Positions 1-41,186 of a stretch of DNA of 41,186 bases are shown piece after piece. Source of the DNA: Bacilli bacterium (lineage in GTDB: Bacteria > Bacillota_I > Bacilli_A > RF39 > UBA660); contig JAFZWF010000014.1 in assembly GCA_017617435.1 (NCBI GenBank), positions 64,573 to 105,758 on the forward strand. Direction: 5' to 3'. The notes under the pieces are model-generated. The model worked only from the letters and a program-made list of their open reading frames with translations. It searched no databases and was not told the DNA's origin. Every line of letters starts with the position of its first letter. The stretch's first letter is position 1. A program made the translations under genes and the position numbers.

Positions 1-992
1 TTACAAACTTTATTGAATTCTTCTTCTGATATTTCTTTGTTGTTATCATCATAATATTTTATACCATCTTTAGATTCATCTATACGGCACATACATTTTT
101 GTGCGTAAACTTCTTTAGAAACTTCCTTACCATCTTCGTCATAATATTTGTTGTCTTTAATTTCACATTTTGGTGGTTCAGTTGTTTCACATTGTTTTTT
201 GTATTCTTCTTCAGGGTTTGCTGCAGTAATAGGTTTACCATCAAGACCATGGTATTCGCTTACTTTTTTACCTGACTTATCATTTTCACCTGGTTTTAAA
301 CAACTAAAGCAAGATTTATAATATTTTCCTTCTTTATCTTCTCCAGTTATTTCGTTTCCATCATAATCATAGTATTTTCCTTCTTTAATTACACAAGCTG
401 GAGCACATTGATAATTCCATTCTTCTTCAACAGTTCTTCCATCTTTTCCTTGAGTAATTAAAAGACCATCTTCACCATAGTAATAAGTTGTTCCATTTTT
501 AACAAGTTTTTTACAAACTGTGTTTTCTGGTAAAATGCTATAGTCAAATCCACATTCAGCTTCAGGTACGTTTACATCATCTTTAATATAAGTACCGAAT
601 GCAAAAATATGTTCTCCTGCACTAAGTGTTGTAGTTCCAACGTATTTAACAGTTACTTCTTTTTCCTCTGATTCAGAAGCGAAAGTTAAAACTAAAGTAT
701 CTTGACCATTAAATTGAAAACCAGTTTTCTTTAATGTTACTTGATTATCCTTTACGTGTCTTAAATTTGTAATTCTAATCTTGAACGTATCATTTGGCTC
801 AATTTTAGTTCTAGTATCAATTGATACAGTAGCGCTACTTATAATAGCTTTAAGTGAACAAGACATTCCTCCAACGCCAATAGTATCATCAGTGTTACAT
901 GCCATATCTGTTCCAGTAATAGTTGCTTTAGAAGTTAGAACACATGCAAATAAAGCCATTAAAAATACAAATATCTTTGTAATTTTTTTCAT
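1..992 (-). CDS. Secreted Cys-repeat surface protein, C-terminus cut by window edge
   Basis: Starts at an ATG (992-990) behind a GGAGG site at 1004-1008 and runs off the left edge, so about 330 residues are visible without a stop. The N-terminus is a signal peptide (MKKITKIFVFLMALFACVLT). A roughly 120-residue beta-rich region follows. The rest is built from repeated short units of the type C-x-I-K-(E/D)-(G/N)-K-Y-Y-D-x-D-G-N/K-E, spaced by cysteines. The same unit occurs once near the C-terminus of the surface protein at 10708-12810. Likely an exported envelope protein; family and ligand unknown. Not recognised beyond this. Confidence 0.75.
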   Translation of the reverse strand, partial: MKKITKIFVFLMALFACVLTSKATITGTDMACNTDDTIGVGGMSCSLKAIISSATVSIDTRTKIEPNDTFKIRITNLRHVKDNQVTLKKTGFQFNGQDTLVLTFASESEEKEVTVKYVGTTTLSAGEHIFAFGTYIKDDVNVPEAECGFDYSILPENTVCKKLVKNGTTYYYGEDGLLITQGKDGRTVEEEWNYQCAPACVIKEGKYYDYDGNEITGEDKEGKYYKSCFSCLKPGENDKSGKKVSEYHGLDGKPITAANPEEEYKKQCETTEPPKCEIKDNKYYDEDGKEVSKEVYAQKCMCRIDESKDGIKYYDDNNKEISEEEFNKVC

Positions 993-1032
993 AAATAAAT
1001 TTCCTCCATATTCTCTTTCCTATTATGTATTA

Positions 1033-1061
1033 ATTATATAGCATATATTCCTATAATTCAA
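1033..1061 (-). promoter_or_regulatory. Promoter of the secreted Cys-repeat gene
   Basis: On the minus strand TTGAAT (1061-1056) is followed after 17 bp by TATAAT (1038-1033), about 40 bp before the start codon at 992. Good match to a housekeeping sigma promoter. Confidence 0.6.
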
Positions 1062-1080
1062 TATCTAATAACTAGAAGTG

Positions 1081-2382
1081 TCAAGCAATCATATTATTAA
1101 ATCTTGCAAGTGAAGTACCTTTATATATATGATACCTTGGAATTTTATATTTATTACTTGATCTTGTTGCCTTATAATCACCACCAACAAAACCTAGTTT
1201 AAAACCTGCCTCTTGGACAAGTTCTATTGTATGCTGGTTATATACATAAAAAGGATAACAAAAAGCATTAGTACTTCCAGTAACGGCTATGCTTCTTCTT
1301 AAATCTTCTAGTACTTCTTCATCTGATATACAAAGTATTTTTGCACCACGTGATACACCAGAACATACATTTTCATGATGTAAATCATGAGAATGTGATT
1401 CAATATCAAGATAAGGTGATGAATAATTTCCTATGTTCCACCAACCTGTTATTAAAAATAGTGTTGCATGAGCTTCATACTTTTCTAAAAGTGGAATAAG
1501 TTTATTTCCATTATGTTTACCTGTTCCTTGCGCTCCATCATCTACTGTTATAAGAACACTTCTTGCTGGAAGATCTATTTCACCATACATCCATCTTCTA
1601 AATTCATCCATTGTTAAAGTTTTATAATTATTGTCTTTTAAATATTGTAGTTCTTCTTCAAAATCTTGAACACTTATGAAGTTAGAACCACCTCCACCTT
1701 CACCTTTTTTAGGATCATAAAAGAAGTGATAATTAAGAACTGCTATACTTGTTGCTTTAGCATTTAAACTTGGAAGAGGTTTAAATGGATCAACATATTT
1801 AACACTCCTTTTTGTTTCATACTCATTACCTGATGAATCAGATACTTTATATGTTACTTCATAAGTACCTGTTTGTTCTTTATTAATATTATTAGTTGAT
1901 ATAACTTTATCAGTTATATCACCATCGTAGTTATCTATAGATGTAAAACCTGGATCAACATATTCTTCCCCAACATATACGGTAACTACGCTATTACCTT
2001 TTAGTTTTATTTCTGGTTTAACAGTATCAACTATATTTATGATTCTTTTTTTATCTTTAGATTTTTTCTTAGTTGATATTGTATAAGTTATTTTATAAGT
2101 TCCAATTTTTTCATAATTAATATTATTTGTTACTTTAATACTTTTAGAGATATCTTTATCTCTAAAAGATGCTTTAGCACCCTCATCAGTGTATGTATCT
2201 CCAAATTCAATAGTTATGTTTTCATTTCCAATTAAAGAAAGTTTTATAGGTGAAATTTTTTCAAGAATTACTTTGTCATAATAAAAATAACCACCAATAC
2301 CTAATAAAGATAAAATGGTAATAATAGATATTATAATAATAAATATCTTTAATTTATTTTTTTTATGTTTTATACGTTTCAA
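1081..2382 (-). CDS. Membrane-anchored polysaccharide deacetylase with two Ig-like domains
   Basis: 433 residues from a TTG start with AGGTGA just upstream. After a lysine-rich start, residues about 12-34 form a membrane anchor. Two Ig-like modules follow (about 45-125 and 125-200), with the pattern VxVGEEYVDPGF, DGDIT, GTYEVTYKVSDSSGN typical of cell-surface DUF5011-type repeats. The C-terminal half is a NodB-type deacetylase domain: TVDDG, SHSHDLHH (metal-binding His) and FCYPFY. Such enzymes remove acetyl groups from peptidoglycan or surface glycans outside the membrane. Seems to be a single-gene unit. Substrate not predictable. Confidence 0.88.
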   Translation of the reverse strand: MKRIKHKKNKLKIFIIIISIITILSLLGIGGYFYYDKVILEKISPIKLSLIGNENITIEFGDTYTDEGAKASFRDKDISKSIKVTNNINYEKIGTYKITYTISTKKKSKDKKRIINIVDTVKPEIKLKGNSVVTVYVGEEYVDPGFTSIDNYDGDITDKVISTNNINKEQTGTYEVTYKVSDSSGNEYETKRSVKYVDPFKPLPSLNAKATSIAVLNYHFFYDPKKGEGGGGSNFISVQDFEEELQYLKDNNYKTLTMDEFRRWMYGEIDLPARSVLITVDDGAQGTGKHNGNKLIPLLEKYEAHATLFLITGWWNIGNYSSPYLDIESHSHDLHHENVCSGVSRGAKILCISDEEVLEDLRRSIAVTGSTNAFCYPFYVYNQHTIELVQEAGFKLGFVGGDYKATRSSNKYKIPRYHIYKGTSLARFNNMIA

Positions 2383-2444
2383 GTTTTCACCTACTTTGTA
2401 TTATAGAAATTATAACACTTTAAAAAAATAAATTAAAGCACGAT

Positions 2445-2470
2445 AAAAAGTCACATATTTGTGACTTTTT
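2445..2470 (-). terminator. Terminator after serS
   Basis: An 11-bp stem (2445-2455 with 2460-2470), 4-nt loop, with T-runs on both sides. It lies 7 bp beyond the serS stop codon and can work in both directions. Confidence 0.8.
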
Positions 2471-2476
2471 TATTTA

Positions 2477-3763
2477 TTATTTTAATGGCTCGATTTTTTC
2501 AAGGCCACCCATGTATGGTCTTAATGCTTTAGGTATATTAATTGAACCATCTTCATTATAATTGTTTTCAATTAATGCAATTAAACCTCTTGGAGTTGCA
2601 ACAACAGTATTATTTAAAGTGTGTGGATAGTATGTTCCATCTTCACCTTTTACTCTAATACCAAGTCTTCTAGATTGTGCATCACCTAAAGTTGAGCATG
2701 AACCTACTTCAAAATATTTTTGTTGTCTTGGACTCCATGCTTCTATATCACATGATTTAACCTTTAAATCAGCTAAATCACCAGAACAACATTCAAGTTG
2801 TCTTACAGGTATATCCCAGTTTCTAAATATATCAACTGTTAATTTCCACATTTTATTATACCAAGACATTGATTCATCTGGTTTACAAATAACAATCATT
2901 TCTTGTTTTTCAAATTGGTGAACTCTATAAATACCTCTTTCTTCAAGTCCATGAGCTCCACCTTCTTTTCTAAAGCAAGGAGAATAACTTGTCATATTTA
3001 TAGGAAGTTCATTTTCTTTTAACATTTGACCTTTAAATTTACCAATCATTGAGTGTTCAGATGTACCAATTAAGTATAAATCTTCACCTTCAATTTTATA
3101 CATCATAGCTTCCATTTCAGCAAATGACATAACACCATTAACAACATCACTTCTTATCATAAATGGTGGGATTGCATAAGTAAATCCATGATCTATCATG
3201 TAGTCTCTTGCATAAGCAATCATTGCTTCATGAAGTCTTGCAATATTACCTATTAAATAATAGAAACCTTCACCAGAAGTTCTTCCTGCTGATTCTTTAT
3301 CAAGACCACCAACTCTAGTAATAATATCTGCATGATATGGTATTTCATAACTTGGAACAACTGGTTCACCAAATTTTTCTACTTCAACATTTTCAGAATC
3401 ATCTTTACCAATAGGAACAGATGAATCAATAATGTTTGGTATAACCATCATTCTATTTTTTATTTCTTCTTGAAGTTTTGGAAGTTTTTCATCTATTTCA
3501 GCGATTCTTTCACTCATAGATGCAATTTTTTCTTTTGCTTCATCAGCTCCAGCTTTATTTCCATCCTTCATTAAAATTCCAATTTCTTTACTTAATTTGT
3601 TTTTTTCTGCTTTTAAATTATCTCCTTCAGCTTGCATATTTCTTGCTTCTTCATCTAACTTAAAAACTTCATCAACAAGTGGTAATTTATCATCTTGAAA
3701 TTTCTTTTTAATATTTTCCTTTACTAAATCACTATTTTCTCTAATTAATTTAATATCTATCAT
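2477..3763 (-). CDS. serS: Serine--tRNA ligase
   Basis: 428 residues, full length for bacterial SerRS. Charges tRNA-Ser in the cytoplasm. The N-terminal ~100 residues form the tRNA-binding antiparallel coiled coil, rich in Lys/Glu. The class II catalytic core shows motif 2 (FRKEGGAHGLEERGIYRVHQ), the TSEHSM segment and motif 3 (PRGLIALIENN). It lies one base after the stop codon of the preceding unrecognised gene, and both sit behind a T-box leader whose specifier reads as serine, so expression should rise when tRNA-Ser is uncharged. Confidence 0.97.
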   Translation of the reverse strand: MIDIKLIRENSDLVKENIKKKFQDDKLPLVDEVFKLDEEARNMQAEGDNLKAEKNKLSKEIGILMKDGNKAGADEAKEKIASMSERIAEIDEKLPKLQEEIKNRMMVIPNIIDSSVPIGKDDSENVEVEKFGEPVVPSYEIPYHADIITRVGGLDKESAGRTSGEGFYYLIGNIARLHEAMIAYARDYMIDHGFTYAIPPFMIRSDVVNGVMSFAEMEAMMYKIEGEDLYLIGTSEHSMIGKFKGQMLKENELPINMTSYSPCFRKEGGAHGLEERGIYRVHQFEKQEMIVICKPDESMSWYNKMWKLTVDIFRNWDIPVRQLECCSGDLADLKVKSCDIEAWSPRQQKYFEVGSCSTLGDAQSRRLGIRVKGEDGTYYPHTLNNTVVATPRGLIALIENNYNEDGSINIPKALRPYMGGLEKIEPLK

Positions 3764-3764
3764 T

Positions 3765-4556
3765 TTATTTTTCCTCTTTCTTTTCTCTTACTCTTGAATA
3801 ATCATTATTAGTTCTATAAGTTGTTTTAATAAGTTTATAACCATTTTGTTCATATATTTTTGCAATATCAGGTGTTGTCATAATAATATCTGTTGCTGCA
3901 CTTACATAAAACGGAACACTTCTTGGAACTATTGTACTCCTATTAACATGTTTATAAAAATATTTAATAAAAAATCCGTTATATTCAAGGATGCTTTCAT
4001 CATCGGTTGATATAACAACTTTATAATTTCCATTTTGAATATATCTATAAATTTCTGCCATAAGTTTTAACCCTTGTATAGAGTTATAATCAATACTGTA
4101 CGAGTTTAAAAACTTATTATTGCCATCAAATCTCGGTATAACGCGATAAATATTTAGTGGATCTTGTGGCGATAATGAATCAAGTATATGTTGTGTTTTT
4201 GCAAGAACAAAATCATCCTTAATTTCTTCTACAGGTCTTATTTTAGTATTAACATGTTCTTCAAACATTAACTCTTCATATTCTTTTATCTCATCAACTC
4301 TTTGAAAATCACGAAAACTTATTGCGTAATACTTTTCATCAGATCCTTTTACAATACTATAAAGTCTTGGATCAAAATCAACTTTATCAGGATCTTTATA
4401 CCATTTACTATGTTCAACCAAAATGCCATCAATATCTCCAATTAACGATGTTCTTTTTAGAAAATCTCCTAGATTTTCTAAATCAAGAATCATAAATGAT
4501 TTGTAGCCTTCTTTATCTGGTCTTTGTGTTACAATATTTTTCTTATCTAAAAGCAT
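3765..4556 (-). CDS. Unrecognised protein co-transcribed with serS
   Basis: 263 residues from the ATG at 4556, chosen because GGGAGG stands 5 nt before it; a longer frame reaches into the T-box terminator and is unlikely. No signal peptide or membrane segment. Acidic and aromatic-rich, with a segment NYKVVISTDDES and a C-terminus of Lys/Glu. I do not recognise the family. It is the first gene behind the serine-type T-box and is one base from serS, so it is regulated with serine supply or serine charging. Function unknown. Confidence 0.8.
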   Translation of the reverse strand: MLLDKKNIVTQRPDKEGYKSFMILDLENLGDFLKRTSLIGDIDGILVEHSKWYKDPDKVDFDPRLYSIVKGSDEKYYAISFRDFQRVDEIKEYEELMFEEHVNTKIRPVEEIKDDFVLAKTQHILDSLSPQDPLNIYRVIPRFDGNNKFLNSYSIDYNSIQGLKLMAEIYRYIQNGNYKVVISTDDESILEYNGFFIKYFYKHVNRSTIVPRSVPFYVSAATDIIMTTPDIAKIYEQNGYKLIKTTYRTNNDYSRVREKKEEK

Positions 4557-4580
4557 TTTAAACCTCCCTAAAAGTAAACA

Positions 4581-4790
4581 AAAAAGGATGGTACTTAAGG
4601 AGTGCATAAACTGCACGGTACCATCCTTTAATTTACTTTATTAATTTTAACGACTAATAAATATAGCCGGGATTTATTAGATCCACTATATGAGGAGATT
4701 CGTATAAATTATTATTTCTAATTTTCACCAACCATTAGATCTCTATATATAATATATTTATATTACTTATCTCATATTAAATCGCTTTAC
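4581..4790 (-). promoter_or_regulatory. T-box riboswitch, serine type
   Basis: On the minus strand, Stem I is closed by ATATGAG (4777-4771) pairing with CTCATAT (4694-4688). The 5' side carries AGTA and the 3' side GAA, the usual specifier-loop pair, followed by TCT (4698-4696), a serine codon. An AG-bulge/GGTTGGTGAAA segment follows the conserved Stem I pattern. The antiterminator T-box ATGGTACCGTG covers about 4624-4614, and the competing terminator (GGATGGTAC with GTACCATCC, then TTTTTT) covers 4629-4581. Uncharged tRNA-Ser would pair with the specifier and T-box and allow read-through into the unknown gene and serS. Confidence 0.9.
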
Positions 4791-4806
4791 ATGTGTTAAT
4801 ATACCA

Positions 4807-5232
4807 TTATTTATGATAATTTTCAAGATACTTCTTTAAACCCTTATATGGAAGAAAAGCACAGTTCTTACGATTATTTTGTTTATAAATATCACAAAAA
4901 GCGCATGCTTCATTTAAATTTTCTTCATCATATGGTTTTTGATTTATCATATTTTCAAAATCATCAATGTATTTTATTGCATCTAACACACTTTTTCCTA
5001 TTAAGTTTTCTGTTGCAATTGATGATGATGCCATCGATATAGCACATGCTTCTCCATTAAACTTTATATCTTTTATGATATCATCTTCTATTTTGATATA
5101 AAAATTCAAGTTATCAATACATGAACCGTTGTTTTCATGTATTTTAACATATGAATTATCATCTACTTTTTCAAAATTTGAAGGATGAGAATAATGTTCT
5201 AAAATTATTTCTTTTTTAAGTTCATCATTCAT
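4807..5232 (-). CDS. sufU: SufU zinc-dependent sulfurtransferase
   Basis: 141 residues, an IscU-like fold. In Firmicutes SufU accepts the persulfide sulfur from SufS. The four zinc ligands of the family are all present: Cys38 and Asp40 (GSCID), Cys63 (EACAIS) and Cys124 (KNCAFLP). Cys110 and Cys113 are extra. It begins immediately after the sufS stop codon and is the last gene of the suf operon here. No sufB follows, which is unlike the B. subtilis order sufCDSUB. Confidence 0.92.
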   Translation of the reverse strand: MNDELKKEIILEHYSHPSNFEKVDDNSYVKIHENNGSCIDNLNFYIKIEDDIIKDIKFNGEACAISMASSSIATENLIGKSVLDAIKYIDDFENMINQKPYDEENLNEACAFCDIYKQNNRKNCAFLPYKGLKKYLENYHK

Positions 5233-6429
5233 CTAAATCATCTCTTCCTTAATTTTATTTAAATCACTTAATAAATTAGCCACCTCATCAATTTCTTCTT
5301 CAGTGTTATAAAAAGCCAAACTTAGTCTTACGGAATTATTTACACCTGTAACATTTTTGACAAGTTTTGCACAGTGATTGCCTGCTCTAACACATACATT
5401 ATATTTATTTAAATAGTATGCAATATCTTGAGGAAAAATATTGTCAACATTAATAGATACGATAGCACTATCAGCATCATAATTAATAATATCTATGTAT
5501 GGTATTTTTTCTAATTTATTTATTAAATATTTTCTTAGATTTAATTCATATAAACTGATATTGTCTAAACCTATATTATTTATATATTTAATTGCAGCAC
5601 CCAAACCTATAACACCAGCTATGTTTTGAGTACCAGCTTCAAATTTATATGGAAGATCTTTAAGAACTATTTCATTTACGGAATCAAATGATTCATTCAT
5701 TCCACCACCAAGCATATATGGGCTTGCTTCATTTAATAATTCTTTTTTACCATATAAAACTCCTATACCAGTTGGTCCATACATCTTATGAGCAGAGAGC
5801 GCTAAAAAATCTACGTCAAGATTTTGAACGTCGATTTTTGTATGAGCTGCAGCTTGCGCAGCATCAACACATACGAAAATATTTCTTTCATGAGCAAGTT
5901 TACAAATTTCTTTTATTGGTCTTACATCACCTATTACATTAGTGATATATGCAAGAGATATTACTTTAGTATTTGGAGTTATAGCTTTTAAAACATTATC
6001 TATAGTTACATGATAATCTTGATCAAGATCAATATATTTTACATTAATTCCAATTTCGTTTGCTAAATTAAACCATGGAAGAACATTGGATGCGTGCTCA
6101 GTTTGTGTTATTAACACTTCATCGCCGTGTTCTAAATATTTTTTAAAAAATGTTTGAACCATAATATTCATCGACATTGTAGTTCCTGATGTGAAAATAA
6201 TTTCTTCTTTTTCTTTTGCATTAATAAATTTTCTTACATCTTCTCTAACATTTTCAAATGCTAAATCAACTTTATATGATATATCATAATCACCACGATG
6301 AGCATTTGCTGAATAATTTTCATAATAATCTTTAACACTATTTATTACGCTATATGGTTTAAAAGTTGTTGCTCCATTATCAAAATATATTATGTCTTGA
6401 TTAAGCATAGGAAAATCATCACGATTCAT
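5233..6429 (-). CDS. sufS: Cysteine desulfurase SufS
   Basis: 398 residues from the ATG at 6429, placed about 10 nt behind GGAGGTG; an in-frame TTG at 6447 overlaps that site and is less likely. PLP-dependent class V aminotransferase fold that takes sulfur from cysteine for Fe-S assembly. The PLP lysine lies in SAHKMYGPTGIG near residue 212 and the catalytic cysteine in RAGNHCA near residue 351, the position expected for the SufS group. Directly followed by sufU, which is its sulfur acceptor. Confidence 0.95.
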   Translation of the reverse strand: MNRDDFPMLNQDIIYFDNGATTFKPYSVINSVKDYYENYSANAHRGDYDISYKVDLAFENVREDVRKFINAKEKEEIIFTSGTTMSMNIMVQTFFKKYLEHGDEVLITQTEHASNVLPWFNLANEIGINVKYIDLDQDYHVTIDNVLKAITPNTKVISLAYITNVIGDVRPIKEICKLAHERNIFVCVDAAQAAAHTKIDVQNLDVDFLALSAHKMYGPTGIGVLYGKKELLNEASPYMLGGGMNESFDSVNEIVLKDLPYKFEAGTQNIAGVIGLGAAIKYINNIGLDNISLYELNLRKYLINKLEKIPYIDIINYDADSAIVSINVDNIFPQDIAYYLNKYNVCVRAGNHCAKLVKNVTGVNNSVRLSLAFYNTEEEIDEVANLLSDLNKIKEEMI

Positions 6430-6457
6430 AGAATTATTCACCTCCAAACTTTATATT

Positions 6458-7084
6458 TTAATTATCTTGGTTAAATATTTCTTTTGGAAATATTTCATAT
6501 AAGAAAGCATTAAGTAGTAGTTTTTTTATACTTTCTTCACTTATACCTTTTTCTTTTAAATAAAGAACTTTTCTTTCATCAAAGTTACCAATTGTAACCA
6601 TATGGTTTGCAACAACTTCACTTGTAGATACAAGTAAGTTTGGTTTTATTACTAAATTATTTGAATATAAGTTAAGTCCTCTTATATCTTCGGTATAGTC
6701 ATTATTAACTGTGTTTTCTTTAATGTTTCCATTTATAACTGCATTTGTGTCTGCTTTAACATCATTATAAATTCGACCTTGAATTAAAGTCTTATTATTA
6801 GAACCTATTACGTTATTTGTAATTATGTATGTTGATTTTTTATTATTGGTTATTGAAAACATAAATTCAATGCTTGAATTATTATTTTGATTAAATGTGA
6901 TATCGAGATAGTCATCTTGATAATCAATTAAATAGAATTTTAAGTGATAATTTTCTGGTATATTAATAACTAATTTATTTTTTAAAATATTTTCATTAAT
7001 AATATAAACTGTATTATCTTTAAGTGAATTAATATTTTCTTCGTTAAGAAAATTATAATCACTATTTACTTTTATATTATTCAT
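6458..7084 (-). CDS. sufD: Short SufD-like Fe-S scaffold subunit
   Basis: 208 residues from the second ATG at 7084, 8 nt after GGAAG; it overlaps the end of sufC. SufB/SufD family beta-helix protein. The C-terminal signature is clear (STSEVVANHMVTIGNFDE, then YLKEKGISEE). It is about half the usual SufD length (around 420) and keeps only the C-terminal core. In the SUF scaffold SufD partners SufB and SufC. No sufB is found in the window, so either it lies elsewhere or this protein fills the role in a reduced scaffold. Confidence 0.85.
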   Translation of the reverse strand: MNNIKVNSDYNFLNEENINSLKDNTVYIINENILKNKLVINIPENYHLKFYLIDYQDDYLDITFNQNNNSSIEFMFSITNNKKSTYIITNNVIGSNNKTLIQGRIYNDVKADTNAVINGNIKENTVNNDYTEDIRGLNLYSNNLVIKPNLLVSTSEVVANHMVTIGNFDERKVLYLKEKGISEESIKKLLLNAFLYEIFPKEIFNQDN

Positions 7085-7835
7085 TTTCATAACTTCCAGT
7101 CATAATAGATGACCCGTTAATAAAACCATCTTTTAATACTTTAATTCCAAGTTCATAATTTCCTGTTTCTTCAACTTTTCCATTTTTTATAATATGAACA
7201 TAATCTGGATGAAGAAGCTCTATTAATTTTTCATGATGTGTAACAATTAATATAGTTGGATTATATATTTTTTTATACTCGTTTAAATTACTTGCAACCG
7301 TTTTAATAGCATCGACATCAAGGCCTGAATCTATTTCGTCTAGTATTATAAATGATGGCTCAAGCATCCACATGTGAAGAAGTTCATTTTTCTTTCTTTC
7401 TCCACCAGACATTCCATCATTTATACCTCTAAAAATAAAATCTTTAGGTATATTTAGTTTTTCACATGTTTCCTCAAGTTTTTTGTTAAATTTAAATATA
7501 CTTACCTTTTCACCTGTTTTTTCTTCAAGTGCTATTCTTAACATTTCGGCATTTGAAACACCCTCAATAGAAATAGGATTTTGATTTACAATATATATTC
7601 CTAATTTTGCTATATCTGATGGATCCATATTAGTTATATCTACATCATTATAAATAATAGTGCCTTCATCTTTTTTATAATCCGGATGATTAAATAAAAC
7701 TTTGCATAACGTACTTTTTCCTGCACCATTAGGTCCCATTAGAACATGTGTTGTTCCACTATCTATATCTAAATTAAAATCAGCTAGCAATTTTTTATCA
7801 TTAACACTAACTGATAAATTATTAATTTTTAACAT
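7077..7835 (-). CDS. sufC: Fe-S assembly ATPase SufC
   Basis: 252 residues from the ATG at 7835, 5 nt from GGAGG (7841-7845); a longer frame overlapping the upstream pseudouridine synthase gene is rejected. ABC-type ATPase of the SUF scaffold. Visible: Walker A GPNGAGKST (about residues 32-40), signature MSGGERKKNELL, Walker B FIILDEIDSGLD and the switch histidine in VTHHE. The signature has Met-Ser in place of Leu-Ser, as is common in SufC. First gene of the suf operon, with sufD overlapping its end. Confidence 0.96.
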   Translation of the reverse strand: MLKINNLSVSVNDKKLLADFNLDIDSGTTHVLMGPNGAGKSTLCKVLFNHPDYKKDEGTIIYNDVDITNMDPSDIAKLGIYIVNQNPISIEGVSNAEMLRIALEEKTGEKVSIFKFNKKLEETCEKLNIPKDFIFRGINDGMSGGERKKNELLHMWMLEPSFIILDEIDSGLDVDAIKTVASNLNEYKKIYNPTILIVTHHEKLIELLHPDYVHIIKNGKVEETGNYELGIKVLKDGFINGSSIMTGSYENE

Positions 7836-7875
7836 AACTTCCTCCTTAAAGTATTCTAACATAAAGTAATTTAAT

Positions 7876-8535
7876 TTAAAATAAACTTTTAAACTCTTTA
7901 GGAACTCTAGCTTCAAGGGTTAAAACTTCTTTTGTTAATGGATGAATTATGGTAAGTTTTGATGCATGAAGCATTAATCGATTATAAAATGATTTTTTCG
8001 TACCATATTTAATATCACCAACAATAGGAAAACCTATATTTGATAATTGAACCCTTATTTGATTTTTTCTACCAGTTAATATTTCTATATTAACTAATGA
8101 GTTATTAGCTATATATTTAATTAATTCGTATTTTGTAATAGCAAGTTTTCCCATCTTATTTTTTTCATCAACATAAACTAGATTAGTTTTTGTTTCGACA
8201 AGTTTATTTTTAAGTGTTGCTTTAACAGGTTTTACTTTACCACTAAGTAGTGCTATGTATTCTCTTTTTTTTGCGTATAAATCCCAATTATCTTGAAGTA
8301 ACTTTTTTGTGTTTTGATCTTTAGCAAAAACAACTATTCCTGATGTATCTTTATCAAGTCTGTGAACAATAAATATTTTATTAGATTTATGTTTCTTTTT
8401 AACATATTCACTTACTTCGTGATATAAAGTTTTTTCTCTTTCTTTATTTGATGCAATGGTAAGTAACTTTGAGGGTTTATTTACCGCAATTAAATATTTA
8501 TCTTCATAAATAATATCTATTTTTTTCTTTAACAT
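7876..8535 (-). CDS. RluA-family pseudouridine synthase
   Basis: 219 residues from the ATG at 8535, behind AGGTGAT. Isomerises uridines in rRNA or tRNA. The catalytic aspartate stands in HRLDKDTSG, and the family blocks GRKNQIRVQLSNIGFPIVGDIKYG and RLMLHA follow. There is no N-terminal S4 domain, so it is the short RluA/RluC catalytic form. Stands upstream of sufC with a 40-bp gap; a shared transcript is possible. Which uridine it targets cannot be told. Confidence 0.92.
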   Translation of the reverse strand: MLKKKIDIIYEDKYLIAVNKPSKLLTIASNKEREKTLYHEVSEYVKKKHKSNKIFIVHRLDKDTSGIVVFAKDQNTKKLLQDNWDLYAKKREYIALLSGKVKPVKATLKNKLVETKTNLVYVDEKNKMGKLAITKYELIKYIANNSLVNIEILTGRKNQIRVQLSNIGFPIVGDIKYGTKKSFYNRLMLHASKLTIIHPLTKEVLTLEARVPKEFKSLF

Positions 8536-8583
8536 ATAAATCACCTGTTAACAGTAAATATTTTACCATAAATTTCCTTAAAT

Positions 8584-8596
8584 AAGTATGATACTT
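8584..8596. promoter_or_regulatory. Small palindrome upstream of the polymerase gene
   Basis: AAGTAT-G-ATACTT, a perfect 6+6 inverted repeat just upstream of a TATAAT at 8602-8607. It sits where a repressor of the polymerase operon could bind. No such motif is seen before recA at 32701, so a shared SOS operator is not supported. Confidence 0.3.
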
Positions 8597-8630
8597 TATG
8601 CTATAATAAATAAAGATTGAGGGTGGTTAA

Positions 8631-9878
8631 ATGGAAAGAACGTTCATGTGTATTGATCTTAAAAGTTTTTTTGCATCTTGTGAATGTATTGATCGTGGAC
8701 TTGATCCATTTACAACACCGCTTGTTGTTGCATCAACAACTCAAGGTCAAGGTGCACTAACCCTTGCTATTACTCCTTGTCTTAAGAAAAAAGGTTTAAA
8801 ATCTCGTGGTAGACTTTATGAAATACCTAAAGATGTTAAATATATGATAGTAGATCCTAGAATGAAACTTTACTCTGAAAAAAGTAAAGAAGTAATAGGA
8901 GTATATTTAGACTTTGTTGATTATAGGGATTTACATGTTTATTCTATCGATGAGTGTTTTTTAGATGTAACAAGTTATTTAAAGTATTATGGATTAAAAG
9001 ATATAGAACTTGCTGAAAAAATTTTAAAAACAGTTGAAAATCGAACTGGTCTTACTGCCAACTGTGGAATTGGTCCTAACATGCTTCTTGCTAAAATAGC
9101 TATGGATACAGAAGCTAAACTTTATAAAAATGGTATTGCTAAATGGACAATGGATGATGTACCTAAAAAATTATGGAAAATCACCCCACTATCTGATATG
9201 TGGGGAATTGGAAAAGCAACTGAAAAAAAATTAAATGCACTTGGTATGTATACGGTTGGTGATGTTGCAAATCATAGTAAAGAAGATTTAACAAAAAGAT
9301 ATGGGGTTTTAGGAACTGAACTATGGAGAAACTGTAATGGTCTTGATGAAAGTGTTATAAGTGATTTAAGAGTTCCACCTAAAGAAAGATCTTTTTCTCA
9401 TAGTCAAATGCTACATAAAGATTATTTTAAATGTAATATTGGTATTTTAGTTGAAGAAATGGTTGAAGTTGTGTGTGAAAGACTTAGAGCTTCAAACTAT
9501 GACACACAGTTAATCGGATTTGGTCTTGGATATAATAAATATGTAACAGGTGGTTTTTATCACTCTAGAAAACTAGATGCACCTACAAGAGATCCAAAAG
9601 AAATCGTTAAAGTATGTAACCAAATGATAGAAGACTATTATGATGGATCTGCTATAAGAAAAATATCAATATCACTTGGAAAATTATCTCAAAATAATTC
9701 AATTCAACTTAATTTATTTAAAGATTTTGAAAAAGAAGTAAGAGATGAAAAACTAAATCTAGCTACGGATAAAATTAAAAACAAATTTGGAAAAAATAGT
9801 CTAGTTAAAGCTTCTGCACTTCTTGATGATTCTACAATTATGGAAAGAAACGAAAAAATAGGAGGTCACCATGCCTAA
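8631..9878 (+). CDS. Y-family DNA polymerase, UvrX type
   Basis: 415 residues. Error-prone translesion polymerase. The palm motif CIDLKSFFASCE is at residues 7-18 and the second acidic pair in YSIDECFLDVT near 105. Helix-hairpin-helix (MWGIGKATEKKLNALG, about 189-204) and a little-finger domain follow. The C-terminal ending and the overlapping YolD-like gene place it with the UvrX/YqjW type found on Firmicute chromosomes, plasmids and prophages rather than with DinB. Preceded by TATAAT at 8602-8607. The two genes overlap by 8 bp. Confidence 0.93.
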   Translation: MERTFMCIDLKSFFASCECIDRGLDPFTTPLVVASTTQGQGALTLAITPCLKKKGLKSRGRLYEIPKDVKYMIVDPRMKLYSEKSKEVIGVYLDFVDYRDLHVYSIDECFLDVTSYLKYYGLKDIELAEKILKTVENRTGLTANCGIGPNMLLAKIAMDTEAKLYKNGIAKWTMDDVPKKLWKITPLSDMWGIGKATEKKLNALGMYTVGDVANHSKEDLTKRYGVLGTELWRNCNGLDESVISDLRVPPKERSFSHSQMLHKDYFKCNIGILVEEMVEVVCERLRASNYDTQLIGFGLGYNKYVTGGFYHSRKLDAPTRDPKEIVKVCNQMIEDYYDGSAIRKISISLGKLSQNNSIQLNLFKDFEKEVRDEKLNLATDKIKNKFGKNSLVKASALLDDSTIMERNEKIGGHHA

Positions 9879-10194
9879 TAAAAGTGAAGATCGTGGAATG
9901 ATGAAATGGGCTGCATTTCACTCTGTTATGTCAGAAGATGAAGTTAACTCATATATTAATATGAGTAATCCAAATGAAAAACCCGAACTTTCCGAGGATC
10001 AAATCAACGAACTAGAGCAACTTATTATTGATGCCTACTATAATAAATCTGTTGTCACTTTAACAATCTATAAAAAACAAGAAAATTCTATAGAAACCGG
10101 TATAATTACAAAACTTGATGGTGTTAACAAACTTGTTTATTTAGATAAAAAACCTATTCCATTTAGTGACATACTTTCTATAAAATTTGAATAA
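9871..10194 (+). CDS. YolD-like protein
   Basis: 107 residues, starting within the last codons of the polymerase gene behind AGGAGGTCACC. Matches the YolD-like family in its opening (DRGMMKWAAFHSVM) and in its end (a small beta domain KLVYLDKKPIPFSDILSI). These proteins are found almost always paired with UvrX-type polymerases; a role in controlling or recruiting the polymerase is suspected but not proven. Confidence 0.88.
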   Translation: MPNKSEDRGMMKWAAFHSVMSEDEVNSYINMSNPNEKPELSEDQINELEQLIIDAYYNKSVVTLTIYKKQENSIETGIITKLDGVNKLVYLDKKPIPFSDILSIKFE

Positions 10195-10197
10195 AAA

Positions 10198-10227
10198 AAC
10201 TAACTCTTACGAGTTAGTTATTTTCTT
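10198..10227 (+). terminator. Terminator after the YolD-like gene
   Basis: A 9-bp stem, AACTAACTC with GAGTTAGTT (10198-10219), followed by a T-rich run, 3 bp after the stop codon. Confidence 0.75.
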
Positions 10228-10229
10228 AC

Positions 10230-10306
10230 TGGTGGAGAATAGGAGATTCGAACTCCTGACCCCCACGGTGCAAGCGTGGTGCTCTAGCCAGCTGAGCTAA
10301 TTCCCC
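10230..10306 (-). tRNA. tRNA-Ala(TGC)
   Basis: 77 nt including encoded CCA. The anticodon loop CTTGCAC reads TGC. D arm, T arm (TTCGAAT) and a 7-bp acceptor with one G-U pair are all present. Confidence 0.96.
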
Positions 10307-10379
10307 AGAAGAACAAGTCAATAATATCATAGATATCATACTAGTTCAAGTGTTTTTTAATAAAGTTATTAAAAATATA

Positions 10380-10580
10380 TTATTTTTTAATAACTTTTAT
10401 TAACCCTTTATCAACCTCTTCTAATGCTCTTCCTAGTTCTTTTTTGTTTGTATATTCCTTTTCAAGCATTTGGTAATGGTTAGTATCATGCATTTGTTTA
10501 CTTCTAATAGATGCAATGTGAACAAGCATATATTTTGAATCAACTACACTTAGAAGTTTATCAATAGATGGGTATAACAT
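10380..10580 (-). CDS. rpoZ: RNA polymerase omega subunit
   Basis: 66 residues. Typical omega opening (YPSIDKLLSVVDSKYMLVHIASIRSKQM), then the conserved GRALEEVDKG segment. It helps RNA polymerase assembly by holding beta-prime. It stands alone here between a tRNA and a surface-protein gene, not in the usual gmk-rpoZ pair. Confidence 0.92.
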   Translation of the reverse strand: MLYPSIDKLLSVVDSKYMLVHIASIRSKQMHDTNHYQMLEKEYTNKKELGRALEEVDKGLIKVIKK

Positions 10581-10666
10581 TTATCTCACGTCCTTACAAT
10601 AATACTATACTAAATATTATGTAAAGCATACAAGCAATATGTCAAATTTATACAAACATTTTACAA

Positions 10667-10701
10667 AAAAATACATTATGCTGTTTACATAATGTATTTT
10701 T
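10667..10701 (-). terminator. Terminator after the BspA-like surface gene
   Basis: A 14-bp stem, 10667-10680 with 10688-10701, 7-nt loop and T-run, just beyond the stop codon at 10708. Symmetric enough to act both ways. Confidence 0.8.
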
Positions 10702-10707
10702 GTTTAA

Positions 10708-12810
10708 TTATATATTTTTTATTTTATTTTGCTTTTTAGTAATTATTACTGATGCAACTATAAAGATTATACCAACAGCAATTCCAATCATTGGAGCAAA
10801 ACTTCCTGTTGGAACTGGATCTTGACATTTATTAGACCATTCTGATTTATCAATTTCATTACCTTTTGTGTCAAAGTAATGTGTTTTACCATCAATTACT
10901 TTAGTTGTACATTTTGCTGTTTCTTCTGCTTTTTCTTCTTTAGATTCTTCATTTTTAACAGCATCATTTATAATAACTACTTTTTCTACTGTTTTATTAT
11001 CTATTGTTATTTTATCTTCTACGTCAACATAGAATGTTGTTTCTTTTGCAAGTTCATATGGCTCGATAACACTGATTTGCTTTACAATGTATTTTCCAGG
11101 ATTTAGGAAGAATGAATTTCCTTCTTTACCATCTGTTGTCCACTCTGCAACCTTTTTATTATTTGCATCATATATTTCAAATTTAGAATCTTTTAATAAT
11201 TCTTCTTTAGTATTAATATTTTCAACTAATACTGATTTAGGTTGATAGTATGCAAATAATAAAGTATATGCAGGTCTTCCACTTGTCCATCTGAATTTAA
11301 AATCCTTTGCATCTGCTTTAACAATAAATTCTGAATACTCAGAAATATTATCAGATCTTGTACCAGTAATACGTACTATGTTATCATCAATCTTTAATTG
11401 TTTTAAGAATGAATTGGTTTTAGCAAAAGTTATAGTGCTTTTATCATAACCCTTGATTAAGTTAACACCTTCACTATGTGAACCATATCCATAGTCATTT
11501 GTTAAGAATTTATTAATAAATAATGGATCACTTGCTGTATCTTGATATGCTGCAATATCTAAGTCATAAGCCGAGAAGATGTAAGATCCTTCAACTTCGT
11601 TTCCATCTTTATCAACAACTTTAATGTCGATATCATATGATAATGCGCTCATATCATCATTAATTTTTGTTCTATATGTTACAAATCCAGTTAAGAAATC
11701 ATCAATTGTTGCATATGTGTAATTTGTTACTTTTAAGTTTTTATCAGTTATTGTTAATAAATCTAAATATAGATATTCATGTATATCAACTGTAGAATCT
11801 TCATATTTAAAGTTATTAAATGTAAGTTTTAAGCCATATTTATTTCCGTCTTTATCAGTTACAGAATCTTTAATTAGAACAGAAACCTCATCATTAAATA
11901 CTGCACTTGGTGCATCTGCTACTTTAAATTTATAAAGTAATGATTTACCATTATCTACTAAAATGAATTTATCATCTGATGTAGGTGTTAATTTTTCTAT
12001 TTTTTTATAATCTCCTAATTTAAAACTAACTGTAAAATCAGGAACAATTTCATCAGATGTGCTACTTACTTTTGTGTATGTTCCAGCAGCACCTATGCTC
12101 GTAGATGATGCTTCGCATATTTCAATTGATGAATATATTTTTCCATCAGCTGCTTTTTTCCATGATCCACGCCCGAATGAACTACCTTGAGCTGGATCAT
12201 TTTTACCAACATGTAAATCAGTTTTTGGTCCTAGAATGATTTTTTCTAAACTACTTGATGAATTAAAAATACTATCCATTGATGTAACGCTTGATGTGTT
12301 AAAACCACTTAAATCTAACTCTTTTAAACTATCGCAGTAAGAAAAAACACCATTCATTATTTCTACATTTGATGTATCAAACTTTTTAATATTAATATTT
12401 TCTAGTTTTGTACAACCAAAGAATAAATAACTAATATTTTTTAGTTCTGTTGTATCAACAGCTCCTATTGTAACATCTGTTAAATTAACAGCTCTGTAAA
12501 ATAAACTAGATATTGTTTCACCGAAAACAACGCCATCAGAAATTGTTACTTTAGTTACTTTTTCGTTATCTTTAAAAACACCAGATGTAACAACTACTTT
12601 GTACTCCTCGCTATTAATTGTTACTGTTGCAGGAACAGTTACAACAGCATCATTACCAATGTATTTTGATAAAGTTACTGTTTTAGCAACATCATCTATA
12701 GTTGAATTATAATTTTCTTCATACCATTCAGCAGCACTTGCTCCAACATTAAATAAGAAAAGTGATAAAACAAATATAAATGAATAAATAAATGCTTTAA
12801 AAATTTTCAT
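10708..12810 (-). CDS. BspA-like leucine-rich surface protein with C-terminal anchor
   Basis: 700 residues. A signal peptide (residues 1-26, ending in GASA) opens the protein. Residues about 75-200 contain BspA/DUF285-type repeats (KNISYLFFGCTKLENINI, FDTSN, LKELDLSGFNTSSVTSMDSIF). A long beta-rich stalk and a Cna-B-like module (DSKFEIYDANNKKVAEWTTDGKEG near 550) follow, then an acidic linker. Next comes a C-x-T-K-V-I-D-G-K-T-H-Y-F unit like those of the protein at 1-992. The end is PVPTGSFAP, a hydrophobic helix and a Lys-rich tail, which resembles a sorting signal but is not a canonical LPxTG. Probable adhesin. Confidence 0.85.
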   Translation of the reverse strand: MKIFKAFIYSFIFVLSLFLFNVGASAAEWYEENYNSTIDDVAKTVTLSKYIGNDAVVTVPATVTINSEEYKVVVTSGVFKDNEKVTKVTISDGVVFGETISSLFYRAVNLTDVTIGAVDTTELKNISYLFFGCTKLENINIKKFDTSNVEIMNGVFSYCDSLKELDLSGFNTSSVTSMDSIFNSSSSLEKIILGPKTDLHVGKNDPAQGSSFGRGSWKKAADGKIYSSIEICEASSTSIGAAGTYTKVSSTSDEIVPDFTVSFKLGDYKKIEKLTPTSDDKFILVDNGKSLLYKFKVADAPSAVFNDEVSVLIKDSVTDKDGNKYGLKLTFNNFKYEDSTVDIHEYLYLDLLTITDKNLKVTNYTYATIDDFLTGFVTYRTKINDDMSALSYDIDIKVVDKDGNEVEGSYIFSAYDLDIAAYQDTASDPLFINKFLTNDYGYGSHSEGVNLIKGYDKSTITFAKTNSFLKQLKIDDNIVRITGTRSDNISEYSEFIVKADAKDFKFRWTSGRPAYTLLFAYYQPKSVLVENINTKEELLKDSKFEIYDANNKKVAEWTTDGKEGNSFFLNPGKYIVKQISVIEPYELAKETTFYVDVEDKITIDNKTVEKVVIINDAVKNEESKEEKAEETAKCTTKVIDGKTHYFDTKGNEIDKSEWSNKCQDPVPTGSFAPMIGIAVGIIFIVASVIITKKQNKIKNI

Positions 12811-12871
12811 ATAAAAACCTCGCTATTCTATATATAAATAATACCACTATAAAAAAAAGAAAAAAAGAAAA

Positions 12872-14737
12872 CTAGTTTACAAGTTTTCTTAATTCATCAA
12901 GTATAACAACCATAGCCCAAGTATCTTGCTTACAATAATCGATTAAGGCTTGATATTTAATGTTATATTCTTCTTTGCTCATAAGTGGATAATTTGCATA
13001 CTCAACAATTGCTTCTGTACCATTTTTAACTGTTAAATCTTTATAAGATAAATCAGAAAATACTGGAAGAGTTTTCTTTATCGAAAATGAACCAGATAAA
13101 TCAGGATGATAATAGTTAAATACTTTAGCATCTTCTTCACTATAACCTAACTCTTCATACATTTTTGTATTTGTATTAACAAGCCATAAAAGATCAAATC
13201 CTCGATCATATATTTTAAGTAGTTTATCCTTGTATTCTGGAAATATTTTAGATAGTTCTTTTATTCTTCCTTTTTCAAAAGGAACATTTTGAGCAAATAA
13301 AGTACCTTTATCACCATCAATATATTCAACTAACTTTTTAACAAGTTCTTCTCTTTCATCATTGTGTGTTTTTGCTAAAAAAACATAATTATCTTTTTCT
13401 TTATCACATTTTCCAGGTTCTTTTTCAATATGTAAAGAAAATTCAAATGGGGATTGAATATATGGCCACTCACCTTTAAATCTTGGCATAGGACATGGAA
13501 ATGTTTCAAAGTCCAAGTGGTATATCGGATATTCAATTTGTTTTAAACCTAATTTTAATTTTTCTTTATTAATATAAGGTTTATTAAATTCTAAGCACTC
13601 TCTTTGGATCATGTGAACTTTTCTTGTAATCCACTCTTCTGGAACATCAAGCATTTTTAAATATCCTTGATTTATTAAATCAAGTCCTTTTATTCTACCA
13701 TTTGGCGTTTCAAAACCTTGACCATTAGATATATAGTTTAAACTACTATTTTTATGGGGAATATCTTTTCCACAAACAGCATCAAAAAATTTACATCCAC
13801 CTGGTTTTTTTCTCATACACCATTTACCTAGATCACATTTTTGATCTTTTAAATCAAATAAAATTCTTTCAATTTTATTTGCATCGTTTTCTATAACTGG
13901 TTGCATTAATTTTGTTATATTTGTTAGATCAAAGAAATTAACGATTTCATTACCATTTTCATCCGGATTATAAACTGCTTTTTCTCCATCATATGTTCCA
14001 TCAAAAATATAATCTGCATTTAAGACAGCTAAATAGTAATGGATACTATTAAGTTTTTCTAAATTATTAGATTCTTTATACTCCCCTTCAATAAAAAATC
14101 TTTGAACTGATAAATCATATACATATTTACCAATATCATATCTATCAAATAACTTATTAACTTGATTTTGATATTTTTTCATATCAAAATCTGGAATAGA
14201 ATTTAAATCTTCAACTTCTTCTTTTAATTTATAAATTGGTCCAAATTTATCAAAAATAGATATAAATTCTTTATCTTTATTTTTAAATCCCAACTTTTTA
14301 TATCTATTAGTAGTTGTTGCCTTAACTTCTATTATATTAATCCCATCATCATTTTCATTATAAACATCGACATAACAAAGATATTTAATCCCATTATGAT
14401 TAAAATCAAAGCATTCCTGATTATACGTATCAAGTGAATAAATTGTTTTGCCACCAAAATATTTTTCTGTTAATCTTCCAGCTTCAATTTCAACTTGTTT
14501 ATAGTATTCCATCATGGCTTCAAGCTGGCGATTCGGTTGATCAACTAAATCTATTTCTTCATCTCCGTCATATTCATACATTGACGAAAGCATTTCTTCA
14601 ATTAATTCTTCTTTTTCTTGATTTTTATAATCACTTATAGAAATATCTGCATCATATTTTTCTTTCTTAACTTTATCCAAAACTGCATATCTTGGACATC
14701 TAGAATAATTTATAAAATCAGTTTTACTAATTGCCAT
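12872..14737 (-). CDS. DUF2779 protein with PD-(D/E)XK-like and RNase H-like nuclease parts
   Basis: 621 residues from the ATG at 14737 behind TAGGAGG; a longer frame covers the terminator and is rejected. The N-terminus has SRCPRYAVLDK and later NIIEVKATT, the E-x-K of a Cas4-like nuclease. A cysteine group near residue 310-330 (CDLGKWC, GGC, AVC) fits an Fe-S site. The C-terminal half is DUF2779: YHLDFETF carries a D-x-E pair, FAQNVPFEKGRI follows and the end has IDYCKQDTW, as in DEDD exonucleases. Function unknown; nucleic acid processing is likely. Confidence 0.82.
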   Translation of the reverse strand: MAISKTDFINYSRCPRYAVLDKVKKEKYDADISISDYKNQEKEELIEEMLSSMYEYDGDEEIDLVDQPNRQLEAMMEYYKQVEIEAGRLTEKYFGGKTIYSLDTYNQECFDFNHNGIKYLCYVDVYNENDDGINIIEVKATTTNRYKKLGFKNKDKEFISIFDKFGPIYKLKEEVEDLNSIPDFDMKKYQNQVNKLFDRYDIGKYVYDLSVQRFFIEGEYKESNNLEKLNSIHYYLAVLNADYIFDGTYDGEKAVYNPDENGNEIVNFFDLTNITKLMQPVIENDANKIERILFDLKDQKCDLGKWCMRKKPGGCKFFDAVCGKDIPHKNSSLNYISNGQGFETPNGRIKGLDLINQGYLKMLDVPEEWITRKVHMIQRECLEFNKPYINKEKLKLGLKQIEYPIYHLDFETFPCPMPRFKGEWPYIQSPFEFSLHIEKEPGKCDKEKDNYVFLAKTHNDEREELVKKLVEYIDGDKGTLFAQNVPFEKGRIKELSKIFPEYKDKLLKIYDRGFDLLWLVNTNTKMYEELGYSEEDAKVFNYYHPDLSGSFSIKKTLPVFSDLSYKDLTVKNGTEAIVEYANYPLMSKEEYNIKYQALIDYCKQDTWAMVVILDELRKLVN

Positions 14738-14751
14738 AATTATCCTCCTAA

Positions 14752-14780
14752 AAAAAGCATATATAAAATATATGCTTTTT
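14752..14780 (-). terminator. Terminator between two minus-strand genes
   Basis: A 12-bp stem, 14752-14763 with 14769-14780, T-run on the minus strand. It ends the gene at 14786-15061 before the DUF2779 gene begins at 14737. Confidence 0.7.
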
Positions 14781-14785
14781 GTCAA

Positions 14786-15061
14786 TTACATTTCTTCGTT
14801 ATATACAATCTTTCTATTTCTTACAAAAGGCTTCTTTTCTTTAATAGTTTTATTTTTTAAAGGTTTATAATCACTAATTAATTTTAAAGAATCAACAATA
14901 TCAACAATCTGCTCCATTAATATAGGATCAGTTGTATTTTTAATGGCACTTATGTCAAGTCCACAAAATGTAATAGATGTTTTTTCATTAAAATAGATAT
15001 ATTCTAATGCTTCTTCAAACTTATCTTTTAATGTTTTTTCAAAATAATTACTATGTGACAT
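14786..15061 (-). CDS. Small hypothetical protein
   Basis: 91 residues, no signal peptide or membrane segment. Mostly helical, with a Lys/Arg-rich C-terminal third (KPLKNKTIKEKKPFVRNRK). Contains ITFCGLDISAIKNTTDPILMEQ. I do not recognise a family. Bounded by its own terminator at 14752-14780. Confidence 0.7.
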   Translation of the reverse strand: MSHSNYFEKTLKDKFEEALEYIYFNEKTSITFCGLDISAIKNTTDPILMEQIVDIVDSLKLISDYKPLKNKTIKEKKPFVRNRKIVYNEEM

Positions 15062-15101
15062 ATACTTATTTATCCTTTATCATATATATTTATTATATCA
15101 T

Positions 15102-15130
15102 AAAAAAATAACTTCTTAAAAGAAGTTATT
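15102..15130 (-). terminator. Terminator overlapping the end of the CotD-like gene
   Basis: A 10-bp stem AATAACTTCT with AGAAGTTATT (15107-15130), 4-nt loop, followed on the minus strand by seven T. The stem includes the stop region of the gene. Confidence 0.7.
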
Positions 15131-15433
15131 TGGACAATTTTCATAAACATTTGAACATTCATTTTCTTCACAGCATGTGTATTCTGGTACATAAGTATGT
15201 TTATAAACATGATGATTTATAATTCTTGTATTACATGGAACAATGTGTGGAACTTCATAACAAAAATATCTATGACATACTCTTTCTCTTGGCATTTCAC
15301 ACATACTAGGACAACACATAGTAGTTGCTTGATTCATGTTAAAAGAATTATCACTCATATTCATTCCTGTTTTACTAAAATCTGTTTTTTCGTAAGAAAA
15401 ATTTTCGTTTGACTCTTTTACCTCTTGAAACAT
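15116..15433 (-). CDS. CotD-like Cys/His-rich protein
   Basis: 105 residues with a hydrophilic N-terminal third and a Cys/His/Tyr-rich rest. The stretch VPHIVPCNTRIINHHVYKH is close to the centre of CotD-family spore inner-coat proteins, which have the same N-H-H-V-Y-K-H block. Cysteines occur as CC pairs and CxxxC. If the organism does not sporulate, the protein may be a cell-surface or metal-binding relative. No other coat gene is in the window. Single-gene unit with its own terminator. Confidence 0.7.
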   Translation of the reverse strand: MFQEVKESNENFSYEKTDFSKTGMNMSDNSFNMNQATTMCCPSMCEMPRERVCHRYFCYEVPHIVPCNTRIINHHVYKHTYVPEYTCCEENECSNVYENCPNNFF

Positions 15434-15471
15434 ATTAATTATCCTTTCTACATTATCTTATGTATAGATAT

Positions 15472-16002
15472 TTAATATGTATGGGCTTGAAAATTTTTAT
15501 TGTATTCTATGCATTTTTCTTCTAACAATTTAAAGTCGCAGCATCTAATTCTAATACTTTCGTTTAATAAATTTCTATTATATTTTTCGTATAATTTTTC
15601 AGCTCTAGAATATATTTTTCCTGAGTTACGATTTAGCCACATTATTTGTTTTTTTAATAAATTCAAGTATTTTGTATCTAAAATACTGCTATTATCATTA
15701 TTTAAATCTATCAACGTTATATTCTTTCTACTTACAGGAATCATATTATTAAAATTTATTACTCCAAGATTTCCACCATCTATTTTCAAAAAATCTAATT
15801 TAGATTTCAAAGATAAATGTTTAAGTTTAGGACTCGATAAAGGAGCAAAATACATTAAACTATCGATTTTAAATAGAATACCGATATAAGGTCTTGTCTC
15901 TTTATCATTAAAATTATATGGAACTTTTTCATCAAATTTTCTTAGAAAATTGCAATAATTTTTATCTACCTTAACTAATAAAAGTTGCTTATCTATAACC
16001 AT
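15472..16002 (-). CDS. toxN: ToxN/AbiQ-type endoribonuclease toxin (type III TA)
   Basis: 176 residues, the normal ToxN size. Family landmarks in order: KFDEKVP (22-28), PYIGILF (38-44), FAPLSSPK (52-59; Ser56-Ser57-Pro-Lys59 matches the T-S-x-K catalytic region of ToxN), GVINFNNMIPV, LDTKYLNLLKKQIMWLN and FKLLEEKC near the C-terminus. ToxN cuts mRNA at A-rich sites and is held inactive by its ToxI RNA. Upstream on the same strand are three ToxI-like repeats and, between them and this gene, a terminator, the exact arrangement of toxIN loci. Such systems give abortive-infection phage defence and plasmid or island maintenance. Confidence 0.92.
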   Translation of the reverse strand: MVIDKQLLLVKVDKNYCNFLRKFDEKVPYNFNDKETRPYIGILFKIDSLMYFAPLSSPKLKHLSLKSKLDFLKIDGGNLGVINFNNMIPVSRKNITLIDLNNDNSSILDTKYLNLLKKQIMWLNRNSGKIYSRAEKLYEKYNRNLLNESIRIRCCDFKLLEEKCIEYNKNFQAHTY

Positions 16003-16078
16003 ATTTGTTTTAAATCCCTCCTTTCATTAGGAGGATTATATTATTATAAAATTGAGAATATTGTCGAAGTAAAGAAAA

Positions 16079-16098
16079 AACTAGAGTTTTGCTCTCTA
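16079..16098 (-). terminator. Intrinsic terminator between toxI and toxN
   Basis: CTAGAG with CTCTAG stem (about 16080-16098) followed on the minus strand by TTTTTT. It lies after the ToxI repeats and before toxN. In known ToxIN loci such a terminator keeps antitoxin RNA in large excess over toxin mRNA. Confidence 0.85.
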
Positions 16099-16110
16099 GC
16101 TTCATTTTTA

Positions 16111-16215
16111 GTTTCCTCTTAATGGTGGGAATCACCACTTTTTTAGTTTCCTCTTAGAGGTGGGAATCACCGCTTTTTTGGTTTCCTCTTAGTGGTGGGA
16201 ATCACCAGCTTTTTT
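16111..16215 (-). ncRNA. toxI: ToxI antitoxin RNA, three 35-nt repeats
   Basis: Three direct repeats of exactly 35 bp: 16111-16145, 16146-16180, 16181-16215. Each has the core GTTTCCTCTTA and GGTGGGAATCACC on the plus strand; differences are few and mostly flank the small stem GGTG/CACC. On the minus strand each unit reads from an A-run (AAAAAAG) through GGTGATTCCCACC to AAGAGGAAAC, suiting a pseudoknot with single-stranded tails. ToxN is known to cut its own ToxI precursor within A-rich ends, so the A-runs are the likely cut sites. Three units fit the 3:3 protein-RNA triangle known for ToxIN. Confidence 0.88.
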
Positions 16216-16218
16216 AAT

Positions 16219-16233
16219 GCGTTATATCAACGC
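16219..16233 (-). other. Small hairpin at the predicted 5' end of toxI RNA
   Basis: GCGTT-GATAT-AACGC, a 5-bp stem. It begins at about the position where transcription from the promoter just upstream should start. Possible 5' cap hairpin that protects the RNA. Confidence 0.45.
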
Positions 16234-16239
16234 AAGATT

Positions 16240-16268
16240 AATATACAACACCTAATTCTTTTTGTCAA
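16240..16268 (-). promoter_or_regulatory. Consensus promoter of toxI-toxN
   Basis: On the minus strand TTGACA (16268-16263), 17-bp spacer, TATATT (16245-16240). A near-perfect strong promoter directly before the ToxI repeats, as expected for abundant antitoxin RNA. Confidence 0.85.
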
Positions 16269-16318
16269 CTTGTATAAAATCATACAGTGATTAAACAATA
16301 ATAATATTAATGAAACTA

Positions 16319-17416
16319 TTAATTATAGCATCTCTTATTTAAATAGAATTTATTTTTAGATAAATATTTTATATATCCACCATAATTTGATATAGCGTTA
16401 CACTTTTTTATTTTCCTTTTATTATAAGAACTCATAGTTATGTACACTTTATTATTATTTATTAAAAACCTATAACCCAAAAAATTAATACCATTTTTTA
16501 TTGGTATTATTTGAGTTTTTTTATTAATTACTAACTCTTCACCTTTAACAAATTTATTAATTTCACCATAACAATATTTTAAATAATTTTTGTCATAGTG
16601 AAACAATACAAAATCATCCATATACCTAATATAATACTTTATTTTTAATTTTTCTTTAATAAAATGATCTAGATCATTTAAATAGAATATTGCGAATATT
16701 TGTGATGATACATTACCAATTGGTAAGCCCTTGTTGTAACTGTAATTTGGAATTGAAGATATACTTTTAATTAACATTTCTTTTTCTTTTAAAGTAATAT
16801 TTTTATATTTTATATCTTTAATAAATCTATCTTTGATTTTTTGTATATTATTATTAATATATTCATGATTAGTACTATTAATTATTTCTTCTAAAATATT
16901 AAGCACATCTTTATCTTTAATATATTTATTTAGTTTATTTAAGAGAATTCTATGATCTATTGAATAAAAAAACTTTTTAATATCACATTTTAGAATATAA
17001 AAATTATTATATTTTTGTTTCATTATATTCAAATACTTTTTCATATAATAAATGCCCATTTTAGTTCCTTTATCTTTTCTTGTTGCAACGTTAGCACATA
17101 TTAACTTAGGTTCAATAAGTGGAAGAAGAATATATTCGCTAAATAAGTGATTAATAATTTTGTCATGTAAATTTTCACTCATGATGATTCTAGGTTTGGG
17201 TTTTGTTATTAAAAATACATTATAATAATTATGTTTATATTCTCTATTTTTTAATGTTTCAATTATATATGATATGTTACAACTTAAGAACATATCATAT
17301 TTAATTAATTTATGTTTATATTTTGTTTTCTTTTTTATTTTATTGTAAACATATATGATTTTAGAAGGATCCAAAATAGATTCATAGGATAAATTAATCT
17401 GTTTCTTTTTCATCAT
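16319..17416 (-). CDS. DGR reverse transcriptase
   Basis: 365 residues. Copies the template-repeat RNA into cDNA with errors at adenines. RT motifs: KCDIKKFFYSID (143-154; catalytic Asp145), GLPIGNVSSQ (230-239), YMDDF (265-269; Asp267-Asp268) and NFLGYRF (311-317). The motif IGNVSSQ in place of the QGxxxSP of group II intron RTs is the hallmark of DGR enzymes. There is no maturase or endonuclease domain. Its start overlaps the end of the Avd-like gene by 23 bp, suggesting coupled translation. Codon use is AT-rich like the neighbours. Confidence 0.96.
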   Translation of the reverse strand: MMKKKQINLSYESILDPSKIIYVYNKIKKKTKYKHKLIKYDMFLSCNISYIIETLKNREYKHNYYNVFLITKPKPRIIMSENLHDKIINHLFSEYILLPLIEPKLICANVATRKDKGTKMGIYYMKKYLNIMKQKYNNFYILKCDIKKFFYSIDHRILLNKLNKYIKDKDVLNILEEIINSTNHEYINNNIQKIKDRFIKDIKYKNITLKEKEMLIKSISSIPNYSYNKGLPIGNVSSQIFAIFYLNDLDHFIKEKLKIKYYIRYMDDFVLFHYDKNYLKYCYGEINKFVKGEELVINKKTQIIPIKNGINFLGYRFLINNNKVYITMSSYNKRKIKKCNAISNYGGYIKYLSKNKFYLNKRCYN

Positions 17417-17750
17417 CTTTCTTTATAAGACTATAAGTCATTTTTTTGATTTCATTAAATCTATTTCCTAAAACAACAAATTGTCTTTTTGATATTACTT
17501 TTTTCTTAAAACTTAATTGTGCATAGAAATCTATCATTGATATGTTAACAAGAAAATCTTTTAAATATTTTTGTTTTATTCTCTCTACTATATTTATATT
17601 ATAAGAAAATAAATTTTCCATCATCGTATAATATGTTTTTTCAATATTTTGTTTTAAAACAAATTCATTTTTTGGATAATTAGGAAGTAATTTATTAAAG
17701 TATTCCATTGTTAAAGCAACTTTATTAAGAAGTTGAAACTTATAATTCAT
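17394..17750 (-). CDS. avd: Avd-like accessory variability determinant
   Basis: 118 residues from the ATG at 17750 (a TTG lies one codon upstream). Basic, all-helical protein in the pattern of the Avd/four-helix-bundle family (related to 23S rRNA intervening-sequence proteins). The conserved third and fourth helices read LVNISMIDFYAQLSFKKK and ISKRQFVVLGNRFNEIKKM. In the Bordetella phage DGR, Avd forms a pentamer that binds the RT and the template RNA and is essential for mutagenic homing. It overlaps the upstream MutS-like ORF by 11 bp and the RT by 23 bp. Confidence 0.88.
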   Translation of the reverse strand: MNYKFQLLNKVALTMEYFNKLLPNYPKNEFVLKQNIEKTYYTMMENLFSYNINIVERIKQKYLKDFLVNISMIDFYAQLSFKKKVISKRQFVVLGNRFNEIKKMTYSLIKKDDEKETD

Positions 17751-18141
17751 CAATAAACTTTCTTATTTTATCATAATTTGAATTATCATAATTAATTAAA
17801 TACTCTATACGATCAAGTAAAGTTTTATTAAGTAAATTATGATAATTTTCTTTATCTATTTTCCTTAATAATTCTTGATATCTATTTGCTTTAAACTCTT
17901 TCTTATTTGCTATTTCTTGTCCTTCAATAAAAATGTAATTGATTTTTTCATTATCTAATTTATTAAGCACTTTATTAAGTGACGATAAAGGAAAACCTAC
18001 TCTATCATTTATTATTTTATAATCAAACAATTTTTTTAGAACTTCTGCATCTTTAAAAAAAGATACATAAAAATTTCCTGATTTGAAAAATAAAACATAA
18101 TTTATATAATCATTTTTTAGTTTTTGATACTCATTTTTCAT
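17740..18141 (-). CDS. MutS-domain-I-like DGR accessory protein (MSL type)
   Basis: 133 residues. Residues 5-60 follow the mismatch-recognition domain I of MutS: YQKLKNDYINYVLFFKSGNFYVSFFKDA is the counterpart of the MutS opening, in which Y-x-x-L-K leads into L-F-x-x-G-D-F-Y-E-x-F-x-x-D-A. NDRVGFP and YIFIEGQ match later parts. MutS has Phe-Tyr-Glu at the wedge; here it is Phe24-Tyr25-Val26, so the key Phe is kept and the Glu lost. No ATPase or clamp domains. First gene behind the terminator that follows the template region, overlapping avd. MutS-like ORFs have been noted beside some other DGR RTs; their role is unknown. Confidence 0.78.
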   Translation of the reverse strand: MKNEYQKLKNDYINYVLFFKSGNFYVSFFKDAEVLKKLFDYKIINDRVGFPLSSLNKVLNKLDNEKINYIFIEGQEIANKKEFKANRYQELLRKIDKENYHNLLNKTLLDRIEYLINYDNSNYDKIRKFIDEL

Positions 18142-18157
18142 TACTTGCTACCTTTCA

Positions 18158-18192
18158 AAAAAAATTTCAGGAGACATGAATATGTCTCCTGA
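18158..18192 (-). terminator. Terminator/attenuator between template region and MSL-avd-RT
   Basis: A perfect 11-bp stem, TCAGGAGACAT with ATGTCTCCTGA (18167-18192), 4-nt loop, then AAATTTTTTTT on the minus strand. It ends 17 bp before the MutS-like start codon. The protein genes should be expressed only by read-through or from a promoter hidden within it. Confidence 0.75.
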
Positions 18193-18333
18193 TAATAGAT
18201 GCAATAGAAACTAAAAAATATATTATATTTATATCGTCTAACTTCGTCATCTATTTTATATTTAGGAACTTAATAAAGTAATCCATGGTCAACCTTGTTT
18301 CCAATCCAAATTAAATTTTATAATTTATAGATT

Positions 18334-18365
18334 ATAACATAACATGCAGATGCATGTTATGTTAT
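18334..18365 (-). other. Long hairpin downstream of the template repeat
   Basis: A perfect 14-bp stem, ATAACATAACATGC with GCATGTTATGTTAT, 4-nt loop. No T-run follows, so not a plain terminator. It lies 76 bp beyond the template repeat and inside the predicted template RNA; in the known DGR the RNA beyond TR is structured and binds Avd-RT, so this may be part of that platform. Confidence 0.55.
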
Positions 18366-18440
18366 TACCCCTTCTCTTTACCAACCTTAATCAATAAAAC
18401 TCAGAAAGTAATATATAAATTACCACTATAGGTAGGAAAT

Positions 18441-18549
18441 TGGGCGCACGCCGTAGCTCGTCGTTGGATTGTTGTTCGTCAGATAGCCGGTTGAATTCAC
18501 GTTCCAAACGTTCGCGTTCGCATTATTAGCATTGAAGATGTACGGCGAC
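18441..18549 (-). repeat. DGR template repeat (TR)
   Basis: 109 bp aligned without gaps to the variable repeat at 18748-18856 (offset 307). They differ at 12 positions: 18461, 18472, 18476, 18492, 18497, 18503, 18511, 18517, 18526, 18533, 18539, 18541. Each is T here on the plus strand, i.e. A in the coding sense; none of the 77 non-A positions differ. Changes are 7 A-to-T, 4 A-to-G and 1 A-to-C. Read in the VR frame, TR has ten Asn codons (AAC/AAT). The 3' end (CGAGCTACGGCGTGCGCCCA) is GC-rich and identical to VR, as expected for the IMH-like end. Transcribed with its flanks as the template RNA. Confidence 0.97.
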
Positions 18550-18622
18550 CCATCACCAAAATGACCTAAATAGGTTAACCAAGATATATATTAAATTATA
18601 TATCCCAAATTTAAGAAAAATT

Positions 18623-18654
18623 TTGTGTGATAATGAGGAGTCATTATCACACAA
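18623..18654 (-). terminator. Terminator of the DGR target gene
   Basis: A perfect 14-bp stem, TTGTGTGATAATGA with TCATTATCACACAA, 4-nt loop, followed on the minus strand by AAAATTTTTCTT. It lies 13 bp after the stop codon and before TR. It could also be the structured element that DGRs often need downstream of VR. Confidence 0.75.
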
Positions 18655-18666
18655 TTGCACACTATT

Positions 18667-20682
18667 TTATTGTAGTTTAACTTTATATGGTGTAGCTTCC
18701 TGACCATTTCCAGAGTCATAGAGAACTGAAGATGACAGATTGATTACTGGGCGCACGCCGTAGCTCGACGTTGGATTGCTGTACGTCAGATAGCCGGTAG
18801 AATACACGTACCAAACGCTCGCGATCGCATTACTAGCATAGAAGAGGCACGGCGACATTGTCCAGTAAGTAGCTCCTGTATATAAATAGTATCCACTATT
18901 TGTATTTGAACTACCATAAACACCACCTGCATATGAAGCTTCATCTGCAGTTATTAAACCAACTGGATACCTAAGTTGTCCATTTCCACTACTTCTTTGA
19001 GACACTATACTATTAGTAGAAGAACCTAAAGTAAATCCATCATTTGATTTATTAGCACATTTATAAGATGGTGCTTTAGTTGATGCTGTAAGTCTTGTAT
19101 ATGGTGAATAATAGAAATGATCAGAGCCTGTTAAAGGGAAAGTCTGATTTGTTTTTGTAGTACTTCTATCTCCACAGAAGATTTCATCAGCTAAATATTC
19201 TTCATAATATTTTGATGTTGCTTCAGTTCCATCTTTTTTATTATAGATATTTGTTTCATACCATGACTCTAACTCTGTTTTTATTTTACTATCTTTAACA
19301 TTTGAATTTGATGCACCTTCACTTGATGAGAATAATCCATGATATTTTACTTTTGCTTGTGTTGCTTGATTTTTAACTGTTCCAACTATTTCAGATACAA
19401 CTGGGCATGAAATATATACACTAGTTGTATTATTACTATTATTTTTAGTTACAGCAGTTCCATAACCCCAGCATGTGTAAACATAATCACTTGTGTATAC
19501 ATATGCACTTGATGTTGCACCAGCATCACTTGTTGAATAATTACTAGTATTAGTTGCTTGTGTGTTCCAATTTGTTAAAATACAATCATCACCTAAATTA
19601 TTACACTTTAATGTACATGTTCCTGATTCGTCATTATCACTTCCTGTAAAACAATCTGCATTCATATCAAAGTTTTTAAATAAATAATATTGTTTAGTAT
19701 TATCTATATTTGTAAATGTTGGAAATGTTCCAAGATTTTTTGTTGTACTTAATTCATATTCTGGGTGTGTATATAATACTTTTGCTGGATTATACATGTA
19801 ACCTACATAAGTATTTCCATATCTACCATTTGAGTATGTAGTTGTAACTTGTGTATTAGTTAAACCAGTAATATCAGTTGTTGTAGTTGTATAACTTGTG
19901 GTATCACTAAAAGGACTAGTTTTTATCTGAGCATTTGTTCCTGTATGGTTAGATGATTTAGTACCTGAATAAATTAAACGAACAGAACCATCTCCATTAA
20001 TTCTAACTATTCTCCAATAAAAACCAGCAAATTCGACCCAGTTATTATCTACAGCTCCACGATAATAATATGTTGCTCCATCATCATCTTCTGCTTTATA
20101 TAAACCAGCGTTAGTAGATGTACTTGCAACTGTATTAAAACTTACATTTTGTGATCTATTATTTATAATTTCTAAATTAGCATCAAGTGTTGATCCACCT
20201 TCAGCCATTAAAAGCTTATATGCAAGTGTATTAGTATCAGCTCCATCAGCAATTATAGGATTATAATCTCCACAGCTTGAAGCAAAACCTTGAGGCATGT
20301 TATCTTTAACATCACTTGATGTTAAATTATCTGAACCAGTTAGATAAAACTTACCATCTGTTAAATTGATAACATATGATATGTTATCATTATTTATATT
20401 TATTTTAATAACACCATTATAATCACTACTATCTTTTTTAACATAGTTTTCATTTAAATCAGATATATTTATACATTTAGATCCGATATCATCAACATCA
20501 AAAACAAGTGATTCTTTAGCAGCATTTAAATAAACGAGTGCTTCATCTACTAAAGCATTCTTTTTAGCTTTATTCATTCTTGGTATTACTGCTGTAACAG
20601 CTATTAAAATAACAACAGCTAATATTACAATAACTGCAAGAAGTTCCACCAATGTGAAACCATATTTATTTTTTTTATTCAT
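18667..20682 (-). CDS. DGR target: prepilin-like surface protein with diversified C-terminus
   Basis: 671 residues. It starts with a type IV prepilin/pseudopilin signal: KKNKYGFTLVELLAVIVIL, with Gly8 before the cut and Glu at +5 of the mature form, then a hydrophobic helix to about residue 35. The ectodomain has many Thr/Ser/Cys. Residues 210-230 (FAGFYWRIVRINGDGSVRLI) and the C-terminal block from YWTMSP (605-610) to YGVRPVINLSSS (about 641-652) follow the FGE/C-type-lectin-like layout of many DGR targets. The variable repeat encodes residues about 609-645. Probably displayed on the cell surface through a type IV pilus or pseudopilus, with the variable face as ligand-binding site. Confidence 0.93.
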   Translation of the reverse strand: MNKKNKYGFTLVELLAVIVILAVVILIAVTAVIPRMNKAKKNALVDEALVYLNAAKESLVFDVDDIGSKCINISDLNENYVKKDSSDYNGVIKININNDNISYVINLTDGKFYLTGSDNLTSSDVKDNMPQGFASSCGDYNPIIADGADTNTLAYKLLMAEGGSTLDANLEIINNRSQNVSFNTVASTSTNAGLYKAEDDDGATYYYRGAVDNNWVEFAGFYWRIVRINGDGSVRLIYSGTKSSNHTGTNAQIKTSPFSDTTSYTTTTTDITGLTNTQVTTTYSNGRYGNTYVGYMYNPAKVLYTHPEYELSTTKNLGTFPTFTNIDNTKQYYLFKNFDMNADCFTGSDNDESGTCTLKCNNLGDDCILTNWNTQATNTSNYSTSDAGATSSAYVYTSDYVYTCWGYGTAVTKNNSNNTTSVYISCPVVSEIVGTVKNQATQAKVKYHGLFSSSEGASNSNVKDSKIKTELESWYETNIYNKKDGTEATSKYYEEYLADEIFCGDRSTTKTNQTFPLTGSDHFYYSPYTRLTASTKAPSYKCANKSNDGFTLGSSTNSIVSQRSSGNGQLRYPVGLITADEASYAGGVYGSSNTNSGYYLYTGATYWTMSPCLFYASNAIASVWYVYSTGYLTYSNPTSSYGVRPVINLSSSVLYDSGNGQEATPYKVKLQ
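18748..18856 (-). repeat. DGR variable repeat (VR)
   Basis: Copy of TR inside the prepilin-like gene. Of the 12 A-site differences 11 change an amino acid: eight of ten template Asn become Tyr (4), Ser (3) or Ile (1); Tyr becomes Cys, Ile becomes Leu and Thr becomes Ser. One change is silent. The invariant scaffold (SP, VW, STGYLT, NP, SYGVRP) is untouched. The GC-rich 3' 20 bp (18767-18748) are identical to TR. Confidence 0.97.
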
Positions 20683-20727
20683 AATTATTTCAACCCTTCA
20701 ACTATATACTCTTCTATTATATTAATA

Positions 20728-20756
20728 AGTATACCCCCCCTGCATATTTTTGTCAA
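20728..20756 (-). promoter_or_regulatory. Promoter of the DGR target gene with a G7 spacer tract
   Basis: On the minus strand TTGACA (20756-20751), a 17-bp spacer and TATACT (20733-20728), 46 bp before the start codon. The seven spacer bases next to the -10 are all G. Loss or gain of one G would make the spacer 16 or 18 bp. Confidence 0.8.
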
Positions 20757-20758
20757 TT

Positions 20759-20779
20759 GAAAACCCTGGACTGGTTTTC
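20759..20779. promoter_or_regulatory. Inverted repeat beside the target promoter
   Basis: GAAAACC and GGTTTTC separated by 7 bp, ending 3 bp from the -35 box. No T-run, so an operator is more likely than a terminator. A candidate binding site for a regulator such as the KilA-N protein encoded next to it. Confidence 0.45.
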
Positions 20780-20809
20780 CCGGTTTACAAATGTTTTTTT
20801 TATAATTAA

Positions 20810-21655
20810 TTAGGTATTTTTTTTAGTATTTTCTATTTTATTATTTTGGACTAATTCAAATTGCTTTCTGGCTATGTCATTAAGTTTTATTAAACGCTCT
20901 CTTTGACTTAAATTATTTTTTATTAATTCAGCATTTATATTTTCCAAATTATTTAGTATTAATAAATGAACTAAATCCGTATAATCTCTAATATTACCAT
21001 TTTTAGCAAGTAAAGGATTTTTTTCTCTCCACTCTTTAGCAGTCATTCCAAATAATGCAACATTTAATATATCTGCTTCTTCTTGATAAACAAATCTTTT
21101 TTGTGTCTCGCTTAGAGTTGGTATCAAATCATTTTTTACAGCATCTGTATGAACTAGATAATTAATTTTTGTTAGCATTCTAGATGCATGCCAATCAAGT
21201 TTACTTTGATAGTTTTCATTTCTTTTAAGTCTTTGAAATTCAGTTATAAGATAAAGCTTAAACTCTGGAGAGAGCCAGCTGGCAAATTCAAATGCTATGT
21301 CACTTACTGCATAAGTTCCACTATCGTACCTACCTGATTTGGATACCATCCCTATAGCATTAGTAGAATTAATCCATTTTTGTGGAGAAATCCTAAAACT
21401 ATTGCTACCAGCACTATTTTTAAAGGTGTCGAATTCGACACCTTTAAAATTCTCATTATGAATATTCTCCCATAATCCAAGATAAGAAATTACATCTTTA
21501 TTTCTCATCCAGTTTTGAATTGGTATTTTTGGTTCGTCAGAATCAGCATACCTAGCTATGTCAGTTAATGATATATATTCCATACCATTATGCATAATTA
21601 CTCTTACTTTATGATTATTTACAATTAGTTCTTCTTGTATATTATTTTTATCCAA
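20810..21655 (-). CDS. KilA-N domain protein
   Basis: 281 residues from a TTG start (21655-21653), GGAG 11 nt upstream. The KilA-N DNA-binding domain covers about residues 10-140: YISLTDIARYADSDEPKIPIQNWMRNKD, FRISPQKWINSTNAIGMVSKSGRY and DIAFEFASWLSPEFKLYLITEFQRLK. The C-terminal half is helical. These proteins occur in phages, prophages and gut-bacterial genomes and probably act as regulators or anti-repressors. It stands upstream of the DGR target, same strand, 127 bp away. No phage structural genes are present. Confidence 0.88.
   Translation of the reverse strand: MDKNNIQEELIVNNHKVRVIMHNGMEYISLTDIARYADSDEPKIPIQNWMRNKDVISYLGLWENIHNENFKGVEFDTFKNSAGSNSFRISPQKWINSTNAIGMVSKSGRYDSGTYAVSDIAFEFASWLSPEFKLYLITEFQRLKRNENYQSKLDWHASRMLTKINYLVHTDAVKNDLIPTLSETQKRFVYQEEADILNVALFGMTAKEWREKNPLLAKNGNIRDYTDLVHLLILNNLENINAELIKNNLSQRERLIKLNDIARKQFELVQNNKIENTKKNT
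21418..21449. repeat. Perfect 32-bp palindrome inside the KilA-N gene
   Basis: Sixteen bases on each side of the centre (between 21433 and 21434) are exact reverse complements; the core is GGTGTCGAATTCGACACC. It encodes FKGVEFDTFK, which matches a conserved family stretch, so protein constraint explains part of it but not the full symmetry. Confidence 0.8.
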
Positions 21656-21658
21656 AAT

Positions 21659-21689
21659 AATATCACTCCTTTCTTATTGGAGTGATATT
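21659..21689. promoter_or_regulatory. Inverted repeat covering the KilA-N ribosome binding site
   Basis: AATATCACTCC and GGAGTGATATT, 11-bp arms with a 9-bp loop. The GGAG of one arm is the likely ribosome binding site of the KilA-N gene. Either a protein operator or an RNA hairpin hiding the site. Confidence 0.6.
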
Positions 21690-21740
21690 ATAAATAAACA
21701 AATATATAAAATTTGTCGAATTATATTTTAAAAATAAAAA

Positions 21741-21762
21741 AAGTTCATATTTCTATGAACTT
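21741..21762 (-). terminator. Terminator after the small gene at 21818
   Basis: An 8-bp stem AAGTTCAT with ATGAACTT, 6-nt loop, T7 on the minus strand. Confidence 0.75.
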
Positions 21763-21817
21763 AATTTAATGAATTATTATTGTTGTATCTTATATATCAT
21801 ATTAAAGAAATCAATCA

Positions 21818-22165
21818 TTAATTACGCTTTATAGAATTGCTTAAATTACTTCGTTCTAAAATAAGATTATCTAATCTATCAATTATTACTTTTGCAGATG
21901 CAAAGAATAAGTCTTCATCATCATCTGCGCGCATAATAAATTTAGGATTATTTATTAAATTTAATACAAATCCTTTGATTACAAAAAGTGTATAGTTATC
22001 CAAGTTTGATAAATTAATATCATTTTGTAAACAATTTTTAATCAAAATAAGATTCTCATCAGTTATTCCTAATGATTTAACATCGTTAAAACTAAAATCG
22101 AAATTAAAACTATAAAAAAATTTCTCGAATAACTCTATATCTGAGCAATTATCTAAATATGACAT
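21818..22165 (-). CDS. Small acidic hypothetical protein
   Basis: 115 residues behind GGAGG. Rich in Asp, Asn, Leu and Phe; a DDDEDLF patch at about residues 81-87 (MRADDDEDLFFASAKVIIDRL). No membrane segment or recognised family. Sits between ffh and the accessory island, 29 bp downstream of ffh, so it may be transcribed with ffh. Confidence 0.7.
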   Translation of the reverse strand: MSYLDNCSDIELFEKFFYSFNFDFSFNDVKSLGITDENLILIKNCLQNDINLSNLDNYTLFVIKGFVLNLINNPKFIMRADDDEDLFFASAKVIIDRLDNLILERSNLSNSIKRN

Positions 22166-22194
22166 ATAATTACCTCCATCATAGGCAAAAATGA

Positions 22195-23496
22195 TTAAAA
22201 TGGCATTTTTCCATTACTCATTTGTTTCATCATTGTTTTCATTTGTTCAAATTGGTTTAAAAGTCTATTAACTTCCTCAACACTTCTTCCAGAACCTTTA
22301 GCAATTCTTTGTTTCCTTGTTGCTTTTAATATTTCTGGATGTTTTCTTTCATAAGGTGTCATTGAAGTAATAATAGCTTCGATATGTGCCATATCTTTAG
22401 GATTAATAGAAACATTATTTAATCCCATACTTCTTGCTTGAGGAAGCATTTTAATAATTTTTTCTAGAGGTCCTAATTTTCTTATTTGTTTCATTGTTGT
22501 TAAAAAATCTTCTAAGTCAAATTTACCTGATTTCATTCTACTTGCAGAATACTTAGCATCTTCTTCACTTATAACATTTTCAACTTTTTCTGCAATTGAT
22601 AAAATGTCACCCATGTCTAAAATACGTTCTGCCATTCTTTCAGGATAAAACTCTGATATTCCATCAAGTTTTTCTGAATCACCAACAAACTTAATTGGTA
22701 CGTTTGTTAAATGTCTTACAGAAAGAGCAACTCCACCTTTAGTATCTCCATCAAGTTTAGTAAGGATTGCTCCAGTTAGTTTTAATGCATCATTAAATCC
22801 ATTTATAACGTTTATTGCATCTTGACCCATCATAGCATCAATAACTAAAATCGTCTCGCTTGGATTTGATACTTCTGATATATCTTTAAGTTCTTGCATT
22901 AAAGCCTCATCTACTTGTAAACGACCAGCAGTATCTATAATTATAAAATCATAATTATTTTCATTAGCATAGTTAAGAGCATTCTTAGTTATTTCAACAG
23001 GATTGTTTTTCCCTTCTGTATAAACTTCAATATTAAGTTGTTTACCAATTGTTTGAAGTTGCTCTATAGCAGCAGGTCTATAAATATCACAAGCGACTAA
23101 CAAAGGTTTTTTAGCATGTTTCTTTCTAACTAAATTAGCAAGTTTTCCAGCAGTTGTTGTTTTACCTGAACCTTGTAGACCACATAAAAGTAAAACAGTT
23201 GGTTTTTTATTTACTTCAAGAGGTGCATAATCTCCACCAAGAAGTGTTACAAGTTCATCTTTAATAACTTTAATAAAAAGTTCATCAGGTTTTAAAGATT
23301 TTTGAACCTCTTCACCTAAAAGTTTGTCTTTAACATTATTAATAAATTCTTTAACAACTTGATAGTTAACATCAGCTTCTAGTAAAGCTACTCTAATTTC
23401 TCTCATAGCATCAGAGATATTTTCTTCGGTAATTCTACCCATACCTCTGATGTTTTTTATAGCTTTAGAGATTCTATCTCCCATATATTCAAACAT
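22195..23496 (-). CDS. ffh: Signal recognition particle protein Ffh (SRP54)
   Basis: 433 residues from the ATG at 23496, 8 nt from AAAGGG (an in-frame GTG at 23505 is too close). NG domain: GLQGSGKTTTAGKLA, DTAGRLQVD, TKLDGDTKGG. The M domain ends with SMTPYERKHPEIL, RKQRIAKGSGRS and a Met-rich tail (MKTMMKQM) that binds 4.5S/SRP RNA and signal sequences. Works with FtsY, encoded nearby at 25368-26366, to bring nascent membrane proteins to the translocon. Confidence 0.97.
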   Translation of the reverse strand: MFEYMGDRISKAIKNIRGMGRITEENISDAMREIRVALLEADVNYQVVKEFINNVKDKLLGEEVQKSLKPDELFIKVIKDELVTLLGGDYAPLEVNKKPTVLLLCGLQGSGKTTTAGKLANLVRKKHAKKPLLVACDIYRPAAIEQLQTIGKQLNIEVYTEGKNNPVEITKNALNYANENNYDFIIIDTAGRLQVDEALMQELKDISEVSNPSETILVIDAMMGQDAINVINGFNDALKLTGAILTKLDGDTKGGVALSVRHLTNVPIKFVGDSEKLDGISEFYPERMAERILDMGDILSIAEKVENVISEEDAKYSASRMKSGKFDLEDFLTTMKQIRKLGPLEKIIKMLPQARSMGLNNVSINPKDMAHIEAIITSMTPYERKHPEILKATRKQRIAKGSGRSVEEVNRLLNQFEQMKTMMKQMSNGKMPF

Positions 23497-23531
23497 TGAT
23501 ATCACCCTTTACAAGTAAATATTATAACAAA

Positions 23532-23555
23532 AAAAGATAGATTAATCTATCTTTT
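23532..23555 (-). terminator. Terminator after lemA
   Basis: A perfect 24-bp palindrome AAAAGATAGATT/AATCTATCTTTT with T-run on the minus strand; overlaps the lemA stop. It separates lemA from ffh. Confidence 0.7.
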
Positions 23556-24072
23556 AAAATTTAACCTTAACTTCTTCTGTTGCAAATGATAAAAGTTCCA
23601 TAGGTCTTGCACCTATAAAAAGTGCAAAAATCATATGAGGAAATTTTTGTATCTTAGTATTATAGTTTGTGACATCATTTATATAAAGTCTACGGGAAGC
23701 AGCTATTTCATTTTCAACTTTAGTAAGTTGTTTTTGAAGATGTAAAAAGTTTTCTGATGCTTTTAATTTAGGATAATTTTCTGTTAAAGCTAGAAGTTTA
23801 TTATAGGTATTATTTAATTTTTCTCCTGCTTTATAATCTCCATCATCAAAACTGTTTCTAAGTTTTACAATGTTTTCTAAAGTTTCTCCTTCATATTTTG
23901 TATACCCTTTTATAGTTTCAATTAGATTAGGTATTAAATCAAATCTTTTTTTCAAAAACACATCAATTGTTGAATATGATCTTTTAGCTCTATTTTTTAA
24001 ATATATAATTGAGTTAAACTCTAAAAATAAAAGTAATACTATTACTCCAATAATAACTACAAATGGTGTCAT
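23554..24072 (-). CDS. LemA family membrane protein
   Basis: 172 residues. One N-terminal membrane helix (residues 3-20) and then a helical bundle with the LemA block FDLIPNLIETIKGYTKYEGETLENIVKLRNSF and FPHMIFALFIGARP near the end. Its start overlaps the stop of the DUF3137 gene (TAATG), a sign of coupled translation. LemA proteins are often paired with DUF3137 or Htpx-like partners; function is unclear. Confidence 0.93.
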   Translation of the reverse strand: MTPFVVIIGVIVLLLFLEFNSIIYLKNRAKRSYSTIDVFLKKRFDLIPNLIETIKGYTKYEGETLENIVKLRNSFDDGDYKAGEKLNNTYNKLLALTENYPKLKASENFLHLQKQLTKVENEIAASRRLYINDVTNYNTKIQKFPHMIFALFIGARPMELLSFATEEVKVKF

Positions 24073-25055
24073 TATACATCAAACTCCTCTATCTCTTTAA
24101 TAAAATTCTCCATAATTTTTAAAACGCTATCAATAACTGCTAAGCTTTTACCAACCATAATAGCTTCTTTTTCTGGATTAGAAAAAGAAAAATTAAATAA
24201 TGCTCCAGTATAAAGTCTTATGTAAAGTAAATTATTATGTATTTTTACTTCACAATATATTCCTGTTTCATTATATAAATCTATCATCTTAGATGTAACA
24301 TCTGGTGTTAAAAGTCTCATAGCTTTTATTTTATCATCGGTGAATACATCATATATTTTTTCAAAAGCTTCGTTATCAATTGTAATATATTTATCTCTTG
24401 AAAAAAGTTTAATTCTATTATTACAAATATTAATGAAGCAATCCAAACTCTTATCTAATGTAACTTTAGAAAATGTTCCATGAAAGATAGTTGTATAGTG
24501 TGTATGACCATCTTTGTCAGTGTGTCTTCTTTCTGTATGAACTTCAGACATAATAAAGTCATAACCACATACTTTACCTTCCATATAATCATCACTATGA
24601 TATCTATCATAGCCTTCAAATCTTGCTTCTCTATAAATGCTTGAGCTAATACCAACTTTATGATCATATTTTAAATCTTTATAATTATCTTTTAGTATAC
24701 TTGGAATTATTTCATCAAAAATTACATTATCTTTTTCACCCTTAAAAATTAAAATAACTAATATAATTGCAAATGCAATAATTATATATACTGCAAAATA
24801 TCCAAGAGTATGTAAAAAGCAAAAAGATGCAAATAATGCGATTAATAAAGCACCTTTAATTGCTGATAAAAAATTATGTTTTTTTCTTTGTTCACTTAAT
24901 TTTTCATTATTAGCAATTAATTTGTATGCGTCATTTTTGTATTTTTCTGATTCTTCAACATTTATTTTTACTTTTTTACTTTTACTTGTAAATATAGAAA
25001 CTAAAATAACAATAAAAATACCTAAATATATAAATATAAATATATATGGAAACAT
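24072..25055 (-). CDS. DUF3137 membrane protein
   Basis: 327 residues from the ATG at 25055, 9 nt behind AAGGA (ATGs at 25061 and 25064 are nearly on top of the site). One N-terminal membrane helix, then two further hydrophobic helices around residues 65-105. The cytosolic domain with EVHTERRHTDKDGHTHYTTIFHG is typical of DUF3137. Partner of lemA; both lie inside the ftsY-ylxM-ffh cluster. Confidence 0.85.
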   Translation of the reverse strand: MFPYIFIFIYLGIFIVILVSIFTSKSKKVKINVEESEKYKNDAYKLIANNEKLSEQRKKHNFLSAIKGALLIALFASFCFLHTLGYFAVYIIIAFAIILVILIFKGEKDNVIFDEIIPSILKDNYKDLKYDHKVGISSSIYREARFEGYDRYHSDDYMEGKVCGYDFIMSEVHTERRHTDKDGHTHYTTIFHGTFSKVTLDKSLDCFINICNNRIKLFSRDKYITIDNEAFEKIYDVFTDDKIKAMRLLTPDVTSKMIDLYNETGIYCEVKIHNNLLYIRLYTGALFNFSFSNPEKEAIMVGKSLAVIDSVLKIMENFIKEIEEFDV

Positions 25056-25067
25056 TTGCATCATTCC

Positions 25068-25367
25068 TTATAATAAAACTACTTCACTTATTTTCTTTTT
25101 TATTTCTTCAATATTATTCTCATTTATTAAATCTTTTAAGTTTTTAACAATTTGATATTTATGAATCTTAGATTCATAATAGTCTAGTTTTTCAATAACA
25201 TTTTTTACCATTTTTGAAACAGCAGCTCGACTTATTTTTTTATTATCCGCAATTTCAGATAATGATAAATCTTCAAAGTAATAATCTTTAAAAGCTTCTA
25301 CTTCTTTATCGGTAAGTAAATTTTCATATATTTCAAAAAGTTCATTATAATATACTAAATCTTCCAT
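25068..25367 (-). CDS. ylxM: YlxM-like SRP-associated HTH protein
   Basis: 99 residues, UPF0122/YlxM family. Sigma-like helix-turn-helix: LLTDKEVEAFKDYYFEDLSLSEIADNKKISRAAVSKMV. YlxM stands beside ffh and ftsY in most Firmicutes and binds SRP in some. The start codon follows the ftsY stop directly. Confidence 0.92.
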   Translation of the reverse strand: MEDLVYYNELFEIYENLLTDKEVEAFKDYYFEDLSLSEIADNKKISRAAVSKMVKNVIEKLDYYESKIHKYQIVKNLKDLINENNIEEIKKKISEVVLL

Positions 25368-26366
25368 CTACATCATATCCTTAAATAAACCATAAATATA
25401 GTTTTCAATATCAAATGTTTTTAAATCTGTCATTTTTTCGCCAAGGCCAATAAATTTAACAGGTATATTAACTTCTTCTTTAATTGCAAGGACTATACCA
25501 CCTTTGGCAGTTCCATCAAGTTTTGTTAATACAATTCCAGTAATGTTTGTTATTTCTTTAAATGCTTTTGCTTGAATGATGCCATTTTGACCTGTTGATG
25601 CATCAATTACTAAAAGAGTTTCATGAGGAGCACCATCTACATGCATTCCGATTACTTTATTTATTTTTTCGAGTTCATTCATTAGATTAACTTTATTTTG
25701 AAGTCTTCCTGCTGTATCAATAAATACTATATCAACATTTTCTTCTTTTGCTTTAACAAGACCGTCATAAACAACAGATGCCGGATCTTTTTCATCGGTT
25801 CCTAAAAATAAACATCCTAATCTATCAGCCCACTCATTTAGTTGTGTTACTGCTCCTGCTCTAAAAGTGTCTGCCCCAATCATCATTACTTTTTTACCTT
25901 CATTTTGATATTTATATGCAAGCTTAGCAATAGTTGTTGTTTTTCCAACACCATTTACACCAACCATTAAAATAACTGTAGGGCCTTTTTCTTGAATATT
26001 AATTTTATCTGATAGTGATTCACCATTAACGTAAACAATAAATAATTCATCAACAATAACTTCATTTAAATATTTTGTATCAGAAATATTTTCTTGTTTA
26101 ACTCTTTTTCTAAGCCTATCCATAAAATTCATTACGGTATTAACACCTAAATCAGCATTAATTAATATTTCTTCAAGTTCTTCAAAATATTCTTCAGATA
26201 CTTTATTAAATTTAATTCCTAAAACAGATAGCTTTGAAACAAATTCTTTTCTAGTTTTTTCAAGTCCTTCATCATATTTTTTTATTTCTTCTTGCTTCTC
26301 TTTTGAAGCATTTTCAACTTCTTTATTTTTATTTAATATATTTTTAATTTTATTAAAAAATCCCAT
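25368..26366 (-). CDS. ftsY: SRP receptor FtsY
   Basis: 332 residues, GGGAGG before the ATG. Short Lys/Glu-rich A region, then the NG domain: GVNGVGKTTTIAKLA, DTFRAGA, DTAGRLQNK, TKLDGTAKGG. GTPase receptor of the signal recognition particle on the membrane. First gene of the cluster on the minus strand. Confidence 0.97.
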   Translation of the reverse strand: MGFFNKIKNILNKNKEVENASKEKQEEIKKYDEGLEKTRKEFVSKLSVLGIKFNKVSEEYFEELEEILINADLGVNTVMNFMDRLRKRVKQENISDTKYLNEVIVDELFIVYVNGESLSDKINIQEKGPTVILMVGVNGVGKTTTIAKLAYKYQNEGKKVMMIGADTFRAGAVTQLNEWADRLGCLFLGTDEKDPASVVYDGLVKAKEENVDIVFIDTAGRLQNKVNLMNELEKINKVIGMHVDGAPHETLLVIDASTGQNGIIQAKAFKEITNITGIVLTKLDGTAKGGIVLAIKEEVNIPVKFIGLGEKMTDLKTFDIENYIYGLFKDMM

Positions 26367-26439
26367 CTTAACTGCCTCCCTTTTGTGTGTTTACATAATT
26401 ATAACATAATATTAAAACTAATGGGAATTATTAATATAC

Positions 26440-26468
26440 TAGACAAAAAGGCTGTTTTATGGTATACT
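26440..26468 (+). promoter_or_regulatory. Promoter of the RNase J gene
   Basis: TAGACA (26440-26445), 17-bp spacer and TATACT (26463-26468), 48 bp before the start codon. Confidence 0.6.
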
Positions 26469-26515
26469 TTCTTATAGTTATTTAACTTTAATTTAACAAG
26501 AAAGAAGAGATAAAA

Positions 26516-28189
26516 ATGAAAAATGACGGACAAACTACGTCTGTAATTGCTTTAGGTGGTTTAGGCGAAGTTGGTAAAAATATGTATGTAATAAATCATG
26601 ATGATGAAATCATTATCATTGATGCTGGAGTTATGTTTCCTGAAGATGAACTTTTAGGAGTTGACTACGTTATTCAAGATTTTACATACTTAAAACAAAA
26701 TGAAAATAAAATTAAAGCTTTAATTATAACTCATGGTCACGAAGATCATATTGGTGGTATACCATTTTTACTTCAAAGTGTAAAAATTCCTGTTATATAT
26801 GCATCACCTATTGCTAAAGACTTAATAAATAAAAAGTTGGAAGATAGAGATATCCACTTTGAAAATATTGAAACTATAACTTTAGATACATATATAAAGT
26901 TTAAACATTTTGAAGTAGAGTTTGTTAATACTACTCACTCTATTCCAGAAAGTTATGCTATTGTTGTTCATACGCCAAATGGTATAGTGTTCCACACAGG
27001 AGACTTTAAATTCGACTTAACACCAATTGGACCTATGGCAAACATTCATAAGATGGCTAAACTTGGTGAAGAAGGAGTTAAACTTTTATTAAGCGATTCA
27101 ACAAATGCCCTTTCTCCTGGTTTTTCACCTTCTGAAAGTGAAGTTGACGATACTTTAAATGATATTATTTCGAGACACTATGGAAGAATAATTATTGCAA
27201 CCTTTGCATCAAATATATACCGCGTTAAACATATTGTTGAAACATGTAAAAAGAATAATCGTAAAATAATTACATTTGGTCGCAGTATGGAAAATGCAAT
27301 TGAAATTGCACTTAATAACGGTCTTATAACTGATAGATCAATGTTTATTGATAATAATCAAGCAAAAAACTTAAAGAAAAACGAAATTTGTGTTTTATGT
27401 ACCGGATCTCAAGGGGAACCACTAGCTGCCCTATCTAGAATTGCAAGTGGTATACATAAGCAAATTCAACTACAGCCAGATGATTTAGTAGTCTTTTCAT
27501 CATCACCTATTCCAGGAAATGCAGCTGGAATAAATAGAGTTATTAATAAACTATATTTAAAAGGTGTAAGAGTTTATACTAATACTGAATTTACAAACAT
27601 TCATACATCAGGACATGCAAAAGCAGATGAACTTAGATGGATGCTTAGATTAATTAAACCTGAATATTTTATGCCAATTCATGGTGAGTACAGAATGCTT
27701 ACAGAACATGGTAATATTGCTCAAACATGTGGTATGGAAAAAGATAATATTTTAATTTGTCAAAATGGTGATGTTGTTGAACTATCAAATAGTGGTGCAA
27801 AGAAAAATGGACGTGTTCAAGCTGGTGATGTATATGTTGATGGATCAAGAATTGGTGATATTGGTTCAGTTGTTATAAAAGATAGAAAACTTATGAGTCA
27901 CGATGGTATTTTAGTTACTATTTTAAATATAAATCCTCTAACAAGAACACTTTTAATTAAACCTAATGTAACAACAAGAGGATTTATTATGGTAAATGAA
28001 AACCAAGCTCTAGTAAATCAAATAGAAAACAAGATTTCTGAAATTGTTAAAGAATTCTTAGCTAATAATCCATATAGCTATCTTGATATTAAAAATCAAA
28101 TAATTTTAGAACTTCATCCATTTATAAATGAACTTACTGGTAGAAGGCCTATAATTCTCCCAGTTATCATGGAAGTAAAACAATCATAA
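26516..28189 (+). CDS. rnj: Ribonuclease J
   Basis: 557 residues, metallo-beta-lactamase/beta-CASP fold. The zinc motif THGHEDHIGG is at residues 72-81, the second metal residues in HTGDFKFD and STN, the beta-CASP part in TFASNIYRV and SSPIPGN, and the last His in PIHGEYRML. 5'-to-3' exonuclease and endonuclease acting in mRNA decay. Whether it is J1 or J2 cannot be decided; only one is seen here. Together with rny the window has two core parts of the Firmicute degradosome. Confidence 0.95.
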   Translation: MKNDGQTTSVIALGGLGEVGKNMYVINHDDEIIIIDAGVMFPEDELLGVDYVIQDFTYLKQNENKIKALIITHGHEDHIGGIPFLLQSVKIPVIYASPIAKDLINKKLEDRDIHFENIETITLDTYIKFKHFEVEFVNTTHSIPESYAIVVHTPNGIVFHTGDFKFDLTPIGPMANIHKMAKLGEEGVKLLLSDSTNALSPGFSPSESEVDDTLNDIISRHYGRIIIATFASNIYRVKHIVETCKKNNRKIITFGRSMENAIEIALNNGLITDRSMFIDNNQAKNLKKNEICVLCTGSQGEPLAALSRIASGIHKQIQLQPDDLVVFSSSPIPGNAAGINRVINKLYLKGVRVYTNTEFTNIHTSGHAKADELRWMLRLIKPEYFMPIHGEYRMLTEHGNIAQTCGMEKDNILICQNGDVVELSNSGAKKNGRVQAGDVYVDGSRIGDIGSVVIKDRKLMSHDGILVTILNINPLTRTLLIKPNVTTRGFIMVNENQALVNQIENKISEIVKEFLANNPYSYLDIKNQIILELHPFINELTGRRPIILPVIMEVKQS

Positions 28190-28220
28190 AAAAAATTGCA
28201 TTTAAACAATGCAATTTTTT
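28187..28220. terminator. Two-way terminator between convergent genes
   Basis: AAAAAATTGCATT pairs with AATGCAATTTTTT around a 5-nt loop. It serves rnj (plus) and the HerA-like gene (minus), which converge. Confidence 0.8.
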
Positions 28221-29977
28221 TAATACCATAATTTATTAACATCAACACTTTCACTTTTTGGAGATGGGTCAGGCATTCTTAGTTTAACAAATGTTGGTAA
28301 CTGAAATGCGCTACCAAATACTAAAGCATTACCTGGTGATAGAGATTTAATGCGTCTTAATGATTCGTGATTTACATTAATTGAAATACTTTCAATTAAT
28401 TTTAAATCTTCTGGATGGAAAATTCTAAATACAATATAGTTAGAGCACTGTGATAAAACGGTTGTAGTTAGTTCAGAAGGTCTTTGAGTTATCATTCCAA
28501 GAATAATACCATACTTTCTTCCTTCTTTACATATACGACCAAATATATTATATCCTAAAAGTTTAACATCTAAATCCTCTTGAATATATCTATGGGCTTC
28601 TTCTAAAACAATGTGAACTGGGAAGCTTCCGCGATCTTCTAATTTTGATGAATATTCAAAGAACATTCTTGAATAAATTTTTACAATATTTTTTGCAAAA
28701 CGATCATCAACATTATTTAAATTAATATTTACGAGCTGAGCATTATCACCATTACTTGCAGTAAATAAATCTTTAATAAAGTCTTCTCTAGATATATATC
28801 TATCCATTGTGAAATATTTTTTATATTCACTATTAATAATATTTAAAACTCTATTTTTAAGTAAATTGTTACTTTCATATGAAGATTGACTATTAATTGT
28901 TCCTTCACTTACTAGGGCAAATTCAAGAGCGTAATAAAAGTCTTCTAGTGAATAATTGAAATCAAATATAGGGACAAGTTCTTCAGAATTTACTTTAGTA
29001 TATTTTTGAAGTTCATCAATAACTAAATTAATGGCAGCTATTTTACCTTGATCATCTATATTTAAGCACTGTCTTAATGTACGATTATATCCAGGCTGGC
29101 TTATAGTTGTATTCAAACTTAATTCATCAGTGTTATATGATGTTAAAACGGCAACAATTTGGTCTCTTATCTGTGATGAGTTACGACCACTAGATAAAAT
29201 ATCCATTATACACTTAGCTATGATTTCATTTTTATATTTTGTTAAATCACTATGTCCTGAATTAAAAATATAAAGAAGTTTTAAAGTCTTTTTAATAACA
29301 TGCATTTGACTAGTTGAATCAGCATTAAGTAAAAGTGTGTAGTCATCTTCATCTAATAAGAATAGAGGTATTTTTAAGACTTCATCATCATTTACTTCTC
29401 TAAATTCAGTAGTATATTTTTTAAAATTTAATGTCGGCGTTAAATTAAGTGAATCAAATGCTTGATTATATTCGCCATAAGCATCAAATAATAGTATGTG
29501 TGCCTTTTCGGGAACTTGATTATTTTTTTCTTTAAAAACATTTTGGAATATTCTTGCAACACCACAAGATTTACCATATCCAGAGTTACCTAGTATAGCA
29601 AAGTGATTTGCAAAAAATGTTTTCATACTTGCATTTACTTTATAGCCTTTATAAATAGGTGACTCACCTATTTCAAATTCACCTGCAAAATCATTTTGAT
29701 GTCCAATTAAAAGTTCAAGTTCACTTTTATATAAAAATCTTATATTTTCACAAACTGATGGCTTTTTTGTTAAACCTTGAGTAAAAATATTATTAGTTAT
29801 TTCTCCTACAAGATTGATTGTTATGGTTTCGTTAGTTATATCAACTATTTCACCAACTATATTTCGATCTTCCTCAGGTATAATTACATGATAATTTAAG
29901 CACTGCAAACTAACCTTATTTGTAAGGTTTTTAATTATTACAGTATTTTCGTCGATTTTAATAAGTTCACCAAACAT
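28220..29977 (-). CDS. HerA-like DUF87 ATPase
   Basis: 585 residues. N-terminal HAS-barrel-like beta region (1-100), Walker A GNSGYGKSCG near residue 130, Walker B HIVLEEAHRYI near 454 and the RecA/FtsK-fold ends ITQRPSE and CSNYIVFRIFHPED. HerA ATPases are hexameric DNA translocases; in bacteria many pair with a NurA or SIR2 nuclease in defence, while others are lone housekeeping copies. No nuclease partner is adjacent. Role undetermined. Confidence 0.87.
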   Translation of the reverse strand: MFGELIKIDENTVIIKNLTNKVSLQCLNYHVIIPEEDRNIVGEIVDITNETITINLVGEITNNIFTQGLTKKPSVCENIRFLYKSELELLIGHQNDFAGEFEIGESPIYKGYKVNASMKTFFANHFAILGNSGYGKSCGVARIFQNVFKEKNNQVPEKAHILLFDAYGEYNQAFDSLNLTPTLNFKKYTTEFREVNDDEVLKIPLFLLDEDDYTLLLNADSTSQMHVIKKTLKLLYIFNSGHSDLTKYKNEIIAKCIMDILSSGRNSSQIRDQIVAVLTSYNTDELSLNTTISQPGYNRTLRQCLNIDDQGKIAAINLVIDELQKYTKVNSEELVPIFDFNYSLEDFYYALEFALVSEGTINSQSSYESNNLLKNRVLNIINSEYKKYFTMDRYISREDFIKDLFTASNGDNAQLVNINLNNVDDRFAKNIVKIYSRMFFEYSSKLEDRGSFPVHIVLEEAHRYIQEDLDVKLLGYNIFGRICKEGRKYGIILGMITQRPSELTTTVLSQCSNYIVFRIFHPEDLKLIESISINVNHESLRRIKSLSPGNALVFGSAFQLPTFVKLRMPDPSPKSESVDVNKLWY

Positions 29978-30023
29978 CTAATCAACCTTCTATTCTATGG
30001 TTAATTATATCAAAGAAATTATA

Positions 30024-30054
30024 AAAAAACAAACCATAAATAGGTTTGTTTTTT
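30024..30054 (-). terminator. Terminator after rny
   Basis: A 12-bp stem, 30024-30035 with 30043-30054, including AACAAACC/GGTTTGTT, T-run on the minus strand, 5 bp after the stop. Confidence 0.8.
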
Positions 30055-30058
30055 AAAA

Positions 30059-31609
30059 TTATTTTGCTTCTTCTTGAGCTCTTGTCTCACGAACAACAGT
30101 TATTTTTATTGTTCCAGGATATTGCATTTCTGCCTCGATTTTTTCTTTCATCATTCTTGCAATTTTATGTGAAGTTAAATCATCAACTTCCTCTGGTTTA
30201 ACAATAACTCTAACTTCTCTACCTGCTTGCATTGCATACGTTTTTTCAACACCATCATAAGAGTTTCCAATTTCTTCAAGTTGTTCAAGTCTTTTAATAT
30301 AATTTTCTAAACTATCATTTCTTGCTCCAGGTCTAGCAGCAGATAAAGTATCGGCAACTTGAACTAATACAGAAATAGTTGAATCTTGTTTTGCATCTCC
30401 ATGGTGTGATGCGATTGAATTAATTACAATTTCATCTTCATGATATTTTTTGGCGATATCAACACCAATATCAACGTGACTTCCTTCAACTTCTGAATCA
30501 ATTGCTTTACCAATATCATGTAAAAGTCCAGCTCGTTTAGCTAGGTTAATATTTTCACCTAACTCAGATGCCATAAGACCACATAATCTTGCAACTTCCT
30601 TAGAATGTTGTAAAACATTTTGACCATAACTGGTTCTAAAGTTTAGTCTACCAATTAATGCAACTAACTCTGGATCTACCTTAGTAAGTCCTAAATCATA
30701 AATTGCTTCGTTACCAAGTTCAGTTACTTTAGTATTCATGTCTTTACATACTTTATCGTATACTTCTTCAATTCTTCCTGGATGAATACGACCATCTTTA
30801 ATTAAAGTTTCAATAGTTATTTTTGCAATTTCTCTTCTGTATGGATCAAATGAAGAAATAACAATTGCTTCAGGTGTATCATCAATAATTAAATCTACTC
30901 CTGTAACAGATTCAATTGTTCTAATATTTCTTCCTTCACGACCAATTAATCTGCCTTTCATTTCATCATTAGGTAAAATAATTGTTGAGACTGTTTGTTC
31001 ACCTACAACGTCTTCAGCGTATCTTTGCATAGATGAAACAATTAAGTCTTTTGCTTTGTCATGAGCTACAAGCTTTGCTTCAGCTTCTTTTTCTTTAATA
31101 AACTCAGTCATTTCTCTTTCCATAGTTGACTCAAGTTTTTTCATAATCATATCTTTAGCTTTTTCTTTGCTCATGCCAGAAATTTTTTCAAGTTCAACAA
31201 GTTCTTGTTTAATAAGTTCATCCATTTTAACTTCTTTTTCTTGAACTTCTTTTTGTTTTTTCATTAAATTATTTTCTTTTTCATCAAGCATTTGGTCACG
31301 TTTTTGTAGTGATTCTTCACGCTTGTCTAAACTACCCTCACGTGCTAAAAGACGTGATTCAGCTTCTTTACTTTCAGCCTTTTTTTCTTTAATTTCGGCA
31401 TCAAGTTCTTGTTTTAATTTATAAGATTCTTCTTTTAATTCCAAAAGAGCATCTCTTCGATGCTTATCTGCTTCTTTCTTTGCTTCTTCAATAATTTTAT
31501 TTGCATTTCTATTTACATTTTTATTTTTTAATAAATTGACAACAAAAATTGCAATTCCACCAACAAAAAGTCCAATAACAAGAGCTAAAATGGGATTTAA
31601 ATCAGCCAT
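30059..31609 (-). CDS. rny: Ribonuclease Y
   Basis: 516 residues from the ATG at 31609 behind TTGGAGGATAAA; an in-frame ATG 33 bp upstream has no good site. N-terminal membrane helix (LALVIGLFVGGIAIFVVNLL), a coiled coil of Lys/Glu to about 190, a KH domain (GRLIGREGRNIRTIESVTGV) and an HD domain (LLHDIGKAID, SHHGD). Membrane-bound endoribonuclease that starts mRNA decay. Confidence 0.96.
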   Translation of the reverse strand: MADLNPILALVIGLFVGGIAIFVVNLLKNKNVNRNANKIIEEAKKEADKHRRDALLELKEESYKLKQELDAEIKEKKAESKEAESRLLAREGSLDKREESLQKRDQMLDEKENNLMKKQKEVQEKEVKMDELIKQELVELEKISGMSKEKAKDMIMKKLESTMEREMTEFIKEKEAEAKLVAHDKAKDLIVSSMQRYAEDVVGEQTVSTIILPNDEMKGRLIGREGRNIRTIESVTGVDLIIDDTPEAIVISSFDPYRREIAKITIETLIKDGRIHPGRIEEVYDKVCKDMNTKVTELGNEAIYDLGLTKVDPELVALIGRLNFRTSYGQNVLQHSKEVARLCGLMASELGENINLAKRAGLLHDIGKAIDSEVEGSHVDIGVDIAKKYHEDEIVINSIASHHGDAKQDSTISVLVQVADTLSAARPGARNDSLENYIKRLEQLEEIGNSYDGVEKTYAMQAGREVRVIVKPEEVDDLTSHKIARMMKEKIEAEMQYPGTIKITVVRETRAQEEAK

Positions 31610-31689
31610 TTTATCCTCCAATATATCTAATAGGTCTTTCATACCTACAAGTTTATTATAATGATATTTTAAAATTATATCAAGAAAAA

Positions 31690-31710
31690 AGAAAAGTAAA
31701 ATTTACTTTC
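31690..31710 (-). terminator. Weak terminator after recA
   Basis: GAAAGTAAA and TTTACTTTT can pair around a short loop, followed by a T-rich stretch on the minus strand, directly at the recA stop. Confidence 0.5.
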
Positions 31711-32700
31711 CTAATTATCAAAATTATAGTGATCTCGAATCTTTTTTAAAATAGTTTCTTTTATTTCAGGATTATTTTTTAAGTATAGTTTTGTATTTTC
31801 TTTTCCTTGTCCAATTTTGTTTCCTTCATAAGAATACCACGCACCACTTTTATCGATTATTCCAATGTCAGATGCAATATCAATTATCTCTCCTTCTTTG
31901 GAAATTCCCTCTCCATACATTAAGTCGACAACAGCTGCTTTAAATGGAGGAGCAACCTTGTTTTTTACTACTTTTATAGTTACGCGATTTCCTATAATTT
32001 TATCGCCATTTTTAATAGATTCTGCTTTTCTAATGTCAAGTCTGATACTTGAGTAAAATTTTAAAGCTCTTCCACCTGGTGTTGTTTCGGGGTTTCCAAA
32101 TAGAACTCCAACTTTTTCCCTTAATTGATTTATAAAAATACATATTGTATTTGTTTTACTTATTGCTCCTGATAGTGTTCTTAGTGCTTGTGACATCATT
32201 CTAGCTTGAAGACCAACATGAGAATCACCAATATCTCCTTCAAGTTCTGCTTGAGGTACAAGAGCAGCGACCGAATCTACAACTATAATGTTGACAGCTT
32301 CACTTTGAACTAAAGCTTTGCAAATTTCAAGTGCTTGCTCGCCAGTATCTGGTTGTGACAATAATAAATCGTTAATATTTACACCTAGATTTTTTGCATA
32401 TATCGGATCAAGTGCATGCTCAGCATCAATAAATGCTGCTGTACCACCATTTTTTTGTACTTCAGCAATAGCGTGAAGCGCAAGAGTTGTTTTCCCTGAT
32501 GATTCAGGACCAAAAATTTCAATTATTCTTCCTTTTGGAAAACCACCAACACCTATTGCTATATCAAGAGAAAGTGAGCCAGTTGATTCTACTTCTGTTT
32601 TTACATGCTCTTCTTCTCCCAATTTCATAATTGAACCGGCTCCAAATTGTTTTTCTATATCTTTCATTACTTGATCTAAAAGTTTATTTTTATCTTTCAT
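31711..32700 (-). CDS. recA: Recombinase RecA
   Basis: 329 residues, AAGGAG before the ATG. Walker A GPESSGKT at 64-71, Walker [11 protein letters not shown], loop L1 [21 protein letters not shown], loop L2 region [30 protein letters not shown]. Strand exchange and SOS induction. The C-terminal acidic tail is short. No clear LexA-type operator is seen upstream. DGR retrohoming in the known systems does not need RecA. Confidence 0.98.
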
Positions 32701-32793
32701 AAAAATTCTCCTTAATAATCCGACATCTTTATATTACAAAAATTAATAACATTTAACAAATATAAAAAACTTATTTATATATCATTATTATGA

Positions 32794-32836
32794 CACAAAA
32801 AAACCATTTTTTATATATCAAAAATGGTTTTTTGTG
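32794..32836 (-). terminator. Terminator after pgsA
   Basis: A long stem with one bulge: CACA-A7-CCATTTTT pairs with AAAAATGG-T6-GTG. Lies right at the pgsA stop. Confidence 0.75.
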
Positions 32837-32837
32837 A

Positions 32838-33434
32838 TTATCTATCATATAAAAATAATTCTTTACTATTATTAAAATATTGAATACCAGAAATAACTGA
32901 TAATATTGTTGCTATAATAAGTAGTACGCTAGCAACAGGAATTCCAAAAAGTTCGAATGGTAAATTATATAACATTGTTAAACTTAAACCTACCATCATA
33001 CATATTGTTTTTAGTTTTCCTAAAATGCTTGCTGCAACAACTTTTCCTTTATTTCCACTTATCATTTTGCATGAATCAACAATTGTATCTCTTGTAATAA
33101 TTACAACAGGAATAATTATTGAAATCATTCCTTCATAAGCAAGAATAATTAAAACACCATTAACTAATATTTTATCAGCAATAGCATCCATTACTTTTCC
33201 AAAATCAGTAACTAAATTACGACTTCTTGCAATATGTCCATCAAGGAAATCTGAAAATGATCCTATCATGAATAAAACACCTGCAATAATCATTTTTAAA
33301 CTAACAATTATATGCCCATCAATAGTATACATTGGAAAATTTATACCCATTTCTTCCCATGGAAGAAGTAAAAGTATTAAAACAAATAAAGATATAAAAA
33401 TTCTAGTTACAGTTATCTTATTAGGTAAATTCAT
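32838..33434 (-). CDS. pgsA: CDP-diacylglycerol--glycerol-3-phosphate phosphatidyltransferase
   Basis: 198 residues with about five membrane helices. The CDP-alcohol phosphotransferase motif D-G-x2-A-R-x8-G-x3-D-x3-D is complete in DGHIARSRNLVTDFGKVMDAIAD. Makes phosphatidylglycerol phosphate, the first step to PG and cardiolipin. It follows the RodZ-like gene by 10 bp, an order common in Firmicutes (ymfM-pgsA-recA-rny), and recA and rny do follow here. Confidence 0.94.
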   Translation of the reverse strand: MNLPNKITVTRIFISLFVLILLLLPWEEMGINFPMYTIDGHIIVSLKMIIAGVLFMIGSFSDFLDGHIARSRNLVTDFGKVMDAIADKILVNGVLIILAYEGMISIIIPVVIITRDTIVDSCKMISGNKGKVVAASILGKLKTICMMVGLSLTMLYNLPFELFGIPVASVLLIIATILSVISGIQYFNNSKELFLYDR

Positions 33435-33444
33435 AAAACACCTT

Positions 33445-33918
33445 CTACTCTACATAACTGATTTCATCAGTTACCCTTTTATTAATTGTTATTTGTTTTA
33501 GTGACCATACAAGTAAAATTACTGCTATTACAGCAAGTGTAATATATATGATGCGGTAAAACATTAATGAATGACTCTTATTTACTTTTGTATATGGAGA
33601 TACAACTTTTTCAACATCTTTTTCTTCTTTTGCTTGTTGTTGTACTTTCTTTTCAATTTCCTTTACAGGAATTTTTGAAGTATATGTAAATAAGTACTCA
33701 TTAAATGAATCAATTAATTTTTCACTATCAAGTCCTAAGTAATGAGCATATTCACTAATATAACTTTTAAGTTGAAAAACATCTTGAAAAGAACCAATTT
33801 TTCCATCTTCAATGTTTTCAAGAATAACATCTTTGATGTTTAAATCACGACTTGCTTCTTCAATACTAACCCCAGATGATTCTCTTGTAACACGAAGCAT
33901 GTTACCTATCTCATTCAA
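33445..33918 (-). CDS. RodZ-like HTH membrane protein
   Basis: 157 residues. N-terminal helix-turn-helix of the RodZ/YmfM type (MLRVTRESSGVSIEEASRDLNI, LENIEDGKI, YISEYAHYLGLD). A charged linker then leads to one membrane helix near 120-143 and a very short outer tail. The outer DUF4115 domain of full RodZ is absent. RodZ links MreB to the elongation machinery. Upstream of pgsA, as ymfM is in B. subtilis. Confidence 0.85.
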   Translation of the reverse strand: MNEIGNMLRVTRESSGVSIEEASRDLNIKDVILENIEDGKIGSFQDVFQLKSYISEYAHYLGLDSEKLIDSFNEYLFTYTSKIPVKEIEKKVQQQAKEEKDVEKVVSPYTKVNKSHSLMFYRIIYITLAVIAVILLVWSLKQITINKRVTDEISYVE

Positions 33919-33950
33919 GATTATTCACTCCTTTTATAAATTAAATTAAA

Positions 33951-34302
33951 AATCATATATAAGCCATGTTCTGTACTTTCAATAAAGAAAGTTGCAAATA
34001 TTTATCTACCACAAAGTGGTCTTCTACATCAGTTAAAAATTTCCTAGTAGAAACTCCCCTACCAAAATTTGGGTTTCTCGCTCGCGGGGTTTACCTCGTT
34101 CCACTCTCCATGTTTCCAAGGAGCATCGTCTCTATGGCACTTTTATACTTACTTTAACCATTTAAGGTTATTTCAGGGCCGTTAACCAAAAGGTTACCTT
34201 AGGTTATTTATTCCCTAAGCACGAACACTACATCCATTTCAGGAATGTGCGAGCATGGACTTTCCTCTACATAACTTTATATGCAGCATTTGCAATATGA
34301 TT
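33951..34302 (-). ncRNA. rnpB: RNase P RNA, type B
   Basis: About 352 nt, ends placed by P1 pairing (AATCATAT with ATATGATT). Conserved pieces in order on the minus strand: GAGGAAAGTCCATGCTCGC, GTAGTGTTCGTGC, AACGGCCCTGAAATAACC, GTGCCATAGAGACGATG, GTGGAACGAGGTAAACCCC, GCGAGCGAGAAACCC, ACAGAACATGGCTTA. Catalytic RNA that trims tRNA 5' ends. Follows gpsB directly, as in Bacillus. Confidence 0.96.
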
Positions 34303-34303
34303 A

Positions 34304-34639
34304 TTAATCTTCTTTTCCAAAGACAATTTTTTCAAGTTGACTAATACGACGAAGCATATCAACGTTACTAACACTTTTAGGATTACCTTCTCCGTCAGTT
34401 TCTGCAGCTTCAATAGTCATCTTTAAACGTCTAATTTCTTGCTTAAGTTTAAGATTATCTTCATTTAAATCTTTAATTTCTCTTTCTTGACGTTTAATTG
34501 TGTTTAAAAATTCAGAATAGTCACGAATAACCATGTCTAGAAATTTATCAACTTCTTGAGGACGATATCCCCTTGCATCAATCTTAAATTCCTTATCTAG
34601 TATTTCCTTTGGTGTTAAAAATATTTTATCATTATACAT
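34304..34639 (-). CDS. gpsB: Cell-cycle protein GpsB
   Basis: 111 residues from the ATG at 34639 behind AGAGGTG; a GTG three codons upstream overlaps that site. DivIVA-like N-terminal domain (LTPKEILDKEFKIDARGYRPQEVDKFLDMVIRDY), a coiled coil to about 75, then a Ser/Asn linker and a C-terminal helix. Scaffold that links PBP1A and the division machinery; ponA lies 0.9 kb away in the opposite orientation. Confidence 0.92.
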   Translation of the reverse strand: MYNDKIFLTPKEILDKEFKIDARGYRPQEVDKFLDMVIRDYSEFLNTIKRQEREIKDLNEDNLKLKQEIRRLKMTIEAAETDGEGNPKSVSNVDMLRRISQLEKIVFGKED

Positions 34640-34729
34640 AATATTCACCTCTAACTATACTGATACAAAAAATTATACTTTTTTTGTCATAAATTGTCAA
34701 TATTTGGGGCAAATATTTAAGGTATTAAA

Positions 34730-34828
34730 TTATAATTTTTTTTGATCACTAATTCTTATTGAATCCATTGTAATTGCAGCTAAAGTTAAATCTTTTAACA
34801 TCTTATTAATTATATATTCAGTTTTCAT
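34730..34828 (-). CDS. Possible 32-residue small protein
   Basis: ATG at 34828 with AAAGGAA 5-6 nt upstream; reads MKTEYIINKMLKDLTLAAIT and ends DQKKL, stop at 34730. Helical and amphipathic. It lies in the 345-bp space between gpsB and recU, which otherwise holds only AT-rich DNA and a TATAAT before recU at about 34962. No homolog recognised. Confidence 0.4.
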   Translation of the reverse strand: MKTEYIINKMLKDLTLAAITMDSIRISDQKKL

Positions 34829-34984
34829 TATATTCCTTTCTTTAAAGTATATTTTAACTTAAAAAAAATAAAATGAAACCATTTCGACAAAAAAAGATAT
34901 TCTTTTTAATAAATCTCATAATATAAGGAAAAGACAACTAGTATTTTTGCTCTAACTTTGTTATAATGGTTTAAGGTGAACAAA

Positions 34985-35554
34985 ATGAGATATCCAAATA
35001 GCAACAAGACCTTTCACAAAAAAATTTCTCATGCTAACCGTGGAATGGTTCTTGAAGAACTAATTAATGAAGCTAACCGTTTTTATCTAGAAAATAACAT
35101 TGCGGTAATTTACAAAAAACCTACTCCAATTGGAATAGTTGAAGTAAAAAGCAATGATAAAAGAAAGATAATTACAAAAGCATTTTTTAAAGAACCTTCA
35201 ACTCTCGATTACAGTGGAATATATCGAGGAAAATATATTGAATTTGATGCAAAGGAAACAAAATGTAAAACTTCTTTTCCTCTTGCAAATATATCAAAAA
35301 ATCAGATTAATCATATGAAAAACGTAATTAATCATGGTGGTATTTCTTTTTTAATTATAAAAATTAATGATGGCTTTTATTTTGTTGACGGAAGTTATAT
35401 CATTAATTTTATAGAAAGTAAAAAAAGAAAAAGTATCCCCTTTTCAAATATTGAAGAATATGGATACAAGATAGATCGCAGAAACCTAGTACAAATTGAT
35501 TATATAAAAATAATTGACAAAATTATTGGAGGTATAAAAAATGAAGTTTATTGA
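34985..35554 (+). CDS. recU: Holliday junction resolvase RecU
   Basis: 189 residues from the ATG at 34985; a GTG at 34976 sits on the AAGG site. Nuclease motifs: G-x-x-L-E-x-x-I near residue 20, STLDYSGIYRGKYIEFDAKET (the D and E-x-K of the PD-(D/E)XK site) and LANISKNQINHM. Cuts four-way junctions in recombination and segregation. Ends 14 bp inside ponA, the usual Firmicute pairing. Confidence 0.95.
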   Translation: MRYPNSNKTFHKKISHANRGMVLEELINEANRFYLENNIAVIYKKPTPIGIVEVKSNDKRKIITKAFFKEPSTLDYSGIYRGKYIEFDAKETKCKTSFPLANISKNQINHMKNVINHGGISFLIIKINDGFYFVDGSYIINFIESKKRKSIPFSNIEEYGYKIDRRNLVQIDYIKIIDKIIGGIKNEVY

Positions 35555-38198
35555 AAAATTTACAAAAAAGGATAAATCTAATGATGAAAATTCAGTTAAG
35601 AAAAAGAAACTAAAAAAACTGACAAATTCACTTAATAATGATGATAATACTATAGGTGCAACAAGTACAAAAAAGAAAAAGAAAAAAAGAAAATTTAAAA
35701 AAGGTATAATCCTTACAATAATAGCTTTTCTCGGAATAATTTTTCTTACGATGATTCTAGCTTTCTCACTATATATAATTATTTCATCTCCAAACTTTGA
35801 TAAAAATAAATTATATAAAAAAGAAGCAACTGTTTTATATGATAAAGACGGTAACGAATTTGCGAGAGTTGGTGAAGAAAACCGTGTTTTAGTTACGTAT
35901 GAACAACTTCCACAAGTTCTAATTGATGCATTAATAGCAACTGAGGATTCAAGATTTTTCCAACATAATGGATTCGATGCTGCAAGATTTGTAAAAGCTT
36001 CAATTGGTCAAGTACTTGGTAACTCAAATGCAGGTGGTGCATCTACCTTAACCATGCAAGTTATAAAAAATACATATACAAGTACAAATGCTAGTGGTAT
36101 TAAAGGTCTAGTTAGAAAATTCACAGATATATATATGGCAGTCTTTAAACTTGAAGGAAGCTATACTAAAGAAGAAATTATTGAATTTTATGTTAATTCA
36201 CAGTGGCTAGGTAACGACAAAAGTGTTAACTATGGTGGTATTTATGGTGTTGAGCAAGCAAGTCAGTATTTCTTTGGAAAATCAGTATCTGATTTAAACT
36301 TAGCTGAAGCATCAATGATTGCTGGTATGTTCCAAAATCCAACATACTATGACCCATTTAAATATCCTGAAAGAGCGCAAAAAAGAAGAACTACCGTACT
36401 TAACTTAATGGTTAAACATGGATATATTACTAAAGAAGAAAAAGAAGAAGCAGAAAGAATATCTGTTAAATCAATGTTAGCTATGCGTGACACATCAGCA
36501 ACAACAAATGATTATCAAGCATTTATAGATTATGTATTAAAAGATGTTCAAGAAAAAACCGGAATAAATCCTTTTACTAAACCAGTAAAAATATATACAA
36601 CACTAGATAGAAGTGTTCAAACTACACTAACTTCTTTAGAAAAAGGTGAACTATATAACTTCCCTGATGATAAAGTTCAATTTGGTATGGCAATTACAAG
36701 TGTTAAAGACGGATCAATAGTTGCTATATCTGGTGGTAGAAACTATACTGCAAAAGGTTTAAATAGAGCTACAGATATAAAAAGGCAACCTGGATCTACT
36801 GCAAAAATATTATTTGATTACGGGCCTTATATAGAATACCTAAATGGATCTACATATTCGATGTTCTTAGATGAATCATATACATATAAAAGTGGTAAAA
36901 AGATTAATAACTTCGACCGTGGATATAAGGGTCTTATGACAATGCGTAGAGCTTTAGTTGGTTCAAGAAATATTCCAGCACTTAAAGCTTTCCAAGCAGT
37001 AGCTGATGATAATATCGAAAATATAAGAACATTCGTACATGGTCTTGGAATTGACTATGGTTCTGAGGGTCCTTATGAATCTGCTTCTATTGGATCATTT
37101 GATGGTGTTAATCCACTACAAATGTCTGCTGCTTACGCTGCTTATGGACGAGGTGGTTATTACATTGAACCTTATTCGTTTACAAAAGTAGTTGATGATG
37201 AAACAGAAAAAGTTTATGAATATAAATATACTAAAGAAAAAGTTATGAGTGATGCAACAGCATACATGATTACAAATATGCTTGTTACTGCTGGTAAGGA
37301 AGGTGTCGGTGGTAACTTCTCAATTAGTGGTACTGACATTGCTGCTAAAGGTGGTACAACAAGTGCTGAGCAATCAAAATTAAAAGAACTTAACTTGCCA
37401 TCAGGTACTACACCTGACCACTGGAATATCACTTATTCTCCATCATACGCAATTGCGCTATGGTATGGATATGATAATTTAAAAGAAGGATATTTAACAA
37501 GTACAACAGGTGGTAAAGTTAGACGTGCTATTATGGCAGCCGTTGGTAAAAAAGTTTATCCTAAAAATGAAAAATTTAAAAAGCCATCTAGCGTTGTTAG
37601 TGCAAAAGTAGAACTTGAAACATTCCCTGCTCAATCTCCTAGTGCATGTACTCCTGGAGATATGGTGGTTACTGAATACTTCAAGAAAGGAACAGAGCCT
37701 TCAGAGACATCACAAAGATATAGTCCTTTAAATAATCCAACAAATGTTGTAACAACAGTTAACGGTATGACTATTACAATTAAATGGAATGCAATAACTA
37801 CTCCATCTGCAATAGACATTAATTATTTAACTGAACACTTTAATAAATATTATGATAATCATGCAACTAGATATCTTGAGAAACGTGTAAATTATAACAA
37901 TGCCAATATAGGTACACTTGGATATCAAGTATCAGTTAGAAACGATGATGGAAGTGAAACAGTTCTTGGATTTACCGGTGATACTTCTTATACTTATGTT
38001 GCACAAGGAGAAAAAACTGACTACACATTCATAGTAAGAAGTGCATACAGCATATTTAAATGTAATATGAGTTCTGGTCAAAGTGTTACCGCTAAAGTTA
38101 CTCTTCCTAAAGTTGAGCCTTCTGTTGAACCACAAACTCAACAACAAACTCAACAACAAACTCAACAACAGACTCAACAACAACAACAAACAAATTAA
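35541..38198 (+). CDS. ponA: Class A penicillin-binding protein 1A
   Basis: 885 residues. Basic cytosolic tail, membrane helix at about 53-77, GT51 domain (ATEDSRFFQHNGFD near 133, GGASTLTMQ, EIIEFYVNSQWLG), transpeptidase domain with PGSTAK (serine near 419), GSRN near 474 and AAKGGTTS near 603. The third motif reads K-G-G-T-T where K-T-G-T-T is usual. A fibronectin-like module and a Gln/Thr tail (TQQQ repeats; 38140-38190) follow. Builds and cross-links peptidoglycan. Overlaps recU by 14 bp. Confidence 0.95.
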   Translation: MKFIEKFTKKDKSNDENSVKKKKLKKLTNSLNNDDNTIGATSTKKKKKKRKFKKGIILTIIAFLGIIFLTMILAFSLYIIISSPNFDKNKLYKKEATVLYDKDGNEFARVGEENRVLVTYEQLPQVLIDALIATEDSRFFQHNGFDAARFVKASIGQVLGNSNAGGASTLTMQVIKNTYTSTNASGIKGLVRKFTDIYMAVFKLEGSYTKEEIIEFYVNSQWLGNDKSVNYGGIYGVEQASQYFFGKSVSDLNLAEASMIAGMFQNPTYYDPFKYPERAQKRRTTVLNLMVKHGYITKEEKEEAERISVKSMLAMRDTSATTNDYQAFIDYVLKDVQEKTGINPFTKPVKIYTTLDRSVQTTLTSLEKGELYNFPDDKVQFGMAITSVKDGSIVAISGGRNYTAKGLNRATDIKRQPGSTAKILFDYGPYIEYLNGSTYSMFLDESYTYKSGKKINNFDRGYKGLMTMRRALVGSRNIPALKAFQAVADDNIENIRTFVHGLGIDYGSEGPYESASIGSFDGVNPLQMSAAYAAYGRGGYYIEPYSFTKVVDDETEKVYEYKYTKEKVMSDATAYMITNMLVTAGKEGVGGNFSISGTDIAAKGGTTSAEQSKLKELNLPSGTTPDHWNITYSPSYAIALWYGYDNLKEGYLTSTTGGKVRRAIMAAVGKKVYPKNEKFKKPSSVVSAKVELETFPAQSPSACTPGDMVVTEYFKKGTEPSETSQRYSPLNNPTNVVTTVNGMTITIKWNAITTPSAIDINYLTEHFNKYYDNHATRYLEKRVNYNNANIGTLGYQVSVRNDDGSETVLGFTGDTSYTYVAQGEKTDYTFIVRSAYSIFKCNMSSGQSVTAKVTLPKVEPSVEPQTQQQTQQQTQQQTQQQQQTN

Positions 38199-38234
38199 AA
38201 AAATAGAACTATCAAGTTGATAGTTCTATTTTTT
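38197..38234. terminator. Two-way terminator between ponA and dnaD
   Basis: ATAGAACTATCA pairs with TGATAGTTCTAT, 3-nt loop, with A- and T-runs on the sides. Serves both converging genes and overlaps the end of dnaD. Confidence 0.8.
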
Positions 38235-38810
38235 TTCATCTAACCAATTATAATCAAAAAGTTCACTTTTGGGCTCATTATTACTATTTTGAGTTGATTC
38301 ATAAAGTAGTTTATCAATGTATCTGATATCTCTTTTATTATCAAGCACAGCTCTATCAATTACACTTTTTATGTAATCTTGCGAAAAACCTCTATCAAGC
38401 CATACACTAATAAATTCTACTTCGATATCTTTAGGTTCCAAAGCTATTTTATCTTTCATGTATTTAATTATTACATTTCTTTCTTCGTTATTTGTTTCTT
38501 TTGATTCATCTAAATATTCATAAAACTTATTTAACGACACATATTCACGAATATTTCCTTTTTTTGAATTATCTGTTTTTAATTCTATTAAGTTCTTTTC
38601 AATCAACATATTTAATGATGATAATACGTTTGCTTTACTAATTTTTAGACTTTTTGTTATTTCATCAATATCAAATGAAATATTTTCACTATTTAGAAAA
38701 TATATCATTAGCAGTAATTCTTCTTTTGTTAATTTAAACTTGTCTAATTTTTCTAAAATAAAAGAATTAAATACAAATTTTTTTGAACTAAGAAATTCTT
38801 TGTTTAGCAT
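38226..38810 (-). CDS. dnaD: Replication initiation protein DnaD
   Basis: 194 residues from the ATG at 38810, 8 nt from AAAAGG. N-terminal winged helix (KLTKEELLLMIYF, ITKSLKISKANVLSSLNML) and the C-terminal DnaD domain ending in VEFISVWLDRGFSQDYIKSVIDRAV, YIDKLLYE. Loads the helicase with DnaB/DnaI in Firmicutes. An nth gene usually follows; here it does not. Confidence 0.88.
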   Translation of the reverse strand: MLNKEFLSSKKFVFNSFILEKLDKFKLTKEELLLMIYFLNSENISFDIDEITKSLKISKANVLSSLNMLIEKNLIELKTDNSKKGNIREYVSLNKFYEYLDESKETNNEERNVIIKYMKDKIALEPKDIEVEFISVWLDRGFSQDYIKSVIDRAVLDNKRDIRYIDKLLYESTQNSNNEPKSELFDYNWLDEKK

Positions 38811-38884
38811 ATTCATCACCTTTTATATATTTAATTACGTTCATTTATATTTTATATATTATGTATTTGTTCGTCAATCAATAT

Positions 38885-39661
38885 TTAGACATAATTTAAT
38901 TTTTTTTGATCGGATTTTCTTAAGTAATTTACGTACTTAAATTTTGATGTTGTTATGAAGGCTATTTTATTACTAAAATCTACTGATTTATTATTATCAA
39001 AAAAATAGTCGTATAAATCCAATAATTCTAGCACATTACTTAAATTTGAATACATATTTAAATCCAATATTTTATTTATATATTTTCTTTTTTCATCGCT
39101 TGAGCATAAATCTATTAACTCCTTAGCGTTATCTTTAACAAGTTGGAATTGACCTTCATCACATTCTAAATTATATTTTAATTTAAAGTAAATAAGTCTA
39201 TAAATTCTTGATGGATCTTCTTTCATTCGAATGACAGGGTCCCCTATAAATTTTATTACTTTTCTCTTACAATCATTAACACCGTCGAAGTAATCAACAT
39301 AATTATCATTTTTGTCTATATATATAGAATTAATTGTAAAATCTCTTCTATTAACATCATCATTTATATTATCTGAAATAGTCACAACCAATTTGTTATC
39401 AATATATTCTTCTTTCCTAAACTGAGCAATATCGAAACTATATTTGCCAATTTTAAATTTAACTGTTCCATATTTAAATCTTTTAGGATTATATTCTTGG
39501 AACATGTCTAATAATAATTCAACTGGAGCTTTTGTGACAATATCAACATCATAATTGTTACCTTTTTGCATTATATAGTCCCTAACATATCCACCGACAA
39601 CATACGACATATAGCCACTATTTTCGATAGTATTCAATATTCTTTTTACTAAGTTATTCAT
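38885..39661 (-). CDS. Short CCA-adding tRNA nucleotidyltransferase-like protein
   Basis: 258 residues from the ATG at 39661 behind TAGGTGAT. Class II nucleotidyltransferase head: VVGGYVRDYIM, the metal pair in YDVDIV, RRDFTINSIYID, and the neck part GDPVIRMKEDPSRIYRLIYF. Normal enzymes have 380-450 residues; the body and tail are largely missing. The tRNAs in this window encode CCA, so the enzyme would serve repair. It could also be an A-adding or poly(A) type relative. Confidence 0.85.
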   Translation of the reverse strand: MNNLVKRILNTIENSGYMSYVVGGYVRDYIMQKGNNYDVDIVTKAPVELLLDMFQEYNPKRFKYGTVKFKIGKYSFDIAQFRKEEYIDNKLVVTISDNINDDVNRRDFTINSIYIDKNDNYVDYFDGVNDCKRKVIKFIGDPVIRMKEDPSRIYRLIYFKLKYNLECDEGQFQLVKDNAKELIDLCSSDEKRKYINKILDLNMYSNLSNVLELLDLYDYFFDNNKSVDFSNKIAFITTSKFKYVNYLRKSDQKKLNYV

Positions 39662-39749
39662 TATATCACCTAAAAAAAGCATAACATACATTAAAAAAAA
39701 AGGAAATTAGGAATTTTTCGGATATATATATTAGTGAAAGGAGGTGTTT

Positions 39750-40526
39750 ATGAATTCTTTTGAAAAATTAGTAAATCAATTTAATGAAATATATAAAATG
39801 GGTTTTGTTAAATCCATTAATAATAACAAAAACTCTGTTGGAATAACAATCGAAAAATTATTAGGATCAACCGGTGGTGATTTTAATATACCTGATTTTT
39901 ACGATATTGAAATAAAAGCATTGAGAGATTACTATAAAGCAGAATTTGATTTATTCAATTCAGCACCTGATGGAAAATATATATGTGCTTCACAGTGGTT
40001 ATCCGATAAATACGGATATCCAGATAGAGGTTTTAGAAACATAAGGGTTTTTAAAGGAAAAATTAATGCAAAATACTCTAACAAGATTGGTCTTAATTAT
40101 TCATTTAAATTAGAAGTTGATGACACATTAAAAAAAATTTTCCTTAATGTTTATGATAAAAATAACAGTTTAATTAGTAAAGATATTTATTGGGATTTTG
40201 ATTCTTTAAAGGATAAATTAGAAAGAAAAGTATCCAAATTAGCAATCTTTGGATTTGAAAAAAAGTACATAAATGATAATTTGCATGTTCATTACAATTC
40301 TTTAAAGTTATACAAATTAAAAAGTTTTGATAAGTTCATCGAAAATATTAAAAAAGGAAAAATTAATGTCGAATTCAAAACTGGAGTTCATAAGAATGGT
40401 AAATATAGAGGTAAATTTACGGATCATGGAACTTCGTTCAGAATATCTAAAAATAATTTATGTTATCTTTTCGATGTTGTTCGAATGGTTTGGGACAAAA
40501 AAAAAGAACAATTTGTTCTTAATTAA
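39750..40526 (+). CDS. MvaI/BcnI-type restriction endonuclease
   Basis: 258 residues from the ATG at 39750 behind AAAGGAGG. N-terminal family block GITIEKLLGSTGG (31-43), then DFYDIEIKAL with Glu54 and Lys56 as the E-x-K of the catalytic site; a C-terminal HGTSFRIS segment is also typical. MvaI and BcnI cut CCWGG and CCSGG as monomers. No methyltransferase is in the window; the partner could lie beyond, or the protein may have another role. Unlike nearby genes it stands alone, next to the tRNA cluster. Confidence 0.82.
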   Translation: MNSFEKLVNQFNEIYKMGFVKSINNNKNSVGITIEKLLGSTGGDFNIPDFYDIEIKALRDYYKAEFDLFNSAPDGKYICASQWLSDKYGYPDRGFRNIRVFKGKINAKYSNKIGLNYSFKLEVDDTLKKIFLNVYDKNNSLISKDIYWDFDSLKDKLERKVSKLAIFGFEKKYINDNLHVHYNSLKLYKLKSFDKFIENIKKGKINVEFKTGVHKNGKYRGKFTDHGTSFRISKNNLCYLFDVVRMVWDKKKEQFVLN

Positions 40527-40532
40527 ACATAT

Positions 40533-40609
40533 TGGTCGAGAAGACAGGATTCGAACCTGCGACCCCTTGGTCCCAAACCAAGTGCACTACCAAGCTGTGC
40601 TACTTCTCG
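40533..40609 (-). tRNA. tRNA-Pro(TGG)
   Basis: 77 nt with encoded CCA; anticodon loop TTTGGGA; all arms intact. Confidence 0.96.
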
Positions 40610-40617
40610 ATTAAAAA

Positions 40618-40694
40618 TGGTGCGCCCTAAGGGAGTCGAACCCCTAACCTTTAGATCCGTAGTCTAACGCTCTATCCAATTGAGCTAAGAGCGC
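40618..40694 (-). tRNA. tRNA-Arg(ACG)
   Basis: 77 nt with encoded CCA; anticodon loop CTACGGA. Needs TadA to convert the wobble A to inosine. Confidence 0.96.
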
Positions 40695-40792
40695 AATACA
40701 CTTTTTTCACGCAATATTATTATATTATATTATATTTCAAAATGCAAGTTTAATAAAAATAAAAAAAGCTTTTAGAAGCTTTATTTATAAAA

Positions 40793-40868
40793 TGGTGTCC
40801 CGCCCGAGATTCGAACTCGGGACCCTTTGATTAAAAGTCAAATGCTCTACCAGCTGAGCTAACGGGAC
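40793..40868 (-). tRNA. tRNA-Lys(TTT)
   Basis: 76 nt with encoded CCA; anticodon loop CTTTTAA. A hairpin (AAAGCTTTTAGAAGCTTT) lies 10-30 bp downstream and may end an upstream tRNA transcript. Confidence 0.96.
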
Positions 40869-40877
40869 AATTATAAG

Positions 40878-40953
40878 TGGTTGCCTCGGCAGGATTCGAA
40901 CCTGCGGAATGTCAGAGTCAAAGTCTGATGCCTTACCACTTGGCTACGAGGCA
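40878..40953 (-). tRNA. tRNA-Gln(TTG)
   Basis: 76 nt with encoded CCA; anticodon loop CTTTGAC. Confidence 0.96.
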
Positions 40954-40961
40954 TTAAAAAG

Positions 40962-41045
40962 TGGTGGAGGGTCATGGATTTGAACCATGGAACCCGAAGG
41001 AACAGATTTACAGTCTGCCGCGTTTGACCACTTCGCTAACCCTCC
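40962..41045 (-). tRNA. tRNA-Tyr(GTA)
   Basis: 84 nt with encoded CCA and a long variable arm; anticodon loop CTGTAAA. Confidence 0.96.
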
Positions 41046-41050
41046 AAAAG

Positions 41051-41126
41051 TGGTGCCGACTGAGGGAATCGAACCCCCAACCTACTGATTACAAGTCAGT
41101 TGCGCTACCAATTACGCTAAGTCGGC
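41051..41126 (-). tRNA. tRNA-Thr(TGT)
   Basis: 76 nt with encoded CCA; anticodon loop CTTGTAA. Confidence 0.96.
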
Positions 41127-41133
41127 AAAAAAA

Positions 41134-41186
41134 TGGTGGGCGTTATAGGACTCGAACCTATGACCCCTTGCTTGTAAGGCAAGTGC
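41134..41186 (-). tRNA. tRNA-Val(TAC), 5' part beyond the window
   Basis: The 3' part is visible: CCA, acceptor strand, T arm and anticodon arm with loop CTTACAA. The D arm lies beyond the right edge. Confidence 0.9.

Follow-up and report, generated by a model that had tools for sequence, protein, structure and literature searches.

A diversity-generating retroelement with a modular type IV prepilin as its target in an uncultured Bacilli-type bacterium

Diversity-generating retroelements (DGRs), the accessory protein MSL and pilin-linked DGR targets are already known, and the locus described here resembles several characterized systems in part. The Bordetella phage BPP-1 DGR (mtd-avd-TR-brt) shares with it the reverse transcriptase (RT) group, Avd, an adenine-specific TR/VR pair and a C-type lectin variable domain, and in both an RNA spacer (Sp) lies 3′ of TR, where it is needed in BPP-1. 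Our DGR differs in being cellular, in having TR before the accessory genes (between avd and RT in BPP-1), in carrying an extra MSL gene, and in targeting a prepilin rather than a tail fibre. The Legionella and Treponema DGRs likewise vary a surface protein of the cell with a C-type lectin fold (PMC4891356), although those proteins have a lipoprotein anchor where ours is a prepilin, and the accessory in Treponema is HRDC as against MSL and Avd here. MSL and HRDC have both been described as DGR accessories, and in the case of MSL (PF01624) a protein of MutS domain I stands next to the DGR RT, as it does here (PMC10053308); ours also adjoins an Avd gene and lacks the Glu of the Phe-X-Glu motif. 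For pilins, DUF1566-linked "putative pilin structures" have been listed among DGR targets (PMC6642488), and PMC12632263, citing Macadangdang et al. 2024, gives Bacteroides type V tip pilins as targets. In those systems a lectin-like head at the pilus tip is diversified, as proposed here, and the Bacteroides ovatus protein 4eps is among our structural matches; type V pilins, however, start as lipoproteins and follow another assembly route, whereas our target has a class III (type IV) leader, in a monoderm-type bacterium with PilD, PilB and PilC genes. The Streptococcus sanguinis pilins PilB and PilC also graft a bulky adhesin module onto a small pilin module, but without a DGR, the modules being vWA or concanavalin-A-like instead of a hypervariable C-type lectin (PMC8179133). 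The original prediction had set the target apart from the best-known phage tail-fibre and lipoprotein targets; this holds in that the target is a type IV prepilin and falls short in that pilin-linked targets were already reported (PMC12632263, PMC6642488). What distinguishes this DGR is the type IV modular pilin on which it acts, together with the repeated origin of such targets; a limited literature search found no description of this kind of pilin as a recurrent DGR target.

The window analyzed is a 41,186-nucleotide stretch (JAFZWF010000014.1:64573-105758) from an uncultured Bacilli-type bacterium with a small genome, represented by a MAG of 927 kb in 24 contigs that is 71% complete. A complete DGR occupies positions 16319-20682 on the minus strand, in the order target (with VR inside), TR, MSL, Avd and RT. 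All parts recognized from the DNA at the outset were confirmed to lie on one strand, each where it had been placed: target 20682-18667, TR 18549-18441, MSL 18141-17740, Avd 17753-17394 and RT 17416-16319. The RT carries IGNVSSQ and YMDD and matches RVT_1 (1e-15) and PHROG 1423 (2e-76). A profile of eleven related RTs found 8ub7 (reverse transcriptase, 328 aa), which we take to be the bRT of phage BPP-1, at 3e-42, far ahead of group II intron RTs (2e-22) and retrons (4e-6), a profile ranking that bears out the predicted DGR type and on which a group II intron or retron origin was rejected. Avd matches PHROG 3206 (3e-13), NF033474 (1e-8) and bAvd (5e-7), the last two below the curated cut-offs (NCBIfam, Pfam). 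The 133-aa MSL matches PF01624, MutS domain I only (6e-10), and so falls outside complete MutS proteins, which have both the Phe-X-Glu motif and the ATPase. Aligned to Taq MutS, it keeps the mismatch-binding Phe and has Val for Glu (FYV versus FYE); this Glu is missing in 82 of the 93 family members with a readable motif and present in 11.

The target gene (18667-20682, minus strand) encodes a 671-aa modular prepilin with a class III leader, a pilin-like domain and a C-type-lectin-like head with a large insert. The type IV prepilin signal first noticed in the sequence is real by profile: the N-terminus matches Pfam N_methyl (E = 2e-7), scores over the cut-off of TIGR02532, and consists of the class III leader GFTLVEL and a hydrophobic helix. 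Upstream, at 20728-20756 on the same strand, lies a promoter-like site (TTGACA-17-TATACT) with 11 of 12 consensus matches, a kind of site that shuffled sequences give as often. In the full-length model (pLDDT 79), a long helix at residues 9-58 is followed by a beta-sheet and then the head, the first two as in pilins; a Foldseek search with this model returned no significant match, and the pilin domain matched no solved pilin structure. Because that search gave only noise, we modelled a compact homologous head (L123:10590-11492; model m0984d7dde15b, pLDDT 93), which has a C-type lectin fold. Its best structural match is 9qa6, the N-terminal part (40-305) of the Thomasclavelia ramosa IgA peptidase (Z 13.0 over 184 residues); the Bacteroides ovatus fimbrial protein (4eps) matches at Z 6.8, and numerous animal C-type lectins follow at Z 4-5. 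By way of this homologue the lectin-like end proposed for the target holds up, and VR (18748-18856, minus strand; target codons 609-645) is predicted to sit within a C-type lectin fold.

We judge it probable that a modular type IV pilin has its binding head diversified by this chromosomal DGR. Genes for T2SSF/PilC, prepilin peptidase (PilD) and PilB stand side by side on contig C5, and roughly ten more prepilin-type proteins are dispersed in the genome, several of them carrying a large passenger that resembles an adhesin, for example InlB-type repeats; both observations support the pilus display suggested originally. Together with the target, the large-passenger prepilins fit the picture of modular pilins given for S. 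sanguinis (PMC8179133). We take the target for a surface protein and probably an adhesin, whose head would bind a ligand. The likeliest alternative, less probable in our view, keeps the DGR as described and takes the leader for a membrane anchor only, so that an unpolymerised target would sit in the monoderm cytoplasmic membrane with its head outside. No pilus operon adjoins the target gene, and the protein is much bigger than a major pilin, as this alternative would have it. Most other DGR targets of the family also bear other N-termini with a hydrophobic stretch, and on this account the head would need only some anchor. Against an anchor alone stand the Glu5 of the leader, the presence of PilB, PilC and PilD genes, and the known assembly of large modular pilins in other monoderms (PMC8179133).

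Evidence that the retroelement has worked comes from its repeats. Over their 109 bp, TR (18441-18549) and VR show 12 mismatches, all located at adenines of TR, which has 32 A and 77 other bases (P = 7e-8). The adenine-specific signature first noted, with 12 of 32 A altered and none of the 77 others, is thereby borne out, as is past activity of the system; the count of 11 altered residues is also right, the remaining change being synonymous. In the target these residues are 612, 613, 615, 617, 620, 622, 625, 627, 634, 635 and 639. In its coding capacity, TR allows 19 variable residues and approximately 10^17.2 proteins, and a stop codon is impossible. The GC content is 51% in TR and 56% in VR, and the two end 3′ in a common, unchanged GC-rich tail, GGCGTGCGCCCA, a candidate IMH. 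Among 69 related loci, 1174 of 1215 TR/VR mismatches fall at A, a share that we do not use as proof because an A-biased filter picked those loci. As DNA, the TR occurs twice in the genome, as TR itself and as VR, and no remote VR for it was found in the 71% complete MAG; a paralogue on contig C13 (63% identical) was considered as a VR of this TR and rejected.

The DGR is real and very likely functional, and we infer that it is still active. That it is instead a relic, formerly active, whose VR is no longer rewritten is unlikely: the single VR allele from one strain would suit such a relic, but none of RT, Avd, MSL, TR and the RNA is disrupted, and no non-A difference has accumulated between TR and VR.

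The DGR lies on an island (15487-22194) that also holds ToxIN, a KilA-N/PDC-S22 gene and a 115-aa ORF. The ToxIN type III toxin-antitoxin (15472-16214) is recognized by ToxN (4e-47), with three 35-bp toxI-like repeats just upstream, and the KilA-N protein (20810-21655) belongs to the PADLOC candidate defence family PDC-S22. Four congeners have neither the island nor a DGR at the corresponding site; there the genes flanking 15487 and 22194 are nearly adjacent (about 50 bp apart in the alignment to congener G003), and the space between them is empty or holds other small ORFs. A second, distant DGR occurs in G003 (L064:7437-9133), beside a recombinase-like ORF and with its VR within a 718-aa ORF downstream of the RT. 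A phage origin was rejected: the best phage RT has 35% identity, the target has no phage match, IMG/VR gives at most 32% identity, and the flanks are core genes. Since neither RT nor target has a close relative in phage records or IMG/VR, and core genes neighbour the island, we regard the system as cellular. The presence of ToxIN and the PDC-S22 gene on the same 6.7-kb island would agree with a role in phage defence, the diversified surface protein serving as a phage-binding decoy or sensor, and links between DGRs and immunity genes have been proposed (PMC10053308). We hold this role to be quite improbable, however, as the head is extracellular and lectin-like, without a signalling or effector domain, and in the congeners the island site accommodates small genes of various kinds. 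That TR and VR result from simple segmental duplication followed by drift, with no DGR involved, is a reading with nothing beyond the repeat itself in its favour and is scarcely credible. It is refuted by the A-specificity of the differences, all 12 of which fall on adenines of a single copy (at the P value given above), together with the RT, Avd and structured RNA alongside.

Turning to the family, related RTs (E up to 1e-30) occur in 127 of its 386 genomes. Among named records, the same RT group is represented by uncultured MAGs of Bacilli/Tenericutes type from the guts of animals, with Candidatus Onthousia and Candidatus Scybalousia among them, and by some Clostridia. Around the related RTs we found 69 cassettes with a TR/VR pair and a target; the target N-terminus was readable in 49, of which 16 are prepilins and 3, from Clostridia, carry a leader of related type, ITLIALV; N_methyl matches each of these 19. 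On the RT tree, grouping all prepilin DGRs into one clade is rejected (p-AU 6e-5), and our DGR is the sole prepilin DGR in its supported set of 20 rows; as a negative control, N_methyl matched none of 14 non-prepilin targets in its RT clade. Among 125 related RTs, prepilin targets thus arose more than once. The head of our target is homologous to heads carried by non-prepilin N-termini and is 61-62% identical to the L055 head, whose own N-terminus is not that of a prepilin, whereas its N-terminal region is approximately 35-55% identical to other prepilins of the same genome. Together these comparisons suggest an exchange of N-terminal modules. Three prepilin DGR targets (L203:5802-7850, L217:411-2426 and L186:140-1819) hold two VRs per gene, both matching one TR. 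The clostridial targets (L191:6041-7507, L208:1165-2496 and L209:6547-7758) start with GITLIALVIT, which resembles a prepilin leader but lacks Glu5, and their TR lies between Avd and RT.

Similar proteins also exist apart from any DGR. Congener G002, in which no RT match was found, has at least eight large paralogues of the prepilin-lectin type, 44-65% identical, which form two tandem groups (L279:6829-15338 and L280:3125-14658), with shorter prepilins bearing other passengers alongside. The VR-equivalents of these static paralogues are AT-rich (29-36% GC where measured, versus 51% for TR and 56% for VR). Across the prepilin-lectin alignment the VR region is the least conserved (0.44 versus 0.54-0.85), even though no DGR accompanies the static copies. 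The head of our target, the L055 head and the static paralogues form one clade; a host prepilin-lectin gene may have been captured by a DGR, or a DGR target may have been duplicated into static genes. More tentatively, DGR heads of the family might have been grafted repeatedly onto host prepilins and, with the static tandem paralogues, make up a pilus-lectin repertoire in which the DGR would make the faces and duplication would archive them. Under the reading that we favour for the DGR itself, a single gene could specify about 10^17 forms of its surface protein. Programmed hypermutation would extend to the type IV pilus, a filament that is very widespread among bacteria, and genomes near 1 Mb would have a way to keep a broad adhesin repertoire. 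With both DGR targets and static paralogues, the clade lets one ask if DGRs seed multigene families.

The spacer RNA Sp (18190-18405, minus strand), 3′ of TR, is structured, as indicated by covariation and a covariance model. Across eleven loci its motif GATTGGAAACAAG never varies, and both sides have changed in 26 of 39 base pairs, which none of 500 shuffles equalled; the covariance model R1 finds one strong place in the genome. Sp remains directly 3′ of TR in four loci with the alternative cassette order target, MSL, Avd, RT, TR (L130, L143, L144 and L145), and several more distant cassettes of this order gave no match to the Sp model. The RNA and its model offer a route to DGR templates without TR/VR comparison. 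The region has 11 terminator-like hairpins where 1.0 is expected. Two of these resemble intrinsic terminators, one between the target gene and TR (18654-18623) and one between Sp and MSL (18192-18167, both on the minus strand); since they stand before TR and after Sp, they point to a short TR-Sp transcript, which would be independent of both the target and the MSL-Avd-RT operon.

For the diversification of a modular pilin head, which we favour, we envisage the following course. TR and Sp would be transcribed as a short RNA ending at its own terminator, and RT with Avd would copy TR into cDNA with errors at adenines, as in BPP-1. As in known DGRs, this cDNA would replace VR in the target, guided by the GC-rich 3′ end common to TR and VR, while MSL, with MutS domain I alone, would probably bind or shield the mutated heteroduplex. 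The prepilin would then be cut by the prepilin peptidase of the genome and placed in a type IV filament by PilB/PilC, or would stay in the membrane, with its lectin-like head outward. A clone of cells would in this way display many binding specificities. As a more tentative extension, in some relatives, with up to four different TR-Sp units in the cassette, several templates might write one VR.

Arrays of two to four TR-Sp units are found in five related DGRs (L096:526-1798, L119:2843-4256, L154:7430-7960, L199:7049-8141 and L120:3106-5294). The TR bodies are unlike and the TR 3′ ends alike in L096, L119 and L154, and the VRs of L096 and L119 each fit one TR-Sp unit best. L120 has two identical TRs 2 kb apart.

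Follow-up and report, generated by a model that had tools for sequence, protein, structure and literature searches.

The DGR Locus and Its MutS-like ORF

The window, by which we mean the whole stretch of 41,186 nucleotides that was analysed, contains a DGR on its minus strand. Read along this strand, the order is the target gene with its variable repeat (VR), a hairpin, the template repeat (TR), a structured RNA, a second hairpin, a short ORF named MSL (MutS-like), avd and the reverse transcriptase (RT) gene. The features are the following:

18667..20682, minus strand: DGR target gene, 671 aa, with a prepilin-type N terminus and the VR near its 3' end
18746..18856, minus strand: VR, 111 bp, with 13 differences from the TR
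18623..18654, minus strand: terminator-like hairpin after the target gene
18439..18549, minus strand: TR, 111 bp, with 33 adenines
18250..18438, minus strand: structured RNA directly 3' of the TR (14 sequences; helix 5 covaries)
18167..18192, minus strand: terminator-like hairpin between the TR RNA and MSL
17740..18141, minus strand: MSL accessory ORF, 133 aa, ATG start, identified by profile search
17884..18141, minus strand: MutS domain I fold, residues 1-86, from profile, predicted structure and structure searches
18064..18081, minus strand: wedge motif S-G-N-F-Y-V, residues 21-26, with Val26 at the MutS Glu position
17746..17880, minus strand: C-terminal helices outside MutS_I, residues 88-132, headed by the conserved Asn86-x-Tyr88
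17394..17753, minus strand: avd (ATG at 17750), overlapping MSL by 11-14 nt and the RT gene by 23 nt
16319..17416, minus strand: DGR RT, 365 aa, with SSQ and YMDD motifs

All the elements by which a DGR is recognized, namely RT, Avd, TR, VR and substitutions at TR adenines, are present at this locus. The avd product matched the PHROG "Avd protein of DGR" at 4e-13, and its matches to Pfam bAvd (E 5.4e-7) and NCBIfam DivGenRetAVD (9.7e-9) were below the cut-offs. All 13 differences between TR and VR are at TR adenines, and the only copies of the TR in the genome, which is 71% complete, are the TR itself and the VR. The DGR of the window is intact. The prepilin-type N terminus of the target protein suggests that the diversified end may be displayed on a pilus-like structure. 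Adjoining the DGR is a type III toxin-antitoxin system: a gene for the ToxN toxin (15472-16002, minus strand; Pfam 3.9e-47) is preceded at ~16100-16220 by about three repeats, nearly identical and each with GGTGGGAATCACC, that resemble the RNA antitoxin.

The RNA fold 3' of the TR was evaluated with 14 sequences, in which 95.6% of the cells are paired and 32 double changes were found versus 9.5 in shuffles, chiefly in helix 5. This fold is common to related DGRs with and without MSL. A screen of positions 15000-21000 of the window against Rfam gave no match, and we take the RNA to correspond to the spacer RNA of BPP-1. The terminator-like hairpin ahead of MSL is present in 7 of 32 loci, so it is not a general feature. 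In the chromosomal clade, 33 of 35 pairs have the TR upstream of avd; all 60 viral loci that contain avd have it between avd and the RT gene. Several loci (L054, L055, L058, L061, L064-L067, L070 and L117) have a gap of ~0.6 kb between avd and the RT gene, and the TR, where found in these loci, is upstream of avd. The RT genes of L030, L033, L035 and L039 lack the YxDD stretch or are in two frames; these are decaying DGRs or assembly errors.

The ORF Encodes a Stand-Alone MutS Domain I

The original prediction placed a lone MutS domain I that overlaps avd at positions 17740-18141. These coordinates are correct, and the strand, which had not been given, is the minus strand. The overlap with avd is 14 nt when avd starts at the TTG at 17753 and 11 nt when it starts at the ATG at 17750. 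The profile search that had been proposed as a check gave a clear match: residues 3-80 matched Pfam MutS_I (PF01624) with an E value of 1.4e-9 (6.1e-10 in a second search) and a score of 38.6 bits, above the curated cut-off of 20.6. MutS_I is the single Pfam family in the ORF, which does not contain the core, clamp and ATPase domains of MutS; indeed, no further MutS domain would fit within 133 aa. MutS_I was matched at E <= 1 by every one of the 50 members of the family alignment, and the profile built from these members had solved MutS, MSH6 and MSH3 chains as its top matches (best E 2.7e-6). NCBIfam has no MSL model and gave only MutS rows far below cut-off for the ORF, PADLOC has no MSL model and gave no row, and the PHROG rows were all weak and of unknown function.

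The AlphaFold2 model of the ORF, based on a 50-row alignment, has a mean pLDDT of 97.2 and a pTM of 0.82. Foldseek searches of the PDB with this model gave 51 matches at E <= 1e-3, and the 50 listed are all MutS/MSH. Using VIA-align, residues 2-86 were superposed on residues 14-119 of E. coli MutS (Z 13.4, 83 residues). The 43 best-ranking entries were all MutS/MSH, followed by the damage-recognition domain of XPB, a distant fold likeness (Z 4.8) below the trusted level of the tool. No other fold came out, and the assignment to MutS domain I therefore stands on both profile and structure. Beyond MutS_I, the model contains helices at residues 88-118 and 122-132. Phe24 and Tyr25 of the wedge are retained and Val replaces the Glu, so that the Phe-X-Glu motif of the MutS repair protein is absent (Phe-Tyr-Val instead). 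The ORF sequence thus also bears out the predicted presence of the wedge Phe-Tyr and absence of the Glu and the ATPase.

A chance match was rejected because the MutS_I match is family-wide and the fold agrees. We also rejected the possibility that the ORF is a fragment of a split mutS gene, because the genome has a separate MutS, the relatives are conserved and of the same length, and the dN/dS is low (see below).

According to PMC10053308, which cites Wu 2018, HRDC and MSL (Pfam PF01624) proteins are known DGR accessory proteins, and the ORF is what that article words as MSL, a stand-alone PF01624 in a DGR cassette. The ORF is therefore not a new kind of protein, since MSL-type accessory proteins have already been described. 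It is likened to the MSL of Wu 2018 by the description in PMC10053308, and Wu 2018 may or may not already contain the Glu loss, the branch without a wedge and the shift of the TR that are reported here.

Distribution of MSL

A protein search that covered 98 genomes yielded 27 short-frame loci, one of which (L049) was rejected as a member: it is a genuine mutS interrupted by a single TGA, and the short frame is the beginning of that gene. A candidate in G235 was also rejected, being a mutS that continues in the next frame. For 22 of the 26 stand-alone MSL relatives, an RT is present in the fetched locus. The loci L047 and L040 stop inside the ORF or no more than ~200 nt away from it, and L028 and L034 extend 730-795 nt beyond the ORF without avd or RT, which counts against the view that MSL is an Avd-side subunit.

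Next to this search, an RT alignment was used for a scan, of which the best 80 chromosomal and the best 80 viral loci out of more were analyzed; the records are titled as uncultured Bacilli and relatives. Among the best 80 chromosomal loci, MSL is upstream in 43 and downstream of the RT gene in 5, a wedge-less relative is present in 9, none is present in 21, and 2 are undecided because of a contig edge. The presence of MSL in 48 of these best 80 loci and its overlap with avd in 40 of the 43 upstream copies are new here. The five downstream copies count against the Avd-side reading.

MSL was found in none of the best 80 viral RT loci, and a single-protein scan of viral contigs with the ORF gave no relative. 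In phages, two records matched, both annotated as mutS, and in plasmids no MSL match was obtained. Full-length MSL matches are present in 4 of 245 genomes of the phylum, all four from the family of the window. Short MutS_I frames occur in four further genomes (G015, G045, G046 and G053). L129 (10185-10988) and L036 (7319-7657) contain second or third MSL-like frames within one locus, and in L233 (G050:C107:4587-4823) a MutS_I match of 66.8 bits lies within a 2959-aa open frame.

Residue Conservation, Loss of the Wedge and Turnover

Residues were counted in 51 sequences, i.e., the window and 50 family hits. Tyr25 is conserved in all 51 sequences, Gly22, Phe24, Asp31, Phe50 and Pro51 in 50 each, Tyr88 in 49, Tyr41 in 48 and Asn86 in 46. 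By comparison, a Glu at the MutS Glu position is present in 5 of the 51. The Glu-bearing members (L086, L097, L099, L100 and L108) all fall within one early-branching group of 16 rows in the RT tree, and the presence or absence of Glu changes three times over 58 rows of this tree.

Nine loci (L085, L087, L089, L090, L094, L095, L096, L103 and L110), which form one clade on the RT tree, encode proteins of ~110 aa that occupy the MSL position and overlap avd, and that do not contain the G-x-F-Y and GFP motifs. These wedge-less proteins match the MSL profile (hhalign E 9.4e-8, probability 94), and all nine give weak matches to MutS_I (best 0.011). The model of a wedge-less protein (pLDDT 89.7) has MutS as its top structure match, though at no better than E 3.1e-3; it was built on an alignment that included wedge-bearing relatives, and the fold is hence not independent of the assumed kinship.

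The median dN/dS values are 0.16 for MSL, 0.08 for avd and 0.14 for RT, calculated over 128 close, non-independent pairs in many of which dS is saturated. With the wedge-less proteins scored as present, MSL switches between presence and absence 10 times across 78 rows of the RT tree, a quick tree on which such changes do not separate gain from loss. The MSL gene is under purifying selection yet dispensable.

MSL and the Choice of Adenines

The original prediction considered that MSL could help to choose the A sites. TR/VR pairs passing the filters were obtained for 17 loci with MSL (16 upstream, 1 downstream), 14 without and 4 with a wedge-less relative; 58 of the 160 loci were left out, having no TR/VR pair or failing the length, A-share or distance filters. 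The fraction of TR adenines substituted is 0.499 for loci with MSL upstream, 0.543 downstream, 0.494 without MSL and 0.571 for wedge-less loci. Neither this fraction (0.50, n = 17 with MSL, versus 0.494, n = 14 without; p 0.81) nor the substitution spectrum (p 0.14) differs between loci with and without MSL, and differences at positions other than A are 7 of 295 with MSL and 12 of 239 without. The adenine fraction and the A-specificity are thus the same in related DGRs without MSL, and a choice of adenines by MSL is unsupported. In standing VRs, MSL sets neither which nor how many adenines differ. Since VR/TR differences sum many rounds plus selection, they are a blunt measure of the yield per event, and the comparison says little on this yield or on mismatch repair.

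Host Mismatch Repair

The genome of the window encodes a full MutS of 852 aa and a MutL of 601 aa, the latter called from its MutL_C match; the broader MutL-type ATPase family, which matches other proteins too, was left aside. Full-length MutS was found in 18 of 20 MSL-bearing genomes and not detected in G038 (93% complete) and G054 (71% complete). Because MutS is near-universal, the co-occurrence of MSL and MutS across hosts is uninformative.

According to PMC3848065, the wedge of E. coli MutS contacts the mismatched base by stacking of the Phe and by a bond from the Glu, and changing Glu38 to Gln abolishes the discrimination between mismatched and normal duplex. By analogy with these E. coli E38 mutants, loss of the Glu in MSL would remove rather than sharpen mismatch discrimination.

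Discussion

MSL resembles domain I of MutS and MSH6 in its fold and its wedge Phe-Tyr. It differs from these proteins in having no Glu, connector, core, clamp, ATPase or dimer part, and in having additional C-terminal helices. Domain I of MSH2 and MSH3 has, like the ORF, a MutS_I fold without Phe-X-Glu (PMC3848065), but there it is part of a full MutS homologue, and the Phe is retained in MSL. The HRDC accessory protein of DGRs (PMC4891356) is comparable in being a DNA-processing domain encoded beside and overlapping DGR genes; its domain is unrelated, and the HRDC gene of T. denticola overlaps RT.

Our preferred reading, which we hold tentatively and at somewhat less than an even chance, is that the ORF encodes an MSL-type accessory subunit on the Avd side of the DGR, whose wedge holds a distorted duplex made by the RT. 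A MutS domain I would have been recruited into the DGR protein operon and would be made together with Avd. It may dock through its C-terminal helices on the strongly basic Avd/RT complex, while its Phe-Tyr wedge, together with the basic face of the N-terminal part, would hold a weakened duplex without strict mismatch discrimination, either a mispaired TR-RNA/cDNA hybrid or the cDNA/VR heteroduplex. Retrohoming would thereby gain in yield or stability, and MSL would not choose adenines. The median net charges are +8 for Avd, +33 for RT, +3 for the N-domain of MSL and -1 for its C-terminal helices; the helices of the window's own ORF have a net charge of 0, which counts against docking on the Avd side. 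The contact surface of MutS comes from a dimer, and a lone domain I may also bind DNA poorly.

Since the wedge-less relatives keep their place and predicted fold, the role common to the family is probably a protein-protein one. An alternative is that MSL serves as a scaffold only, joining Avd to RT or stabilising Avd, and that what is left of the wedge is a remnant now packed into the interior or used to bind protein. The nine-member branch beside avd is in line with it, as are the conserved Asn86-x-Tyr88 and the helices outside MutS_I; against it, the Phe-Tyr is otherwise retained in 50-51 of the 51 sequences, unlike a decaying remnant. We regard it as rather unlikely. A role as an RNA chaperone, in which MSL would bind the folded TR/spacer RNA and set priming, would fit the position of MSL directly after the structured RNA, here behind a terminator-like hairpin. 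Against it, 6 loci among the 14 aligned have the identical RNA structure and no MSL, and this role is improbable.

MSL could also coat the cDNA/VR heteroduplex as a shield, thereby blocking the start of repair by the host MutS. The setting fits, with both MutS and MutL encoded by the host and MSL being a MutS_I without the ATPase or MutL-binding domains, and in PMC12875486 mutS was deleted so that DGR substitutions persist in E. coli. Against it, the substituted fraction and the spectrum are equal with and without MSL, MutS was not detectable in two of the 20 MSL-bearing genomes (one of them 71% complete), and MSL is frequently missing though MutS is near-universal in the family. Moreover, one branch has lost the wedge with place and fold kept, and MSL is dispensable on the RT tree. 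We consider such a shield to be quite unlikely. That MSL selects which template adenines mutate, for which only its membership of the operon speaks, is highly improbable in view of the equal A fraction and A-specificity in loci without it.

A further proposal, speculative and in our view rather doubtful, is that MSL represents a switch from repair to mutation: the domain would bind mispaired duplex without discrimination, raise the fixation of mutations and ward off host repair. If this were true, the family would display living steps of the switch, from Phe-Tyr-Glu (five members) through Phe-Tyr-x (most members) to no wedge. A repair-sensor domain without Glu and ATPase, selected beside Avd, offers a direct test of how DGR mutations escape repair and are fixed, which takes one gene, one residue (Phe24) and two hosts, one having mutS and the other lacking it. 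As natural members of the family retain the Glu, lack it or lack the whole wedge, the parts can be tested separately.
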